From: Clostridiales bacterium
GTDB taxonomy: Bacteria; Bacillota; Clostridia; Christensenellales; Pumilibacteraceae
Length of the DNA: 64,000 nt
Direction of reading: 5' to 3'
Assembly: GCA_022508485.1 (NCBI GenBank)
Contig: JAFLVD010000004.1
Coordinates: forward strand, 48,946 to 112,945
The position numbers were made by a program, and so were the translations under genes. Shown here one piece after another: positions 1-64,000 of the stretch (positions are counted from its first letter, which is position 1; every line of letters starts with the position of its first letter). The notes below the pieces were generated by a model that worked only from the letters and a program-made list of their open reading frames with translations, ran no database searches and was not told the origin of the DNA.

Positions 1-641
1 ACGTCGCCTATCTTTTTTGCTGCGGCGACGATATCGGGGTTGGGCTCAAAACCTTTGGGCGAGCAGACGCACACCTTCATGCCGGTTTTGGCGCCTGCAA
101 GCATAAGCGAGTGCGCCATGTTGTTTCCGTCGCCGAAGTAGGAAAGCTTAACGCCCTCGAGCCTGCCGTACGTTTCCCAAAGCGTGAATATGTCGGCAAG
201 AGCCTGGCAGGGGTGAAAGTCGTCGGTAAGTCCGTTTATAACCGAAAAGGTGCCGTACTGCGCGAGCATGTCCACGTCCGACTGCTTAAAGGTTCTTATC
301 ATTACGCCGTCAATCCCGTACCTGGAAAGCACGCGTGCGGTGTCCTCTATCGTTTCGCCCCTGCCGAGCTGAATGTCGTTGCTCGAAAGAAAGAGCGAGT
401 GTCCGCCGAGCTGGTGCATACCCATTTCGAACGATACGCGAGTGCGCGTCGACGACTTGGAAAAAATCATCGCAAGGGTTTTGCCCTTTAACAGCTCGTG
501 CTTTTTGCCGCGACGGAACGCCGATTTGAGCGACGCCGCAAGATGTAATATTTCGTATATGTCCGAAGAGGAATAATCGAGTAGGTTGAGAAGGTGTTTA
601 TGTTCTATCCGGCCCTTCGGCTTGTAAGACGATATGTCCAT
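1..641 (-). CDS. argF: Ornithine carbamoyltransferase, truncated by the window edge (C-terminus missing)
   Basis: Reverse-strand translation from ATG at 641 gives MDISSYKPKGRIEHKHLLNLLDYSS..., with SKSSTRTRVSFEMGMHQLGGHSLFL (carbamoyl-phosphate STRTR motif) and DDFHPCQALADIFTLWE; SD aaggag upstream. Not in the ORF track because it runs off the edge. Confidence 0.93.
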   Translation of the reverse strand, partial: MDISSYKPKGRIEHKHLLNLLDYSSSDIYEILHLAASLKSAFRRGKKHELLKGKTLAMIFSKSSTRTRVSFEMGMHQLGGHSLFLSSNDIQLGRGETIEDTARVLSRYGIDGVMIRTFKQSDVDMLAQYGTFSVINGLTDDFHPCQALADIFTLWETYGRLEGVKLSYFGDGNNMAHSLMLAGAKTGMKVCVCSPKGFEPNPDIVAAAKKIGD

Positions 642-706
642 GTTTCTCCTTTGCGTTTATACGCCTTATTCTCGGCATAAAGCCGCGGCTGTATAATTAT
701 GTATAT

Positions 707-735
707 ATTATAACAGTTTTGTTATTTTAAAGCAA
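707..735 (-). promoter_or_regulatory. Sigma-A-like promoter for argF (TTGCTT-N17-TATAAT)
   Basis: Reverse complement reads TTGCTT taaaataacaaaactgt TATAAT; 17-nt spacer, upstream of argF. Confidence 0.55.
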
Positions 736-796
736 GTAAAAGTAACGGCTTTTGATTTTTAGTTGCTTTTTTAAGGGCGAAAAACCGCGTTTTATG

Positions 797-825
797 AAAA
801 AAGCGGCAGATTATGCCGCTTTTTT
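797..825 (-). terminator. Rho-independent terminator (A/T flanks on both sides, could be bidirectional)
   Basis: aaaaaagcggca gatta tgccgctttttt, perfect 12-bp stem just downstream of argD. Confidence 0.75.
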
Positions 826-848
826 CAGTATCGATGAAACGATTTAAA

Positions 849-2039
849 CTAAATGTTTGTCGAGGCGCAAATTTCGTCGAGCGCAGATATAAGTCCGTCG
901 ATTTCCTCTTTCGTAATAGTAAGGGGCGGAATGAGCCTTATCGTGTTGTTGCCTGCCACGTTTACAAGGTATCCGCGCTCTCTTAATTTGTTGTCGAACA
1001 CCGCCGCCGGAAGCTTGTCGATAAGCTGAATTCCGCGCATAAGTCCTTTGCCTCGAATGTCCGATATAAAGTTATATTTAGAGAAGTGGGCGAGCCGTTC
1101 GCCTAAATATTCGCCTACGGCCGCCGAGCTTTCGAGAAGTCCGCTCGTTAAAATTTCGAGCGTCTTTTTTGCCGCCGCGCAGGCAAGCGAGTTGCCGCCG
1201 AATGTAGAGCCGTGGTCGCCGAGCCTGAATGCGGTGCCGACTTCCTCGCTCGCAAGGCAGGCGCCCATCGGGATTCCGCCTGCAATACCCTTTGCCATTG
1301 TGATAATGTCGGGCTGTATGCCGAAGTGCTCGAACGAGAAAAGCTTGCCCGTTCTGCCCATGCCGGTCTGAACCTCGTCGACCGCGAAAAGTATTCCACG
1401 CGACTTGCAAAGCGCGTACGCGTTGACTATAAAATCGTTGGTAAAAGGGCGCACGCCGCGCTCGCCCTGAATCGTTTCGATAAGCACGCCGCACACCGAG
1501 TCGTCGAGCTTACTTTTAAAGTCCTCGAAGTCGTTATACTTAAAGTGCTCGAAGCCCTCGGGAAGCGGTGCATACGCCTCGTGCTGCGAGGCGTTGTCGG
1601 TTGCGGTGAGCGTTGCGAGCGTTCTGCCGTGGAACGCGCCCTCCGACGCGAGGATTTTGCACGGCTTGCCGCTGTTTGCCGCGTATCTACGCATAAGCTT
1701 TATGGCGCACTCGTTGGCCTCCGCGCCGCTGTTGCATAAAAATATGCGTTTAAAGCCCGATTTTTCGGCGAGAAGGGCGAGATACTCCGACTGCACCTGC
1801 GTATAGTAGTGGTTGGACACGTGCATCAGTTTATGCACCTGCTCGCACACCGCCGCGGTGTATTCGGGGTGGTTGTAGCCGAGGATATTCGTGGCGATGC
1901 CTGCGACAAAATCGACGTACTTGTTGCCGTTTATGTCGTAAAGACAGTTGCCTTCGCCGTGATCGATGCAAAGATTATGCCGCGAAAATACCGGCATGTA
2001 GTTCTCCGCCTCGATTTCCTTGATTTTATTTAAATTCAT
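849..2039 (-). CDS. argD: Acetylornithine aminotransferase
   Basis: Class-III aminotransferase: FVAGIATNILGYNHPEY, FAVDEVQTGMGRTGKLFSFEHFGIQPDIITMAKGIAGGIPMGA (PLP Lys); argF/argB context. Start at internal Met with ggtggg SD; track ORF starts at 2054. Confidence 0.93.
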   Translation of the reverse strand: MNLNKIKEIEAENYMPVFSRHNLCIDHGEGNCLYDINGNKYVDFVAGIATNILGYNHPEYTAAVCEQVHKLMHVSNHYYTQVQSEYLALLAEKSGFKRIFLCNSGAEANECAIKLMRRYAANSGKPCKILASEGAFHGRTLATLTATDNASQHEAYAPLPEGFEHFKYNDFEDFKSKLDDSVCGVLIETIQGERGVRPFTNDFIVNAYALCKSRGILFAVDEVQTGMGRTGKLFSFEHFGIQPDIITMAKGIAGGIPMGACLASEEVGTAFRLGDHGSTFGGNSLACAAAKKTLEILTSGLLESSAAVGEYLGERLAHFSKYNFISDIRGKGLMRGIQLIDKLPAAVFDNKLRERGYLVNVAGNNTIRLIPPLTITKEEIDGLISALDEICASTNI

Positions 2040-2166
2040 TTTTTTGCCCACCAATCATTTTATTGTTGTCAAGCGTATGCAGTCTGTTTGTATTTATCTG
2101 TTAGTTTAACAAGCAGGCTTTTGCCCACCTATATTTATTTTTTGCGTGTTGTGTAATGCGCGAACT

Positions 2167-3030
2167 TTACCGTTCTATCATTGTGCCTACGCCGTCGTCG
2201 GTGAACAGCTCTAAGAGTATCGAGTGGGGAAGCGTGCCGTTTAGAACGAGGACGCTGCCTATTCCGCGCTCGATTGCGTCGATACAGCTGTTGGCCTTAG
2301 GCACCATGCCTCCCGAGATTGCGCCGCTGTCTATCATCTTTCTAAGCTCGGCGACCGAAATTCTGTCGATAAGCGTTTCTTTGTCGTTCTTGTTTGCCAT
2401 AATGCCGTCGATGTCGGACAGGAACAGCAGCTTTTCGGCGTGCATTGCCGCGCCTATTGCCGCCGCGGCAGTATCCGCGTTTACGTTGTAGCTGTTGCCT
2501 TCCTCATCGGTCGCTATGGAAGCTATAACGGGGATAAACTCGTCCTTTGCAAGCACTTCGAGAAGCTTTGCGTTGATTTCTGTGATTTTTCCGACGTAGC
2601 CGAGGTTGTCGTCGAGCTTTTCCGCCTTTATCAGCTGGGAATCCTTGCCGCAAAGCCCGATTGCCTTTACGCCGAGCGTGTTCAACGTGCCGGCGATGTT
2701 CTTGTTAAGCTTGCCGCAAAGAATCATTTGCGCGACTTCCATAGTATCCTCGTCGGTTACTCTGAGTCCGTTGCAAAACTGCGGCTTAATGCCGAGACGG
2801 GAGAGCATCTTGTTTATCTCGGGTCCGCCGCCGTGGACGAGTATGGGGTTTACGCCCACGATCTTTAACGCGGCGATATCTTGAAGTATAGTCGCCGTTA
2901 TTTCCTCGTCGCCCATTGCGTTTCCGCCGTATTTAATGACTATCGTTTTGCCCGAGTACTGGTGTATGTAGGGTAACGCTTCGCAGATTATCTTTGCGCG
3001 CTCGATTGTCGATTTGAATGATTCCTTCAT
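2167..3030 (-). CDS. argB: Acetylglutamate kinase
   Basis: TIVIKYGGNAMG, ILVHGGGPEINKMLSRLGI, NVNADTAAAAIGAAMHAEKLLFLSDIDGI motifs; arg cluster. Confidence 0.95.
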   Translation of the reverse strand: MKESFKSTIERAKIICEALPYIHQYSGKTIVIKYGGNAMGDEEITATILQDIAALKIVGVNPILVHGGGPEINKMLSRLGIKPQFCNGLRVTDEDTMEVAQMILCGKLNKNIAGTLNTLGVKAIGLCGKDSQLIKAEKLDDNLGYVGKITEINAKLLEVLAKDEFIPVIASIATDEEGNSYNVNADTAAAAIGAAMHAEKLLFLSDIDGIMANKNDKETLIDRISVAELRKMIDSGAISGGMVPKANSCIDAIERGIGSVLVLNGTLPHSILLELFTDDGVGTMIER

Positions 3031-3149
3031 TATATATATTCCTCTTGTCTTGATGTCGTGATTGTAATGTGGCCTTGTTAGTTAGGTTAGGTAAACGGCA
3101 GTCGCTCTTAACTGTAAGCAGGTAAATCCGAGAACCGAATCCGCGATTG

Positions 3150-4148
3150 TTATATCGGTGCGTTTACGGGAAGTCCGCTCGTTTCCTCGAAGCCGAACAT
3201 GATGTTCATGTTTTGCACGGCCTGACCTGCGGCGCCCTTTAAAAGATTGTCGAGTACGGACACTATAATTCCGTGTCCCACGCCGTCGAACCTTGCCGAA
3301 AAAACGCATTTGTTGGTGTGTGCAACGTGCGCTATTTCGGGAAGCGAATCCGAATAAGATACGAACGTTTCGCCCTCGTACGCGCCCTTTAAAGCCGATT
3401 TAGCCGCTTCCTCGTCCTTAACCGTAAAGTAGACGGTGGAAAGTATTCCGCGTTTTATGGGCAGAAGGTGAGGTGTGAATATAATTTTGTGCCCGATTTT
3501 TTCCTCTATCTCGGGTGCGTGGCGGTGGGTAAAAACACCGTACGCTTTAAAGTTTTCGTCGAGCGTTGTAAACGAGTACGCCTCGTCGCTTTTTCTGCCG
3601 GCGCCGCTCACTCCGCTCTTGCTGTCGATAACGACGTTATCTATAAGCTTGTTTTTTGTAAGCGGAATAAGAGGAAGCACAGCGCTCGTTACGTAGCAGC
3701 CGGGATTGGATACGAGTGCGGCGGTCTTTATTTTATCGCGGTTAACCTCGCACAGTCCGTACACCGCTTTTTTGTTAAGGTCGGGTCGGGGGTGGGTTAC
3801 GCCGTACGTTTTTTCGTAGACCGAAATATCGTCGAAGCGGTAGTCGGCGGACAGGTCGATAACGCGTATTCCTTTGTCGATAAGGTTTCCGCAAATCTCC
3901 GCGCCGGCGGTCTGCGGAAGAGCGACGAACACGACGTCGCATGCGTAAATGTCGGCGGAGTCCGGCTCGGTAAAAGTGAGAGCACACGAGAGCGCAGGGA
4001 AAGCCTCGCACACCTTTTTACCTAACTGCGCGCGGCTTGTTACCGCGTTAAGCTCGGCGTACGGGTGAGAGGATATAAGCCGCAAAACTTCCATACCGGC
4101 ATAGCCGTTGGCGCCGATTATTCCTACCTTGATTTTAGCTTTCTTCAT
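3150..4148 (-). CDS. argC: N-acetyl-gamma-glutamyl-phosphate reductase
   Basis: KVGIIGANGYAGMEVLRLISSHP, ALVSNPGCYVTSAVLPLIPL (catalytic Cys), HRHAPEIEEKIG. Start uncertain: 4148 (MKKAKIKVG) or 4178. Confidence 0.93.
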   Translation of the reverse strand: MKKAKIKVGIIGANGYAGMEVLRLISSHPYAELNAVTSRAQLGKKVCEAFPALSCALTFTEPDSADIYACDVVFVALPQTAGAEICGNLIDKGIRVIDLSADYRFDDISVYEKTYGVTHPRPDLNKKAVYGLCEVNRDKIKTAALVSNPGCYVTSAVLPLIPLTKNKLIDNVVIDSKSGVSGAGRKSDEAYSFTTLDENFKAYGVFTHRHAPEIEEKIGHKIIFTPHLLPIKRGILSTVYFTVKDEEAAKSALKGAYEGETFVSYSDSLPEIAHVAHTNKCVFSARFDGVGHGIIVSVLDNLLKGAAGQAVQNMNIMFGFEETSGLPVNAPI

Positions 4149-4282
4149 ATCAACCCAATCGAAATATTTATTATACATTGATTATATACAAATTCGATAA
4201 AAAAAGCAACAAATATAACTATATTTTATAAACAGTAGCTTATGACATAAACAGTAGACGATGCCGTGCGAGCTAAAAACAC

Positions 4283-4311
4283 TTGACAAAGAATGTACAA
4301 TAAAGTATAAT
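4283..4311 (+). promoter_or_regulatory. Consensus promoter for tRNA-Leu (TTGACA-N17-TATAAT)
   Basis: TTGACA at 4283-4288, TATAAT at 4306-4311, 17-nt spacer, 13 nt before the tRNA 5' end. Confidence 0.85.
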
Positions 4312-4324
4312 CAACCTTAGCCAT

Positions 4325-4412
4325 GCCGGTGTGGTGGAATTGGCAGACGCGCCGGACTCAAAATCCGGTGGACTAATAATCCGTATCGGTTCGACCCCGA
4401 TCACCGGCACCA
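4325..4412 (+). tRNA. tRNA-Leu (anticodon CAA), CCA encoded
   Basis: gccggtg...caccggc acceptor stem; ccgga CTCAAAA tccgg anticodon arm (CAA); long variable arm (class II); ggttcgacccc T-arm; 3' ACCA. Confidence 0.95.
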
Positions 4413-4535
4413 AAGCGGCGCTATCCGCGCCTAAATGAATAGATAAGAGATAATAGATAAGAATTAATAAAGCGAAAACTATCGTCGCCGCTTTGTATTT
4501 TTATCTCTTATCTCTTATCTTTTATTTTTTATCTA
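4411..4535 (+). repeat. Interleaved inverted repeats plus opposed heptad arrays between tRNA-Leu and the four-helix-bundle gene
   Basis: caaagcggcg (4411-4420) is the exact reverse complement of cgccgctttg (4486-4495). Heptads agataag/agataat/agataag/aattaat (4441-4468) oppose ttatctc/ttatctc/ttatctt/ttatttt/ttatcta (4501-4535). Hairpin ggcgc-tatcc-gcgcc at 4417-4431. Confidence 0.85.
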
Positions 4536-4547
4536 AACGAGGTTACT

Positions 4548-4898
4548 ATGTCGCAAGATAACGTGTTGCAAGAAAAGTCGCTGTTGTTTGCCGCAAGAAT
4601 CGTAAAGCTGCATAATTATCTTTGCAAAGAAAAACACGAAACGATAATTTCCAAACAAATAATCCGAAGCGGAACCAGCATCGGTGCAAACATTAACGAA
4701 GCTACTTACGGGGCAAGCAAGGCCGACTTTGTTGCTAAATTGCATATAGCCTTAAAGGAAACAGCCGAAACCGAATATTGGTTAAGGCTGCTTACTCTTA
4801 CTGAATATTTAACTGCTTCGGAAAGTGAATCGCTTATCGAAGATTGTATGGAAATAAAGCGGATACTTGTTTCCTCGTTAAAAACTTCCAAGGCATAA
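4548..4898 (+). CDS. Four helix bundle protein (23S rRNA-intervening-sequence protein / Avd-like family)
   Basis: ARIVKLHNYLCKEKHETIISKQIIRSGTSIGANINEATYGASKADFVAKLHIALKETAETEYWLRLL is the family signature (SGTSIGANIxEA, K..F..KL.IALKEa.ETeYWL.LL). Confidence 0.92.
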   Translation: MSQDNVLQEKSLLFAARIVKLHNYLCKEKHETIISKQIIRSGTSIGANINEATYGASKADFVAKLHIALKETAETEYWLRLLTLTEYLTASESESLIEDCMEIKRILVSSLKTSKA

Positions 4899-4935
4899 AT
4901 ATAATAAAAACACTTTTATTGTTGTTCTAAATAAT

Positions 4936-5721
4936 TCACATCTCAATTTTACAGTCTTTCGCCGCGTTAAGGATGAGTTTTAGGTTTTCCTCGCTGTTTG
5001 CGACGACGAGGCCCGATTCGCCGTAGCGGTAGGGCGAGCCGTCTATTGCGGCGTACACACAGCCTGCTTCCTTAGCGGCGAGCAGTCCCGGGGAAATGTC
5101 CCATACCTTAGAGTAGTACGTTATATACGCGAGCGCATGACCGCAAACGATTAGCGAAAAATCGATACACGCCGCGCCGAAATGCCGCGTTTTTAAAAAT
5201 GAGGGCTGTAATTTTTCCACGAGCGAAAACTGCTTTTGCATAGGTACGGAAACATCGCCGTAGTAGTCGCTTATAATAAGCATGCCGTCCGCCGCTTTTT
5301 GTGAATGGTCTACGCGCAGGCGCACGCCGTTAAAGTACGCACCGTTGCCGTCGATTGCGGTTAAAACGTCGTCGTGCTTGGGAAAGTACAGCACGGACGC
5401 GCGGCAAACCTCGTCCTCGAAGTACGCGATTTGAATTCCGTAGAGGGTAAGACCTGCGGCAAAGTTGCACGTTCCGTCGATAGGGTCGACGACGTAGCAG
5501 CGGCCCGAAAGACTTCCTCTCGAATAGTTTTCCTCGCTTATAACCGAAGCGGACGGGTCGAACCGTTTAATTTTTTCTACTATAAAATTCTCTATCAGAA
5601 TATCGTTTTCGGTGAGTAGATCGTTTTTCGTTTTGTGGCGCGATACGACAACTTCCTGGGCAAGCAGCTTTTTGCCGGCCTCGCGCACAATGGTCTCAAT
5701 CTGTTTAATCCGTTCAGTCAA
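4936..5721 (-). CDS. Inositol monophosphatase/PAP-phosphatase-superfamily protein, TTG start
   Basis: VVDPIDGTCNFAAGLTLYGIQIA (DPIDGTxNF), SEEN metal motif, KVWDISPGLLAAKEAG. SD ggaggt upstream of TTG; start overlaps the end of the TIR-NACHT gene by 8 nt. Confidence 0.85.
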   Translation of the reverse strand: MTERIKQIETIVREAGKKLLAQEVVVSRHKTKNDLLTENDILIENFIVEKIKRFDPSASVISEENYSRGSLSGRCYVVDPIDGTCNFAAGLTLYGIQIAYFEDEVCRASVLYFPKHDDVLTAIDGNGAYFNGVRLRVDHSQKAADGMLIISDYYGDVSVPMQKQFSLVEKLQPSFLKTRHFGAACIDFSLIVCGHALAYITYYSKVWDISPGLLAAKEAGCVYAAIDGSPYRYGESGLVVANSEENLKLILNAAKDCKIEM

Positions 5722-8563
5722 GGCTTTTACCTCCGTTTTGAATGAGCTTGCCGATATATTCGACCCACTTATCTATGTACTCGTTATCTTCCGTTTCCGA
5801 GCGGTGCTTGTCGCCGGTTAGGGAAGAGATAAGCCCTATGAGTAAATCGCATTCCGCCGTTTCGAGATAGGCGTCGATTGCGTCGTAGGCCTCCGCGCCG
5901 GCGCGCGCGTATTTTAATCCCGACGCCAGCTCGTTTGCGTCGTTTTTACAGTTCATGTACGCGTTAAGCGCGAGGTAGAATTCCACCTGGCCTTTGTCGT
6001 ACGAGCTTACCGCCTCGTTGTTTAAGATGTTTTCGAGGTCCTCTCTTATGCCGGCGGCGTCGCCGCGCATTATGCGTAAAAAGAGCGAGGTGTATTTATA
6101 GCGAACGTAATAGCGGTCGACGCACGAATTGTTTTTGTCGTAAATCTCTTTGCACGACATAAGACATTCCTCCGCCGCCTCGTAGTCCGCCTGCCAGATA
6201 TATGCGTCGGCAAGAACGCGGTAGTCCTCGGCAAGAAACAGGGTGTTGGAAATGCGCTTGTCGGTGTTGGGCATATCCTCAATCCTGCGTTTAAGCGTTT
6301 TTATGGCGGTGCGAATACTCTTGTTGCCGCTCGAAAACTCGAGCATGTGCAGATATATTTTTCCTCTTATGAGGTACGCCATACTCTTTTCGAACTCGGG
6401 ATCGCTGTTTTTCGGATCGATTTCGCTGTCGAGCACCTTTTCCACGTGCTCTATGCTCTTATCGAAGCTTTCCATAGCCTCGTCGAAAAGAACGAGCTTG
6501 CGTTCCGAAAGACCTTTAACGTTGTACAGCTCGGAAAGCAAAAGGTCGTTTCCGTTCAGCTCGGCATGGCTTGATAAAAGCTGCTTCGCCTTTTTAATGG
6601 CGCGGTTAAAATCCTCGACGATGTAATAGTAGAACACCTTGCCGATTTCGCCCTCTATTCCCCAGTCGGAATTGTCGCTTCTTAGTGCGACTGTAAGACC
6701 GATACGTTTAAGAGTAAAGAACATACCCGAGTTGTAAAGAAGCCTGCGGTTTTCAGAGAAAATGCGTATAAACGTAGGGCGAGTGAGAAGCTCTATGCAC
6801 TTTTCAGGTATATGATTGTTAAGCTCTTTGAGTTCCTCCAAATACCTGCCCAGTCCGAAATCGAAGTCGAGTTTTTCTATAACGCAGCGCTGATATTCGT
6901 AGTTGTCGAGGCTTTGCGCCAGCTCTTCGTATAGTTCAAGCTCGATAAGGGTAGCGCCGTAGTAACGCAAAACGTAAAGATTGGAGTAGTTGCCAGCCGA
7001 GTAGTCCTTTTCGATAAAGGTGCGAAGGCGCTTGAATCCGCTCTTTTTACTGATAAAGAAAATCTGCGTAATGTCGTCGAGAGTGAGCCAGTCTATAAGC
7101 GATTTGTGAAGCGGCTCGATAAAGTTGTCGCGCACGGGGAAAAGTCCGCTTATCCGCGCGAGAATGCCTTTAAGCTCGTACTCCGACCACTCGAGGTAGT
7201 CCTCTAAGAATTTAATGTTGGTCGGTTCCTGCGCGATACAGAGAAATTCGAGAAGGGGCTTGACGTCCTCGTAGGTAAGTCCGCTGTCGCGCCCGAAGAT
7301 TCGGGAAAAGCAGTCGTTAAAAAACCCGTAAATGCCGACCGGGAAAAAGTCGATGTCCTCGAGACTGCGGTTGTCCTCTTTAATCTCTTTTGTTATCTCG
7401 CTTGCGTAGAGGAACGAGCCCTCCGACTTTTTTAACAGCGCTTCGATTTTATCCTCGACGGCGTCGGGGAATTGCGATTTATAATACTCGCGCAAATCGT
7501 CCTCGGTCTCGTCCGCGGAGAGAACGCATTCCACCGAAATGGGGTAGATGGTGCGGCGGATTTCCGCCTCGTTGCGGCTCGAAAGCACAAACTTCAACCA
7601 GGGCGGAACGCTGTCCTTCATGCGTGCGAGCACCGAGCACAGCTCGTTTTCGCCGCGCCAGGAACATTCGTCGAGCGCGTCGATTACTATTACGACCGGT
7701 CGATCCATCGTAATGTCCTGCATCGGCTCGACAAGCAAATACTCGAAAATTCGCGCCGCGCTCTTTTCGAAAATAGAGTCGAGGTCGATAAGGCTTAAAA
7801 GCTTTTCCTTGTACGCCGGGATTGCGCTTGCGAGCTGGTAGGCGATAGAGGACAGGATATTTTTGGGATTTACTCTGTCGGAGTTGTTGAATTTACAAAA
7901 GTGCACGGCGCTGACGTATTCCGGATATTTCCAAACGAGCATGCTCGTAAACGCCGTTTTGCCTATTCCCGGCCGTGCGTTTATCCAGAAAAAGCGTTTA
8001 TTCGATTTTAAAAAGCCGTCGAACGCCGCAAACGCGCTTCGTCTGCCGCAAAACGTGCCGTAATACTTAAACGCGTTTTCGCGAGAAAATATCGGCTTTA
8101 AAAGTGTTCTGAGCCGAAGCTCTCTGTCCGAAAACCCGAGCTGAACGTTTCCGTTTAAAATATCGGTGAGGCTTTTGAAAAAGTCGTCGTATTTTGCGGT
8201 AATAAGCTCGCCCGACGGGTCGAGACAATCCATAAGCGAAAGCCGTTGAAACTTGTTTATGCTGAGCGGAATAAGAGAATCGTCGAGCTTGACGGGGATT
8301 ATTACCGCGTTGTTTTCGCCTGCGCGGCAAAGCTCGTTTAAACAGTACCCGTCGCTCGAAGTCGAACGGGCGGAGACGAGAAAAATAAAGTACTTGCAGG
8401 ATAGAATATGCTCGTCGATTATTCTTTCCCAATCGCCCGTTTTAAGATAGTCTACGTCGAGGAAAACCTGAAAACCGGCGCCGCGCAAATCTTCCGCAAA
8501 CTTTTTAACCGCGTCGTCGTGGTGTCCGTGGCCGTAGCTTATAAAGACGTGCTTTGCGTTCAT
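5714..8563 (-). CDS. TIR-NACHT/STAND NTPase with C-terminal TPR-like repeats (candidate immune receptor)
   Basis: N-terminal TIR: KHVFISYGHGHHD...FQVFLDVDYLKTGDW...YFIFLVSARSTSSDGYCLNELCRAGEN. Walker A ARPGIGKTAF, Walker B RPVVIVIDALDE, FVLSSRNEAEIR; helical TPR-like C-terminus (e.g. DLLLSELYNVKGLSERKLVLFDEAMESFDKSIEHVE). ATG 8563 overlaps the MBL stop (ATGA), SD gaggtg. Track ORF extends to 8602. Confidence 0.88.
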   Translation of the reverse strand: MNAKHVFISYGHGHHDDAVKKFAEDLRGAGFQVFLDVDYLKTGDWERIIDEHILSCKYFIFLVSARSTSSDGYCLNELCRAGENNAVIIPVKLDDSLIPLSINKFQRLSLMDCLDPSGELITAKYDDFFKSLTDILNGNVQLGFSDRELRLRTLLKPIFSRENAFKYYGTFCGRRSAFAAFDGFLKSNKRFFWINARPGIGKTAFTSMLVWKYPEYVSAVHFCKFNNSDRVNPKNILSSIAYQLASAIPAYKEKLLSLIDLDSIFEKSAARIFEYLLVEPMQDITMDRPVVIVIDALDECSWRGENELCSVLARMKDSVPPWLKFVLSSRNEAEIRRTIYPISVECVLSADETEDDLREYYKSQFPDAVEDKIEALLKKSEGSFLYASEITKEIKEDNRSLEDIDFFPVGIYGFFNDCFSRIFGRDSGLTYEDVKPLLEFLCIAQEPTNIKFLEDYLEWSEYELKGILARISGLFPVRDNFIEPLHKSLIDWLTLDDITQIFFISKKSGFKRLRTFIEKDYSAGNYSNLYVLRYYGATLIELELYEELAQSLDNYEYQRCVIEKLDFDFGLGRYLEELKELNNHIPEKCIELLTRPTFIRIFSENRRLLYNSGMFFTLKRIGLTVALRSDNSDWGIEGEIGKVFYYYIVEDFNRAIKKAKQLLSSHAELNGNDLLLSELYNVKGLSERKLVLFDEAMESFDKSIEHVEKVLDSEIDPKNSDPEFEKSMAYLIRGKIYLHMLEFSSGNKSIRTAIKTLKRRIEDMPNTDKRISNTLFLAEDYRVLADAYIWQADYEAAEECLMSCKEIYDKNNSCVDRYYVRYKYTSLFLRIMRGDAAGIREDLENILNNEAVSSYDKGQVEFYLALNAYMNCKNDANELASGLKYARAGAEAYDAIDAYLETAECDLLIGLISSLTGDKHRSETEDNEYIDKWVEYIGKLIQNGGKSLD

Positions 8564-9237
8564 TCGTTCACCTCGGCAACAAGAAATCCGTCCGCCTCGC
8601 ACTCTTTCATAAACTCGTCGCTGTCAAAGTGCATTAGGCAGACCTTATCCCTTATGGGCGTGGGGAACGCGCGTTTAAGCTCGCTTATATGCGTATGAAT
8701 GGGCGAGGACGAGCAGGTTGCTTCGTGGTAAATGCGGTCTATTTTGCCGCTGTTAAGCTCGTTTACCGCGCGAGGATTTATTTTGCACGTGTCGCCGCTG
8801 TAAAAAAAGGAAAACTCGCCGTAAAAGAAAAATCCGTAGCTGAAAGGTATGTGCTTTTGAGGCACGCAGTCTATTTTATAGCCGGCAAGCTCATTGGGCA
8901 CTTGTTCTATTTCGAACGGAAAGTCGACGCCGGTAAGCTTTAACAGCTGTTTAAGCCGTGCCGCCCTCGGATAGAAGATGTGAAACTCTTTATGTAAAAA
9001 TTTTTCGTTATAGTAAATAAGCGCTTCGAGCGAGCCGATGTGGTCGCTGTGCGTGTGGGTAATAAAGACGCAGATTTTATCCGCCTTTGTCAGTACGCCA
9101 AGCTTTATAAGGCGGTTGCAAATGCTCTCGCCGCAGTCGAAAATAATGAGCGTTTCTTCCGAAAAGAAGTATGCGGCAGTGTTGTACGCGCCGTAGTGAA
9201 AGGCAGACCCGTTCCCGAGAAAAGTCAGTTCGTTCAT
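8560..9237 (-). CDS. MBL-fold (RNase Z/ElaC-like) metallo-hydrolase
   Basis: MNELTFLGNGSAFHYGAYNTAAYFF, metal motif THTHSDHIGSLEAL (HxHxDH), YSGDT, HEAT. SD ggagg before ATG 9237; the track's 9294 start is an extension. Confidence 0.87.
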   Translation of the reverse strand: MNELTFLGNGSAFHYGAYNTAAYFFSEETLIIFDCGESICNRLIKLGVLTKADKICVFITHTHSDHIGSLEALIYYNEKFLHKEFHIFYPRAARLKQLLKLTGVDFPFEIEQVPNELAGYKIDCVPQKHIPFSYGFFFYGEFSFFYSGDTCKINPRAVNELNSGKIDRIYHEATCSSSPIHTHISELKRAFPTPIRDKVCLMHFDSDEFMKECEADGFLVAEVNE

Positions 9238-9296
9238 CAGCGTTTTTCCTCCGTTGTCAGACGTCGTAATCGCGTAGTTATTTTTACGGCGCATCT

Positions 9297-9325
9297 ATTT
9301 TAGCACAGCCGCACGGAAAAATCAA
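9297..9325 (-). promoter_or_regulatory. Promoter of the MBL / TIR-NACHT / IMPase operon (TTGATT-N17-TAAAAT)
   Basis: Reverse complement: TTGATT tttccgtgcggctgtgc TAAAAT, about 60 nt upstream of ATG 9237. Confidence 0.5.
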
Positions 9326-9367
9326 GATATGGAGTGTTTTTTGTGCGCCGCTTTTTGCAAATACCTC

Positions 9368-9397
9368 TTGCAAACGCAATGCCGCTTATGCTATAAT
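9368..9397 (+). promoter_or_regulatory. Promoter for the SGNH lipoprotein pair (TTGCAA-N18-TATAAT)
   Basis: TTGCAA 9368-9373, TATAAT 9392-9397, upstream of GTG 9427. Confidence 0.5.
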
Positions 9398-9426
9398 CGT
9401 GTAAACATATTATTGCGAGGGAAATT

Positions 9427-10791
9427 GTGAAAATCAAAAAATGTTGTACGGCTGTTATTACTGCGCTTATAACGGCGACGCTGTTTTGCGCAGCCACCGT
9501 ATCGTGCGGAGAGCGCGGCGACGAAAAGAATCCGCCGCACGAAATTCCGTATAACGCGTTTTACGACGCCGATAACTGGGAAACCATGACGAATAACTCG
9601 GGCGCGTCGCTCGATACGGGCGAGAAGCCGGTGTCGCTGTACGACGGCTCTATAAGGTTTTTCCGCGCGAACCAAGCGTACGAGCTTGGCGATAAGTCTA
9701 ACGATACCGTTTCGTTTTTATTAAAAGCGACGCACGATTTTTCGATTTGGCTTAATTCAAGCTCTAAGGACAACGGCGTAAATAACAGCTACCGTCTTGT
9801 TCATGCGAATAACGAGCTTTCCCTCGTCGTTTCGGATAAGCCGAACGAGGCGGCGGTTGTTTCCTCTACATACGAGTCGGGGCAGTGGAACAGGTTCGAT
9901 ATAGATTTTATCACCGAAAACAACGTAACGCGCATTGTCGTTAACGTAAACGACGAGCCGGCGGCGCTTTCGCCGGGCAAAAACATATCCGAAGTCAAAG
10001 TGGAAAACGACATACTGTTCCATTACGCGCCCGAAAGCTTTAAAACCGGCGGCTGGTTTGCCGTCAAGGTTTGGGACGCTTGCGACTACGTTCAACTTAA
10101 GCCGGTAGAGCTTGCCGTCGAAGTAGACGTGCCTATCGTCGCGGTGATAGGCGACTCGATTACCGAAGGGTCGGGCGCAACAAACGCATATACCGACAGT
10201 TATCCGTCGCAAATGCAAAAAATGCTCGGAAAGGACTACAACGTTATCAACTTCGGAAAGAGCGGCCGCACCGCGCGCACGGACCTGCCTTCGGACGGAA
10301 GCGCCCCAGTGGGCTGGCTCGACAACTTGCAGTGGCAGGGCGTAAAGGCTATCGTGCCCGACATTGCCATAATCAACATAGGCACCAACGATTCGAAAAC
10401 GTCGCTCAATCCCAAAACAACGGCGGAAAACTTTAAGGAAGCGTACGAGCGCATTATCGACGAGGTGCTTAAAGTAAATCCCAAAACAAAAATATACCTT
10501 TGTACGTCCGCCTATGCGTATTCTTCCGCCTATGCCATAAACAACGGCAACATAGAAAGCATAATCGTTCCGGTGCAAAAGCAGGTGGCGGAAGAGCGCG
10601 GATATCCGATAATCGATATTCACGAGATAACAAAAAACAAGTCGGCGCTTTTCCCGGACGGAATTCACCCTAACTCGAAGGGGTACACCATGCTTGCCGA
10701 GGTGTTTACTAAGGTTATTAAGGACGGCGTTTCTTCGCTTACGAGCGAGTTTTTGGACGACGTCAACGCGCGCTACAACGACGAGGCGTAA
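9427..10791 (+). CDS. SGNH/GDSL hydrolase-family lipoprotein with N-terminal beta-rich domain
   Basis: Signal peptide plus lipobox-like AATVSC; VAVIGDSITEGSGATNAYTDSYP (block I), IINIGTNDSK, FPDGIHPNSKGY (block V). Confidence 0.85.
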   Translation: MKIKKCCTAVITALITATLFCAATVSCGERGDEKNPPHEIPYNAFYDADNWETMTNNSGASLDTGEKPVSLYDGSIRFFRANQAYELGDKSNDTVSFLLKATHDFSIWLNSSSKDNGVNNSYRLVHANNELSLVVSDKPNEAAVVSSTYESGQWNRFDIDFITENNVTRIVVNVNDEPAALSPGKNISEVKVENDILFHYAPESFKTGGWFAVKVWDACDYVQLKPVELAVEVDVPIVAVIGDSITEGSGATNAYTDSYPSQMQKMLGKDYNVINFGKSGRTARTDLPSDGSAPVGWLDNLQWQGVKAIVPDIAIINIGTNDSKTSLNPKTTAENFKEAYERIIDEVLKVNPKTKIYLCTSAYAYSSAYAINNGNIESIIVPVQKQVAEERGYPIIDIHEITKNKSALFPDGIHPNSKGYTMLAEVFTKVIKDGVSSLTSEFLDDVNARYNDEA

Positions 10792-10802
10792 AGGGGAATA
10801 TA

Positions 10803-11753
10803 ATGAAAAAGCTTTTGTTTGTAGCGGCGGCGGCCGCGCTTCTCGTGCCGACGGCGGCTTGCTCGCAAAAAACGGCGACTCAGTCGGGCGACGTTTCGCC
10901 TATTACGAAAGGATACTTTTCGGGACTTGCCGCCGCAAACTCGGTTACGGTTAATCTCGACGACTACGTACAAAAGAACGGAACCTCGGTTTCCTATACC
11001 GCGTCCGGCGATAACGACGAAATAGTGGGTTTGACGGTGAACGGCAGCGAGCTTACGGTTACGCTTAACGGCGGCGAGGGCGTCGCCACCGTTACGGTAA
11101 ACGTCAATTCCGACGGAAAGAAGGCTTTTACTATGTCGTTTTCGGTTTCCGTATTTAAATGCGAACGCGTCGCGTGCATAGGCGATAGTCTTACGTACGG
11201 CCACGCCTGGCATAACGAGTCTTACCCCGTGTACCTGCAAGAGCTACTGGGCGGCGGTGTCGAGGTAAAAAACTTCGGCGTTAATGGTTCCGCGGTTACT
11301 AACCGCAACGAGAGCGGTTACAAGCTTAAATACGACACGTTAAAGGAGTATTCAGACAGTATTGCGTTTAAGCCCGATATTGCGGTTATTATGCTTGGGT
11401 CTAACGACGGCTACAACTGGAATGGGGCCGAACCCACCTTCGACGCCGAATACGAAAAGCTTGTCGAGTCGTACTTTACAAACGGCGCCGATCGGGTGGT
11501 TTTGCTTACCGCGCCGCCCACGCTCGAAAACAACGCGTTTAATATTTCGGACGACGTTTTAAAAACCGAGGTGTGTCCGAGACAGCGACAGCTTTCGGAG
11601 TCGCTCGGCACTCCGCTCGTCGACCTTAGGGAAGTACTCGAAGCGCTCGACGATTTGGGGCCGCTTTACCGTCCGGGCGACGGTGTGCATTTTTCGGTAG
11701 AGGGCGCAAAAAAGGTCGCCTCTACCGTCCGCGACGCCTTAATAAAGCTGTAA
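10803..11753 (+). CDS. Second SGNH/GDSL hydrolase-family lipoprotein
   Basis: MKKLLFVAAAAALLVPTAAC lipoprotein signal; CIGDSLTYGHAWHNESYPVYLQELLG; VIMLGSNDGYNW; PGDGVHFSVEGA. Confidence 0.85.
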   Translation: MKKLLFVAAAAALLVPTAACSQKTATQSGDVSPITKGYFSGLAAANSVTVNLDDYVQKNGTSVSYTASGDNDEIVGLTVNGSELTVTLNGGEGVATVTVNVNSDGKKAFTMSFSVSVFKCERVACIGDSLTYGHAWHNESYPVYLQELLGGGVEVKNFGVNGSAVTNRNESGYKLKYDTLKEYSDSIAFKPDIAVIMLGSNDGYNWNGAEPTFDAEYEKLVESYFTNGADRVVLLTAPPTLENNAFNISDDVLKTEVCPRQRQLSESLGTPLVDLREVLEALDDLGPLYRPGDGVHFSVEGAKKVASTVRDALIKL

Positions 11754-11825
11754 CAACCTCGGTAAAGTTATATGCTTTTGGCGCAAAATAAGCGCTTTAA
11801 TTACATGTAAATAGAGAGAGAAAAT

Positions 11826-13217
11826 ATGTTACTTACAATAACCTACGAAGGAAAAAATACACAGGAACTCGGATTTTTGTTGTATAAAAATCCGAACAAG
11901 ACGCAGCAGTTTGAATTAAGCTACGGAAAAGCGTACGTTTTTTATCCGGAAGTAAGCGATACCCGTACGACCGCGGCGCTTCTTATTGATATCGACCCAA
12001 TCGACCTTGCAAGAGGTAAGCTCGGATCTTCCGTCGGCGGACTTTTCGATTACGTCAACGACAGACCGTACGCTTCGACCTCGTTTTTGAGTACCGCAAT
12101 TTCGCGCGTTTTCGGCACGGCCATGAGCGGAAAGTGCGAAGGCAGACAAGCCCTTGCCGACGCGCCGTTAAAGCTTACGGCGCGCATTTACTCGATTCGG
12201 GACGGCGGCGAGGACGACCTTGCGGCACAGCTTTTCGAACCGCTCGGATATACTGTCCGAACGGAGAGGACCGTGCTTGACGAAAGATTTCCAGAATGGG
12301 GAAGGTCGCCGTACGTTAACCTAACGGTAAGCGGCACGGTAAAGCTGTCCGTGCTGTTAAACCAGCTTTACGTGCTTATTCCCGTATTCGACAGGCAAAA
12401 GCATTACTACATGTCCGAGGACGAAATCCATAAGCTTATCGATCACGGCGAGGGCTGGCTTAGCGCCCACCCTCAAAGAGAGAAAATAGCGCACAGATAT
12501 TTTAACGCGAAAAGAAGCTATGCAAAAAAGGCGCTCGACGTTTTGCTTGCCGACGAGGCGGACGAATCGGACAAGGCGGAAGAGGAAACGGCCGAGGAAA
12601 AGGTTGTCCGTTCGCCGCTAAACGCGTTAAGAATGGAAAGCGTAAAGTCTGCCGTTCTTTTAAGCGGCGCGACAAGCGTAATAGACCTCGGGTGTGGGGA
12701 ATGTCGGCTTACGGCGCTACTTCTTAACGAGCCGCAAATAAAAAAGATTACCGCTTGCGATGTGTCGGTAAGCGTGCTCGAAAAGGGCGCGCAAAGGCTA
12801 AATATCGACCGAATGCCGAAGTACAAGCAGGATAAATTGACGCTTATGCAAGCTTCGCTTACGTATAGGGACAAAAGGTTCGAGGGCTTCGACTGCGCGT
12901 GCGTTATAGAGGTTATTGAGCACATAGAGCCCGCGCGCATACCGGCGTTCGAGCGCTCGGTGTTCGAGTTCGCCGCGCCTCGGACTGTTATTGTTACGAC
13001 GCCTAACAAGGAATATAACACGGTTTACGAGAAGATGCAAGAGGATGCCATGCGTCACGGCGACCACCGTTTCGAGTGGACGAGAGCGGAGTTTAAGAAA
13101 TGGACGGAACACGTTTGCAGTGTGTTTGGATATTCGTGCGAGATAAGCGGAATAGGCGAGAGCGACGAAAGGTACGGAACGCCTACGCAGATGGGGGTGT
13201 TTACAAAAAATGGATAA
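11826..13217 (+). CDS. hen1: 3'-terminal RNA ribose 2'-O-methyltransferase Hen1
   Basis: Hen1-like N-terminal domain (MLLTITYEGKNTQELGFLLYKNP...) plus SAM motif VIDLGCGECRLTALLL and catalytic EVIEHIEPAR...RHGDHRFEW. Confidence 0.93.
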   Translation: MLLTITYEGKNTQELGFLLYKNPNKTQQFELSYGKAYVFYPEVSDTRTTAALLIDIDPIDLARGKLGSSVGGLFDYVNDRPYASTSFLSTAISRVFGTAMSGKCEGRQALADAPLKLTARIYSIRDGGEDDLAAQLFEPLGYTVRTERTVLDERFPEWGRSPYVNLTVSGTVKLSVLLNQLYVLIPVFDRQKHYYMSEDEIHKLIDHGEGWLSAHPQREKIAHRYFNAKRSYAKKALDVLLADEADESDKAEEETAEEKVVRSPLNALRMESVKSAVLLSGATSVIDLGCGECRLTALLLNEPQIKKITACDVSVSVLEKGAQRLNIDRMPKYKQDKLTLMQASLTYRDKRFEGFDCACVIEVIEHIEPARIPAFERSVFEFAAPRTVIVTTPNKEYNTVYEKMQEDAMRHGDHRFEWTRAEFKKWTEHVCSVFGYSCEISGIGESDERYGTPTQMGVFTKNG

Positions 13218-15786
13218 AGATAAATATATATTAGAGCTTCCCGAGTTTTGCCTTGTTGCTTTGGTCGGTTCCACGTCCTCGGGCAAAAGCAGCTTTGCGA
13301 AAAAGCATTTTAAGCCGACGGAGATACTGTCGTCAGACTTTTTCAGAGGAATGGTGTGCGATGACGAAAACGACCAGAGCATTTCCGCCGACGCTTTTTC
13401 GTTGCTTCATTTTGCGGCGGAAAAGCGGCTTAAAAACATGAAGCTTACCGTAATAGACGCTACAAACATTCAGCAAAACGCAAGAAAACAAATAATCGAC
13501 CTTGCAAAAGAACAAAACGTTCACGCGGCGGCGATAGTTTTAAACCTTCCCGAAGCGATTATGCAAGAGCGGAACAAAGCCCGTCCCGACAGGAATTTTC
13601 CCGAACGAGTTATTAAACAGCACTGCCGCGAGGTAAAGCAGAGCATAAAATCTCTTAAAAAAGAAGGGTTTCGTTTCGTATACGTAATCAATTCGCTCGA
13701 GCAGCTTGAGTCCGTAGAGATTGTCCGCACCAAGCTTTGGAATGATAAGCGCGACGAACACGGGCCTTTTGATGTGATAGGCGATATTCACGGCTGCTAC
13801 GACGAGCTTGAACTTTTACTCGGTAAGCTCGGTTACGAAAAGAAAGACGGCGTGTATTCTCATTCGCAAGGCAGAAAAGTCGCCTTTCTCGGCGATTTTT
13901 GCGACAGAGGACCGAGAAACGCCGACGTGCTTCGTCTCGTAATGGACATGGTAAAATCGGGTAATGCCATAGCCGTGCCCGGAAACCACGACGTCAAGCT
14001 ACTGAAATATCTTAAAGGCAAAGATATCGCATTGACTCACGGCATAGATCTTACCATTGCCGAGCTTAACGAAAAAGGGGAAGAGTTTAAAAACGAGGTC
14101 GCTTTATTTATCGACGGGCTCATCAGTCATTACGTTCTGGACGGCGGTAAGCTTGTTATCGCTCACGCCGGACTCAAACAGGAATACATAGGTCGCGGAT
14201 CCGCAAAGGTCAGAGAGTTCTGTCTTTACGGCGAGACGACGGGCGAGCTCGATACCTACGGCCTTCCGTGCAGGCTCGATTGGGCGGCGGACTACCGCGG
14301 CCACGCTACGGTGGTGTACGGGCACATAGCGTCGAGAGAGGTGCGAGCGCAAAACGGAACGTACTGCATAGACACGGGCTGTGTTTTCGGCGGAAAGCTG
14401 ACGGCATACCGCTATCCCGAAAGGACGATCGAAAGCGTTAATGCGCTTAAAGTGTACTGCGAGCCGACTAAGCCGCTCGACGAACAAATTGACGAGAGCA
14501 TGGGCGATATGCTTACCGTTGGTGATTTTAACCGTAAAATGCATATTGCCACCGAGCTGATGCCGTCCATAGACGTTCACGAAAACAACGCCGCGGCGGC
14601 TTTGGAAATAATGTCGCGCTATGCCGCCGATCCGCATTGGCTTATTTACCTTCCGCCTACAATGTCGCCGTGCGAAACGAGTAACCTCGACGAGTATCTC
14701 GAACACCCCGTTCAGGCGTTCGACTACTATGCCAAAAGCGGCATAACGCAGGTGGTCTGCGAAAAGAAACACATGGGCTCGCGCGCCGTGATTGTGCTGT
14801 GCAAAAACGGCGGAGTTGCCAAAAACCGTTTCGGCGTTTCGGACGGAACGACGGGTATAGTTTACACACGAACGGGCAGGCGGTTTTTCGACGACTCGGC
14901 AACCGAACAAGCGGTGCTCGAAAGGCTTAACCGCGTCCTCGACTCGACCGGGTTTTGGACTGATTTCGATACGGATTGGGTTTGCCTGGATACAGAGCTT
15001 ATGCCCTGGTCGGAAAAGGCGATTGCGCTTATCCGCAGTCAGTACGCGCCTACTGGAAACGCGGCAACGGGAAGCATTTCCGTCGCGGTCGAGCTTCTCG
15101 AAAAAACGTGCGGAAGCGGAAAGTCCGTCCCTAATGCAACTGACGGATCTGACAGAAGCGTCGACCCGAGCGATATTTTAAAGCGCTACACCGGCAAGCT
15201 TTCCGACATTGAAAAATACGTTAAGGCATACCGCGAGTATTGCTGGACAGTTAACGGCATAGACGATTACCGCATTGCGCCGTTCCATATTCTTGCGACA
15301 GAGGGTAAGGTTTTCACGTCCGAAAAGCACGTTTGGCACATGGAAACAATAAAAAGGTACATGACCGGCGTCGACCCTATTTTTATGGAAACGCCGTATA
15401 TCTGCGTAAATACGGAGGACGAGGAAAGCGTTAAGGCCGGCGTTGACTGGTGGCTTAACCTAACCGCAAGCGGCGGCGAGGGAATGGTCGTTAAACCCGA
15501 AACGTACACCGCAAAGCAGGGCGCAAAGCTTTTGCAGCCTGCTGTAAAGTGTAGAGGCAGGGAATATCTCAGGATTATTTACGGCGCGGAGTATCTCGAA
15601 AAGCAGCATTTGGACAGGCTGAAGGTGCGCTCGCTTAACCGTAAACGCGCGCTCGCTTTACGGGAATTTTCGCTCGGTGTGGAAGCGCTATGTCGGTTTG
15701 TGAAGGGCGAGCCGCTTTACAGAGTTCACGAATGCGTATTCGGGGTGCTCGCTTTCGAGAGCGAGCCGGTGGACCCGAGACTTTAA
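13210..15786 (+). CDS. pnkp: Polynucleotide kinase-phosphatase (kinase, Pnkp phosphatase, ligase/adenylyltransferase domains)
   Basis: P-loop VGSTSSGKSSFAKKHF; DVIGDIHGCYDELELLLGKLGY, GDFCDRGPRNADVLRLVMDMV, VPGNHD; EKKHMGSRA (KxxGSR). 8-nt overlap with hen1. Confidence 0.94.
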   Translation: MDKDKYILELPEFCLVALVGSTSSGKSSFAKKHFKPTEILSSDFFRGMVCDDENDQSISADAFSLLHFAAEKRLKNMKLTVIDATNIQQNARKQIIDLAKEQNVHAAAIVLNLPEAIMQERNKARPDRNFPERVIKQHCREVKQSIKSLKKEGFRFVYVINSLEQLESVEIVRTKLWNDKRDEHGPFDVIGDIHGCYDELELLLGKLGYEKKDGVYSHSQGRKVAFLGDFCDRGPRNADVLRLVMDMVKSGNAIAVPGNHDVKLLKYLKGKDIALTHGIDLTIAELNEKGEEFKNEVALFIDGLISHYVLDGGKLVIAHAGLKQEYIGRGSAKVREFCLYGETTGELDTYGLPCRLDWAADYRGHATVVYGHIASREVRAQNGTYCIDTGCVFGGKLTAYRYPERTIESVNALKVYCEPTKPLDEQIDESMGDMLTVGDFNRKMHIATELMPSIDVHENNAAAALEIMSRYAADPHWLIYLPPTMSPCETSNLDEYLEHPVQAFDYYAKSGITQVVCEKKHMGSRAVIVLCKNGGVAKNRFGVSDGTTGIVYTRTGRRFFDDSATEQAVLERLNRVLDSTGFWTDFDTDWVCLDTELMPWSEKAIALIRSQYAPTGNAATGSISVAVELLEKTCGSGKSVPNATDGSDRSVDPSDILKRYTGKLSDIEKYVKAYREYCWTVNGIDDYRIAPFHILATEGKVFTSEKHVWHMETIKRYMTGVDPIFMETPYICVNTEDEESVKAGVDWWLNLTASGGEGMVVKPETYTAKQGAKLLQPAVKCRGREYLRIIYGAEYLEKQHLDRLKVRSLNRKRALALREFSLGVEALCRFVKGEPLYRVHECVFGVLAFESEPVDPRL

Positions 15787-15804
15787 TCGGAAAGAGGTGG
15801 TGTT

Positions 15805-18033
15805 ATGAAGTTTACATTGCGTGGGGATACGGCGGTTTTCGGCGCCGGAAAGAATATGCGCGGCGTTCAGACGGACGGAAAAATCGTTCGGGTTTTCGAC
15901 TGCGCGGTTGAACTCGATCCGCTCGTAAAGCTCGATTTTAACCCCGTTCCGCCCGATATAGAGGGTGATAAGCTTGTTATCGGCGGTTATACTCTATGCG
16001 CCGACGAAAAAAAGCGGCTAACCGTACGAAACGGCGACGGCGCTGTCGTTTACAGCGATTACGCCGGCGATTCCGTGGTTAACGCCGATGACGGCGACAA
16101 TTCGATAGCCGAGCTCGAAGGGCATAAGGTCGAAAAGAAAATCGCCGAATTTTCAGCCAAAATCGATATACGCCTCGACGACGGCGCCGCCGTTTACGGC
16201 CTCGGCGATAAGGCGGCGGCGGTCGATAGGCGCGGGTACGAGTACGTTCAGTGGAACACGGACGACCCATCTCAACACAACGAAAACTACAAAAGCCTTT
16301 ATAAGTCGATTAACTTTGTCGTCGTTTCGGGAAAGAACGGCATGTTCGGGCTGTTCTGTCCATGCACGTACAGAACGGTGTTCAATATCGGTAAATACAA
16401 GCCCGACCTATTGTATATCGCGCAAGAGGGCGGAAAGCTCGATTATTACATTATCCTCGGCGACACTCCCAAAGAGATAGTAAGCGCGTACACCGCGCTC
16501 GTCGGAAGGCCCCTTCTTCCGCGGCTTAAAATGCTCGGGTTTCAGCAGTCGCGCTGGAGTTACGGATCGCAGGCGGAAGTGGAAGAGGTTGCGGAAAAGT
16601 TCGTTTCAAACGATCTTCCGCTCGACTATATTCATATCGATATTGACTACATGGACGGGTACAGAGTGTACACCGTCGACAAAAACAGGTTCCCCGACAT
16701 AAAGGGTTTAACCGAAAAGCTCGGGGGCATGGGCATAGAGCTTGTTTCCATTCTCGACCCCGGCGTTAAGTACGATACCGAGTACTTCGTGTATAAGCGT
16801 CTGGAACAAGAGGGCGGACTGGCGACGTATAACGGCGAGATTTACCATAACGAGGTGTGGCCGGGCGATTCCGTTTATCCCGATTATTTCGATATGGGCG
16901 TTTCCGAAGTGGTAGCCGAGTTTACCTCCGCCTTTATGGACGAGACGGGCGTTACCGGCATTTGGTGCGACATGAACGAACCGGCGTCGTTTAAAGGTCC
17001 GCTTCGGGACGACGTCATGTTCGGCGAATATCCGCACCGAAGAGTGCATAACCTTTACGGCGATTACATGGTTCGCGCCGTTTTCCGCGCGTTTGAGCAA
17101 AAGAATATCAGACCGTATATAATAACGCGCGCGTGCTTTGCTACTACGGCACGCTACACCACCGTGTGGAATGGCGACAATCAGTCGCTGTGGGCGCACC
17201 TTCGTTCGTCGCTGCCGCAGATAGCTACCATGAACCTATGCGGCTTTCCGCTCGACGGGGTGGATATAGGCGGTTTCGGCGGCGACTGCACCAAAGAGCT
17301 TGCCGTGCGCTGGATAGAGGCGAATATCTTTTCGCCGCTAATCAGAAACCATTCCGCGATAGGGTCAAGACGGCAAGAGCCTTACGCGTTCGACGGCGAG
17401 ACTCTTAACATATACAAAAAATTCCTGCGCCTTCGCTACGATTTGATTCCGTACCTTTACGACCTCGCTTACCGTGCGCACTTGTTCGGCGAGCCGATTG
17501 TAAGACCCATGTTTTACTCGTACCCCGACGATAAAAACTGCGCGAGGATAAGCGACGAGGTAATGATAGGCGACAGTCTTCTTTTGGCGCCCATACTCGA
17601 TTGCGGTGCGGAGGCTCGCGCCGTCTATTTCCCGGAAGGCAGGTGGAAGGGCTTTCCGGGCGTAAACGCGGATACGGAAAAGTATAAGCGCGGTTATGCG
17701 GCGATTAAAATTCCGCTCGATTCCACGGGACTTTTCTATAACCGTCATTGCATTATCCCCATGTACTCGGGACTTAATAATTTGAGCAAAAAGCCAAACG
17801 AGCTGATTGTTTTCCTCGGCGGCAAGAGCGCCGAATATATCAACTACGAGGACGATGGGAAGTCGGTCGGAGGCATGCACAACGAATATAAGATGACATT
17901 CGACGGAAAGATATTCACTCTTTCCGCGCTTATCCGCGAGTACGACACCGATTATAAAAAATTAACCGTCGTGCTTGACGGCAAGAAAACTACGGTCGAC
18001 TTCGATTACAAAATCGAATTAAAGATAAAATAA
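15805..18033 (+). CDS. Glycoside hydrolase family 31 (alpha-glucosidase-like)
   Basis: VYGLGDKAAAVDRRG, FGLFCPC, GIWCDMNEPASF (WxDMNEP nucleophile), MNLCGFPLDGVDIGGFGG. Confidence 0.92.
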   Translation: MKFTLRGDTAVFGAGKNMRGVQTDGKIVRVFDCAVELDPLVKLDFNPVPPDIEGDKLVIGGYTLCADEKKRLTVRNGDGAVVYSDYAGDSVVNADDGDNSIAELEGHKVEKKIAEFSAKIDIRLDDGAAVYGLGDKAAAVDRRGYEYVQWNTDDPSQHNENYKSLYKSINFVVVSGKNGMFGLFCPCTYRTVFNIGKYKPDLLYIAQEGGKLDYYIILGDTPKEIVSAYTALVGRPLLPRLKMLGFQQSRWSYGSQAEVEEVAEKFVSNDLPLDYIHIDIDYMDGYRVYTVDKNRFPDIKGLTEKLGGMGIELVSILDPGVKYDTEYFVYKRLEQEGGLATYNGEIYHNEVWPGDSVYPDYFDMGVSEVVAEFTSAFMDETGVTGIWCDMNEPASFKGPLRDDVMFGEYPHRRVHNLYGDYMVRAVFRAFEQKNIRPYIITRACFATTARYTTVWNGDNQSLWAHLRSSLPQIATMNLCGFPLDGVDIGGFGGDCTKELAVRWIEANIFSPLIRNHSAIGSRRQEPYAFDGETLNIYKKFLRLRYDLIPYLYDLAYRAHLFGEPIVRPMFYSYPDDKNCARISDEVMIGDSLLLAPILDCGAEARAVYFPEGRWKGFPGVNADTEKYKRGYAAIKIPLDSTGLFYNRHCIIPMYSGLNNLSKKPNELIVFLGGKSAEYINYEDDGKSVGGMHNEYKMTFDGKIFTLSALIREYDTDYKKLTVVLDGKKTTVDFDYKIELKIK

Positions 18034-18059
18034 AAGATAATAGAATAGCGGTTAGGCGC

Positions 18060-18131
18060 AAAAAAAACCGCCCGGTGAGGACGGTCGAAGCAAGCACAAA
18101 GAGGAAACTTCCGCTCTTCCTCCCCACGCTT
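18060..18131 (-). ncRNA. Candidate orphan small RNA of about 72 nt with its own promoter and terminator
   Basis: Reverse strand: TTGACA(18167-18162)-N18-TATATT(18143-18138), then about 70 nt with a GAGGAA...TTCCTC stem, ending in ACCGTCC-tcacc-GGGCGGT plus T8 (18085-18060). Confidence 0.5.
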
Positions 18132-18206
18132 AATTTAAATATAAAACACTTTTTACCGATTTGTCAAGAAAATCGATAGGGTATAATGGCCGAATTAAAA
18201 AATTTT

Positions 18207-18452
18207 TTATTCGGCTTTATTTCCGTCGAAGTCGGTTTCGTTAAGAGTGAGGCGGCGCGAAAGCTGTTTTGCAAGCTGAAGGTCAATAAGTGCGGCTACC
18301 TGCTCGTCCGTCCCAAACAGCCCCATAGACGTGGCGGCGGCAATCGCCTCGAAGGCAAGCTCGCTGTCGCGCTTTTTTGCCTCTTCCTCGTGCGCGTCCG
18401 TTAAATCCTTAGCTTCTTCTATCGTGTCGCGGTAATCGTGCTTCTTTTCCAT
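18207..18452 (-). CDS. Small acidic hypothetical protein (81 aa)
   Basis: MEKKHDYRDTIEEAKDLTDAHEEEAKKRDSELAFEAIAAATSMG...; soluble composition, but no clear SD. Confidence 0.45.
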   Translation of the reverse strand: MEKKHDYRDTIEEAKDLTDAHEEEAKKRDSELAFEAIAAATSMGLFGTDEQVAALIDLQLAKQLSRRLTLNETDFDGNKAE

Positions 18453-18544
18453 ACCGTTAGTATGGAATGAACGGCGGTTTTTATGCGCCTTGTCGCCGCA
18501 ATAGGCAAACGAATATGTAAAAGCAAATAGCTGATGTCGGAAGG

Positions 18545-19471
18545 CTAATCGCCGTATTTGTCGAGCATTAGCTTTGCTTCCTCTTTAAGTCGGTCCTGTA
18601 TTTCCGCGGGGGCGAGAACTTTTACGGACGAGCCGTATGACAAAAGCCGCTTGTAAAGCGAGGAGTTTAGCGGAACCTCTGCGGAAGCCACAAGCTTTGT
18701 GCCGCGTTCCGACACGGCGCCTTCTCCCAGCCAGTCGACAACGCTTTCCGTTACGGTGGGGAAGAATTCGAATTCTATATCGGTGTACACCTCGTTGTAA
18801 TACTCAAGCTCGAGCTTTTCGGTCAGCGATCCTGTGCGCCTTATAAAGCTTTGGCTTGTAAGGCGAATGTCGCTTATTCTTAAAAGCTTAAACAGCCGAA
18901 AATCGCCGCGAAGGTCGCAAAGCGCGTATATATACCACGCGCCGTTTTTAAACACCAAAGTGTGCGGCTCTATTCTTCTGAACGACACGCTGCCGCGCGC
19001 GTCGGTGTATTTTATCTCGCATACCCGACACTGTTCTATCGCTTGGGAAAGCAGCCGTATTCTCGGTTTGAGCTTTTCCGACTGGTTGTAGTCGCAGTCT
19101 ATGTAAAGATCGTCTTGCTTTATCGCAAAGCTGTCCGCTTCCTTCGACTTGTCGAGACAGTCGAGCTTTTCGATTATCGCAGCGTTTACCTTGTCGCCGT
19201 AGGAAGCCGAGGTCTTTTTGAGCGCGTCGCGTATCCGCACCGACTCGGCGTCCGACAGAACGGTTTTATCGAGAGTAAAGTCGTCCGCGATACACACGCC
19301 GCCGTTTACGCCGGGGATTGATTCTATCGGTATGCCGGCGTCGGCGAGGGTAGTTAGGTATCTTGACACGGTGCGCTTACTCACCGAAAAACGCTCGGCA
19401 AGATAGTCGCGAGAAACCTTGCGCTTAGCAAGCAGTATCATAAGTATCGAAAAAATCGTGCTTTGGGGCAT
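18545..19471 (-). CDS. HTH/WYL-domain transcriptional regulator
   Basis: N-terminal HTH (RDYLAERFSVSKRTVSRYLTTLADAGIPI), WYL domain (NGAWYIYALCDLRGDFRLFKLLRISDI). Start at internal Met 19471; track ORF extends to 19531. Confidence 0.88.
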   Translation of the reverse strand: MPQSTIFSILMILLAKRKVSRDYLAERFSVSKRTVSRYLTTLADAGIPIESIPGVNGGVCIADDFTLDKTVLSDAESVRIRDALKKTSASYGDKVNAAIIEKLDCLDKSKEADSFAIKQDDLYIDCDYNQSEKLKPRIRLLSQAIEQCRVCEIKYTDARGSVSFRRIEPHTLVFKNGAWYIYALCDLRGDFRLFKLLRISDIRLTSQSFIRRTGSLTEKLELEYYNEVYTDIEFEFFPTVTESVVDWLGEGAVSERGTKLVASAEVPLNSSLYKRLLSYGSSVKVLAPAEIQDRLKEEAKLMLDKYGD

Positions 19472-19627
19472 AACAAAACAATTTCCGTCGTGTAATGAAA
19501 TAAGTATATAATCGCCGAAAAAGTTTGTCAAGATAAAATTTTCGAAAACGGCGCAAAATGATTGTAATAATCTTTTAAATATGGTAAAATATCCGTATAC
19601 CTATAATTATAGCTTGTTGGAGTTACA

Positions 19628-22450
19628 ATGATTAACGAGGAAGAAAAAATCAACGAGTCGACCGAAGCGGAAGAAACCGCGGAAGAGGTAAAGCCCACGG
19701 CGGAAGAGAAACCGGCAGCGGAAGAGGTAAAGCCCGTTTCGCCGTCTAAACCTCAAAAACAGCCGGCAGGTAAGACTCCGTCCAAAAAGGTCGAGATGAA
19801 CGCGTCGTTCAAGCGGATATACTTTCCGCTCGTTATCGTTTTAATCGTCGTAATGACGGTGTTTTCGGTTATCGACGCGCTTTTCGGTTACAGCCCCAAA
19901 GCGTATGACGACGGTTACTACGCCAACGTGTTCGAGCATGCTAAGGAGATAAGCGTCAACAGAGACAGGTCCGATTTGTCGTCTAACGGCGCGGCGACCG
20001 TTGCCGACTATATAGTGGGCGCGCTCGAGGACGGTTCGTTTACTCTGTCCGAACAGGAAAAGGACGAGGCAGAGCCCGACCTTAAAGAAGAGCAAGAGCT
20101 TTTTATTACCACCGATTGGTCGCGCGTAAGCGGCGCACCCGTTCCCACGGTTACAAGGCTTACCGAAGCGCCGTCGTCCATGCTTCAAGCACGGCATAAC
20201 ATTCCCGTCTACACCGCGGCAAAGGAAATTACCGATATCGTCGCCGCGATTCCGTCCCGTGCGACGAGAATGGGAAAATCGTCGAAATCAGTTATCATTA
20301 CCGTGCGCTACGACAGCCGCGCCGACTCCAACGAGGCCGCGCTCGCCGGCTTTGTGGGCGCCGCGCTCGAAACGCTTGTAGAATATGTAAAATCGGGCGC
20401 AATACCCAAAAACGATATAGTTGTAGTATTTACCGAGGATATGGACTATGCCTACGGCACGTATACGTTTGTAGACGCATTTACCGGCCTCGATAACGTT
20501 GTGTCGCGCGCTAAGGCGGCGGTAAACCTCGAAGCGTACGGCAATGGCGGCACGCTTGCCTTAACCGACGCATCGGGCGCGGGGCTTAGCTACTTTAACG
20601 AATATACCTCCGTTTCCGGCACGGCGTTTAATTCCTCGATCGCCGCCGCGGCAATCCCCGGCGAGATTAAAAACACTTATGCCGTAGACGCGTTTAAGTA
20701 CGCGGAAATACCTGTTGTGCAGGTCGCGCTTTTGGGCAATCTCAATAACGCGCAGTCGCCTGCGGATAACTACGCCGCGCTTTCCGAGTCCGCCGTCCGC
20801 ACGATGAGCGACTTCATTAAAAACTACTTCGAGTTTGCCGGCGAGACTGAAAAAACGTTTGAACTTAACGACAACAAGCTCGTGTTCTTCTCGTACTTCG
20901 ATTGGGGCACGGTCGCTTACGACAATATCGCCGCGTACGTTATTGCGGCAATAACGCTTGTAATCCTTATAGCGGCGATTGCGCTTACCGCAAAGAAAAA
21001 GACGTTCTCGCTGTACCGTATGCTCGTTGCCGTCGGCGTTATGTTCCTCGTGTTTGTCAGCTCTATCGTCGCCATGTTCGCGGCGTACTTCCTCGTAACG
21101 CTTATGCTTACCGGCTTCGGTGTATTGCCTATACACGCGATAGTGCAGGTAAGATACTTTAACGTGGGAATACTCATCGCTTCCATGCTTATCGCTTTTG
21201 CTTCGGCGTTCGGTTTTTCGAGCGTGTACAAAAAGCTGTTTAAGGTTACCTCGTCCGATACCGTAAGAGGCAACGCAATTCTCGTTGCGCTTATCGGCGC
21301 GGTGCTCGGCTTTGCCGCACCTGCGTACTCGTACGCGGTTTCCTGGCTCGGTCTTTTAATGGCCGCGGTTCTGCTTGTAACAGTCTTGTTCAACAAGAAG
21401 TTTAAGGACAAGTTCGGCTACGGTCTCGATAAGCTGTTCCTGTTTGTACTTCCCGTGCTTATCACTCTGCCTTTAACCATGTCGACGGTAACGGCGCTTT
21501 CCGCGTTGTGGCCGCTGTACCTGCTGCCCATCGTTATGCTCATCTTTGTGGCTATGCTCGGCTCGGCTGTGCCGTACCTCGACCGCTCGGTCGTATTCTT
21601 CGACAAGCTTGCCAAAAAGCTTCCCATGCGCACTCGCCGCGTCGAGCGCACCGTAATCGAAAGGGTAGAGGACCGCGCCAAAAAGGGCAAGTTTACTGAA
21701 CAGACCGTGCGCCGCGTGGAAAACGAAAAGGTGCCGGTAAACTACAAAAACTACTTCGGCATTTCGCTCGTAACCGTTTTGGCGGTTGTTATCGCTCTGC
21801 TTTCGGGCGGCTTCGGCGCGACCTTCGGTCAAACCGTAACCGCGCCCAACGCGTACGGCTCTTCCATTTACAACGACTCGCTCGTTTACGAATGGACCAA
21901 GTCGTCGGGCGGCGCCGTATCGCAGCGGCTTATTATCGGCGACCTTATCACCTATAAGTACGCGCGCTACGCGATAGACGACCTTGAATGGGATTCCGAG
22001 CTTGGCATGTATACCAAGAAGGTTAACCAGCCTTCCACCGACATAATCGGCACCGAACCCAACCTTACCAGAGCTTCTACCGGCTACGACATAACCACTT
22101 TCGACGGTCCGCGCTCGGTCGTAACGCTCACCATTCCTTCGGCGCGTGGGGTAACAAAGGCCATAATCACCGACAGCCGAGGCAAGGAGTACGAGTATTT
22201 TTACAGCAAGGTAAATACCATAGTACTGCGCCTGCCGTATGGCACGGACAGATTTAATATCAGGTTCGAAGGCTCTACACCGTCCACTATCCAATACGAG
22301 GAAAGGAAGTCTTTCCTTATCGAAGGCAGCGGAAACAGAGCGCTCGAAAACCTTACCGACCGCACGTATATGGAACAGTATTATAAAGACACCGAGCTTT
22401 GGAACAACCTCCGCGGCGGCATAATTCTTAAAGCCACGTTCTCTGTGTAA
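19628..22450 (+). CDS. Multi-pass membrane protein with degenerate M28-peptidase-like extracytoplasmic domain
   Basis: ARHNIPVYTAAKEITDI...VIITVRYDSRADSNEAALAGFVGAALETL...VVVFTEDMDYAYGTYTFVDAF resembles the M28 layout; several TM segments; N-terminal E/K/P-rich segment. Confidence 0.65.
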   Translation: MINEEEKINESTEAEETAEEVKPTAEEKPAAEEVKPVSPSKPQKQPAGKTPSKKVEMNASFKRIYFPLVIVLIVVMTVFSVIDALFGYSPKAYDDGYYANVFEHAKEISVNRDRSDLSSNGAATVADYIVGALEDGSFTLSEQEKDEAEPDLKEEQELFITTDWSRVSGAPVPTVTRLTEAPSSMLQARHNIPVYTAAKEITDIVAAIPSRATRMGKSSKSVIITVRYDSRADSNEAALAGFVGAALETLVEYVKSGAIPKNDIVVVFTEDMDYAYGTYTFVDAFTGLDNVVSRAKAAVNLEAYGNGGTLALTDASGAGLSYFNEYTSVSGTAFNSSIAAAAIPGEIKNTYAVDAFKYAEIPVVQVALLGNLNNAQSPADNYAALSESAVRTMSDFIKNYFEFAGETEKTFELNDNKLVFFSYFDWGTVAYDNIAAYVIAAITLVILIAAIALTAKKKTFSLYRMLVAVGVMFLVFVSSIVAMFAAYFLVTLMLTGFGVLPIHAIVQVRYFNVGILIASMLIAFASAFGFSSVYKKLFKVTSSDTVRGNAILVALIGAVLGFAAPAYSYAVSWLGLLMAAVLLVTVLFNKKFKDKFGYGLDKLFLFVLPVLITLPLTMSTVTALSALWPLYLLPIVMLIFVAMLGSAVPYLDRSVVFFDKLAKKLPMRTRRVERTVIERVEDRAKKGKFTEQTVRRVENEKVPVNYKNYFGISLVTVLAVVIALLSGGFGATFGQTVTAPNAYGSSIYNDSLVYEWTKSSGGAVSQRLIIGDLITYKYARYAIDDLEWDSELGMYTKKVNQPSTDIIGTEPNLTRASTGYDITTFDGPRSVVTLTIPSARGVTKAIITDSRGKEYEYFYSKVNTIVLRLPYGTDRFNIRFEGSTPSTIQYEERKSFLIEGSGNRALENLTDRTYMEQYYKDTELWNNLRGGIILKATFSV

Positions 22451-22471
22451 AACCCGAAATTTTAAATGATA

Positions 22472-22506
22472 AACGGCGCCGATTACCATAACCGGCGCCG
22501 TTTTTT
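22472..22506 (+). terminator. Rho-independent terminator
   Basis: aacggcgccg attaccataac cggcgccgtt tttt. Confidence 0.85.
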
Positions 22507-22669
22507 ATTGGCGGCAGGGCGGTGCGCACGTTCGAAAAAAAACGGTGTTTTTCGGTTTGGCAAAACGCTCGTCGAGGCCCCAAAACCCCTTAAAACGAAA
22601 AATATGGGCAAAAAATAGAGATTTTTTACATAAATTCGCATTTTTGTCGTATAAATTTGTCGCGAATAC

Positions 22670-22699
22670 TGGACAAAAACAAAAATTATGTGCTATAAT
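22670..22699 (+). promoter_or_regulatory. Promoter for the GH95 gene (TGGACA-N18-TATAAT)
   Basis: TGGACA 22670-22675, TATAAT 22694-22699, ATG at 22738. Confidence 0.5.
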
Positions 22700-22737
22700 T
22701 CTATCGATATATACCTATAAAACAGAGGTCGAAATAA

Positions 22738-25152
22738 ATGGCATCAGCACGCAAACCGAAGAATGTTCTCAAGTTTTCGCAGCCCTCTTCCTGGTGGGGA
22801 AGTCAGTGGCGCGAGGCGATTCCGCTCGGTAACGGCGTACTCGGCGCGGCTGTATACGGCGGCGCCGCCGAGGACGTCATTATGCTTACGCACGGCGATC
22901 TGTGGTGGCAGGGCAAGGATTCCGTTTTGCAGGACGTTTCCGACAAGGTTAAAGACGTTCGCAAAAAGATAGACGACGGAGATTTCCTCGGCGCGGAAAA
23001 AATACTTTCCACCGAGCTTATCAAAAAAGGGTACCGTCCGCAGCTGTCCTATCCGTTGCCGCTACTCGATTTTGTCGTTAAGATGCAGCTCGACCATACC
23101 GTTAAAGAATATTCGCGCGAGCTTGATATGGAAAGCGCGGAGGCGTCCGTTACGTTTAAGGACGGCGCGACGCGTTTTACGCGCAATACGTTTGTGTCGC
23201 GCGCTCGCGATATTATCGTTTACGAAATAACCCGTACCGGACAGAAGAATATAAACTGCTTCCTTAAACTGGAAACGCACGACAAGTTTAACGCGCGTAC
23301 CCCGGTTGCCATAAGCGCAATGCCCGAAAACGTAAACGTAAAGAGCGAAAAGTACTGGCTTTACTATTCCGCCCGCTCGTCGTCCGGCTCGGACTTCGGC
23401 GCGGTCGCCCAGGTTAAGTTTATGTCCGGCAATCAAGAGCCGGTAGACGGCGGACTTAAAGTAACCGGCGCGGATAGGATTATCGTTATCATAAAGCCGT
23501 TTATCGAAACGCCGCACGAAAAGGCGTGGAAGGAAGGAAAGGCCGCCATTGCCGACATTAAGCTTCCGTACGACAAGCTTTTAAAAGAGCATCAGACGCT
23601 TCACCAAAAACTGTTCTTTACCGCCGAGCTTGATTTTAACTGCGGCGGCAGGGAAGACTTTGTGGACGATTCGGTTGTCAAAACGGTTAAATCGGGTGAG
23701 ACCGACCCTGCGCTTCTCGAAAAGCTTTGGGCGTACGGCAGATACCTTATGATAACGGGTTCCCGTCCCGACGCGCGCCCCTTTGCGCCTTACGGACTGT
23801 GGTGCGGCGACTATAAAGCGGTGCTCGCGCAGATTAATGCCGCAGGAAGCTTGCAGGCGGCTTACGACATGACGCAGACCGGCAACCTCGGCGAGTTTAC
23901 CGAGAGCGTGTTCAGCCTTTACGAAGGCGTTATGCAGATGCTTAAATACAACGCGTCCCGTCTTTACGGCTGCCGCGGTATATTTGTTCCGTACACCACC
24001 TCGCCCTCGACCGGCTATCCCGGCGAGGTTTACGAGTCGATGATTCACTTTACCGGCGTCGCCGGCTGGCTCGGAAATCTGTTCTACGATTATGCGCTTT
24101 ACACCGACGACCAAAAATTCCTTAAAAACCGCGCTTTGCCGTTTATGAAAGAGGCGGCGACGTTCTACGAGGAGTTCTTTAAGCTCGTTCTCGGCGAGAA
24201 CGCCAAACAGGACTACGAAAACAAGTACTACGAGTCGTCTCCGTCGTACTCGCCGTTCTCCACGCCCGGCAATCTTACAGGGTCGGGTGAGGAACATGCT
24301 ATTGCGAGAAACGCGACCGTCGACTTTGCAATAGCCAGAAACCTTCTCAAAAACCTTATCGAAGGCTCGGAAAGCGCCAATATGAACAAGTCCGAGGTTA
24401 TGAAATGGAAGGATATGCTTAAAAAGCTTCCTCCGTTTAAATACAACCCCGACGGCACGCTAAGCGAGTATATAGACGACAAGTGCACCGACAATCCCGA
24501 ATCACCGTCGCTCGCGCTTTATTATCCGGTCTATCCCGACTACCGCAGCCGCGACAACCTCGAACTGAATAAAGCGCTTATCAACACGGCGCGCAAAAAG
24601 TCGCAGACCGCGAGAAGTAATATGAACGCGGACGCGCTCGCAAGGTATGCGCAGGTGTTTGCAAGGCTTGGCGACGGCGACAACGTTTACGACTGCATTA
24701 ACGCGCTCGTACGCGGCATGGCAATGAACAACCTCATCTTTGCCGACGCCGACTGGCGCGGTATGGGTAGCGGAAAAAAATCGACCTGGGCGCAGCCCGT
24801 GCCGTACGTTAACCTTATAGTAACCGGCGCGATACAAGAATCGCTCGTTCAGTCCACGCCCGACACGATATCGCTTCTTCCTGCACTTTGCGCAGGAATG
24901 GGCAAGGGTATGCTTACCGGCTTCCAGACTCGCGCAAAGGTGGAAGTTTCCTCGCTCGAGTGGGACGTTTCGCGCGGCACGCTTGTCGTTAAGCTTAAAG
25001 CAAAGCGCGCAACAAAGATCGACGTTCAGTTCCCCAAAACGGCAAAAGCGCCCAAAAAGGTGGACGCCGAAAAGTTCGACGACACGCGAGGCCTGCTTAT
25101 GGGGCTTAAACTTGCCGCCAACAAGCCGGTTACGGTCGAAGTTAAATTCTGA
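22738..25152 (+). CDS. Glycoside hydrolase family 95-like (alpha-L-fucosidase/galactosidase)
   Basis: QWREAIPLGNGVLGAAVYGGAAEDVIMLTHGDLWWQGK, characteristic GH95 N-terminal signature; (alpha/alpha)6-like region with PYTTSPSTGYPGEVY. Confidence 0.82.
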   Translation: MASARKPKNVLKFSQPSSWWGSQWREAIPLGNGVLGAAVYGGAAEDVIMLTHGDLWWQGKDSVLQDVSDKVKDVRKKIDDGDFLGAEKILSTELIKKGYRPQLSYPLPLLDFVVKMQLDHTVKEYSRELDMESAEASVTFKDGATRFTRNTFVSRARDIIVYEITRTGQKNINCFLKLETHDKFNARTPVAISAMPENVNVKSEKYWLYYSARSSSGSDFGAVAQVKFMSGNQEPVDGGLKVTGADRIIVIIKPFIETPHEKAWKEGKAAIADIKLPYDKLLKEHQTLHQKLFFTAELDFNCGGREDFVDDSVVKTVKSGETDPALLEKLWAYGRYLMITGSRPDARPFAPYGLWCGDYKAVLAQINAAGSLQAAYDMTQTGNLGEFTESVFSLYEGVMQMLKYNASRLYGCRGIFVPYTTSPSTGYPGEVYESMIHFTGVAGWLGNLFYDYALYTDDQKFLKNRALPFMKEAATFYEEFFKLVLGENAKQDYENKYYESSPSYSPFSTPGNLTGSGEEHAIARNATVDFAIARNLLKNLIEGSESANMNKSEVMKWKDMLKKLPPFKYNPDGTLSEYIDDKCTDNPESPSLALYYPVYPDYRSRDNLELNKALINTARKKSQTARSNMNADALARYAQVFARLGDGDNVYDCINALVRGMAMNNLIFADADWRGMGSGKKSTWAQPVPYVNLIVTGAIQESLVQSTPDTISLLPALCAGMGKGMLTGFQTRAKVEVSSLEWDVSRGTLVVKLKAKRATKIDVQFPKTAKAPKKVDAEKFDDTRGLLMGLKLAANKPVTVEVKF

Positions 25153-25184
25153 TAACCGCAGTTTCGGTAAGATACAATTTAATT

Positions 25185-25221
25185 AAAAATAGGCGCGCCT
25201 AAAAACCGCGCTTTTATTTTT
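25185..25221 (+). terminator. Probable terminator of the GH95 gene, containing a perfect 12-bp palindrome
   Basis: aaaaataGGCGCGcctaaaaacCGCGCttttattttt; TAGGCGCGCCTA at 25190-25201. Confidence 0.4.
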
Positions 25222-25395
25222 GCCGTTTCCCGGCGAAAAAACCGCGTTTTTCGAACCCAAGCGAGATATGCCTAACGCGCCGCTTGTCTTTTTGCTTTTA
25301 TCATGCTTGAAGGTTTAATAAAATAAAGTTTTTGCTTGGTTTTCTCTATTAAAAAGCTGATTTAGTATCTGCGTTTTTTTATGCGGAAAACTCGG

Positions 25396-25899
25396 TTAGT
25401 TCTTTGTCAGCATGAATTTAACCGAGTCGGGAAGAGAGGAGAGCTCTTTTGCGAAAAAGTCGGGATACACCTCGTAATCGGAAAGAGAGTCGATAGGCAG
25501 CCACACAAGCTGCTCTTTGTCGCCCCGATCGGTAGTCGAGCCTGATCGGATATTTTTAATCTCGCTCGATTTTTTCATTAAGAAGAATATGGAAAGCTCG
25601 TGGTAGCGCGTGGAAGTGCCTTGAAGCGTAAAAAAGTTTTCGTGGATAAATACAGGCCGCTCTATTTCGAGACGAATACCCGTTTCCTCGTACACTTCGC
25701 GTAAAACGGCGTCGTTTGCCGTTTCGCCGAAGTGAACTCGTCCGCCCACCGAGTAATGGTACGAGGTCTTGTCCGTTTTTACCATGAGGATTTTTCCGTC
25801 GTCGATAATGATTGCGCCCACGCGGTAATTGAATTTTCCGAGCGGCGTCATGAGCGCTACGTCGAGAATCTCTTTTTCGTTTGTGTTTTTCATATTCAC
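25396..25899 (-). CDS. NUDIX hydrolase
   Basis: Nudix box GRVHFGETANDAVLREVYEETGIRLE (GX5EX7REUXEEXGU). Confidence 0.9.
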   Translation of the reverse strand: MNMKNTNEKEILDVALMTPLGKFNYRVGAIIIDDGKILMVKTDKTSYHYSVGGRVHFGETANDAVLREVYEETGIRLEIERPVFIHENFFTLQGTSTRYHELSIFFLMKKSSEIKNIRSGSTTDRGDKEQLVWLPIDSLSDYEVYPDFFAKELSSLPDSVKFMLTKN

Positions 25900-25913
25900 C
25901 TCGAAAAGTGTTA

Positions 25914-26666
25914 TTATAGTATTTTTGTTTGTATAAGCTCGGCTGTCAGGTCGTCCATGCCGTAAAGTCCGGGCGGCTTTCCAATAACGAACGCCGCCGC
26001 CTTAAACGCACCGAGCGCAAACAGCTTTCTCGAAAGCGCGGTGTGCGTAACGGTGATAACCTCGTTTTCGCCGTAAAAGCCCACCTCGTGCTCGCCGATA
26101 ACGCCGCCGCCTCGCACCGATGAGACGCCTATTTCGTTACTTCCGCGCTTTCCGTTTCGGTTATAAACCACCGTCTTTCCGTCGCTAATTGCGTTTATCA
26201 GCGACAGTGCGGTGCCCGACGGACTGTCCGTCTTCGACTTATGGTGCTTTTCGACAATCTCGATGTCGAAGTCGTTCCCAAGTACTTTTTTAACAGCCTT
26301 TATCGCTTCCTTTGCCGCGGCAACGCCGAGACTGAAGTTGGCGGACATAAAAACCGGCACCGATTTTGATAGGTCCGTTATCGCGTTACGGTATTTCTCG
26401 CCGTAGCCGGTCGTCGCGATAACGGCAGGGCAGTCGTTTTTTAAGCAAAGGAATTTTATAGCTTCCAAAGTGTTCACGGACGGGCTTGAAAAATCTATAA
26501 TTACGTCGTATGGTACGTCCGCTTTTTGTGGGTCGGTAAAGGTTTTTGGGTTTTCGCATTCGGTTAGGTCGAGACCGCCGGTAACCGTAAAACCGCAGCT
26601 TTCGGCGCAGGAGATAAGGTTGCTTCCCATTTTGCCGCGTATGCCGATAATAAAAGCGTTTATCAT
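25914..26666 (-). CDS. dapB: 4-hydroxy-tetrahydrodipicolinate reductase
   Basis: NAFIIGIRGKMGSNLI, VIIDFSSPSVN, IATTGY, EIVEKHHKSKTDSPSGTAL; ATGA overlap with dapA. Confidence 0.94.
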   Translation of the reverse strand: MINAFIIGIRGKMGSNLISCAESCGFTVTGGLDLTECENPKTFTDPQKADVPYDVIIDFSSPSVNTLEAIKFLCLKNDCPAVIATTGYGEKYRNAITDLSKSVPVFMSANFSLGVAAAKEAIKAVKKVLGNDFDIEIVEKHHKSKTDSPSGTALSLINAISDGKTVVYNRNGKRGSNEIGVSSVRGGGVIGEHEVGFYGENEVITVTHTALSRKLFALGAFKAAAFVIGKPPGLYGMDDLTAELIQTKIL

Positions 26667-27559
26667 TTTATCAGTCCCATGCTTAACATTGCGGACCATA
26701 GCCGCTTTGTGTGCGCTTTTTCAAGCTCGGTAAGGGGGAGACGGGGAAGTCCTACGTCTATTCCGTATAGCTGCAACGCTTTTTTTATCGGTATGGGATT
26801 GACCTCGCAAAACAGAGCTGATATAAGCTCGGACAAATCAAACTGTATTTTTCGTGCCGAAGCGTAGTCGCCGCTACGGCACAGCGAGCACATTTTATTC
26901 ATGCGTTCGGGCACAAGGTTTGCCGCCACCGATATAGCGCCTATTCCGCCGAGCGCCATTGTCGTTACCGTATGCGCGTCGTCGCCGCAGTAGAGGTCGA
27001 GACCTATTTCACAGCACGCTTCGGCGGTTTTCGTAATGCTCTCTATATTTCCGCTCGCTTCCTTTATCCCTATTACGCCGTCGATTTTTTTCAGCTTTGC
27101 AAGCGTTTCAGGCTCGATGTTTACGCACGTTCTGTACGGAACGTTATACAGCACGACGGGGATTTTGGCTTCCTTTGCGACCGCTTTGTAGTGCTCGACA
27201 ATGCCTTGCTGCGTGCATTTATTGTAGTACGGTGTAACTACAAGCACGGCGTCTGCGCCGAGCCGCCTTGCCGCAGCGCATTTGTACGCGGCGCGAACGG
27301 TGTTGTTGCTTCCGGCACCTACGATAACGGGTACGCGCCGCCGCGTTTTTTCCGTTATAAAGCGCACCGCGTCCTCGAACTCGCTATCCGTAACCGTCGA
27401 GGATTCGCCGGTGGTGCCGAAAGGGATAAGAGCGTTTACTCCGCCGCTTATAAGATGCTCGATATACATTTCGAGTACGGAGTAATCGATATTGCCGTTC
27501 CTGTCGAACGGCGTTGCCATCGCCGCGCCGACGCCGCTGAAAACCGAATGTTTTTTCAT
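26663..27559 (-). CDS. dapA: 4-hydroxy-tetrahydrodipicolinate synthase
   Basis: GVGAAMATPFDRNGNIDYS, LIPFGTTGESSTV, VVTPYYNKCTQQGIVEHYKAV, VVLYNVPYRTCVNIEP, IGIKEASGN. Start at internal Met 27559; track ORF extends to 27694. Confidence 0.95.
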   Translation of the reverse strand: MKKHSVFSGVGAAMATPFDRNGNIDYSVLEMYIEHLISGGVNALIPFGTTGESSTVTDSEFEDAVRFITEKTRRRVPVIVGAGSNNTVRAAYKCAAARRLGADAVLVVTPYYNKCTQQGIVEHYKAVAKEAKIPVVLYNVPYRTCVNIEPETLAKLKKIDGVIGIKEASGNIESITKTAEACCEIGLDLYCGDDAHTVTTMALGGIGAISVAANLVPERMNKMCSLCRSGDYASARKIQFDLSELISALFCEVNPIPIKKALQLYGIDVGLPRLPLTELEKAHTKRLWSAMLSMGLIK

Positions 27560-27609
27560 TACGGTTAAATTTATGATATCGGACGGTAATGTGTGTAAAA
27601 ATATTTGTG

Positions 27610-28608
27610 CTACGGTCTGCCGCGGTGAAGAAGCTCGGCTATCTGAACGGAGTTTGTCGCCGCGCCTTTGCGGATATTGTCGGCTACCACCCAAAGGTTA
27701 AGACCGCTTTCCACAGACTTATCCTCTCGCACCCGTCCCACGAATACATCGTCGCAACCTTCGGAAGTAATGGGCATAGGGTAGGATAGGGTTTCCGCGT
27801 CGTCGCACACCTTTACGCCCGGCGCGGCGGACAGGATCTTTAATGCCGACTCTCGCGTTGCTTTTTTATAAAACTCTACGTTTATGCTTTCGCTGTGGCC
27901 GTAGTAGACGGGGACTCTCACCGTTGTCGCGGTTATTCGGATAGAATCGTCGCCGAGGATTTTTTTGGTTTCGTTTATCATTTTATGCTCTTCCTTTGTG
28001 TAGCCGTCGTCCGAAAACGCGTCTATGTGCGGAAGAACGTTGTTTGCGATGGGATGCGGAAACTTTTGCGGCGGCTTGCCGGTTAAACCCTGCCGTAAAT
28101 CCTCTATGCCGCGAAACCCGGCGCCCGACACCGATTGATAGGTGGAGTAAACTATGCGCTTTATTTTAAACGCATCGTGAAGCGGTTTTAACGCCACAAC
28201 CGCCTGAATGGTCGAACAGTTGGGGTTGGATATTATTCCGTTATGGTTAAACGCGCTTTCGGGATTGACTTCGGGCACGATGAGCGGAACGTTATTTTCC
28301 ATGCGGAAGCAGCTTGAATTGTCGATTACTATTCCGCCGCATTTATTAAAGACGTGCGCAAAGCTTTCGGCTACGTCGCTTCCGGCGGAAAATATCGCGT
28401 ACTTTACGTTTGCGTTTATTACGTTTTGCTCGGTAAGCCGTTGCACCGTGTACGCCTTTTTGCAAAAGTCGATTGATTTTCCCTCGCTGCGCTTCGAGGC
28501 GAATAAATAAAGCTTATCTATGGGGAACGAACGCTCGCCGAGTACTTTAAGTATCGTTCTGCCTACGACGCCGGTTGCGCCGACGACGGCAATATTCGCC
28601 TTTTCCAT
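27610..28608 (-). CDS. asd: Aspartate-semialdehyde dehydrogenase
   Basis: NIAVVGATGVVGRTILKVL, SNPNCSTIQAVVALKPLHD (catalytic Cys), SVSGAGFRGIEDL, VPVYYGHSESINVE. Confidence 0.95.
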   Translation of the reverse strand: MEKANIAVVGATGVVGRTILKVLGERSFPIDKLYLFASKRSEGKSIDFCKKAYTVQRLTEQNVINANVKYAIFSAGSDVAESFAHVFNKCGGIVIDNSSCFRMENNVPLIVPEVNPESAFNHNGIISNPNCSTIQAVVALKPLHDAFKIKRIVYSTYQSVSGAGFRGIEDLRQGLTGKPPQKFPHPIANNVLPHIDAFSDDGYTKEEHKMINETKKILGDDSIRITATTVRVPVYYGHSESINVEFYKKATRESALKILSAAPGVKVCDDAETLSYPMPITSEGCDDVFVGRVREDKSVESGLNLWVVADNIRKGAATNSVQIAELLHRGRP

Positions 28609-28703
28609 AATGCCCTCCGTATTATATTATATATGCGCCGAATGTGTCAAGCGGCTTCGCATTTCGGGCGAAAGAGCGTATTTTTAAAAAGACATTAAAT
28701 TAC

Positions 28704-28732
28704 TTGAAAAAAGGGGATAAATGGTGTATAAT
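28704..28732 (+). promoter_or_regulatory. Promoter of the M20 amidohydrolase gene (TTGAAA-N17-TATAAT), 6 nt from the ATG
   Basis: TTGAAA 28704-28709, TATAAT 28727-28732, ATG 28739. Confidence 0.65.
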
Positions 28733-28738
28733 GGCTTT

Positions 28739-29866
28739 ATGAATCAGACCGATAAAGAGTATCTTACCGTAACGCGCCGAAAGCTTCACGCTCTTGCCGA
28801 GCTTTCGGGTGAGGAACATAAAACCTCCGCCTTTATCGTCGACGAGCTTAAATCGTTCGGCTTTAAGCCCAAGACGGTGGGTACAGGCGTATATTGCGAC
28901 GTCGGAAAAGGTCCGCGCCTTGCACTCCGCGCCGATATCGACGCGCTGCCCATTAAAGAGGACGTCGCTTTTACGGGCGTCGACTTTGCGGCGGAAGGGT
29001 GTGTAATGCACGCGTGCGGCCATGACGGACATACCGCAAACCTTTTAAACGTTGCGCGTATAATCGGTCCCAAGTCGGATATTCCGCTTAGGTTCATTTT
29101 CCAGTTCGGCGAGGAAGGTATAGGCGGAAGCGAGGCGATGATCGAGGGCGGTGTTCTCGAGGATGTCGAGGAGATTTACGCCATTCACATGTGTCCTGAG
29201 CTGGACGAGGGAAAAATCGGCTATACCTACGGCGCAATGTTCGCCGGCTGCGTCGAATTCGACGTCGAGTTTAAGGGTGTTTCCGCTCACTGCGCTACGC
29301 CCGAAAAGGGCGCGGACGCCATCAGAGCGTCGATTTACGCCGCAAACAAGGCGTTCGACGCCGCCAAAAAGCATAACCTTCTTATAAACCTCGGTAAAAT
29401 CGGCGGCGGCGCGGCGCGAAATATCATCGCCGACAGGTGCCTTTCCGCGTACACTCTGCGCTTTTACGATATGGCAAAGAGCGAGGCGTTTATAATGGAA
29501 CTCGAGCGCGCGCTTATAGAAGCGGACGAAACCTTCGGTACAGAACACAATCTTATTACAAGCGCGGTTTATCCGCCGCTTATCAATCACGCACTTTGCG
29601 TAGATAAGGTGCGTTATCTAATGGGCGATATTGCGGTGCCTACCGAGCCGAGATATACCGCCGAGGATTTTTCCAATTACATTAACGTCGTACCCGGCGC
29701 AATCTTCTGGCTGGGTACCAAAAAGAGCGACGGAAGATATTCCGTTCCGCTTCACAGCGAAAAGTTCGGTTTTGACGAAAGCGCGCTTAACCTGGGCACC
29801 GAGCTGTTTTTAAAACTCATCGACGCGCACGCCGCTGCGCATGGGAGAGGACATGGCAAAAAATAA
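28739..29866 (+). CDS. M20-family amidohydrolase (N-acyl-L-amino-acid amidohydrolase type; N-acetyl-diaminopimelate deacetylase possible)
   Basis: RRKLHALAELSGEEHKTSAFIVDEL, LALRADIDALPI, MHACGHDGHTANLL, QFGEEGIGGSEAMIEGG; ATG 28739 fits family N-termini. Confidence 0.88.
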   Translation: MNQTDKEYLTVTRRKLHALAELSGEEHKTSAFIVDELKSFGFKPKTVGTGVYCDVGKGPRLALRADIDALPIKEDVAFTGVDFAAEGCVMHACGHDGHTANLLNVARIIGPKSDIPLRFIFQFGEEGIGGSEAMIEGGVLEDVEEIYAIHMCPELDEGKIGYTYGAMFAGCVEFDVEFKGVSAHCATPEKGADAIRASIYAANKAFDAAKKHNLLINLGKIGGGAARNIIADRCLSAYTLRFYDMAKSEAFIMELERALIEADETFGTEHNLITSAVYPPLINHALCVDKVRYLMGDIAVPTEPRYTAEDFSNYINVVPGAIFWLGTKKSDGRYSVPLHSEKFGFDESALNLGTELFLKLIDAHAAAHGRGHGKK

Positions 29867-31154
29867 AGTTGGCTCCGATAAGACCGAAAAACCGGAAAAG
29901 AAAAAAGTCGGATTCGTTCATCGAATGATGTTCGGCGACGAGAATAAGCCGGACGTTACACCCGAACAAACAAATCTAAGCAAGTGGGGAATGTTCAAAG
30001 AACTGTTCCTTCACAGATTCGGCACAATGGTCGCGCTTAACATACTGGTTGTGCTTTTTGCCGTTCCTGCGGTTGCGGTTATCGTAATCGTTTACATGAA
30101 CAACGCGCTAAGCGGCGCAATGATCCCGTATTCCTCTAATCTCGGCTTCGGATATCCCGTCGTTACGGACGCAATAGCGCAGGGCGAGATGACCGAGTTT
30201 ATGTATAGGCTTTTCGAATTCATTTTGCTCATACCCGGAATAATGATTTTATCCCTCGGGCTTTCCGGCAATATGTACGTTATACGAAAGCTTATTTGGG
30301 GCGAGCCGACTTCCACCATTAAGGACTTTTTCCGCGGTATCAAAAAAAGCTGGCTGGGCGCGCTCGTAATAGGGCTTGTCGACGGGCTTACCGCGCTGCT
30401 GTTTGCGTTTTCGCTCGGATATTTCGACGTGTACGGGCTTCCCGTTACCTACAAGGTAATAAGCGTGATTCTGTCCTCGGCGCTCGCCGTGTTTATGTCG
30501 CTGTTTACCGCGTTTTTCATGACGCAGAACGTCGCGTTTAAAATGAAGCCGGGCGTACTTATAAGAAACTCCGTGCTGTTTATAGCAGGCACGAACATTC
30601 AGGCGATATTTTTTGTGGCGGTTGCGGTTGCACCGGCGTTTCTCGCGCTTATACCCGGAATAATTCCGTTCTTTTCGATACTTTACTTTTTTATCGCGTT
30701 TTCGTTTACGACTCTTGTTATTTCGCTTTTTACTCACCACTGCTACGAAAAGTTTTTGTACAGCAAGGTGGACGGCGCGCCCACGGTGTATTCCAAACGC
30801 AAGACCGATATAGAAGAGCTTCGCGAGGAAAACCAAAAAAAGAAAACCTCGCCCATGCCGTATAAAAACCCCAAAAAGCGCAAAAAGTCAATCGACGAGG
30901 GCGCGAGCATAACGCCGCTTATGCCAACCTTCCGAAGAGAGGACTTAGAGCGGCTTCAACGCGAGCATGAGGCTGTGTTAAGCGACGGCGACGACGCGGA
31001 CGATTACGACGAGGACGAGGACGAGGTAGAGCCGAATTCTCCCGACGATATTTTACCGGTAGATTCCGAAGAGTCAGTCGAGTCCGAGCAAGGCGGCGAA
31101 GACGAAAACGAAGAGCCCGATTTCGAAGAAGAAGAGGGAATGCGTTGGTTATAA
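29853..31154 (+). CDS. DUF624/YesL-like membrane protein with long acidic C-terminal tail
   Basis: Multiple TM segments, FFRGIKKSWLGALVIGLVDGL; tail DGDDADDYDEDEDEVEP...EEEE. Start at ATG 29853 with SD gggagagg. Confidence 0.65.
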   Translation: MAKNKVGSDKTEKPEKKKVGFVHRMMFGDENKPDVTPEQTNLSKWGMFKELFLHRFGTMVALNILVVLFAVPAVAVIVIVYMNNALSGAMIPYSSNLGFGYPVVTDAIAQGEMTEFMYRLFEFILLIPGIMILSLGLSGNMYVIRKLIWGEPTSTIKDFFRGIKKSWLGALVIGLVDGLTALLFAFSLGYFDVYGLPVTYKVISVILSSALAVFMSLFTAFFMTQNVAFKMKPGVLIRNSVLFIAGTNIQAIFFVAVAVAPAFLALIPGIIPFFSILYFFIAFSFTTLVISLFTHHCYEKFLYSKVDGAPTVYSKRKTDIEELREENQKKKTSPMPYKNPKKRKKSIDEGASITPLMPTFRREDLERLQREHEAVLSDGDDADDYDEDEDEVEPNSPDDILPVDSEESVESEQGGEDENEEPDFEEEEGMRWL

Positions 31155-33175
31155 GCTTCGATAAAGACAATATCGCGTCGTATTACAAACGGCGCTTTTG
31201 CGAGTGTATCGACGACGAGGATTACGAGCGTGCGCTTGATTATCTTATAAAGTATAGGGACGAAACGGGCTACCCGGAATTCCATTTGACGTGCGGTATG
31301 TTATACTTGAATTTGACGCGAGAAAGCGACGACGCCGAACTCGTGTATCTTGCTTACCGCGAATTTATGCTACATATTTTACGTTACCCCGACTGCGAAG
31401 CGGCGTACCGTTATCTTATAATAACAGAATATATGCGTTCTTCTAAGCTCGCGACCGAATACGCCGTGTGGCTCGAAAAGCGCGGTATCGACCTCGGCAC
31501 CGTCGCTATGGCGATAATGAAAAGCTGTCTTGACGGGGGTGGCGGTCCGTTTCCGCTCGAGCTTTTGTTTAGGCGCGGCGACTACGGCGAAATAGACTCG
31601 CGCGACGAGTGCGACGTAGACGAAATGCTCGGCGTTTCTAAGGACGGCGAGAGCGAATCCGACAGACCTTCCGAGGTTAAGGCGGAAAACAAGATAATTC
31701 AGTTTGATTTAACGAAGTGCTCGGCAAAATCCGAGCCGGTTTTTCATAGCTCTACAACCGAAATAGACAGTCCCGAGGCAGAGCTTCACCGCATTATAAG
31801 CAGCTATCTGGACGTCGACGAGGCAGGGTTTGAGTTTTACGACGACGAGGATTACGACGACGATTACGACGTAGACTTCGAGGACGATTTGTTCGATTCG
31901 AGAAGCGGCGAGAGAACGGAGTCGTACGAAGCGGAGGATCCCACCTCCCGAAAGCTTGCTTTAGCCGAAAAGCTGTGTTCGTCGGGCGATTATGCCGCCG
32001 CGCTCGAGGCGGTCGCCGATATAACGGTATTCGATAAAAAATACTACTTTGCGCTCATTATGCGTGCGCTTGTGTATTTGTCGTCCGGCGAGCTTGATAA
32101 CGCTGAAAACGCGCTTAATAAAGCTAAATCCATAAGACCCAATCATGCGCTTGTCGGCACCATGCTTTGCGATTTGTACGAAGCGCAGGGAAGGATCGAA
32201 AAAATCCCCGACGTGCTCGACAATATAGATATTACCACCTTTATGAGCGGCGAGCACGTTTACAGAGCGTTCGATTTTATCGTAAAATACTACGACGAGG
32301 ATAAGGCGCTCGATTTAATAGAGGAATATATCGAAGAATACAACCTCATGAACATGCGCTTAATCTACGCGCAAATGCTTTATAACCGCGGCGAAAAGGC
32401 GCAGGCTATTGAGGAATTGTATCTTCTTACGCGCATTTTTTACGACGATATCAACATCGCGTTTTTTTACGCGAGCGCAAAGCTCGGCATAGAGCGTATG
32501 CCGCTCGAGGAGGAAGCGCCGCAGTCCATGCTGTCCTTTATGGTTGACGAGTTTATGCAGTTGGTTCTGTCCGGCGGCGTTACTAATCAGGAAGAGAATA
32601 ACGATATGTTTTCGACAATGCTCGAGTTTTTCATATCGCTCGAATTCCGCAACGACAAAAAGATGCTCGTTAAAATGTTCGACACCGTTAAAAAACTCGC
32701 CGGGATGAAAAGCTTCGAGCAAAAATCGCGCGACGCGCTCGTATCGCCGTACGTAGAGCCGATTGTAAAAGGCGCGATACTTTCAGAGCTGTTAAAGCGC
32801 GATCGTAATACCGAGTTTCTTGCCGAAGTGATGTATAAGCCTATTTCGAGCGAGTGTATCGCTCGGCTTGGCAACGGGTATTCCGAAAGATATTACACCG
32901 CTTACGCGTACGTCGCAATGCTAAATAGCGACGCGGTGGACGACTTTATCGCGCTTGCGGAGAAGTGTAAACGCGAACCCGTTACCGACGAGCTCGGCGA
33001 CGCGCTTACGTATTTTCTGATAAAAACTTCGCTCGAAAAATACGGCGTCGAGCCTGACGAGCGGTATGTCCAAGCGCTCGGCTATAAAACAAAAAATTCT
33101 TTGACTCTCGGCTGTAAGAAGATAAAAAAACTTTTAAAGTCGACCGAAAAAGAGAGCAAAAAAGAGGGGAAATGA
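31145..33175 (+). CDS. TPR-like repeat protein with acidic low-complexity linker
   Basis: LAEKLCSSGDYAAALEAVADITVFDKKYYFALIMRALVYLSSGELDNAENALNKAKSIRPNHALVGTMLCDLYEAQGR (TPR pattern); DDEDYDDDYDVDFEDDLFD. Confidence 0.75.
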   Translation: MVISFDKDNIASYYKRRFCECIDDEDYERALDYLIKYRDETGYPEFHLTCGMLYLNLTRESDDAELVYLAYREFMLHILRYPDCEAAYRYLIITEYMRSSKLATEYAVWLEKRGIDLGTVAMAIMKSCLDGGGGPFPLELLFRRGDYGEIDSRDECDVDEMLGVSKDGESESDRPSEVKAENKIIQFDLTKCSAKSEPVFHSSTTEIDSPEAELHRIISSYLDVDEAGFEFYDDEDYDDDYDVDFEDDLFDSRSGERTESYEAEDPTSRKLALAEKLCSSGDYAAALEAVADITVFDKKYYFALIMRALVYLSSGELDNAENALNKAKSIRPNHALVGTMLCDLYEAQGRIEKIPDVLDNIDITTFMSGEHVYRAFDFIVKYYDEDKALDLIEEYIEEYNLMNMRLIYAQMLYNRGEKAQAIEELYLLTRIFYDDINIAFFYASAKLGIERMPLEEEAPQSMLSFMVDEFMQLVLSGGVTNQEENNDMFSTMLEFFISLEFRNDKKMLVKMFDTVKKLAGMKSFEQKSRDALVSPYVEPIVKGAILSELLKRDRNTEFLAEVMYKPISSECIARLGNGYSERYYTAYAYVAMLNSDAVDDFIALAEKCKREPVTDELGDALTYFLIKTSLEKYGVEPDERYVQALGYKTKNSLTLGCKKIKKLLKSTEKESKKEGK

Positions 33176-33176
33176 C

Positions 33177-34010
33177 ATGGACGAAAAAGAAATGTACTAT
33201 TTAGACTTCGACAAGCTTTTCGAGAACTTTGCGGATAAATACTACTCCGAACACGAGTCCGAATACGAGTCGCCAGACGATTTCGCGCGCGATCTCGACT
33301 TGGTATATTCGATTTGGGCGACCTCGCCGCAAGAAGCGCTCGGCGGCATTGCGCCGGCGGCGTTTTTCGACAATATCCCGAAAGACGAGCTTATAGATAT
33401 ACTTAAAGGCTCGTGCGCCGGCGACGGAAACCCCTCGTCGCTTTTGTTCGATAGGATTGCGGAAGAGCATAGTCTGCTCGGCGAGCTTTGCATGCTTGCG
33501 CGAGAGTCTTCCGACGAAAAGCTTTTAACTGTAACGCTCAGCCTTATCGCAGAGCTTGGCGGCGGCGAGAATGAGTTTTATCTCGACATGCTCGACCGTA
33601 CCGACGTCGATTCGTGCGTTAAGGATATGTGTATAGAAATGCTTTGCACAAGGGCGGAAGAGGTTAAAAGCGTTCTTCTTTGCCGCGCCGAAAAAACGGA
33701 CGACGTCGGCATGATAGAATTGTACGCCGAGGTCCTCTCGTACTGCGCGTCAGGCGACGACAAGATACTTAACCTTCTCGTAACGCTTCTTCATCTCGAC
33801 CCCAACACCGCCTACGTCGCGGGGCTTATCGGGCGTTACGGCGACGACCGCGCGACGAAGTATCTGTATCCGCTTCTCGATTCGTGCGACTACGCAACGT
33901 TTATAGAGGTTCGTAACTCGATAGAAGAGCTTGGCGGCACGGTGGACGACAAGTACAGAGACTTTTCGGACGACCCACTCTACGCGCTTTTAAAAGGGAA
34001 GAATAAATAA
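33177..34010 (+). CDS. Hypothetical protein with HEAT/armadillo-like helical repeats
   Basis: Repeated helical blocks (ELCMLARESSDEKLLTVTLSLIAELGGG..., YVAGLIGRYGDDRATKYLYPLLDSCDYATFIEVRNSIEELGG). Confidence 0.65.
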   Translation: MDEKEMYYLDFDKLFENFADKYYSEHESEYESPDDFARDLDLVYSIWATSPQEALGGIAPAAFFDNIPKDELIDILKGSCAGDGNPSSLLFDRIAEEHSLLGELCMLARESSDEKLLTVTLSLIAELGGGENEFYLDMLDRTDVDSCVKDMCIEMLCTRAEEVKSVLLCRAEKTDDVGMIELYAEVLSYCASGDDKILNLLVTLLHLDPNTAYVAGLIGRYGDDRATKYLYPLLDSCDYATFIEVRNSIEELGGTVDDKYRDFSDDPLYALLKGKNK

Positions 34011-34017
34011 TATCAAT

Positions 34018-34041
34018 GCTCGGCTTCGGTCGAGCTTTTTT
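34018..34041 (+). terminator. Rho-independent terminator
   Basis: gctcg gcttcggt cgagc tttttta. Confidence 0.6.
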
Positions 34042-34122
34042 ATATTATGTGTTTGCCGCTCTGCGCGGCGTATACATTGCTTTCTTTGTCTTATTCGATT
34101 TTTAATTGCATATACATAAAGC

Positions 34123-35187
34123 ATGTTTAAGTCGTTTTTGCGCGCAATGTCCGTATCTATGCTTGTGGTGGGGACTGTAATCGGCGCGGGCTTTGCGTCG
34201 GGAAGGGAAGTCGTTGCGTTTTTCGGCGCAGAGCCGAGCTTGCTTGCGGCGCTTATCGCAGGAGTGCTTGTATTCGGCTGTTCGGTGCTTTTTCTGTTCG
34301 TGGGGCGACGGGTCAAAAAAGACGACATAGGCGAGGTGAACGGCGCCGTATTCGGGAAGATAAGACCGATTGCCGATATCTTTGTGCTGTTTAACTCGAT
34401 AACCGTGCTCGGCGCGATGCTCGCAGGCACCGACAGCCTCGCCGCAGAGTTTTTGGACGTAAGACCGCTCGCGTCTATTGTTCTCGGCGTAATTTGCGCG
34501 GTGGTCGCCGTAACCGGGCTGAAAGGCGTAATTAAGGCGAACGCTGTGCTCGTGCCCGTTATGATTGCATTTATCGCGATAAGCTGCCTGCTTGCAATAG
34601 ATTATCCGTTTTCGCCGTCGTCGTCGCCCATTAAGCCGTACTCTATAATTCTGTACGTTTCCATGAATATGATTCTCGGCGGCGGAGTGCTTACTACCGT
34701 CCACCACCTTTCGCCGCGAGAGATTATTCTTTCTTCCGCGGTGGCGGCCGTGATTATCGCGGTTCTGCTAACGGTTATTATGGGCGCACTGCGCTCTACG
34801 TCCGCCGCGCTGTCCGACATGCCGATGCTGCTTATAGCGTTAAAGAGCGGAAAGCCCATGTACTTTATCGCGCTTCCCGTTATCGCGCTTTCCATTTTTA
34901 CGACAATGCTTTCCGCGTTTAAGGCGCTTTACGATTATATAATCGGATTTATAAAATACAAATGGATTGCGGCAGGGCTTGTCCTTATCGCAGGGCTTGC
35001 GGTGGGGCTTTTCGGTTTTTCCGTCGTAGTCGGTAAGATTTATCCCATAACAGGCGCAATCGGATTGGTGTATCTTGCGTTTAACCTTGCGTACCTTATA
35101 AAAACGCGCGTTAAACGCAAAGTGCGCCGCGGCGTCAAAAAGGTTAAAAAAAGACTTAACCTCAGGCGCACGCGGCGCACGGCGTAA
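34123..35187 (+). CDS. YkvI-like membrane transporter family protein
   Basis: SMLVVGTVIGAGFASGREVVAFFG motif, about 10 TM segments. Confidence 0.82.
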   Translation: MFKSFLRAMSVSMLVVGTVIGAGFASGREVVAFFGAEPSLLAALIAGVLVFGCSVLFLFVGRRVKKDDIGEVNGAVFGKIRPIADIFVLFNSITVLGAMLAGTDSLAAEFLDVRPLASIVLGVICAVVAVTGLKGVIKANAVLVPVMIAFIAISCLLAIDYPFSPSSSPIKPYSIILYVSMNMILGGGVLTTVHHLSPREIILSSAVAAVIIAVLLTVIMGALRSTSAALSDMPMLLIALKSGKPMYFIALPVIALSIFTTMLSAFKALYDYIIGFIKYKWIAAGLVLIAGLAVGLFGFSVVVGKIYPITGAIGLVYLAFNLAYLIKTRVKRKVRRGVKKVKKRLNLRRTRRTA

Positions 35188-35190
35188 AAA

Positions 35191-36015
35191 TCAGTCGATA
35201 TTGAACTTCTTTTTGGTAAGCCGCTCTATGCCGGCGACGGCAAGGTACATGACGGTTGCGAGCAAGCAGAGTATTACGGTGCTCGACATAACAAGGTCCA
35301 TTTTAAACACTTGGCTGCCGTAGATAATAAGATAGCCGAGTCCGGCGCTCGATACGAGATATTCGCCCATAATCGTTCCTACCCAGGCAAGCCCCACGTT
35401 TATTTTCAGCATGTTGACAAGCGCCGGAATGTTCGCCGGAAAAATGAGCTTGGTGAGTATTTGAAACTTGCTCGCGCCCATCGACCTAAGCAAAAGTATC
35501 TTTCCTGCATCCACCGACATAAATCCGTTAAGCACGCTTATAACGGTTACTATAACGCATATCAGTATGGTCATAACTACAATCGCTTGAACGCCTGCGC
35601 CGACCCAGATAATTATAATGGGGCCGAGCGCGATTTTGGGCAGGGCGTTAAGCACGATAATGTACGGTTCGAGCACCTCGCGAAGCTTTATAAACCGCCA
35701 CAGAATAACCGCAATCGCAACGCCTATAAGGCTTGCCGCCAAAAAGCCCACGATACATTCTATTAGCGTATAGCCTATGTGTTTAAACAGCTCGGTAGGG
35801 TCGATGCTTCCGAGCGTGGAAACAATCCGCGAAGGGCAGGAAAAGATGAACGGGTCGATAATCTCCAGCTTTGCGGACAGTTCCCACAGCCCGATAAACG
35901 CCGCCAAAACGCCTATCCTCAAAACAAGCGTAACGATTTTTTCGGTGCGTCTTTTGCTGAGATAAATATCGCGCGGCGATTTTTTTTCGGTTATAAGACG
36001 CGGTAAACCTTTCAT
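35191..36015 (-). CDS. ABC transporter permease (SsuC/TauC-like)
   Basis: BPD transport motif EPYIIVLNALPKIALGPIIIIWVGAG; SMGASKFQILTKLIFPANIPALVNMLKINVGLAWVG. Start at 36015 with SD aaaggagg. Confidence 0.9.
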   Translation of the reverse strand: MKGLPRLITEKKSPRDIYLSKRRTEKIVTLVLRIGVLAAFIGLWELSAKLEIIDPFIFSCPSRIVSTLGSIDPTELFKHIGYTLIECIVGFLAASLIGVAIAVILWRFIKLREVLEPYIIVLNALPKIALGPIIIIWVGAGVQAIVVMTILICVIVTVISVLNGFMSVDAGKILLLRSMGASKFQILTKLIFPANIPALVNMLKINVGLAWVGTIMGEYLVSSAGLGYLIIYGSQVFKMDLVMSSTVILCLLATVMYLAVAGIERLTKKKFNID

Positions 36016-36041
36016 AACTAACCTCCTTTGTTTAATATCGG

Positions 36042-36191
36042 TTACTCGTTTTTCTCCTCGCGACCTTCGCATATCGCCGATTTTACGGCAAAGTACGCTC
36101 TTTTTCCGAGACCGAATATGTAAATGCCGAGATGCTTAAACAGCGTGGCGGCATCGCGTAATACCGTCATTCCTCCAATCTCTTCAGTCAT
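36042..36191 (-). CDS. Small 49-aa ORF inside the ABC operon (below the ORF-track cutoff)
   Basis: Reading by hand: MTEEIGGMTVLRDAATLFKHLGIYIFGLGKRAYFAVKSAICEGREEKNE*. ATG overlaps the ATPase stop (8 nt), SD aaggagg upstream; ends before the permease SD. Confidence 0.65.
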   Translation of the reverse strand: MTEEIGGMTVLRDAATLFKHLGIYIFGLGKRAYFAVKSAICEGREEKNE

Positions 36192-36936
36192 TGGAAACCT
36201 CCTTCCATACTATGTCGAACCACTTCGAAAACAGCGGACTTTCGCGCCTTCTGAGCGGCGTTTCGCCTGGTACGTCAAGCGTGAATATTTTTTTAACGGT
36301 AGCCGGACGGGAAGAGAGCACAACTATTCTGTCCGCCATCGATACCGCTTCCGAAATGTCGTGGGTTACGAGCAGGGCGGTTTTTTTCTCGCCTTTTATA
36401 ATCGTATACACGTCGTCGCACACCGTCATTCGCGTTTGAAAATCTATTGCGGAAAACGGCTCGTCGAGAAGCAACAGGCGCGGCTTAAAGGCAAGCGTCC
36501 TTATAAGCGCGGCGCGCTGGCGCATGCCGCCCGAAAGCTGAGTGGGGTAGTGCTTTTTAAATTCGCCGAGACCGTACTTGTCGAGCATCATTCTTGCGTA
36601 CTCGCGGCTTTCCGGCGTCAGCTTTTTTTGGATAGACAGTCCGAGCGTAACGTTACTCTCTATCGTGCGCCACTCGAAAAGATTGTCGCGTTGCAGCATG
36701 TACCCGACGTCGCCGTTAGCCGAAACGTTTACGCCGTCGATTGTAACCGAGCCGGACGTCGGCGAAATAAGCCCTGCGATAAGCGAGAGTATGGTCGTTT
36801 TGCCGCAGCCAGACGGACCGACGAGGGCGATAAACTCGCCTTCGTCGACCGTCATGGACAGCTGTCTTACCGCTTCGGTCTGCCCCTCGGGTGTTTGGTA
36901 AATGAGATCTACGTTATCGAGAGCGAGAAGCGCCAT
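36184..36936 (-). CDS. ABC transporter ATP-binding protein (SsuB/TauB-like)
   Basis: GPSGCGKTTILSLIAGL, LSGGMRQRAALIRTLAFKPRLLLLDEPFSAID, LVTHDISEA. Confidence 0.92.
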   Translation of the reverse strand: MALLALDNVDLIYQTPEGQTEAVRQLSMTVDEGEFIALVGPSGCGKTTILSLIAGLISPTSGSVTIDGVNVSANGDVGYMLQRDNLFEWRTIESNVTLGLSIQKKLTPESREYARMMLDKYGLGEFKKHYPTQLSGGMRQRAALIRTLAFKPRLLLLDEPFSAIDFQTRMTVCDDVYTIIKGEKKTALLVTHDISEAVSMADRIVVLSSRPATVKKIFTLDVPGETPLRRRESPLFSKWFDIVWKEVSND

Positions 36937-36950
36937 AATTCCACCTTCGG

Positions 36951-37958
36951 TTATATTTTAAGCTCGCCGACAAGCTCGGTTGCTATGGTGTTATCTACCG
37001 CGAGCGTGTAGTCGGCGCGAGAGGACAAGGTGCCCGCGTTTTCCATAATGTCTTGAAGCCTATCGAAGCTTTCGCGGCTCATAACGGGAGTGGGCGCCCA
37101 TGCTTCTATGCCGAGATAGCTTTTTACCGAGTCGGCAATAGACGTTTCGCTCGTTCCCACAAAGGAGGGTGCAAGCGCTTTTGCAACAACCTCGGGCGTG
37201 TTTTCGGTCATATATTTGTATCCTTTCAGTACGGCGCGCAGGAACCGTTTGGCGGTGTCGGCGTTTTTCTTCAGGTACGACTTTTGCGCCGAGAACGCGG
37301 TGTACGGAACGTCGCCCGAAGCCTCTCCGACCGAGGCTACGATATATCCCTTGCCGGCGCGTACGTATTCCGAGGCGGTCGGCTCGAACATAGTCGTATA
37401 GTCGATGGACTTGTCGGTGTCGAACGTGCCTACCATCGCGTCGAACGCAACCTTCGTGTCGAATAGGTCGGGATTGTCGGTCGATACGCCGTTGGTGTTA
37501 AGGATATACTGAAGCGTCATCGCAGGAACGCCGCCGGGCCGTCCTGCGAGGATATGCTTGCCGGTAAGCGAACTCCATTTAAAGTCGGGCTCTTCCACAC
37601 GCCCTACGAGGAAGGATCCGTCGCGCTGAGTAAGCTGACCGAAAATAACGGGGTAGTCGCGCTGACCTTCGACGTGGCAGTAAATGGTGGCCTCGGGACC
37701 CATTAGCCCGATGTCGGCAGAGCCGGAAATGACCGAGGTCATTACCTTGTCGGCGCCGCCGCCGTTGCTTAGCTCTATTTTGATGTTTTCTTCCTCGAAA
37801 TAGCCCTTGTTTATGGCTATATAAAGCGGCGCGTAAAAGATAGAGTGGGTAACTTCGCTAAGTCTTACCTTAGTCAAGCCGTCGTCCGTGCAGGCGGCAA
37901 ACCCAAACGGTAAAACCGCCATGATGAGTGCAGACAGTACTGCGGTTAGTTTTTTCAT
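36951..37958 (-). CDS. ABC transporter substrate-binding lipoprotein (SsuA/THI5-like)
   Basis: MKKLTAVLSALIMAVLPFGFAAC lipoprotein signal; YAPLYIAINKGYFEEENIKIELSNGGGADKVMTSVISGSADIGLMGPEA. Start at 37958. Confidence 0.88.
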   Translation of the reverse strand: MKKLTAVLSALIMAVLPFGFAACTDDGLTKVRLSEVTHSIFYAPLYIAINKGYFEEENIKIELSNGGGADKVMTSVISGSADIGLMGPEATIYCHVEGQRDYPVIFGQLTQRDGSFLVGRVEEPDFKWSSLTGKHILAGRPGGVPAMTLQYILNTNGVSTDNPDLFDTKVAFDAMVGTFDTDKSIDYTTMFEPTASEYVRAGKGYIVASVGEASGDVPYTAFSAQKSYLKKNADTAKRFLRAVLKGYKYMTENTPEVVAKALAPSFVGTSETSIADSVKSYLGIEAWAPTPVMSRESFDRLQDIMENAGTLSSRADYTLAVDNTIATELVGELKI

Positions 37959-38093
37959 TTTCTTCCTCCGAAATAGAATATATTTCGGTATATGCGCCGC
38001 ACCTTGCATAAGTGCCGACGCGGTTAATAATAATTATTAAGGTATAAAAAATACACAAAATGTAACATTTTGTATCATTTTTGCTTTTTCCTA

Positions 38094-38122
38094 TTGACAT
38101 AATAAAAGGCAAGTGGTAAAAT
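38094..38122 (+). promoter_or_regulatory. Promoter TTGACA-N17-TAAAAT
   Basis: TTGACA 38094-38099, TAAAAT 38117-38122, upstream of ATG 38152 with SD aggagg. Confidence 0.65.
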
Positions 38123-38151
38123 AGAGTATATCATTTTCAGGAGGTAAAAAA

Positions 38152-38694
38152 ATGGCAAAAAAGCAGAAAGGAAGCTTGCTCGGCATAGTTTTCCTTTGTC
38201 TCGTCCTTGTGGGACTCGTACTTGTCGTCGTCGGCATGTTCGTGGGACAGGTGGCGTACACTCACCTCGAAGGTCTCAAAGAAACCGTAACGGAGAATAT
38301 CGGTCTTTTCCATGAAGATTGGGGTAAGGTAATCGACCTTGTTGTTATGAAGATAACATATCCTTCCAACACGCTCGGCGTAATTGCGTTTATCGTAGCG
38401 GCGGTAGGACTTTTGGTTCTTCTCTGCACCGGCGTATTGCAGACCCTTCTCAAAAAGGACGGATCCATCCTTAACATCGTCCGTATTATCGGCGTTGTGC
38501 TTACTGTCGTAGGCGCGGTGCTTATCCTTGTTTCGGGCATCACTATGGCTAACGCTTGCTACGGCGACGCGAAGGAAACGCTCGAAAAAGCGAGCATAAC
38601 CTATGCCCCCGGCATCGGCGTATGGCTCGGTTTTGTGGGTGGCCTTGTCGGCGGCATTTGCGGCACGCTTCCGCTTTTAAAGCCTTTTAAGTAA
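38152..38694 (+). CDS. Small membrane protein, unknown function (4 predicted TM)
   Basis: Hydrophobic segments, good SD and promoter, terminator downstream. Confidence 0.75.
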   Translation: MAKKQKGSLLGIVFLCLVLVGLVLVVVGMFVGQVAYTHLEGLKETVTENIGLFHEDWGKVIDLVVMKITYPSNTLGVIAFIVAAVGLLVLLCTGVLQTLLKKDGSILNIVRIIGVVLTVVGAVLILVSGITMANACYGDAKETLEKASITYAPGIGVWLGFVGGLVGGICGTLPLLKPFK

Positions 38695-38730
38695 ACCGTA
38701 AACATTTTACTTACATATTAAAGCATAAAA

Positions 38731-38756
38731 AAGAGCGCTTCCGTAGCGCTCTTTTT
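38731..38756 (+). terminator. Rho-independent terminator
   Basis: aagagcgct tccgt agcgctctt ttt. Confidence 0.85.
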
Positions 38757-38819
38757 GGTTGCTATTTGTTTGCGTTTTGGGATTAGTTGTGATAAAATTA
38801 TACGCACATAGGAGTTATC

Positions 38820-41387
38820 ATGGATAAAACTTACGATCCCAAACAATTCGAGTCTCGAATAAACAAGCGCTGGCTTGAAAGCGGCTGTTTTTCGCCGCGC
38901 CCCGGCAAGAGGAAAAAGAAGTTTTCTATATGCTTGCCGCCGCCTAATATCACCGGTCAGCTTCACGTAGGGCATGCGATGAATATGACAATTCCCGATT
39001 CGATAGTCAGGTTTAAGCGAATGAAGGGGTACGAAACGCTCTGGCTGCCCGGCTACGACCACGCTTCAATCGCCACCGAGATGAAGGTCGTCGAGGCGAT
39101 GAAGGAAGAGGGTATAAGCAAGGCGGACGTCGGGCGCGACGGGTTTTTAAAGCGCGCTTGGGAATGGAAAAACAAGTACGGCGGCCGTATCGTCGAGCAG
39201 ATGCAGACAATGGGCTTTTCGCTCGACTGGTCGAGAATGTCTTTTACCATGGACGAAAAACGAAGCCGTGCCGTAAAAGAGGTTTTCGTATCGCTGTATA
39301 ACGAGGGTTATATCTATCGCGGCGATAGGATTATAAACTGGTGTCCGTGCTGCAAAACGGCTATTTCGGACGCCGAGGTTGATTATGTGTCCGAGCCGTC
39401 CCACCTATGGCATATAAAATATCCGTACGCAGACGGCAGCGGTTACGTTACCGTCGCAACGACCCGTCCCGAGACTCTTCTCGGCGACACCGCCGTTGCC
39501 GTAAACCCCACCGACAGCCGCTACGCCGGCATGGAAGGGAAAAAAGTAATTGTTCCGCTTGTTGACCGCGAAATTCCCATTGTGTTCGACGAGTACGTCG
39601 AAAAGGACTTCGGTACCGGCGCCGTTAAAATAACGCCTGCGCACGACCCCAACGACTTTGAGGTGGGGACGCGCCACGGGCTTAAAATCATTCGCGTAAT
39701 GAACGACGACGGCACGATGAACGCCGAGGCAGGCAAGTACGAGGGTATGCCCAGAGACAAGGCGCGCGCGGCGATTGTAAAAGACCTCGAGGCGCTCGGC
39801 CTTCTCGAAAAGACGGAGGACTACACGCACAACGTAGGGCATTGCTACCGCTGCAAGGAAACGGTAGAGCCTATCGTGTCCAAGCAATGGTTTGTACGAA
39901 TGAAAGAGCTTACCGCGCCGGCAATCGACGCGGTTAGGACGGGAAAGATAAAGTTTATTCCCAAACGCTTCGAAAAGCATTATTTTAACTGGACGGAAAA
40001 TATCCGCGACTGGTGCATATCCCGTCAGCTTTGGTGGGGACACCGCATACCCGTTTACTACTGCGACGACTGCGGCAAGGAAATAGCGAGCAAAGAGGAT
40101 ATTACCGTTTGTCCGCATTGCGGAAGCAAGGTGCGGCAGGACGAGGACGTACTCGATACCTGGTTCTCGTCGGCGCTTTGGCCGTTTTCCACGCTCGGTT
40201 GGCCGGACGAAACGGACGACCTTAAAAAGTTCTATCCGACCGATCTTCTCGTAACCGCGTACGATATAATAACGTTCTGGGTGTCGCGAATGATTTTTGC
40301 CGGAATAAAGTTTACCGGCGAGGTTCCGTTTAAGGAAGTGTATATCCACGGTCTTGTGCGCGACGGGCAGGGCAGAAAGATGAGTAAGTCGTCCGGAAAC
40401 GGCGTCGATCCGCTCGAAGTAGTATCTACAACCGGCGCGGACGCGCTCAGGTTTTCGCTCGTTAACGGCATAGCTCGAGGGGGCGACGTGTGTTTTTCGG
40501 CGTCCTCGCTCAACTCGTACCGCAACTTTATGAATAAGCTCTATAACGCGGCGCGGTTTGTTATCGGCGCGTGCGAGCAGTACGGTTACTTGGAAAAGCC
40601 CAAGCCTCTTACCGTTGCCGACGGCTGGCTTACGAATAAACTCAATACGCTTATAGGCGCGGTTACCTCGTCCATGAACAAGTACGACGTCGGCCACGCC
40701 GCAACGCTGTTGTACGATTTTATTTGGGACGAGTTCTGCGACTGGTATATCGAGCTTGCAAAGGTTCAGCTTAAAACAGGCGACGCTAAAAACACCGCCG
40801 GGCTTTTAAAATACGCGCTCGAAACGCTGTTAAAGCTTGTTCATCCGATTATTCCGTTTATAACGACAGAGATTTACGATAACCTTCCCGGAAGTCAAGG
40901 CGAGCTTATGCTTCTCGATTATCCGACAAAAAAGCGCGGCGACTACTCGGCGGCGGAAAAGACGACCGAAAAGCTTAAAGAGTGTATTCGCGCCGTCAGA
41001 AATCTCAAACAGACAAACGCCGCGGTCGAAAAACAGCCGAAGGTGTATTGCGAGGGCGACGAGGATTTATGCGAGGCGATACTTTACTATCTGCCGTCGC
41101 TTGCCAAAACCGCCGATGCGGAAATCGGCTCGACAAGCGCCGACCACGCGCTTATTACTCAGGACGGCGTTAGGCTTTACATTCCGCTCGCCGACACAAA
41201 CAAGGAAAAAGAGCGGCTCGAAAAAGAGCTTGAGTTCTGCAAAAAAGAGCTTGCGCTCGCTCAGTCCAAGCTTAACAATCAGGGCTTCGTTTCGCGCGCG
41301 CCGGCTAAGCTTGTCGACGCGGAAAAGGAAAAGGTCGCGTCTTTTACCGAGCGTATCGCCGCAATTACGCAGAAATTGGGGAAGTAA
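38820..41387 (+). CDS. valS: Valyl-tRNA synthetase
   Basis: PPPNITGQLHVGHAMNMTIPD (HIGH), DGQGRKMSKSSGNGVDP (KMSKS), DVLDTWFSSALWPFSTLGWP, C-terminal coiled-coil arm. Confidence 0.97.
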   Translation: MDKTYDPKQFESRINKRWLESGCFSPRPGKRKKKFSICLPPPNITGQLHVGHAMNMTIPDSIVRFKRMKGYETLWLPGYDHASIATEMKVVEAMKEEGISKADVGRDGFLKRAWEWKNKYGGRIVEQMQTMGFSLDWSRMSFTMDEKRSRAVKEVFVSLYNEGYIYRGDRIINWCPCCKTAISDAEVDYVSEPSHLWHIKYPYADGSGYVTVATTRPETLLGDTAVAVNPTDSRYAGMEGKKVIVPLVDREIPIVFDEYVEKDFGTGAVKITPAHDPNDFEVGTRHGLKIIRVMNDDGTMNAEAGKYEGMPRDKARAAIVKDLEALGLLEKTEDYTHNVGHCYRCKETVEPIVSKQWFVRMKELTAPAIDAVRTGKIKFIPKRFEKHYFNWTENIRDWCISRQLWWGHRIPVYYCDDCGKEIASKEDITVCPHCGSKVRQDEDVLDTWFSSALWPFSTLGWPDETDDLKKFYPTDLLVTAYDIITFWVSRMIFAGIKFTGEVPFKEVYIHGLVRDGQGRKMSKSSGNGVDPLEVVSTTGADALRFSLVNGIARGGDVCFSASSLNSYRNFMNKLYNAARFVIGACEQYGYLEKPKPLTVADGWLTNKLNTLIGAVTSSMNKYDVGHAATLLYDFIWDEFCDWYIELAKVQLKTGDAKNTAGLLKYALETLLKLVHPIIPFITTEIYDNLPGSQGELMLLDYPTKKRGDYSAAEKTTEKLKECIRAVRNLKQTNAAVEKQPKVYCEGDEDLCEAILYYLPSLAKTADAEIGSTSADHALITQDGVRLYIPLADTNKEKERLEKELEFCKKELALAQSKLNNQGFVSRAPAKLVDAEKEKVASFTERIAAITQKLGK

Positions 41388-41589
41388 ATATCCTTTAATT
41401 TTACTGCGAGGATATTAAGCAAAAGATATTTACTTTTATCGCGAAACGTGATATACTATAATACCCGTTGTATCGCAAGCATAGGTTAGTTAACGTTTTA
41501 CATATAATAAATCTTCGTTTGCGGTATAATAAACACATATTAAGTTTAACACGCATTAGCCCCACAATACAATTTGAGAGGTCGGCGCA

Positions 41590-42114
41590 TTGGACCAGTC
41601 CGAAGAGGAACTACTTAATAAGTTAATCGTCTTGTTTGTATTCGACAAAATGGATATTTCGCTCGACGAGAAAACCATCATCAACATCTGCTACACGCAG
41701 AACGGTTGGATGATGCCTTTGTATTGCATGGACGCCATACAGAAGCTTGTAAAAGCCAACTTTATTCACCAGCAATCGCGCGGTAAGGAAAAGCTTTACA
41801 CAATGACTCCCGACGGCAGGATTTGCCTTGCCAATTTCTATTCGCGTATTCCCGAATCGCTTCGCCAAGAGATAAGCGACTATGTAAAAGAAAACCGCAT
41901 GTCGTTTAAACGGCAGCAGGAATACCGTCATACATATTATAAAAACAACGACGGCACGTATACCGTTTGGCTTAGGATTGTTCAGCCGTCGTCCACGCTT
42001 ATGGACCTTAAATTTGTCGTCGCAAACAACAAAACGGCAAAAAGCATACACGAAAACTGGGAGAAAAAGGCGGCGGACATTTACCTTCTTCTTCACGACC
42101 AGCTTATAGAGTGA
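41590..42114 (+). CDS. DUF4364-family protein, TTG start
   Basis: LLNKLIVLFVFDKMDISLDEKTIINICYTQNGWMMPLYCMDAIQKLVKANFI; SD gagagg. Confidence 0.82.
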   Translation: MDQSEEELLNKLIVLFVFDKMDISLDEKTIINICYTQNGWMMPLYCMDAIQKLVKANFIHQQSRGKEKLYTMTPDGRICLANFYSRIPESLRQEISDYVKENRMSFKRQQEYRHTYYKNNDGTYTVWLRIVQPSSTLMDLKFVVANNKTAKSIHENWEKKAADIYLLLHDQLIE

Positions 42115-42121
42115 GGTTACT

Positions 42122-42373
42122 ATGGAAAGATACGTTACGCAAGGAACATGCTCGCGCGAAATAGATTTCGAGGTAGAGGGCAACAAGCTCGTTTCCGTCA
42201 AGTTCGTTCACGGCTGCGCCGGCAACACGCAGGGCGTTTCGAGGCTTGCCGTAGGGCGCGACATCGACGAGGTGATAGAGCTTTTGTCGGGAATAGTCTG
42301 CCGTAACGGTACGTCTTGTCCCGACCAGCTCGCAAAAGCGCTTATCGAATACAAAAAGTCGCATAACGCTTGA
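42122..42373 (+). CDS. TSCPD-domain (TIGR03905-type) protein
   Basis: YVTQGTCSREIDFEVEGNKLVSVKFVHGCAGNTQGVSRLAVGRDIDEVIELLSGIVCRNGTSCPDQLAKAL (ends in a TSCPDQLA motif). Confidence 0.9.
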   Translation: MERYVTQGTCSREIDFEVEGNKLVSVKFVHGCAGNTQGVSRLAVGRDIDEVIELLSGIVCRNGTSCPDQLAKALIEYKKSHNA

Positions 42374-42393
42374 TTTTTTACACAACGGATAAT

Positions 42394-42993
42394 ATGACAA
42401 CTAAGCGACTTGTTTACATAGCCGTCTTTACGGCGCTTATAATAGTGGGTGGGCTAATATCGATTCCCATTCCGTTTACGTCGGTCGAGGTTTCACTGCA
42501 AACGGTTTTTGTGCTTATGGCAGGACTTATCCTCGGTGCGCGCGACGGCGCGATTTCCGTTATCGTGTACATAATAATGGGGCTTATAGGGCTTCCCGTG
42601 TTTACCAAAGGCGGCGGAATAGGATACGTGCTTCAACCGTCGTTCGGGTACCTTATAGGCTTTATTATAGGCGCCTTTCTTTCCGGCGTTGTTATTAACA
42701 GATTTACCAAAAAGAAAACGGTGGGCAGGGCGTTTGTCGCAACTCTTATCGGCATGATTCCCGTTTACGTTTTGGGCATAACTTATCAGGTGCTTATTAT
42801 GTACTACTATTTGCACACCGCCGCGGCTGCCGCTTTCGCGTCGGTGCCGGCAATAGGCGTACTCGCGGTAAAGGACGCGGTTTTGTGCGGACTTGTATGT
42901 ATGCTGTACCCGTCGATAAGTAGGGCGGTTAAGCTCGACCGCCCGTCGAAATCTTCGCGCCGCGACGCTCTTACCGACGAAGCGAATAAATGA
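42394..42993 (+). CDS. bioY: Biotin transporter BioY family (ECF S component)
   Basis: AVFTALIIVGGLISIPIPFTSVEVSLQTVFVLMAGLILGARDGAISVIVYIIMGLIGLPVFTKGGGIGYVLQPSFGYLIGF. Start 42394; track ORF starts at 42370. Confidence 0.9.
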   Translation: MTTKRLVYIAVFTALIIVGGLISIPIPFTSVEVSLQTVFVLMAGLILGARDGAISVIVYIIMGLIGLPVFTKGGGIGYVLQPSFGYLIGFIIGAFLSGVVINRFTKKKTVGRAFVATLIGMIPVYVLGITYQVLIMYYYLHTAAAAAFASVPAIGVLAVKDAVLCGLVCMLYPSISRAVKLDRPSKSSRRDALTDEANK

Positions 42994-43011
42994 TACTTTG
43001 TTTATAAGGCT

Positions 43012-43042
43012 ACCGCAGGCAGAACGCTCTGCGGTTTTTTTT
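43012..43042 (+). terminator. Rho-independent terminator
   Basis: accgcag gcagaacgct ctgcggt tttttt. Confidence 0.8.
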
Positions 43043-43213
43043 GTGCAATAAGTTTTTCATTCGGTGCTCGGCGCGGCGGACAATTCGTCGGACGAAAAAA
43101 CTATGGTCAAATTATACAAAATTCTCGTATATCTTTATGCAGTTTTATATTGAAAAGATTTTTTCGAGGTAGTATAATAACAGTATAAAAACCAATTAAA
43201 TAAGGAGAAAATT

Positions 43214-45415
43214 ATGGCAAGTTTGTCGCTTAGACACATCTACAAAATCTACGCCGGCGGTGTTCGCGCCGTCAGCGATTTTAACCTCGACATCGACGAT
43301 AAGGAATTTATCGTATTCGTCGGACCGTCCGGTTGCGGAAAGTCGACCACGCTTCGTATGATAGCAGGTCTCGAGGACATCTCGGAAGGCGAGCTTTACA
43401 TCGACGATCAGCTCGTTAACGACAGGGAACCTAAGGACCGCGATATAGCGATGGTTTTCCAGAACTACGCGCTTTATCCGCACATGACCGTTTACGACAA
43501 CATGGCGTTCGGTCTGCGCCTTAGACACGTTCCTGCCGACATAATCGACGAGAAGGTGCAGGAAGCGGCAAGCATACTCGGCATTAAGCACTTGCTGTCC
43601 CGTCGTCCGAAGGCTTTGTCCGGCGGTCAGCGCCAGCGCGTTGCGCTCGGTCGTGCTATCGTTCGCGAACCTAAGGTTTTCCTTCTCGACGAGCCGCTCA
43701 GTAACCTCGACGCAAAGCTGCGCGTTCAGATGCGTACCGAGATAACCAAGATTCACCACCGCCTTGCGACTACGTTTATTTACGTTACTCACGACCAGAC
43801 CGAGGCTATGACGATGGGTACCCGTATCGTCGTTATGAAGGACGGTATCGTTCAACAGGTCGATACCCCTACGACCCTTTACGACAATCCGGCAAACCTC
43901 TTCGTCGCGTGCTTCCTCGGCTCACCGCAGATGAATATTTTCAACGCCAAGCTCGTTGAGGAAAACGGCGAGGTGTACGCGCTCATAGGCGAGACCAACA
44001 AGGTGCTCATTCCCAAATCCCGTGCAAAACGCCTTATCGACGTTAACACTATCGGCAAGGACGTTCTCCTCGGTATCCGTCCCGAAGACGTGCATTACGA
44101 GCAGAGTCTCGTCGAGGCGCATCCCGATTGCGTAATCAACGCCACCGTCGACGTTATAGAGAACCTCGGTAACGAGACCATTCTTTACCTTAACGTAGAG
44201 GGCAAAGAGGACTATACCATTTCCCGTGTTAACGCGCGCTACTCGTTTACTCAGGGCGAGGAAGTCAAGATGTATCTTGCCACCGACCACGCTCACTTGT
44301 TCGACCCGACGACCGAGTTTACGCTTATGGGTGTTCCCGACTACAACCTTATTCCGGCAAAGACGGTTGCCATCGACGGAACGCTTGCCGTCGTGTTCGG
44401 CGATACATGCATTAAGCTTCCTGCGTCGGTTACCGAGCGCATTACCGATCCGTCCATAATCAATAACGACGTTACTCTCGCGCTTCCGCCTAAGGCGTTT
44501 AAGTCCGAGCGCACCTCCGACGACGATATCGAGATAGAAGGCGTTGCGGAATTCTTCGATAACTATCCTCGCTTCAAAGCGGTGTATGTTGCCGTTCCCG
44601 GTATGCAAAACTACCTTATCGTAGCGCGCGGCCTCGACGAGCAGTTTAACGGCGGCGAAACACTCAAAGTTTACATCAATCCTGCCGACGTTCAGCTCTT
44701 TAACGACAAGGAAGAGCGTATCATTACCGAAAAGGTTGTTACCGGAAACGAGACGGTCGGCACCATTACCGAGGAAAACGGCGTTTATACCTACAAGCTC
44801 GCTTCCGAAAGCGGCAAATGCAAGCTTAACTACAACAACTACGCGGTTGAGGTAGGTCCTACCGGCGAGAAGGTGTCGAAAAAGCTTATCGAATCGCTTC
44901 CCACCGCCATTGCGGAAACGCCAATTCATATTCTTTCGACCGGCTTCTCCATCGATAAAGACGACATAACAAAAACGCCCAAGATGGTTATAAACGGCGT
45001 TATCAAGAACCTCGACGAGTACCGCAAGAACGCGGTCGTTACGGTAGAGGTGCCCGGCTTTAACGGCGACGTAACTGCGGTTATCCATAAGTTCGCAGGC
45101 TACAACATTCACGACAGAATTAAGCTTGCCGTAAATCCCGAAGCGGTTGTTATCGGCACCTACGAAAAGATCGGAACCGTTATCGAAAAGGCGCAGGAAG
45201 AGGGCGAGCTTCGCTACAAAGAGATTCTTGCCGCACGCGAGAAGGAAAAAGAGCTTGAAGCGGCTGCCAAAAAGCCCGTAAAAGAGCAAGCCGCGGCAAA
45301 GACCGAAGAGGATGCGTCTGCACCTGCGGCTAAAAAGCCGGCGAAAAAAGCGGCTGCCAAAAAGCCGGCGGCCAAAAAGGCGCCCGTAAAAAAGCCGTCC
45401 GCAAAAAAGAAATAA
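43214..45415 (+). CDS. ABC transporter ATP-binding protein, UgpC/MsmK-like, with large C-terminal extension and Lys/Ala/Pro-rich tail
   Basis: FVGPSGCGKSTTLRMIAGLEDIS, LSGGQRQRVALGRAIVREPKVFLLDEPLSNLDAKLR, VTHDQTEAMTMG; 733 aa; tail PAAKKPAKKAAAKKPAAKKAPVKKPSAKKK. Confidence 0.93.
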   Translation: MASLSLRHIYKIYAGGVRAVSDFNLDIDDKEFIVFVGPSGCGKSTTLRMIAGLEDISEGELYIDDQLVNDREPKDRDIAMVFQNYALYPHMTVYDNMAFGLRLRHVPADIIDEKVQEAASILGIKHLLSRRPKALSGGQRQRVALGRAIVREPKVFLLDEPLSNLDAKLRVQMRTEITKIHHRLATTFIYVTHDQTEAMTMGTRIVVMKDGIVQQVDTPTTLYDNPANLFVACFLGSPQMNIFNAKLVEENGEVYALIGETNKVLIPKSRAKRLIDVNTIGKDVLLGIRPEDVHYEQSLVEAHPDCVINATVDVIENLGNETILYLNVEGKEDYTISRVNARYSFTQGEEVKMYLATDHAHLFDPTTEFTLMGVPDYNLIPAKTVAIDGTLAVVFGDTCIKLPASVTERITDPSIINNDVTLALPPKAFKSERTSDDDIEIEGVAEFFDNYPRFKAVYVAVPGMQNYLIVARGLDEQFNGGETLKVYINPADVQLFNDKEERIITEKVVTGNETVGTITEENGVYTYKLASESGKCKLNYNNYAVEVGPTGEKVSKKLIESLPTAIAETPIHILSTGFSIDKDDITKTPKMVINGVIKNLDEYRKNAVVTVEVPGFNGDVTAVIHKFAGYNIHDRIKLAVNPEAVVIGTYEKIGTVIEKAQEEGELRYKEILAAREKEKELEAAAKKPVKEQAAAKTEEDASAPAAKKPAKKAAAKKPAAKKAPVKKPSAKKK

Positions 45416-45442
45416 TAAGTAATATTAAATAATAAAATTCAG

Positions 45443-45475
45443 CCGCCTGTCCGAATATCGGACGGGCGGTTTCTT
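45443..45475 (+). terminator. Rho-independent terminator
   Basis: ccgcctgtccg aatat cggacgggcgg tttctttt. Confidence 0.75.
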
Positions 45476-45688
45476 TTGGGGCGAAATAAGTAATAAAAAG
45501 AAAAAATCCTCAACTATTGTTAAGGAAATTTTCTCTTCGCATATCGCGAAATCATATTGTAAAGCAATTACGTATTCAATTAAGAAGGAATCGCTTTACA
45601 CTTGTATTATGTGTAGGAATCGGGATTATATGCAAGGTTTATAATTTTTTTTATGTTTCGTAATTCGCCAAGCCTTCGGCTTGCCAAT

Positions 45689-45713
45689 AAAAAAGGACCG
45701 CGGCGCGATCCTT
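45689..45713 (-). terminator. Rho-independent terminator of cysS
   Basis: Reverse strand: aaggatcgc gcc gcggtcctt ttttattg. Confidence 0.7.
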
Positions 45714-45748
45714 ACTTATTAGATTTTATCTATTACTTATCGGTAACG

Positions 45749-47146
45749 TCAGTTGCGCTTTTTAATTTCGTAGCCGTCCTTGCTGTCGAGAACGGTGTAG
45801 CCCATTGCGTCGAGCTGTGCTCTAAGCGCGTCGGAGGTTGCCCAGTCCTTGTTTTTGCGCGCCTCGAAGCGTTTTTCGGCAAGCGCTTTGACTTCCTCCG
45901 GAACGTCGAGTTTTTTTGCCTCGGGCGGAAGGTGAAGTTTGAGTCCGAATACGGCGTCGAGATCCTTTGCGGTTTCGTACACCTCGCGGCAGTTAAGCTT
46001 GCTAAGCCCCCACAGCTCGCCGAGTGCGAGAGGGAAGTTGAGGTCGTCGTACAGCGCGGCATTTACGTTGCCTTTTATCTTTGCGGCGTCGGCTAAGGTG
46101 TTTTTATCGGCTTTGGGCGCGTTTTCGCACGAGCTTATTGCGCTTCTCAGTCTGTCGTAGGCGGTTTGCGCCGCGTCCAGTCCGCCGAACGTAAAGTTCA
46201 GTTTGTTGCGGTAGTGGGTGTTCATGCAGAAGTATCTGAACGCGAGTGGGGAATAGCCGCGCTCGATTAAATCGTCTATCGTGTAAACGTTGCCGAGCGA
46301 TTTACTCATTTTTCCGCCGTCCACAAGCATAAACTCGCCGTGCAGCCACATGCTGACAACTTTGTGTCCTTCGAGCGCCTCGGACTGCGCTATCTCGTTT
46401 TCGTGGTGAATGGGAATATGGTCGACGCCGCCGGTGTGAATGTCGAACCTTTCGCCCAAAAACTTTTTGCCCATTGCCGAGCATTCGATGTGCCAGCCCG
46501 GATAACCCTTGCCCCAGGGCGAATCCCATTGCATAATGTGATTGGGTTCTGCCTTTTTCCAAAGCGCAAAGTCGGCAGGGTGGCGCTTTTGCGTGTTAAC
46601 AGCAACGCGCGCACCGGCAAGCGCGTCATCGAGGTTGCACCTTGACAGCTTGCCGTAGCCGTCGAACTTGGATATATCGAAGTAAATTCCGTCGTCCGTT
46701 TCGTAGCCGTAGCCGGTATCCACGAGCGTTTTTACGAAATCTATCATTTCGGGAATGTTGTCCGTCGCCTTCGCGATAATCTCGGGCAAAAGAATATTCA
46801 GCCTTTCGAGGTCCTTAAAAAACACCGCAGAATAGAACGAAGCGATCTCTTCGGGCGTTTTGTTGGATTTTCGCGCCGCCGACTGCATTTTGTCCTCGCC
46901 GTCGTCGGCGTCCGACATAAGATGTCCGACGTCGGTTATGTTCATTACCGATTTGGTCGTATAGCCGGCGTATTTCAGCACGCGCCGCAATTCGTCCATA
47001 AAAACGTATGTGCGAAGGTTGCCTATATGCGCGTAGTTATACACGGTCGGACCGCATGAATAGGTGGCGACCGTGGGCGCGGCTATGGGCGTCAGGGTTT
47101 CCTTTGTGCGCGTCAGCGTATTGTAAAGCGTTATTTTTTCCATCAT
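45749..47146 (-). CDS. cysS: Cysteinyl-tRNA synthetase
   Basis: YSCGPTVYNYAHIGNLRTYVFMDELRRVL, GWHIECSAMG, GGKMSKSLGNVYTI (KMSKS). Confidence 0.96.
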   Translation of the reverse strand: MMEKITLYNTLTRTKETLTPIAAPTVATYSCGPTVYNYAHIGNLRTYVFMDELRRVLKYAGYTTKSVMNITDVGHLMSDADDGEDKMQSAARKSNKTPEEIASFYSAVFFKDLERLNILLPEIIAKATDNIPEMIDFVKTLVDTGYGYETDDGIYFDISKFDGYGKLSRCNLDDALAGARVAVNTQKRHPADFALWKKAEPNHIMQWDSPWGKGYPGWHIECSAMGKKFLGERFDIHTGGVDHIPIHHENEIAQSEALEGHKVVSMWLHGEFMLVDGGKMSKSLGNVYTIDDLIERGYSPLAFRYFCMNTHYRNKLNFTFGGLDAAQTAYDRLRSAISSCENAPKADKNTLADAAKIKGNVNAALYDDLNFPLALGELWGLSKLNCREVYETAKDLDAVFGLKLHLPPEAKKLDVPEEVKALAEKRFEARKNKDWATSDALRAQLDAMGYTVLDSKDGYEIKKRN

Positions 47147-47811
47147 TACTCCGTTACGTCTGTGTCGTCTTGGTTGTTTTTTTGTAAAAGCTCTTCGAGG
47201 CGGCGTACGCGCTCTTCGAGCTCGGCGATTTTTTTGAGACTTTGGTCGTTAGGCGGCGTGAACAGACTGTTAACCTTTCGACCGGACAGCTTTACTATTC
47301 GTCCGGGCACGCCCACGACCGTGCTTTTGGGCGGAACCTCGGCAAGTACTATCGAGCCTGCGCCGATGATTGCGCCTTTTCCTACGGTGAAGGGGCCTAA
47401 AACCTTTGCGCCCGAGCAAACGGTAACGTCGTCCTCTACGGTGGGGTGGCGCTTGCCCTTATCCTTTCCGGTGCCGCCGAGCGTAACGCCCTGATAAATA
47501 ACTACGTTGTTGCCGACTACTGCGGTTTCGCCGATAACGACTCCTGCGCCGTGGTCGATAAACACGCCGCTGCCTATAACCGCGCCGGGATGAATCTCTA
47601 TCCCGGTGAAAAAGCGTGTGAGCGCGGATAATAGGCGCGCGAGCAGAAAGTACCGATGTACGTACAGAAAGTGAAAAAACCTGTACATAACGAGCGCATG
47701 AAATCCGCTGTAACAAAGTGCCGCTTCCAGAGGGTTCCTCGCAGCCGGATCGTGAGAGAGAACCGCTTCGAGGTCTTTTTTTATTGCGTAGAATGCGCGA
47801 GGTGAAGTCAT
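47146..47811 (-). CDS. cysE: Serine O-acetyltransferase
   Basis: IEIHPGAVIGSGVFIDHGAGVVIGETAVVGNNVVIYQGVTLGGTGKDKGKRHPTVEDDVTVCSGAKVLGPFTVG hexapeptide repeats; TAATG overlap with cysS. Confidence 0.95.
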   Translation of the reverse strand: MTSPRAFYAIKKDLEAVLSHDPAARNPLEAALCYSGFHALVMYRFFHFLYVHRYFLLARLLSALTRFFTGIEIHPGAVIGSGVFIDHGAGVVIGETAVVGNNVVIYQGVTLGGTGKDKGKRHPTVEDDVTVCSGAKVLGPFTVGKGAIIGAGSIVLAEVPPKSTVVGVPGRIVKLSGRKVNSLFTPPNDQSLKKIAELEERVRRLEELLQKNNQDDTDVTE

Positions 47812-47904
47812 TAACTCTCCGAAAAGCGAGCGAGAAGGGGAAAGGTAAAAAATAAACGCCGCACGCCCAAAGGCGAAAACGGCGTTCGTGCGCGAAAAAG
47901 AGTG

Positions 47905-48309
47905 TTATTTAACGCCGTTAAGGAAGGAAAGCGCCGATTCGAGAGCCTTTTCGCCCTCGGCAATCTCGCTCTCGGACGCGTCGAGCTGTTTGACGATATA
48001 TTCGTTAAGCTCGGCGGTCATGCGGCTAAGCTCTTGCTTGCCTTTTTCCGTAATTTTGTAGTTGATTGCACGCATGTCGTTTTCGACGCGAAGTTTTTCT
48101 ATAAGACCTTCCGCCACCATATTGCGTGCGAGAATGGTAAGGTTGGGTTTGGCAATGGAAAGCTCGCTTACAAGGTCTTTAGGGGAAAGGACTTCGTCGC
48201 GAAGAAGATACAGCAAGCGCATTTTTTGGGAAATTACCGTGCCGTTTTCACAATTTTTACATATTTTTCTCGTTGTGAGATTAAGCGAAAGAATTTGATC
48301 GGCTAACAT
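47905..48309 (-). CDS. MarR-family transcriptional regulator
   Basis: ISQKMRLLYLLRDEVLSPKDLVSELSIAKPNLTILARNMVAEGLIEKLRVENDMRAINYKITEKGKQEL (wHTH). Start 48309 with SD cggag. Confidence 0.82.
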   Translation of the reverse strand: MLADQILSLNLTTRKICKNCENGTVISQKMRLLYLLRDEVLSPKDLVSELSIAKPNLTILARNMVAEGLIEKLRVENDMRAINYKITEKGKQELSRMTAELNEYIVKQLDASESEIAEGEKALESALSFLNGVK

Positions 48310-48711
48310 TTTCGTACTCCGAAATAATTTTTTCGAGTTTATCATATTATATGTTCTCTTGTCAAATATTTTAACGGACTTTACATTAATATATATATTT
48401 CCGGGCGGTAAAATGTGCCGAAATATACCGTTTTTTGTATGTTCGGCCGCCCGAAACCGTTATCGCTCAACGGGGTTAAGTGTTAGCACTTAATAATATT
48501 GACTGCTAAAAAAATATTTTAGAATTTACTAAAACAAAAAAACATATATTATCATAAATAGCCACGACTGTGGATTTAATTAGGTAAAGGATTACTACTT
48601 AACAGTCTAAAATGCTGAAAAGCAAAGATGTCTGACCATTTTTTACGAGTTTCGTATATTAGGAAATGTTTAATATTCGCTAAAATAAATTGAGTTGTTG
48701 TGTATTTTATA

Positions 48712-48740
48712 TTGACAAATTGTTTGATTTTTTGTATCAT
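48712..48740 (+). promoter_or_regulatory. Promoter of the giant surface-protein gene (TTGACA-N17-TATCAT)
   Basis: TTGACA 48712-48717, TATCAT 48735-48740. Confidence 0.7.
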
Positions 48741-48772
48741 ATAAGGGTATAAATATCATCGAGAGGTGTACT

Positions 48773-51700
48773 ATGCCAATATCGGATGAGATTATCGAAC
48801 TTGCACCGATAAAAAAATCGAAACCAAAAATGATTATTGTGTTCGTCTTGATGGGCCTGTTTTTTGCGGCCGCGGCGGCGTTTTTGGTTTTGTATCTACT
48901 TAAACCGTCTGCAACGGTAAGCACCGGCGCTGTTTTGAGCGTCGAGGAAGCGCCCGTAAACACGTCCGCTGTTCAAGGCGCGAAGGCTTTGTTTAAAAAG
49001 ACGGAAGGCGACGATTCCGAGTACTTTGCTACGGTCGGCGTCGAGTATACCGTCGCCGTCAAGGTAAGCGTAGAGGGCGAAGCCAACAACCAGGTTTCCT
49101 GGATTGTCGAGCCGCACGGCGCGCTTGACGAAAAGGGCGAAGGCTCGTACGACTACGGCGTAACCACGGTAGAGGACGGTCGGCAGTCCGTGCATTGGTA
49201 TAAGTTTACCGTCTTACCCGAGTTTGCCGGTCAGCAGATAACGATTACCGCACGCTCGCATTCCGATTCGGCGCAGCGTTCCGTTATTAAATTCAACGCG
49301 GTGAATCAGGGCGCGGAGACCGTTGAGTTTGTTTCGGTCGAGCGTAACGAGGCAGGCGCGTCAACCACCAATATAACCACCGAAAAGATAACTCTTCCGT
49401 TTTACGACAGCAAGAGCAACTCGTATCTTCTCGTTTACCGTCAGCTCGGCGCGTCCAACGGTACCGAGCATAACGACATAGCGCACATAAGGCTGCCCGA
49501 CGGCACGTACACCGATAAGGTAGAGGTTACTTCGAGCAACCCTGCCACCATTACCGCACGCGTTGTCGAGACGGCGCAAAGGCCGACCATAGAGATTAAC
49601 CTTCTTAAAACAACACCCGACGCCGATCATCCGGTAACCATCACTTTAAAGGCCAACGTAAATAATGCCAGCGCCGACGAAGTTACCCAAACTCTTAAAA
49701 TCGTTTCTACGAGCAGTAAAGAGCTTGGATACATAGACGACATTCGCATAATAAAAGAGGAGACGAGCACGACGTATTTCAGCGAGCTTAGGGCTTTGCC
49801 TGCGTCCATTCCCTCGATAACTCTTCCTTACGGCACGACGTATAACGAAATTTTAAAGCACGTCGTTCTTTCGCCGTGGACTCTTCAGTACGACGCGGCC
49901 GGCGATAAGCTTATTGAAAACTGGAAGGATAATATCGAAGTTACGTCCTCCAACAACAATCTCGTAACGACGAGCTCTGCCAACAGAGTAGTATCGATTA
50001 CCGCGCATTCCACTCTTTCCACCGACTGCACGCTTACATTCCGCGACAAGTCGGCAAACAGCACGGGCGCGACTCGCCAGCTTAAAGTAAACGTCGTAGC
50101 GCAACACCGCGCCAACGGTATCGCGTCCGAGGTAAAAATAGGTACGCAAACCTATAACGACAATCAGGTAAGCAGAAACGAGCTGCCTATATCGCAGGGC
50201 TTGAGCGCGAACGTAACATTTACGTATACCGTTACCGCGCCGGCGAACACCTCGAAGGAGACGCTCGGTAAATACATTTCCTCCGCTTACAGACTGTTCT
50301 ACAACAAGTCGGAGATGACCGTACGACTTGGAAGCACAGTGATAGAACCGTACAATCCCAACCCCGCGGCAGGGCAAAAGACCAACGAACAAGATTTGTC
50401 GGGAGACATCACGTTTAAGGCCGGTAGCTCGGCGACGACGTTTGTCGGCGAGATTACGTTTGAGATTACAATAAACGAGGAAGCCGAAAACGGCATAGTA
50501 TCCTTTTCGTTTATGAAAATCGGCGCGGAAATTCCCAATGCCGACGCGATAAATACCGTTGACGCCACCATAGAAAAGACGGTTAACTTTGCGGTTACAA
50601 ACATAGCCAGAAGGGTTATGCTTAAAGACGAAATCCCCGGCGTGCAAAGGTCGGCTTTGGATATTGTTACCGAGCGCTTCACATTGCCCGGCAAAATAGA
50701 AGAGGTAGAAAGCGTTTTGGACGCCAACGGAATTACTTGGAGGCTTACGTTCAACGTATATATCCAGTACGGCACTTACGACGCTACTCTTTGGTTTAAG
50801 CCGCAGGATTTGATTTACGCCGACGGACCGGCGACTGCTTCCGCAGCAACCTTTACACCTAATAACCAGGGCTCGCTTTCGCTGACCGCTCTGCAAGGCA
50901 CTGCGGAAAGAGAGCTTAAATTTAACAACTACGCACCTAACTTTACCGGCAACGACGCTTCGGCTAAATTCTCTTACACCAACACGAATTCGGAAAAAAT
51001 CGCCGAAGTTACTATTAACTATATTGTTATTAACGGTATCAGTGCGATAACCGTCGAAAATTCCAACGTAAAGGAAGTAACTTACAGCGGAAACGGCGGC
51101 GGAAACGGCAATGCCAACTTCGCGGTGGATAAAGTAAGATACACCCACATTTATTCAACCTCGCAAAACCAGGGTGCGCCCGAAGATCCGTACGGCGTAA
51201 GAATAAAATACGGCTCGGACACCGCCGGCATTTACTTTGAGGAAACGGAAGACGAGGACACGGGCGACGTAATATTTAAGTACGTTTCCGAAGCGGCCGC
51301 CGCAGACGATGACGACGATGACGACGATGTGCCCACTTCGATAAACGTATTCCGTTACAGCAACGGCTATATCTATCTGCTTCAAGACCTTTTCTCGCTC
51401 GGTTATAATTACGGCATAGATTTAAGCCGGATTACGATAGAATACACCGCCAATCCGGCGCATTATCCGCTCGAAAACCTTAAAGCAAGCCGCATTTACA
51501 ACTTCGTAAGACTTGCCGACGATATCGGCGTTTATACGGACAGGACCTATTCCGACAGCTCTAAGGTAGAAAAGGACATATCGGGTAATTACTTTATCGA
51601 GGTAAACCACAACAGCTCGCTCAGCATTTACACTTCGCCTATCATAAACGTAAACGGCGTAGGCCCCATTGTGTACAGGCACCCGAGCGACGTTCCCGTA

Positions 51701-54700
51701 AGCTCGAAGCTGCTTCCCGTCGAGGACGCTTACTTAAAGCTTCCCGACAGACTTCCGATTCTTTCTGTCAGTATGGGCGAGGAAACCTCGGACGGCTCGG
51801 GATTATACCGCTACGTAGTTGTTGTTATCGGCGAGGCGTCGGAGACGGGCAGAAAAGAGTACAAAAACGGCTTTATCACGCTTGAAAACTCACGCGAGAG
51901 CTTACTGCAAATTGACGTTCTCAACTATATGCGTGGTATCGCCGAGGACGGCATTAAGATTTACGACGCCGAAACCTACGCCGGTCTCGCTTTTGAAAAC
52001 GGCGACCCTACCGGCAACCCTACGACGCTTACCGATATTATTCTCGGTATATTCAACGGCAGCACGGGGACGGTTGTGGACAACACGTCCGTAACGTTCT
52101 ACGTATACGTTAAGTACGCGACCCCTGCCGACAACCAGTCCGAGTTCGAGCCTGCGATAATAGAGATTCCCACAGGCTTTACCGCCAGCGAGGGCGGCAG
52201 GTACAACAGAACCGAGTCGCTCGACTTGACGCCCGTTGCCGACGAAGAATCTTTGGATAATGCCCACTTCTATAAGATATGGGAAATAACCATTTCCCTC
52301 GATAAGCAGACCGCTACCGACGGCACAAAGCTGAATAACATCACCGTGCTTAACCAGGGCGGCGTAGTCAACGTTCAGACTCGTGTTGCTTCCGCTTCGC
52401 TTAATACGACCGTTTCGACCGGTCTTAAAACGCTTGTTAAGACGGGAGAGGAATACGCTACGATCGAATACGTATTCGGTTCGTCCGATCCGATAACCAA
52501 AGAGTTCGCCGTCGTTACTACGTCGCTTGCCGAGTATGCAGGTTACACGGGCGTTAAGTACGACTTCTCCAATCTTACCGGAGAGCTTGAAACAACCATG
52601 CAGGGTGTTGAAGTAAGCTTCGAAACTCTTCGTGCCGGCGAGTCGTACTTCCACGTACAGCTTACTCCTTCCAAGCTTCCCAAAAAGCTTGACGGCGACG
52701 AGTTCTTCTTCAACTTCACCGACACGACTAACGGCGCAAATACGGTATTCCGTATCCGCATTCTTTTGTCGACCAGGACGGTTGTTTACGACATCGACCT
52801 CGAAGAGGAAGAATACGCGGTTACCACTAACGGAAAAGACGGCGAGTACGCCGAGCTTCCCATTACCGTTGTTTACAACGCCGGCGGCGTACCGCCTACG
52901 TCCACCGACGGCGTAAACGTTAAGCTTGCCGTTCAAACCGAGAACGGAACCTTTAACATTGTAGAAAGCGCGTCGATTGACAATAACATCGAGATAATTA
53001 AATCGGACGGCGTATCAGCGACTGCCGACGGCAAATCGACGAACGCCTACACGCTTCGCGTAAAGCACAGCATGCTTTCGAGCGGTAACATTCAGTATTA
53101 CGTGTATGCTTACTACTACGACGGAGAAAAGACCGTCTCTGCGTACGCGCCTATAAAGATTACCACTACGGCACTCGACATTGCGCTCTCCGACGCCGCA
53201 AGAGACAACGTGGATAACAACGTTGCCAACCTTAACTTTAAGACTAAGGAAAAAACCTACGACCTGTCCGCAAAGATTATCAATAAAGGTAACTCCGAGG
53301 ACAACGTAGGCTCTCATACTATTAATTACGCGCTTTATTCCGACGCTCAGTGCGACGAGCCGCTCGGCGAGGGCATCGCTACCATTACCGGCGGTATATT
53401 CAAGCTGGTAAATCCCGATAAGGCGTTCGGCACAATTTACTACAAAGCGACTTTTGCCGACCCGACGAGCGGAAAGACGCGCGAGCTTCGCCTTACCGTT
53501 AACTACACTGTTTCGATTACAGAGGTTACGCTCGACGGTATCGACTCGTACACCTATAACGACGGCGTTATAACGCTGTACTACGTTTCGAACGCGGCGT
53601 ATAGCATGCTCGACCTTGCCAACCGTATCCGCCCGATAACGGCGTTCGGCGATATCGAGCTTGCCGATTACACCGTTAAGTTCACCGCGCAAAACGGCGA
53701 TCTTATTAACGGCGCGCTGCTCGAAGGCACCAACTATCAAATCGTGCCGTTAAAGGTGGGCAGCACTCCGTTTGCGATTACCGTCAAAGACGCAACCGGC
53801 ACGGAACAGACGCTTAACTTAACGATTAAAGTACTCTCTATTGAAAACGTTGTTCTCGACGGCACTTCCGCAAATATCGACTTGTTTAAAAACGTACCCG
53901 TTACGTTTAACGCTTCGGTAAGCGGCGACGCCGCGGTATTCGCTCACACCTTCGAGCTTGTCGGCGACTCTCGCATAAGCGTAGAAAAGGAGGACAAGGA
54001 AAACGCCGCCGAGTTTACGCTTAAACTCGACCGCACCAAGTTTACCGCAGATTCCGATTCGGACGACAAGCCGTACACGCTTACGTTAACCGTAACGTAC
54101 TCGTATTTGCCTTCGCTTTCCGTAACCGCCCAAACGGTGGGAAGCTTTACTCGCACCGCCGAGTACACGCTTACGGTAGGAAAGGACTTTACCGGCTTCG
54201 GCTTCGAGCTTTACAAGGGCGATGATAAGATAAACGACAACGATACTATATTTATCGACCATTCCGCCGACTATAAGTTGAAGCTTTCCGTCCCCGTAAA
54301 TTCGGAGAGCTGGTACCAAAAGAACGATTGGACGTTTAAAGCGCTTCCCACGCCTTCGACCATAGCTTCTGTCGCTAACGGCGGCGTGTTCGATAAGGAC
54401 GCGCTCTCGCTTGCGGTAACGCCGTCGAGGTCCGCGGCAGGCGAGGTAACGTTTACATTTACGGCCACCGCGTACGGCGCCACGCTTACTCTTACAAAGT
54501 CGTACACTTTTGCTGTTACCGATAACGTAACCGTTACGATAACCGCGTCGGTTAACGGCGGACAGGCAAATGCAATCAGCTTCAGCGAGGAAGGCACCGC
54601 CACAAAAGCTATCGACTTTGACTCCGCGGACAAAGCCGCTAAGTTTACCTATACCGTTGCGCTTAACGGCACGGGAACCACGGCAACCGGCTGCGACATC

Positions 54701-57700
54701 GACTACGTGGGCGACGCGACGGCAGGCGAGCTTTCTACCGACGCCAACGGTTACAGCCGTACGTTTACCGTAACTAAGCCCACGACGCTTATTCTGTCGT
54801 CGGCGGTTAAGATTAACGGCGTAACAATCTACTCCAAAAAGTACACGATTACCATTACCGCTACCGCGCCCGACTTCGGCTTAAAGAGCACGAACAACGC
54901 GGAAAAGATGAATCCTGCTACCGCGCTCGCCTTTGAACTTGAAGAGACTTCGGACGGCTTTATGGGCGACTACACCGTCGCTTACTCGATCGTTCAGTCG
55001 GGAACGGGCGCTACCTTACAGCAAAACGACGGCGACCAAACCAAAGCGACGCTCACAGCGCCCACAACCAACTTTACCGATAAGCTTGTAACCGTCCGCG
55101 CGACGGTAAGCGTTACGAGCGGCGCGTACATTGGCACGACGTACACCGTAGAAAAGACGGTCGTCGTTGTCGGCATCGCGCTTCCCACAATCGGCTGGAA
55201 GTCCGGAAGTAATCCCATAACCGTACTCGGCCCGAACGAAGCCACAAAAGGCGGCAAGTTCATAAACCTCGAGGCTTACCGTAGCTTTAACGCCACCGTA
55301 CGCGACAGCTACAACCAGGAGTACACTTATTCGGACGTCGAGTACACGTACACGCTTGCTTCCGACACGCTTTCTTCTTCCACCGATTACGCGCTCTCTA
55401 ACGGCAATACGCTTAACATTACCGCCAACGACGTTACAAAGGCGGGCGGAATTATCTACGTAACCGTTAAGGCGAAAATCCTTTCGGGTGCGAATAAGGA
55501 CAGCGAGGTCAGCGCGGTTCTTGCAGTCATGATTATGCCCGAGGCAACCGCAGGCGCCGCCAAGTTCGTTTCCGGTCAAGCCGGAACGTACACGCTTGGC
55601 GAGCTTGCGCACCCTGCAAACAGCGAGCGCACCGACGCCGTTCAGCAAACCGACGACTATACCGTTAAGTACACGCTTGCTTCGAGCTATGCCGGCAAGT
55701 ACGCGGTGTTCGGCGACACCTTCCGCATTATCAACTCGATTAAGACGGTGGAAACCGTTCCTCTTACGGTTGACATTATAATCACTTCCGGCGCGTACGC
55801 CGGCGTGGCGCTGAGAACAACCGTTAACGTTACGGTGCTCGGCACTGTGCTTAACGAAGGCAACACGCACTCCGTTTCTTGGAGTTCGTCGGATAACAAG
55901 TATACGCCTATTGACGCGGCAAGCTTAGTCGATATGTCTAAGCTCGGCGGCTGGTCGATATCCACGATTACCGTTACCACCGACAATTCCTCGTTTACAA
56001 GCGTACAGTCTCAAGGTACGGCAGAGCCTTCGATTGATGTTAATAAGGACTTTAACGTAACCGCAGGCACGGCCTCCCAGGCGACGCTTACGCTTTACTA
56101 CGACATTGCTCTTACCGGCAGCGCGTCCGCCGAGGCGGTCCACTGCTACGGCGAGGGCACAATCGCGGTCGACTCGATAACGCCTGCGCTTACCGTGCAG
56201 GTCGACGGCGTCGATTCCGCGGAAGAACCGTCCGTATCTCTGCCCGGCGGTCAGTCGTTTATTATCAGCTACACCGAAACGCACGGACTCCGCCTTACCG
56301 GAATAGAAGTGTCCAATATAGGCAGCTCGCTGTCGTACACGGTGTCCGGCTCGTCCGTTCAGTTTACCGCGGCAAGCTCGGTAACGACAAACCAGCCTGC
56401 ACGCGAGGTTGTGGTTAAGCTTACTTACAGCGCGCGCAACGAAGACGTTGAGATCGAGAAAAAGATAAACATTACCGTAACAAAGGCAGTGCTTTCCGCG
56501 TTTGACGTAACCAATACCAACATGGAAGTGCTCTATCTTAATTCGGGCAGTACCAACACTTACTACAACGTTTACTCCGTATGGACGGCTACCGAAACGA
56601 ACAGCAGTAAGCACCCCGTACAGCTCGAAATAAGATCCTCGTCGGCTTTGTCCAATCTCTTCGACAACGGACGTAACGCACAGAGCACGATAAAGGTGTA
56701 TATGTTCGGCGCGGACGGCGTTTTGATAGGGGATTATACCTATAACACCTCTCAGTTGTACAATACCAGCAACGCGACTTCGATTACTATGGATTTACAC
56801 GACTATGCCGAAAGCGAAGTTCAGCGCATGGTGCTTGTAATGCAGTTTAAGCGTTTGATGTCGACAAGCGCTACGCTTACCGTAAACTACTACACCACTT
56901 CGGACGGCGGCACTTCCACCGCTAACTACACGCAGAAGATTTACAACGTGCGTAGGATTTCCGGCTCGACGCTCGTAACGTTCGATCTTAACGGCGGCAC
57001 GCTTAACCGTCAAAGCTCGGTTACCGTTTCGGGAAGCGCCGGCAATAGGATTACCGCACCCGGCTCAAGCCCGGCGCCCGTCCGCGAAGGCTATCGTTTT
57101 GAGGGCTGGTATCCTATGACCAATCCCAGCAAGGCAATCGACAAAGGCCCGGACGAAGCGGACGATTCTTCGCGAATAGTAGACGTCCCCGATCTTGGAA
57201 TTCTTATGCCCGGCGATAGCTTACAAATAGTATTTAACGCCACTTATTACGCGGCATGGACGATTGTTCCCACCACCGTAACGCTCGACGCAGGCTTAGG
57301 CCAGGTCAGCACGAACGGAGAGGACTGGGGCAGCAACGCCACAATCGAAGTCTCGTTCGGCGAACCGTACAGCGCGCTCGCTACGGTACAGACCCAGAGA
57401 GCCGGCTATTCCTTCGGCGGCTGGTACCTCGACACGCAACGCGTTTCCTCGACCACGACCGTAGATAGGTCCACCGCGCACACGCTTACCGCAAGGTGGA
57501 ACGCAAACGACGTTGTCGTTACGTTCAATCCGGGCGAAGGTAACCTTGACGATTTCCTCAGAACGAGAACAATTAAGTTTGATTCCGCTTACGGCGAGCT
57601 TCCCACGCCTACGCGCACCGGCTACACCTTTGTTCAGTGGGAACTTAACGGCGACAAAGTAGAAAGCAATACGCTCTGCACGACCGAGGACGCGGTTACT

Positions 57701-59146
57701 CTTACCGCCAAGTGGCAGATTATCGCATACACTATTACGCTTGATCCTGCCTACGGCGATAAGCCTACTACAACCGTAAATCGTAACTACGGCGAAGGCT
57801 ACGGCAATATCGCCGCGCCCGAAGCGCGTACCGGCTACACCTTCGACGGTTGGTACACCCAGCCCAACGGCAAGGGCACCAAGATAGTCGACGGCAGCGG
57901 AAACGCCGTTAACGACGGACAAAACAAGGTAACAGGCGACATTACGTTGTACGCTAACTGGGTTTCCAACTCGATTACCGTTACGCTTAACTACGGTATT
58001 TACGTGAGAGATGACGAACCCGAAACGCTTTCCGTAACGTACGGCGGCACCTACGAAGGCCTGCCTACGCTTACGAAGACCGGCTACGTGTTCGAGGGCT
58101 GGACGGTTACAAGCGGCGGCACAGACTTTGTGTACGCTTCGAGCAAGGTAACCAAAACCGAAAGCTTCAATCTGTACGCCAAGTTCACCGCCAAAAAGTT
58201 TAAGGTGGCGCTTATCGACACGCACGGCAAGGCGCAGGTTCCCTATATTACCGTTACGTTCGGCGGCGAATTCGACGGTCTTCCCACTCTTACCGATACC
58301 GGTTACACGTTTAAGGGCTGGTTCGACAACAAGGAAGGCGCAGGTTCCGAGGTTACCGACGAAACCGAGGTAACGACCGAGCTTGCGGATTCTTACACGC
58401 TCTACGCGGTATGGGAAATCAAAAAGATTAAGATTTCGTTCAACAAGAACGAAGGTACAGGCACAGCCGAAGACCGCGAGCAGGTCGAATACGGCTCGGT
58501 ATACGGTCCGCTTCCTACGCTTACCAAAGTAGGGCATACCTTCGACGGCTGGACCAAGTCAAATAACGGCACCGATTACGTCAACGCATGGGATAAAGTC
58601 GATTCCGAAACCGATATAACTCTCCACGCGCACTTTACCGCTAAGCCGTACAGCGTAATGCTCGTCAACGTTCACGGCGAACAGATTATAAGCTACATAA
58701 CCGTAACGTTCGGCGGCAAGTTTGTCGGTCTCCCTGCAACGCTTTCCGCCGAGGGCTACTCGTTTAAGGGCTGGTACGAAGACGCCGCCGGTTCGGGTAC
58801 AGCTGTTACCGACGAAACCGAGGTAACGACCGAGCTTAGCGAAAACTATACGTTGTACGCGGTGTGGGAACCCAACCCCGTGGTAGAAACTACCGTTACG
58901 ATTACCTTTAATCCCGGCGACGACAACACGATACTCGGCCAGACAACTCTTACCGTAACCGTTGATGCCGACGGCACCATTTCCTACATTGACTTGATTG
59001 TTCCCGATGCACGCGAAGGCTTCACCTTTGAAGGTTGGTACACGGGCGTCGACGGCGACGGCACGAAAGTAACCTCCGCAACGCAGATATCCGAGCTTGG
59101 CGGCAGCTACACTCTGTACGCCAAGTGGACGCAGGTTGAAGACTAA
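48773..59146 (+). CDS. Giant (3457 aa) N-terminally membrane-anchored surface protein with Ig-like regions and C-terminal InlB-type (Listeria-Bacteroides/Flg_new) repeats
   Basis: N-terminal TM IIVFVLMGLFFAAAAAFLVLYLL; about nine C-terminal repeats of the type ...GYTFDGWYTQPNG...LYANW; SD gagaggtg. Confidence 0.92.
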   Translation: MPISDEIIELAPIKKSKPKMIIVFVLMGLFFAAAAAFLVLYLLKPSATVSTGAVLSVEEAPVNTSAVQGAKALFKKTEGDDSEYFATVGVEYTVAVKVSVEGEANNQVSWIVEPHGALDEKGEGSYDYGVTTVEDGRQSVHWYKFTVLPEFAGQQITITARSHSDSAQRSVIKFNAVNQGAETVEFVSVERNEAGASTTNITTEKITLPFYDSKSNSYLLVYRQLGASNGTEHNDIAHIRLPDGTYTDKVEVTSSNPATITARVVETAQRPTIEINLLKTTPDADHPVTITLKANVNNASADEVTQTLKIVSTSSKELGYIDDIRIIKEETSTTYFSELRALPASIPSITLPYGTTYNEILKHVVLSPWTLQYDAAGDKLIENWKDNIEVTSSNNNLVTTSSANRVVSITAHSTLSTDCTLTFRDKSANSTGATRQLKVNVVAQHRANGIASEVKIGTQTYNDNQVSRNELPISQGLSANVTFTYTVTAPANTSKETLGKYISSAYRLFYNKSEMTVRLGSTVIEPYNPNPAAGQKTNEQDLSGDITFKAGSSATTFVGEITFEITINEEAENGIVSFSFMKIGAEIPNADAINTVDATIEKTVNFAVTNIARRVMLKDEIPGVQRSALDIVTERFTLPGKIEEVESVLDANGITWRLTFNVYIQYGTYDATLWFKPQDLIYADGPATASAATFTPNNQGSLSLTALQGTAERELKFNNYAPNFTGNDASAKFSYTNTNSEKIAEVTINYIVINGISAITVENSNVKEVTYSGNGGGNGNANFAVDKVRYTHIYSTSQNQGAPEDPYGVRIKYGSDTAGIYFEETEDEDTGDVIFKYVSEAAAADDDDDDDDVPTSINVFRYSNGYIYLLQDLFSLGYNYGIDLSRITIEYTANPAHYPLENLKASRIYNFVRLADDIGVYTDRTYSDSSKVEKDISGNYFIEVNHNSSLSIYTSPIINVNGVGPIVYRHPSDVPVSSKLLPVEDAYLKLPDRLPILSVSMGEETSDGSGLYRYVVVVIGEASETGRKEYKNGFITLENSRESLLQIDVLNYMRGIAEDGIKIYDAETYAGLAFENGDPTGNPTTLTDIILGIFNGSTGTVVDNTSVTFYVYVKYATPADNQSEFEPAIIEIPTGFTASEGGRYNRTESLDLTPVADEESLDNAHFYKIWEITISLDKQTATDGTKLNNITVLNQGGVVNVQTRVASASLNTTVSTGLKTLVKTGEEYATIEYVFGSSDPITKEFAVVTTSLAEYAGYTGVKYDFSNLTGELETTMQGVEVSFETLRAGESYFHVQLTPSKLPKKLDGDEFFFNFTDTTNGANTVFRIRILLSTRTVVYDIDLEEEEYAVTTNGKDGEYAELPITVVYNAGGVPPTSTDGVNVKLAVQTENGTFNIVESASIDNNIEIIKSDGVSATADGKSTNAYTLRVKHSMLSSGNIQYYVYAYYYDGEKTVSAYAPIKITTTALDIALSDAARDNVDNNVANLNFKTKEKTYDLSAKIINKGNSEDNVGSHTINYALYSDAQCDEPLGEGIATITGGIFKLVNPDKAFGTIYYKATFADPTSGKTRELRLTVNYTVSITEVTLDGIDSYTYNDGVITLYYVSNAAYSMLDLANRIRPITAFGDIELADYTVKFTAQNGDLINGALLEGTNYQIVPLKVGSTPFAITVKDATGTEQTLNLTIKVLSIENVVLDGTSANIDLFKNVPVTFNASVSGDAAVFAHTFELVGDSRISVEKEDKENAAEFTLKLDRTKFTADSDSDDKPYTLTLTVTYSYLPSLSVTAQTVGSFTRTAEYTLTVGKDFTGFGFELYKGDDKINDNDTIFIDHSADYKLKLSVPVNSESWYQKNDWTFKALPTPSTIASVANGGVFDKDALSLAVTPSRSAAGEVTFTFTATAYGATLTLTKSYTFAVTDNVTVTITASVNGGQANAISFSEEGTATKAIDFDSADKAAKFTYTVALNGTGTTATGCDIDYVGDATAGELSTDANGYSRTFTVTKPTTLILSSAVKINGVTIYSKKYTITITATAPDFGLKSTNNAEKMNPATALAFELEETSDGFMGDYTVAYSIVQSGTGATLQQNDGDQTKATLTAPTTNFTDKLVTVRATVSVTSGAYIGTTYTVEKTVVVVGIALPTIGWKSGSNPITVLGPNEATKGGKFINLEAYRSFNATVRDSYNQEYTYSDVEYTYTLASDTLSSSTDYALSNGNTLNITANDVTKAGGIIYVTVKAKILSGANKDSEVSAVLAVMIMPEATAGAAKFVSGQAGTYTLGELAHPANSERTDAVQQTDDYTVKYTLASSYAGKYAVFGDTFRIINSIKTVETVPLTVDIIITSGAYAGVALRTTVNVTVLGTVLNEGNTHSVSWSSSDNKYTPIDAASLVDMSKLGGWSISTITVTTDNSSFTSVQSQGTAEPSIDVNKDFNVTAGTASQATLTLYYDIALTGSASAEAVHCYGEGTIAVDSITPALTVQVDGVDSAEEPSVSLPGGQSFIISYTETHGLRLTGIEVSNIGSSLSYTVSGSSVQFTAASSVTTNQPAREVVVKLTYSARNEDVEIEKKINITVTKAVLSAFDVTNTNMEVLYLNSGSTNTYYNVYSVWTATETNSSKHPVQLEIRSSSALSNLFDNGRNAQSTIKVYMFGADGVLIGDYTYNTSQLYNTSNATSITMDLHDYAESEVQRMVLVMQFKRLMSTSATLTVNYYTTSDGGTSTANYTQKIYNVRRISGSTLVTFDLNGGTLNRQSSVTVSGSAGNRITAPGSSPAPVREGYRFEGWYPMTNPSKAIDKGPDEADDSSRIVDVPDLGILMPGDSLQIVFNATYYAAWTIVPTTVTLDAGLGQVSTNGEDWGSNATIEVSFGEPYSALATVQTQRAGYSFGGWYLDTQRVSSTTTVDRSTAHTLTARWNANDVVVTFNPGEGNLDDFLRTRTIKFDSAYGELPTPTRTGYTFVQWELNGDKVESNTLCTTEDAVTLTAKWQIIAYTITLDPAYGDKPTTTVNRNYGEGYGNIAAPEARTGYTFDGWYTQPNGKGTKIVDGSGNAVNDGQNKVTGDITLYANWVSNSITVTLNYGIYVRDDEPETLSVTYGGTYEGLPTLTKTGYVFEGWTVTSGGTDFVYASSKVTKTESFNLYAKFTAKKFKVALIDTHGKAQVPYITVTFGGEFDGLPTLTDTGYTFKGWFDNKEGAGSEVTDETEVTTELADSYTLYAVWEIKKIKISFNKNEGTGTAEDREQVEYGSVYGPLPTLTKVGHTFDGWTKSNNGTDYVNAWDKVDSETDITLHAHFTAKPYSVMLVNVHGEQIISYITVTFGGKFVGLPATLSAEGYSFKGWYEDAAGSGTAVTDETEVTTELSENYTLYAVWEPNPVVETTVTITFNPGDDNTILGQTTLTVTVDADGTISYIDLIVPDAREGFTFEGWYTGVDGDGTKVTSATQISELGGSYTLYAKWTQVED
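56965..59137 (+). repeat. C-terminal InlB-type repeat array in the giant protein (about 9 units)
   Basis: Units ending GYRFEGWYPM, GYSFGGWYLD, GYTFVQWELN, GYTFDGWYTQ, GYVFEGWTVT, GYTFKGWFDN, GHTFDGWTKS, GYSFKGWYED, GFTFEGWYTG. Confidence 0.88.
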
Positions 59147-59201
59147 GCAGGCGATAGGGTCGTAAAACCACACTCAAAAACCATTTCGGCGGAATAAAGC
59201 T

Positions 59202-59744
59202 ATGACGGAAACATACACTGTCGATATCTGCGGAAGAAAGGAAGATCTTCCCGTGCTTGAGATTGCAAAAGGGGTTAAAATCTGCTTTTTCAATCTTCAC
59301 GGCAATACGCTTCTTACCGAACACTGCGGAAAAAAGCTCGCAGAACGCGTCGGGGCGTTTAAGCCTGACGTGCTTATAACCGCGGAAAGCAAGGGCTTAC
59401 AGCTTACTCACGTCGTGGCGCGAGAGCTTAACCACCCGTACTACGCCGTCGCGCGAAAAAGCAAAAAGCTGTACATGCAGGACGGAATAGAAGTGTCCGT
59501 AAAAACAATTACGACGGCGGACGAACAGCATTTGTACCTTTCGGCGCACGACGTAAACCTTATTAAGGGTAAGCGCGTTGCGATAGTCGACGACGTAATA
59601 AGCACCGGCGGATCGCTTTCCGCACTTGTTGCGCTTGTCGAAAAGGGCGGCGGCAGTGTTGTTTGCCGCGCGTTCGTCCTTGCGGAAGGCGACGCCAAAG
59701 ACAGACCCGACGTAGAATACTTGGCGACTATTCCGCTGTTGTAG
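59202..59744 (+). CDS. Purine phosphoribosyltransferase family (adenine/xanthine PRT-like)
   Basis: KPDVLITAESKGLQLTHVVARELNHPYYAVARKSKKLY; PRPP motif RVAIVDDVISTGGSLSALV. Confidence 0.85.
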   Translation: MTETYTVDICGRKEDLPVLEIAKGVKICFFNLHGNTLLTEHCGKKLAERVGAFKPDVLITAESKGLQLTHVVARELNHPYYAVARKSKKLYMQDGIEVSVKTITTADEQHLYLSAHDVNLIKGKRVAIVDDVISTGGSLSALVALVEKGGGSVVCRAFVLAEGDAKDRPDVEYLATIPLL

Positions 59745-59765
59745 TAAAGAATTATGTAACAATGT

Positions 59766-59805
59766 AAAACCGCACCGTAAGCTTTTACGCCTCGGTGCGG
59801 TTTTT
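59766..59805. terminator. Bidirectional terminator between convergent PRT and CotF-like genes
   Basis: aaaaccgcaccg ... cggtgcggtttttt. Confidence 0.8.
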
Positions 59806-59817
59806 AATTTTGTACAG

Positions 59818-60438
59818 TTATTTGCAGCCGCAGTTGCAGTCGTTGTCCCAAACAACCGAAGTGAACTGCTTTTTCGCTTCGTTTATCTTGCTTTCGTCGG
59901 CTTGTTCGGTCTTATACAGTCCGCGCGTCGACATATATTCAAACGTTTCGTACTGGTCCTTTGCGCACTCGATAAGGTTTTCCTTTATGATGTTTCTTAA
60001 AGGTTCCTCCGCACTCTCGCAAAGCGCCGTCGAGTACAGCTTTACAAGCTGTTTTTCGCTGCCGAGCACGTCCGAAATTATCTCGTAGTCGTCGAGAGAA
60101 CACCTTTTTTGCGCCTCGGTCGTATCGTTGCAGCCGCAAGTATAGTCGCAGGTTGCCGCCGTTTCGCCATTCGGATCGTACTCCACCGTATCGCCGTACT
60201 CGTTCGCGCCGCCGTAAGAACTGTCGCCGAAGCGGTCGATATTTTCTTCGTCGTCGTTAGGCGTGTACAGCTCGCTTAAATCGGTCGATTCCTTTTTAAC
60301 AAAGCGGGCGGTGTCTACGCCGAACGATGGGTCGACGGGAGTGTAATCGTTATCCGCCGTTTCGCTGTCCTGACCGTTCTTTTTTACGGTGTCGTAATTG
60401 TCGTCTTCCGAAAAGGGCATATATTCGTTGTTATTCAT
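59818..60438 (-). CDS. CotF-like spore coat family protein with Cys-containing motifs
   Basis: DYEIISDVLGSEKQLVKLYSTALCESAEEPLRNIIKENLIECAKDQYETFEYMSTRGLY resembles the coat F domain; CDYTCGCND and C-terminal DCNCGCK; SD aaggag. Confidence 0.72.
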   Translation of the reverse strand: MNNNEYMPFSEDDNYDTVKKNGQDSETADNDYTPVDPSFGVDTARFVKKESTDLSELYTPNDDEENIDRFGDSSYGGANEYGDTVEYDPNGETAATCDYTCGCNDTTEAQKRCSLDDYEIISDVLGSEKQLVKLYSTALCESAEEPLRNIIKENLIECAKDQYETFEYMSTRGLYKTEQADESKINEAKKQFTSVVWDNDCNCGCK

Positions 60439-60450
60439 GATGATCTCCTT

Positions 60451-60633
60451 TTAGTTTTTTTCGAGGTAGTTTTTAAGCGTTTCGTAACGCAGTCTGTGTC
60501 CGTTGGCGAGTCTTCCAAGCTCGCAACGCAGCTCGCCGTCGTCCGTTTCCGAAACGTAGTTACAGCACTTTTTGTAGGCGAGCTTTTCGCTGCGCATAAG
60601 CTCGCTTAGTTCTTCAAGGCTTTTTGTGGTCAT
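60451..60633 (-). CDS. Small helical protein (60 aa), possibly spore-coat associated
   Basis: MTTKSLEELSELMRSEKLAYKKCCNYVSETDDGELRCELGRLANGHRLRYETLKNYLEKN; SD aaaggag; 12 nt upstream of the CotF-like gene on the same strand. Confidence 0.65.
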   Translation of the reverse strand: MTTKSLEELSELMRSEKLAYKKCCNYVSETDDGELRCELGRLANGHRLRYETLKNYLEKN

Positions 60634-60715
60634 TTTTTACTCCTTTATGGTTATTGCCTTTAATATGCGAGAAGGCAAAAGATATTATTCATTTTTATTC
60701 CGAGAATAAAACCGC

Positions 60716-60744
60716 TTGATTGTTGGTAATAAAAGTTGTATAAT
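60716..60744 (+). promoter_or_regulatory. Promoter of recX (TTGATT-N17-TATAAT), 6 nt from the ATG
   Basis: TTGATT 60716-60721, TATAAT 60739-60744, ATG 60751. Confidence 0.65.
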
Positions 60745-60750
60745 TAGGTC

Positions 60751-61368
60751 ATGGGTAAAATTACCGACATATCGCGCCAAAAACGCGTCAAAACGCGGTT
60801 TTCGGTGTATATAGACGGGCAGTTCGTGTGCGGTCTGGACGAAGTAACCGTAGCATCGTCGAGAATAGCGATAGGCGACGAGATTGACGCCGAAAAACTG
60901 AAAGAGCTTGTGTTTACGAGCGAGGTTAACTGCGCGTTTGAGCGCGCCGTGTCGTATTTGTCAAACTCGCCGCGCTCGCGCAAGGAAGTGTATATGTATC
61001 TTGTAGGCAAGGGCTACGACAAAAAAATCGTGCTCGAAGTACTCGATAAGCTCGACTCTTACAAATACATCGACGACCGCGCTTATGCCGAGCTTTATAT
61101 AAAATCTAAATCAGGTAAGTACGGCGCGTTCCGTATCGCGGCGGAACTCAAACAAAAGGGCGTCGACGGCAAGATAATAGACGAGCTTTTGGAAGATACG
61201 GAAGAGGACGCGGAAGGCGTTGCGCGTAAATACCTAAAATCGCACCGCGGCGCCGACATCCAAAAGCTTAAAAGATTTCTCGCGTCGCGCGGATATAGCT
61301 GGGACGCGATTTCGTCCGCTGTTTCCGCGCTCGGCGACGAGCTTTCTTCCGAAGAGTATTACGATTAA
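60751..61368 (+). CDS. recX: Regulatory protein RecX
   Basis: KRVKTRFSVYIDGQFVCGLDEVTVASSRIAIGDEID; ALxYL-type RAVSYLSNSPRSRKEVYMYLVGKGYDKKIVLEVLDKLDSYKYIDDRAYAELYIKSKSGKYGAFRIAAELKQKGVDGKII. Confidence 0.88.
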   Translation: MGKITDISRQKRVKTRFSVYIDGQFVCGLDEVTVASSRIAIGDEIDAEKLKELVFTSEVNCAFERAVSYLSNSPRSRKEVYMYLVGKGYDKKIVLEVLDKLDSYKYIDDRAYAELYIKSKSGKYGAFRIAAELKQKGVDGKIIDELLEDTEEDAEGVARKYLKSHRGADIQKLKRFLASRGYSWDAISSAVSALGDELSSEEYYD

Positions 61369-61385
61369 ATTAAGAGAGGTTAATT

Positions 61386-62285
61386 ATGAACGGCAAATTT
61401 ATTCTTCCCGACGGGATTAAAATAGGCCACGCCGACGACGACTACACCGGAGTTACCTGCATACTCACAAATAAAGCGGTGGGCGGCGTGTCGGTGCGCG
61501 GCGGTGCGCCGGGTACGCGCGAAACGGATATGCTACGCGCCGACAAGTCGCAGGGCTTTGTGGACGCAATCGTGCTGTCCGGCGGCTCTGCCTACGGACT
61601 GGAAGCGGCGTGCGGCGTTACCGAATACCTGCGCGAAAAAAATATCGGCTTTTCTGTGGGGGACAAGGTTGTTCCGCTTGTCGCGCAGGCGATACTTTTC
61701 GATTTGAACACGCCCGGGGAATATCATTATCCCGATAAGGCTATGGGCAGGCTCGCCGCCCAAAACGCAAAGTCGAGCGGCATTAAGTTCGGCTCTGTCG
61801 GCGCAGGAAAGGGCGCGACCGTCGGAAAAATCCTCGGCCCTACGGGCGCAAGCAAAAGCGGAATAGGCGGTGCTACGGTTACATTCGGCGACGTCGTTGT
61901 TTCCGCGGTCGTTGCCGTTAACGCGCTCGGCGACGTTTACGATCACCGCACCGGCATGGTTCTTTCGGGCGCCAAAATGAACGGCGCGTTTATCGATACC
62001 GAGGGCGCGCTTCTTTCTGGCGCATTCGCGGCAATGATGAATCCCGGTACAAACACGACAATAGGCTGCGTTATGACAAACGCTGCTCTCGGCAAGACCG
62101 AAGTCAATAAGCTTGCCGCCGCCTCGCACGACGGGCTTGCAATGTCCATTCGCCCCGTGCACACCGACGCGGACGGCGACACCATGTTCGCGCTGTCTTG
62201 CGGCGATAAAAAACTCGATCTTTCCGTGCTTATGGCGCTTTCGGCAGAGGCTACGGCGCTCGCAATCGAAAACGCCGTCAAATAG
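61386..62285 (+). CDS. P1-family peptidase (DmpA-like)
   Basis: GVSVRGGAPGTRETDMLRADK, VDAIVLSGGSAYGLEAACGVTEYL, GSVGAGKGATVGK, NTTIGCVMTNAALGKTEVNKLAAASHDGLAMSIRPVHTDADGDTMFALS. Confidence 0.93.
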   Translation: MNGKFILPDGIKIGHADDDYTGVTCILTNKAVGGVSVRGGAPGTRETDMLRADKSQGFVDAIVLSGGSAYGLEAACGVTEYLREKNIGFSVGDKVVPLVAQAILFDLNTPGEYHYPDKAMGRLAAQNAKSSGIKFGSVGAGKGATVGKILGPTGASKSGIGGATVTFGDVVVSAVVAVNALGDVYDHRTGMVLSGAKMNGAFIDTEGALLSGAFAAMMNPGTNTTIGCVMTNAALGKTEVNKLAAASHDGLAMSIRPVHTDADGDTMFALSCGDKKLDLSVLMALSAEATALAIENAVK

Positions 62286-62397
62286 TCGGGACGAGCTTTT
62301 AGTGCCGTCAAAACGCTATTATGGGCTTAATACGGCATTGTTCTTTATAATTAGGTAGGATTAACGTCGAAAACTAACGTAAATCGGAGTAATTTAT

Positions 62398-63873
62398 ATG
62401 AAAAACGTTGTTACCCGAGATGAGATGCGCGAGGCCGAGAGAAAAATGAATTCGCGCGGAATAGATAACACCATGCTTCGCTTTAACGCGGCGCTGTGCG
62501 TTGCCGACGGACTTTATGACCGCGCGAAAGGCGAAGGCGTTAAGACCGCCGTGTTTTGCGGCTGCGGCGGTAACGGCGCCGACGGGCTTCTTGCCGCGGC
62601 GAGACTTGCGCGGCTCGGCTGTAACGTTTACGCATATATAGTCGGCGATTTCGCTTCGACGTGCGGCAAGCTCGAGCCATATACCGAGTTCGCTAAGGTG
62701 GCAGGAGTCAAAGTGCTTTCCGCTTCGGAGTACGGCGGCGGCGCGAATAACGTTGTGGACGCTATCTTCGGGATAGGTCTTAACCGCACGATAGACGGCG
62801 AAATAAAAGAGCTTATTTTAAGGCTTAACGGCGAAAAGAAAAGTTTTAGGCTTGCGGTGGATATTCCGTCGGGAATAGACGCGACGACGGGCGAGGTGCT
62901 CGGCGCCGCCTTTTCCGCGCACGTTACAATGACTTTTGCGGCGTACAAGCGCGGTATGCTTTTCGGCGCCGGCCGCGACCACTCTGGAAAGATAATAGTC
63001 GAGGACGTCGGTATCGCGACCGAAAGCAACATAACGGTTTGCGACGATAACGACTTCGGCGCGTTTAAACGCAAAACGGATACCCACAAGGGTAACTACG
63101 GCAAGATTTATATTATAGGCGGAAGCGCCGATATGATAGGCGCGCCCATTTTGTCCGCCGCCGCGGCGCACGCCGCGTACCTTAACGGCGCCGGCACGGT
63201 TACCGCATGTGTTCCCGACGAGCACCGCGTTGCGCTGTCATCGCGCGTAACCATGTCGATGATGAAGTTTCTTAAAACCGACAAAAACGGCTTTATAGCG
63301 TTCGATAAAGCCGCGTTCGACGGGATAATAAATAATTCCACCGCAATAGATATCGGTATGGGAATGGGAAAAGCGCCCGAGCTGAAAAGCATAATCGAGT
63401 ATTTGTGCGAAAATTATTCCGGCACGCTTATCATCGACGCCGACGGACTTAACGCGCTATCCGGCGATTACGCGTTTTTGAGCAGGGCAAAATGCAAGAT
63501 TATTCTTACGCCGCACGTCGGCGAGTTTAAGCGGCTCACAGGTAAGGAAGCGACAATCGAAAACGCTGTTTCGCTCGCAAAGGAAATAAACGGCGTCGTC
63601 GTTTTAAAATCCGCGACGACGATTATTACTGACGGAGTAAACGTACGGCTTAACATTACCGGCACGCCGGCAATGGCGAAGGGCGGTACTGGCGACGTAC
63701 TCGGCGGCTGTATCGCCGGTCTTTCAGCGTCGTTTTGTCCGTTCGACGCGGCGACGGTCGCGTGCTACCGTAACGGACTCGGCGCGCAGCGCGCGGTCAG
63801 CTCTTACGCAGAGCTTATGCTTACTCCGCGCGACATTCTTAAAATGGCAGACTATCCCGAGCTTTTCGATTAG
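62398..63873 (+). CDS. nnr: Bifunctional NAD(P)H-hydrate epimerase / ADP-dependent NAD(P)H-hydrate dehydratase
   Basis: VFCGCGGNGADGLLAAARLARLG, VDAIFGIGLNR, VDIPSGIDATTGEVLG; KGNYGKIYIIGGSADMIGAPILSAAAAHAAYLNGAGTV, LTPHVGEFKRLTG, GTPAMAKGGTGDVLGGCIAGL. Confidence 0.95.
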   Translation: MKNVVTRDEMREAERKMNSRGIDNTMLRFNAALCVADGLYDRAKGEGVKTAVFCGCGGNGADGLLAAARLARLGCNVYAYIVGDFASTCGKLEPYTEFAKVAGVKVLSASEYGGGANNVVDAIFGIGLNRTIDGEIKELILRLNGEKKSFRLAVDIPSGIDATTGEVLGAAFSAHVTMTFAAYKRGMLFGAGRDHSGKIIVEDVGIATESNITVCDDNDFGAFKRKTDTHKGNYGKIYIIGGSADMIGAPILSAAAAHAAYLNGAGTVTACVPDEHRVALSSRVTMSMMKFLKTDKNGFIAFDKAAFDGIINNSTAIDIGMGMGKAPELKSIIEYLCENYSGTLIIDADGLNALSGDYAFLSRAKCKIILTPHVGEFKRLTGKEATIENAVSLAKEINGVVVLKSATTIITDGVNVRLNITGTPAMAKGGTGDVLGGCIAGLSASFCPFDAATVACYRNGLGAQRAVSSYAELMLTPRDILKMADYPELFD

Positions 63874-63961
63874 CTTATTATTAAATGCAAAAAGCGCCGA
63901 AAGTGGTTTTTGCGATAGGGAATATCAAAAACGCCATAACTATAATTATCAATAAAAATGC

Positions 63962-64000
63962 GGCGCTACGCGCCTAGATTCCTCGACTGCGCTCGGAATG
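63962..64000. repeat. Dispersed palindromic (REP-like) repeat, truncated by the window edge
   Basis: ggcgctacgcgcc hairpin followed by attcctcgactgcgctcggaat, an imperfect palindrome resembling the attcctcg...cgaggaat-type intergenic repeats of Bacillota genomes. Confidence 0.45.

What the first reader, a model, noticed from the sequence alone, without database searches (positions are those of the whole stretch)
4411..4535. Pseudoknot-capable leader made of interleaved inverted repeats and opposed 7-nt tandem arrays before the four-helix-bundle gene
Seen directly: arm A caaagcggcg (4411-4420) pairs exactly with A' cgccgctttg (4486-4495). Arm B, heptads agataag-agataat-agataag (4441-4461), pairs with B' ttatctc-ttatctc-ttatctt (4501-4521). 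B lies inside the A-A' loop while B' lies outside it, so the pairings interleave as in an H-type pseudoknot. An alternative hairpin ggcgc-tatcc-gcgcc (4417-4431) competes with A-A'. Arm A shares the tRNA 3' CCA end. The heptads are clean tandem repeats that could expand or contract. The family (23S IVP/Avd) has RNA-processing and retroelement associations.
Basis: partly seen in the sequence, partly recalled or inferred. Interest (0 to 1): 0.75.

Follow-up and report, generated by a model that had tools for sequence, protein, structure and literature searches.

The report
tRNA-tail mobile element with knotted RNA
The stretch behind a leucine tRNA gene is the structured RNA half of a small, apparently mobile genetic element that lands on the 3' ends of many tRNA genes in gut Clostridia and carries a gene of the long-puzzling 23S rRNA 'intervening sequence' protein family, which offers a new handle on what those proteins do.

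Summary
It is more than a leader. The whole ~128-nt unit recurs in this genome behind other tRNAs without the four-helix-bundle (4HB) gene, and across the genus. Close orthologues of the 4HB gene (86-89%) sit with the unit behind different tRNAs, or groEL, in other species, while the matching sites in relatives are empty. In related Clostridia, 4HB genes of the same clade lie behind tRNAs of many kinds and one tmRNA, with the same A-hairpin-B-A'-B' layout but unrelated sequences; A usually begins at or just after the tRNA's CCA. That is helix-scale covariation (0 of 100,000 permutations). The sister 4HB clade lacks this, but 48 of 58 non-tRNA genes are enclosed by complementary heptad arrays, like free-standing 23S rRNA intervening sequences. 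Best reading: a mobile IVS-like element, specialised for tRNA 3' ends, that borrows the tRNA promoter and encodes an S23-family protein likely to bind its RNA. Mobility is inferred from comparative genomics; transposition chemistry is unknown, and no reverse transcriptase was found here.

The parts
4283..4311 (+). promoter of tRNA-Leu, TTGACA-17-TATAAT; only good promoter upstream of the 4HB gene
   Evidence: consensus scan, 12 of 12
4325..4412 (+). tRNA-Leu(CAA), the anchor; ends in encoded CCA
   Evidence: ARAGORN, Rfam
4413..4537 (+). structured RNA unit of the element (A-hairpin-B-A'-B'), repeated elsewhere without the gene
   Evidence: 3 other full copies in own genome at 85-88%; genus copies
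4411..4420 (+). arm A; its first two bases are the CA of the tRNA CCA
4417..4431 (+). local hairpin competing with A-A'
4441..4464 (+). arm B, heptads AGATAAG x3
4486..4495 (+). arm A', complement of A including the CA of CCA
4497..4520 (+). arm B', complementary heptads TTATCTC; array runs on to about 4534
4548..4898 (+). four-helix-bundle / 23S rRNA IVS protein (S23) gene, 116 aa
   Evidence: PF05635 7e-26, TIGR02436 4e-28, 2rld homologue

Best explanation
The segment is the RNA-structured front half of a small IVS-like mobile element, [A-hairpin-B-A'-B'] plus an S23-family 4HB gene (about 490 bp), inserted directly behind the CCA of tRNA-Leu. The element is transcribed from the tRNA promoter. 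tRNA 3' maturation removes it from the tRNA, so the host loses nothing, and leaves an element RNA with a defined 5' end. That RNA folds through A-A' and B-B' (a pseudoknot, or two exchanging states) and is bound by the 4HB protein translated from it. The ribonucleoprotein helps to place new copies, with or without the gene, at other tRNA 3' ends. Shown: structure conservation, recurrence, presence/absence at orthologous tRNAs, anchoring at tRNA CCA ends, and one 4HB clade for the tRNA-linked form. Inferred: co-transcription, protein-RNA binding, and the role of either in movement.
For: Copies: 4 full copies in this genome, 3 abutting tRNA CCA (Leu, Arg, Val) and one ~200 nt behind tRNA-Arg; only one has the gene. 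About 18 full copies in the genus: 9 abut an ARAGORN tRNA exactly, 2 follow tRNA-like CCA ends, 5 follow stop codons, 2 lie ~200 nt behind a tRNA. Mobility: the 4HB orthologues (86-89%) lie behind tRNA-Leu CAA, GAG or CAG, or groEL, in four species. Orthologous sites in relatives carry plain terminators or no insert, and the tRNA-Leu matrix shows gains, losses and different element families at the same tRNA. Architecture: all 12 tRNA/tmRNA-linked 4HB genes in the first set score z 4.7-9.5; 15 others range from -1.6 to 3.2. In 78 further loci, 21 of 25 with a nearby tRNA score z>=4. Plain tRNA tails reach at most 3.8. 14 sequence families: A own 26.6 vs 13.2 for swapped partners, B 37.8 vs 18.9, 0 of 100,000 permutations each; A' ends 92±8 nt from the CCA. 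Clade: 34 of 34 tRNA-linked proteins fall in one clade, 0 of 55 in the sister. IVS link: complementary heptad arrays enclose 48 of 58 non-tRNA genes, 0 of 100 control genes. Promoter before the tRNA, none between.
Against: No movement was observed and no target-site duplication or clean 3' boundary was defined. Within the AAGCGGCG family A-A' hardly varies, so nucleotide-level covariation there is weak; the support comes from between families. Two copies do not abut a tRNA. Abutment to stop codons is partly self-fulfilling, because the AA start and the heptads supply stops. The long B helix with a short A'-B' linker makes simultaneous full A and B helices strained. No enzyme activity is known for the 4HB family.
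Confidence: 0.66

Rival explanations
1. A cis-regulatory RNA: the interleaved arms act as an attenuation switch or autoregulatory site controlling read-through from the tRNA into the 4HB gene; mobility is incidental.
For: Arms end just before the ribosome-binding site; in one variant A is also half of the tRNA terminator hairpin and A' a second copy of its other half; no promoter in between.
Against: Most full copies in the genus have no 4HB gene behind them, so the unit spreads or persists without the gene it would regulate.
Confidence: 0.15
2. A DNA-level MITE: inverted arms act as cruciform or single-strand hairpins moved in trans by an unrelated transposase or tRNA-targeting integrase; the 4HB gene is a passenger.
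For: Gene-free copies outnumber gene-bearing ones in the genus; L207 carries a ~27-nt near-copy of a tRNA-Trp 3' end in front of the element, like an att site.
Against: The same gene family is tied to the structure across many lineages; no terminal repeat or duplication common to copies was seen; A-A' distance is held while sequence is replaced, which fits a folded strand better than transposase sites.
Confidence: 0.13
3. Dispersed tRNA/mRNA terminator modules copied by recombination, with no mobile element of their own.
For: Units sit at gene 3' ends; related terminator hairpins recur behind tRNAs.
Against: The window unit has no canonical terminator; native terminators are present at empty sites and are displaced where the unit sits; terminator spread does not explain heptad arms or the 4HB gene.
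Confidence: 0.05
4. Chance inverted repeats in AT-rich DNA.
For: Low-complexity heptads pair easily.
Against: Shuffles, plain tRNA tails, permutations between families.
Confidence: 0.01

Closest known systems
Intervening sequences (IVS) of bacterial 23S rRNA encoding S23 / 23S_rRNA_IVP (PF05635)
   Same: Same protein family; complementary arms; heptad tandem repeats upstream of the ORF are reported in the Coxiella IVS (GACAGAT, variable number; PMC4990558); sits in a stable-RNA transcript; mobility long suspected, mechanism unknown.
   Different: Not inside rRNA; anchored at tRNA/tmRNA 3' CCA; both pairs of arms lie upstream of the gene and interleave instead of enclosing it; gene-free copies abound.
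Diversity-generating retroelements (Avd four-helix-bundle accessory protein)
   Same: Four-helix-bundle fold family (general knowledge, not tested here); RNA partner suspected.
   Different: No reverse transcriptase in this genome; template/variable repeats not examined.
Short tandemly repeated heptanucleotide arrays (STRR; TAACTGA repeats, PMC4679880)
   Same: Intergenic heptad arrays next to gene ends; the Richelia locus L234 has (TGACAGT)n enclosing a 4HB gene.
   Different: The term 'four helix' does not occur in the paper consulted; no link to 4HB genes is drawn there.
REP/REPIN-RAYT and MITE systems
   Same: Small palindromic units dispersed with, and mostly without, one associated gene (general knowledge).
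   Different: Associated protein is a 4HB protein, not a transposase; target is mainly the tRNA 3' end.

Membership tests
23S rRNA IVS element | encodes PF05635 / S23 protein | tested here: met
23S rRNA IVS element | inserted within a 23S (or 16S) rRNA helix | tested here: not met
   window has only tRNA-Leu; 60 related loci show tRNAs and one group I intron, no rRNA
23S rRNA IVS element | terminal inverted repeats forming a stem that encloses the ORF | tested here: not met
   tRNA-linked form: 4 of 35 score >=35; non-tRNA form 48 of 58
23S rRNA IVS element | excision by RNase III leaving fragmented rRNA | not testable with these tools
   needs RNA experiments
Diversity-generating retroelement | reverse transcriptase gene | tested here: not met
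   no PF00078 in G000 (genome 95.8% complete)
Diversity-generating retroelement | template and variable repeats with A-specific mutation | not tested
   no RT, not pursued
tRNA-targeting integrative element | duplicate of the tRNA 3' end bounding the element, with integrase | tested here: inconclusive
   near-duplicate seen only at L207; no integrase is part of the repeated ~128-nt unit
MITE / REPIN | short non-coding dispersed copies with presence/absence polymorphism | tested here: met
MITE / REPIN | terminal inverted repeats matching a resident transposase element | tested here: inconclusive
   A/A' and B/B' are interleaved, not terminal; transposases not surveyed
Known Rfam RNA | match at the curated threshold | tested here: not met
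   only the tRNA matches; sub-threshold hits, mostly miRNA families, only

The most novel reading that the evidence does not exclude
A minimal ribonucleoprotein mobile element that recognises the mature 3' end of host RNAs (tRNA/tmRNA CCA, sometimes message ends) and is joined to them at the RNA or cDNA level, with the S23-family four-helix bundle as its only protein. If so, IVS elements, free-standing heptad-stem elements and tRNA-tail pseudoknots would be one superfamily.
Probability: 0.25. Interest if true: 0.95.

Novelty: new variant of a known kind. Interest (0 to 1): 0.8.

Why it matters
The function and mobility of S23/IVP proteins, and how IVS elements spread, have been open since the early 1990s (PMC4990558 calls them unclear). 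Here the same protein family has a conserved RNA partner outside rRNA with dozens of natural compensatory variants, clear empty sites, and a cultured host in the same genus (Anaerocaecibacter muris). That makes binding, processing and movement directly testable. It also suggests an origin for some of the dispersed heptad arrays seen in many bacterial genomes.

Tried and rejected
Chance repeats: rejected. Reverse-transcriptase partner in the genome: not found. Known Rfam RNA: none. rRNA-embedded IVS: not at these loci. Exact abutment to stop codons as proof of 3'-end targeting: weakened, because element and heptads provide stops themselves, and about half of 32 five-prime-end matches abut neither a tRNA nor a long ORF. 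Nucleotide-level covariation within the AAGCGGCG family: too conserved to be informative. Window-wide tandem-repeat survey: this is the only heptad array of this kind in the window. HDV-like ribozyme topology was considered for the 5' end at the CCA, but the hairpin lies between A and B, which does not match (from general knowledge, not computed). Literature searches found no description of a tRNA-tail 4HB element in the held library.

Full report
What is there. The best interleaved pair of helices in 4410-4547 is exactly A/A' and B/B', score 71.3, against 32.6±3.4 in 200 dinucleotide shuffles. A begins at the second C of the tRNA-Leu(CAA) CCA. The gene behind is PF05635/TIGR02436, homologous to the solved protein 2rld. 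A perfect sigma-70-type promoter lies at 4283-4311, before the tRNA; no comparable promoter and no canonical terminator lies between tRNA and gene.

It is a repeated unit. The ~128-nt segment has three more full copies in this genome at 85-88% identity: directly behind tRNA-Arg(CCG) and tRNA-Val(CAC), and about 200 nt behind tRNA-Arg(CCT); none has a 4HB gene. The only other 4HB gene in the genome is a distant paralogue on another contig. In the genus there are about 18 full copies. Nine abut an ARAGORN tRNA (Leu, Arg, Val) with CCA immediately followed by AAGCGGCG; two follow tRNA-like CCA or CA ends that ARAGORN did not call; five follow stop codons, two of them of groEL; two lie about 200 nt behind a tRNA.

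It moves. The 4HB orthologues at 86-89% identity, with the unit, are behind tRNA-Leu(CAA) here, tRNA-Leu(GAG) in Anaerocaecibacter muris (G017), tRNA-Leu(CAG) in G009 and groEL in G004 (G017 was identified by its 400,106-base contig). The tRNA-Leu(CAA) site beside argC is plain in the other genus members where it could be read, including the closest, G015. The tRNA-Arg(CCG) and tRNA-Arg(CCT) sites also lack the unit in G015. At tRNA-Leu(CAG) five species show five states: another element family, the unit without gene, the unit with gene, a third element family, and a plain terminator. groEL is followed by a plain terminator in most species and by the unit, or part of it, in four.

The structure is conserved while the sequence is replaced. 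All 12 4HB genes behind a tRNA or tmRNA in the genus/family/order set have a strong interleaved A-B-A'-B' (z 4.7-9.5); the groEL one too (6.8); the other 15 do not (-1.6 to 3.2). Among 42 tRNA tails, the 17 with an element score z>=4.1 and the 25 others at most 3.8. In 78 further loci, found by protein similarity alone, 21 of 25 with a nearby tRNA score z>=4; L199 adds a truncated tRNA. Anchors include Leu, Arg, Val, Asp, Ser, Met, Ala, Lys, Gln, Cys, Gly, Tyr, Thr, Trp tRNAs and tmRNA. Arms are unrelated between families (CAGAAACGCC/GGCGTTTCTG, CAAATGTGC/GCACATTTG, CAACAGCGCCC/GGGCGCTGTTG, CCAAAAATCGG/CCGATTTTTGG and others). For 14 representatives the A helix scores 26.6 with its own partner and 13.2 with others; B 37.8 and 18.9; none of 100,000 permutations reaches either. 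A' ends 92±8 nt from the CCA. Within the window's own family A-A' hardly varies, so covariation there is weak. In about half of the loci A' also pairs with the CA of the CCA; in the rest A starts a few bases after the CCA or behind a native terminator.

Where it fits. In a maximum-likelihood tree of 98 4HB proteins all 34 tRNA-linked ones fall in one clade of 42 and none among 55 sister sequences from Bacteroidota, Verrucomicrobiota, Cyanobacteriota, Campylobacterota, Clostridia and others. Of the genes not linked to tRNAs, 48 of 58 are enclosed by complementary heptad arrays, one before and one after the gene (median score 53 against 22.6 for 100 control genes, none of which reaches 35). This resembles the layout of rRNA IVS elements; tandem heptads upstream of the S23 ORF are reported for the Coxiella IVS (PMC4990558), where origin and function are called unclear. 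Gemmiger formicilis (L213), within the tRNA clade, has the enclosing form. So the tRNA-tail form looks like a specialised branch of a wider IVS-like group.

Mechanism. Sitting directly behind a tRNA would give a promoterless element transcription and harmless removal by tRNA maturation, with a defined 5' end. The protein encoded on the same RNA is the obvious candidate to bind it. These steps are inference. No reverse transcriptase was found in this genome, so an RNA/cDNA route would need one in trans. In three tRNA-linked loci (L192, L194, L216) a second copy of the unit follows the 4HB gene in direct orientation, and in L207 a ~27-nt near-copy of the tRNA-Trp 3' end stands in front of the unit; both are clues to how copies are joined.

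Limits. Most genomes are metagenome assemblies. The 3' end of the gene-bearing element is not defined. Stop-codon abutment is partly self-fulfilling. Simultaneous formation of a 10-bp A helix and a >20-bp B helix with a 1-nt linker between A' and B' is geometrically strained, so alternation is as likely as a pseudoknot. The z-scores use my own simple helix scoring, and the 42-tail comparison includes related sequences.

Noticed in passing
L223, L219, L234, L217, L240 and other loci: 4HB genes not linked to tRNAs are enclosed by complementary heptad arrays (e.g. AAATGCAGAATGCAG.../...CTGCATTCTGCATTT; Richelia TGACAGT), 48 of 58 loci against 0 of 100 control genes; many arrays start at the upstream gene's stop codon.
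   Followed up: partly
L207:1537-1770: Intact tRNA-Trp with terminator, then a second ~27-nt near-copy of its 3' end directly in front of the element, like an att duplication.
   Followed up: partly
L192, L194, L216 behind the 4HB gene: A second copy of the structured unit in direct orientation follows the 4HB gene.
   Followed up: no
L308 (own genome, contig C21): tRNA-Leu(CAG) of this genome carries a gene-free unit of another family (AAAATCG...CGATTTTTGG with TTCACT/AGTGAA arms).
   Followed up: partly
L079 about 1613-1729 (minus): tRNA-like gene with an unusual internal insert directly before an element copy; weak tmRNA match (E 4e-05, below cut-off).
   Followed up: no
L040 and L041, near the element copies: Another dispersed hairpin repeat (GCCGCTTGGCGCTTGCGCC...) lies beside two element copies.
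   Followed up: no
window 11826-15786: Hen1 (PF12623) followed by a long kinase-phosphatase-like protein: looks like a Pnkp/Hen1 RNA-repair cassette (second gene judged from its sequence only).
   Followed up: partly
window 5714-8602 (minus): 962-aa protein with TIR (PF13676) and NTPase (PF24883) domains, possibly an immune-type STAND protein.
   Followed up: partly
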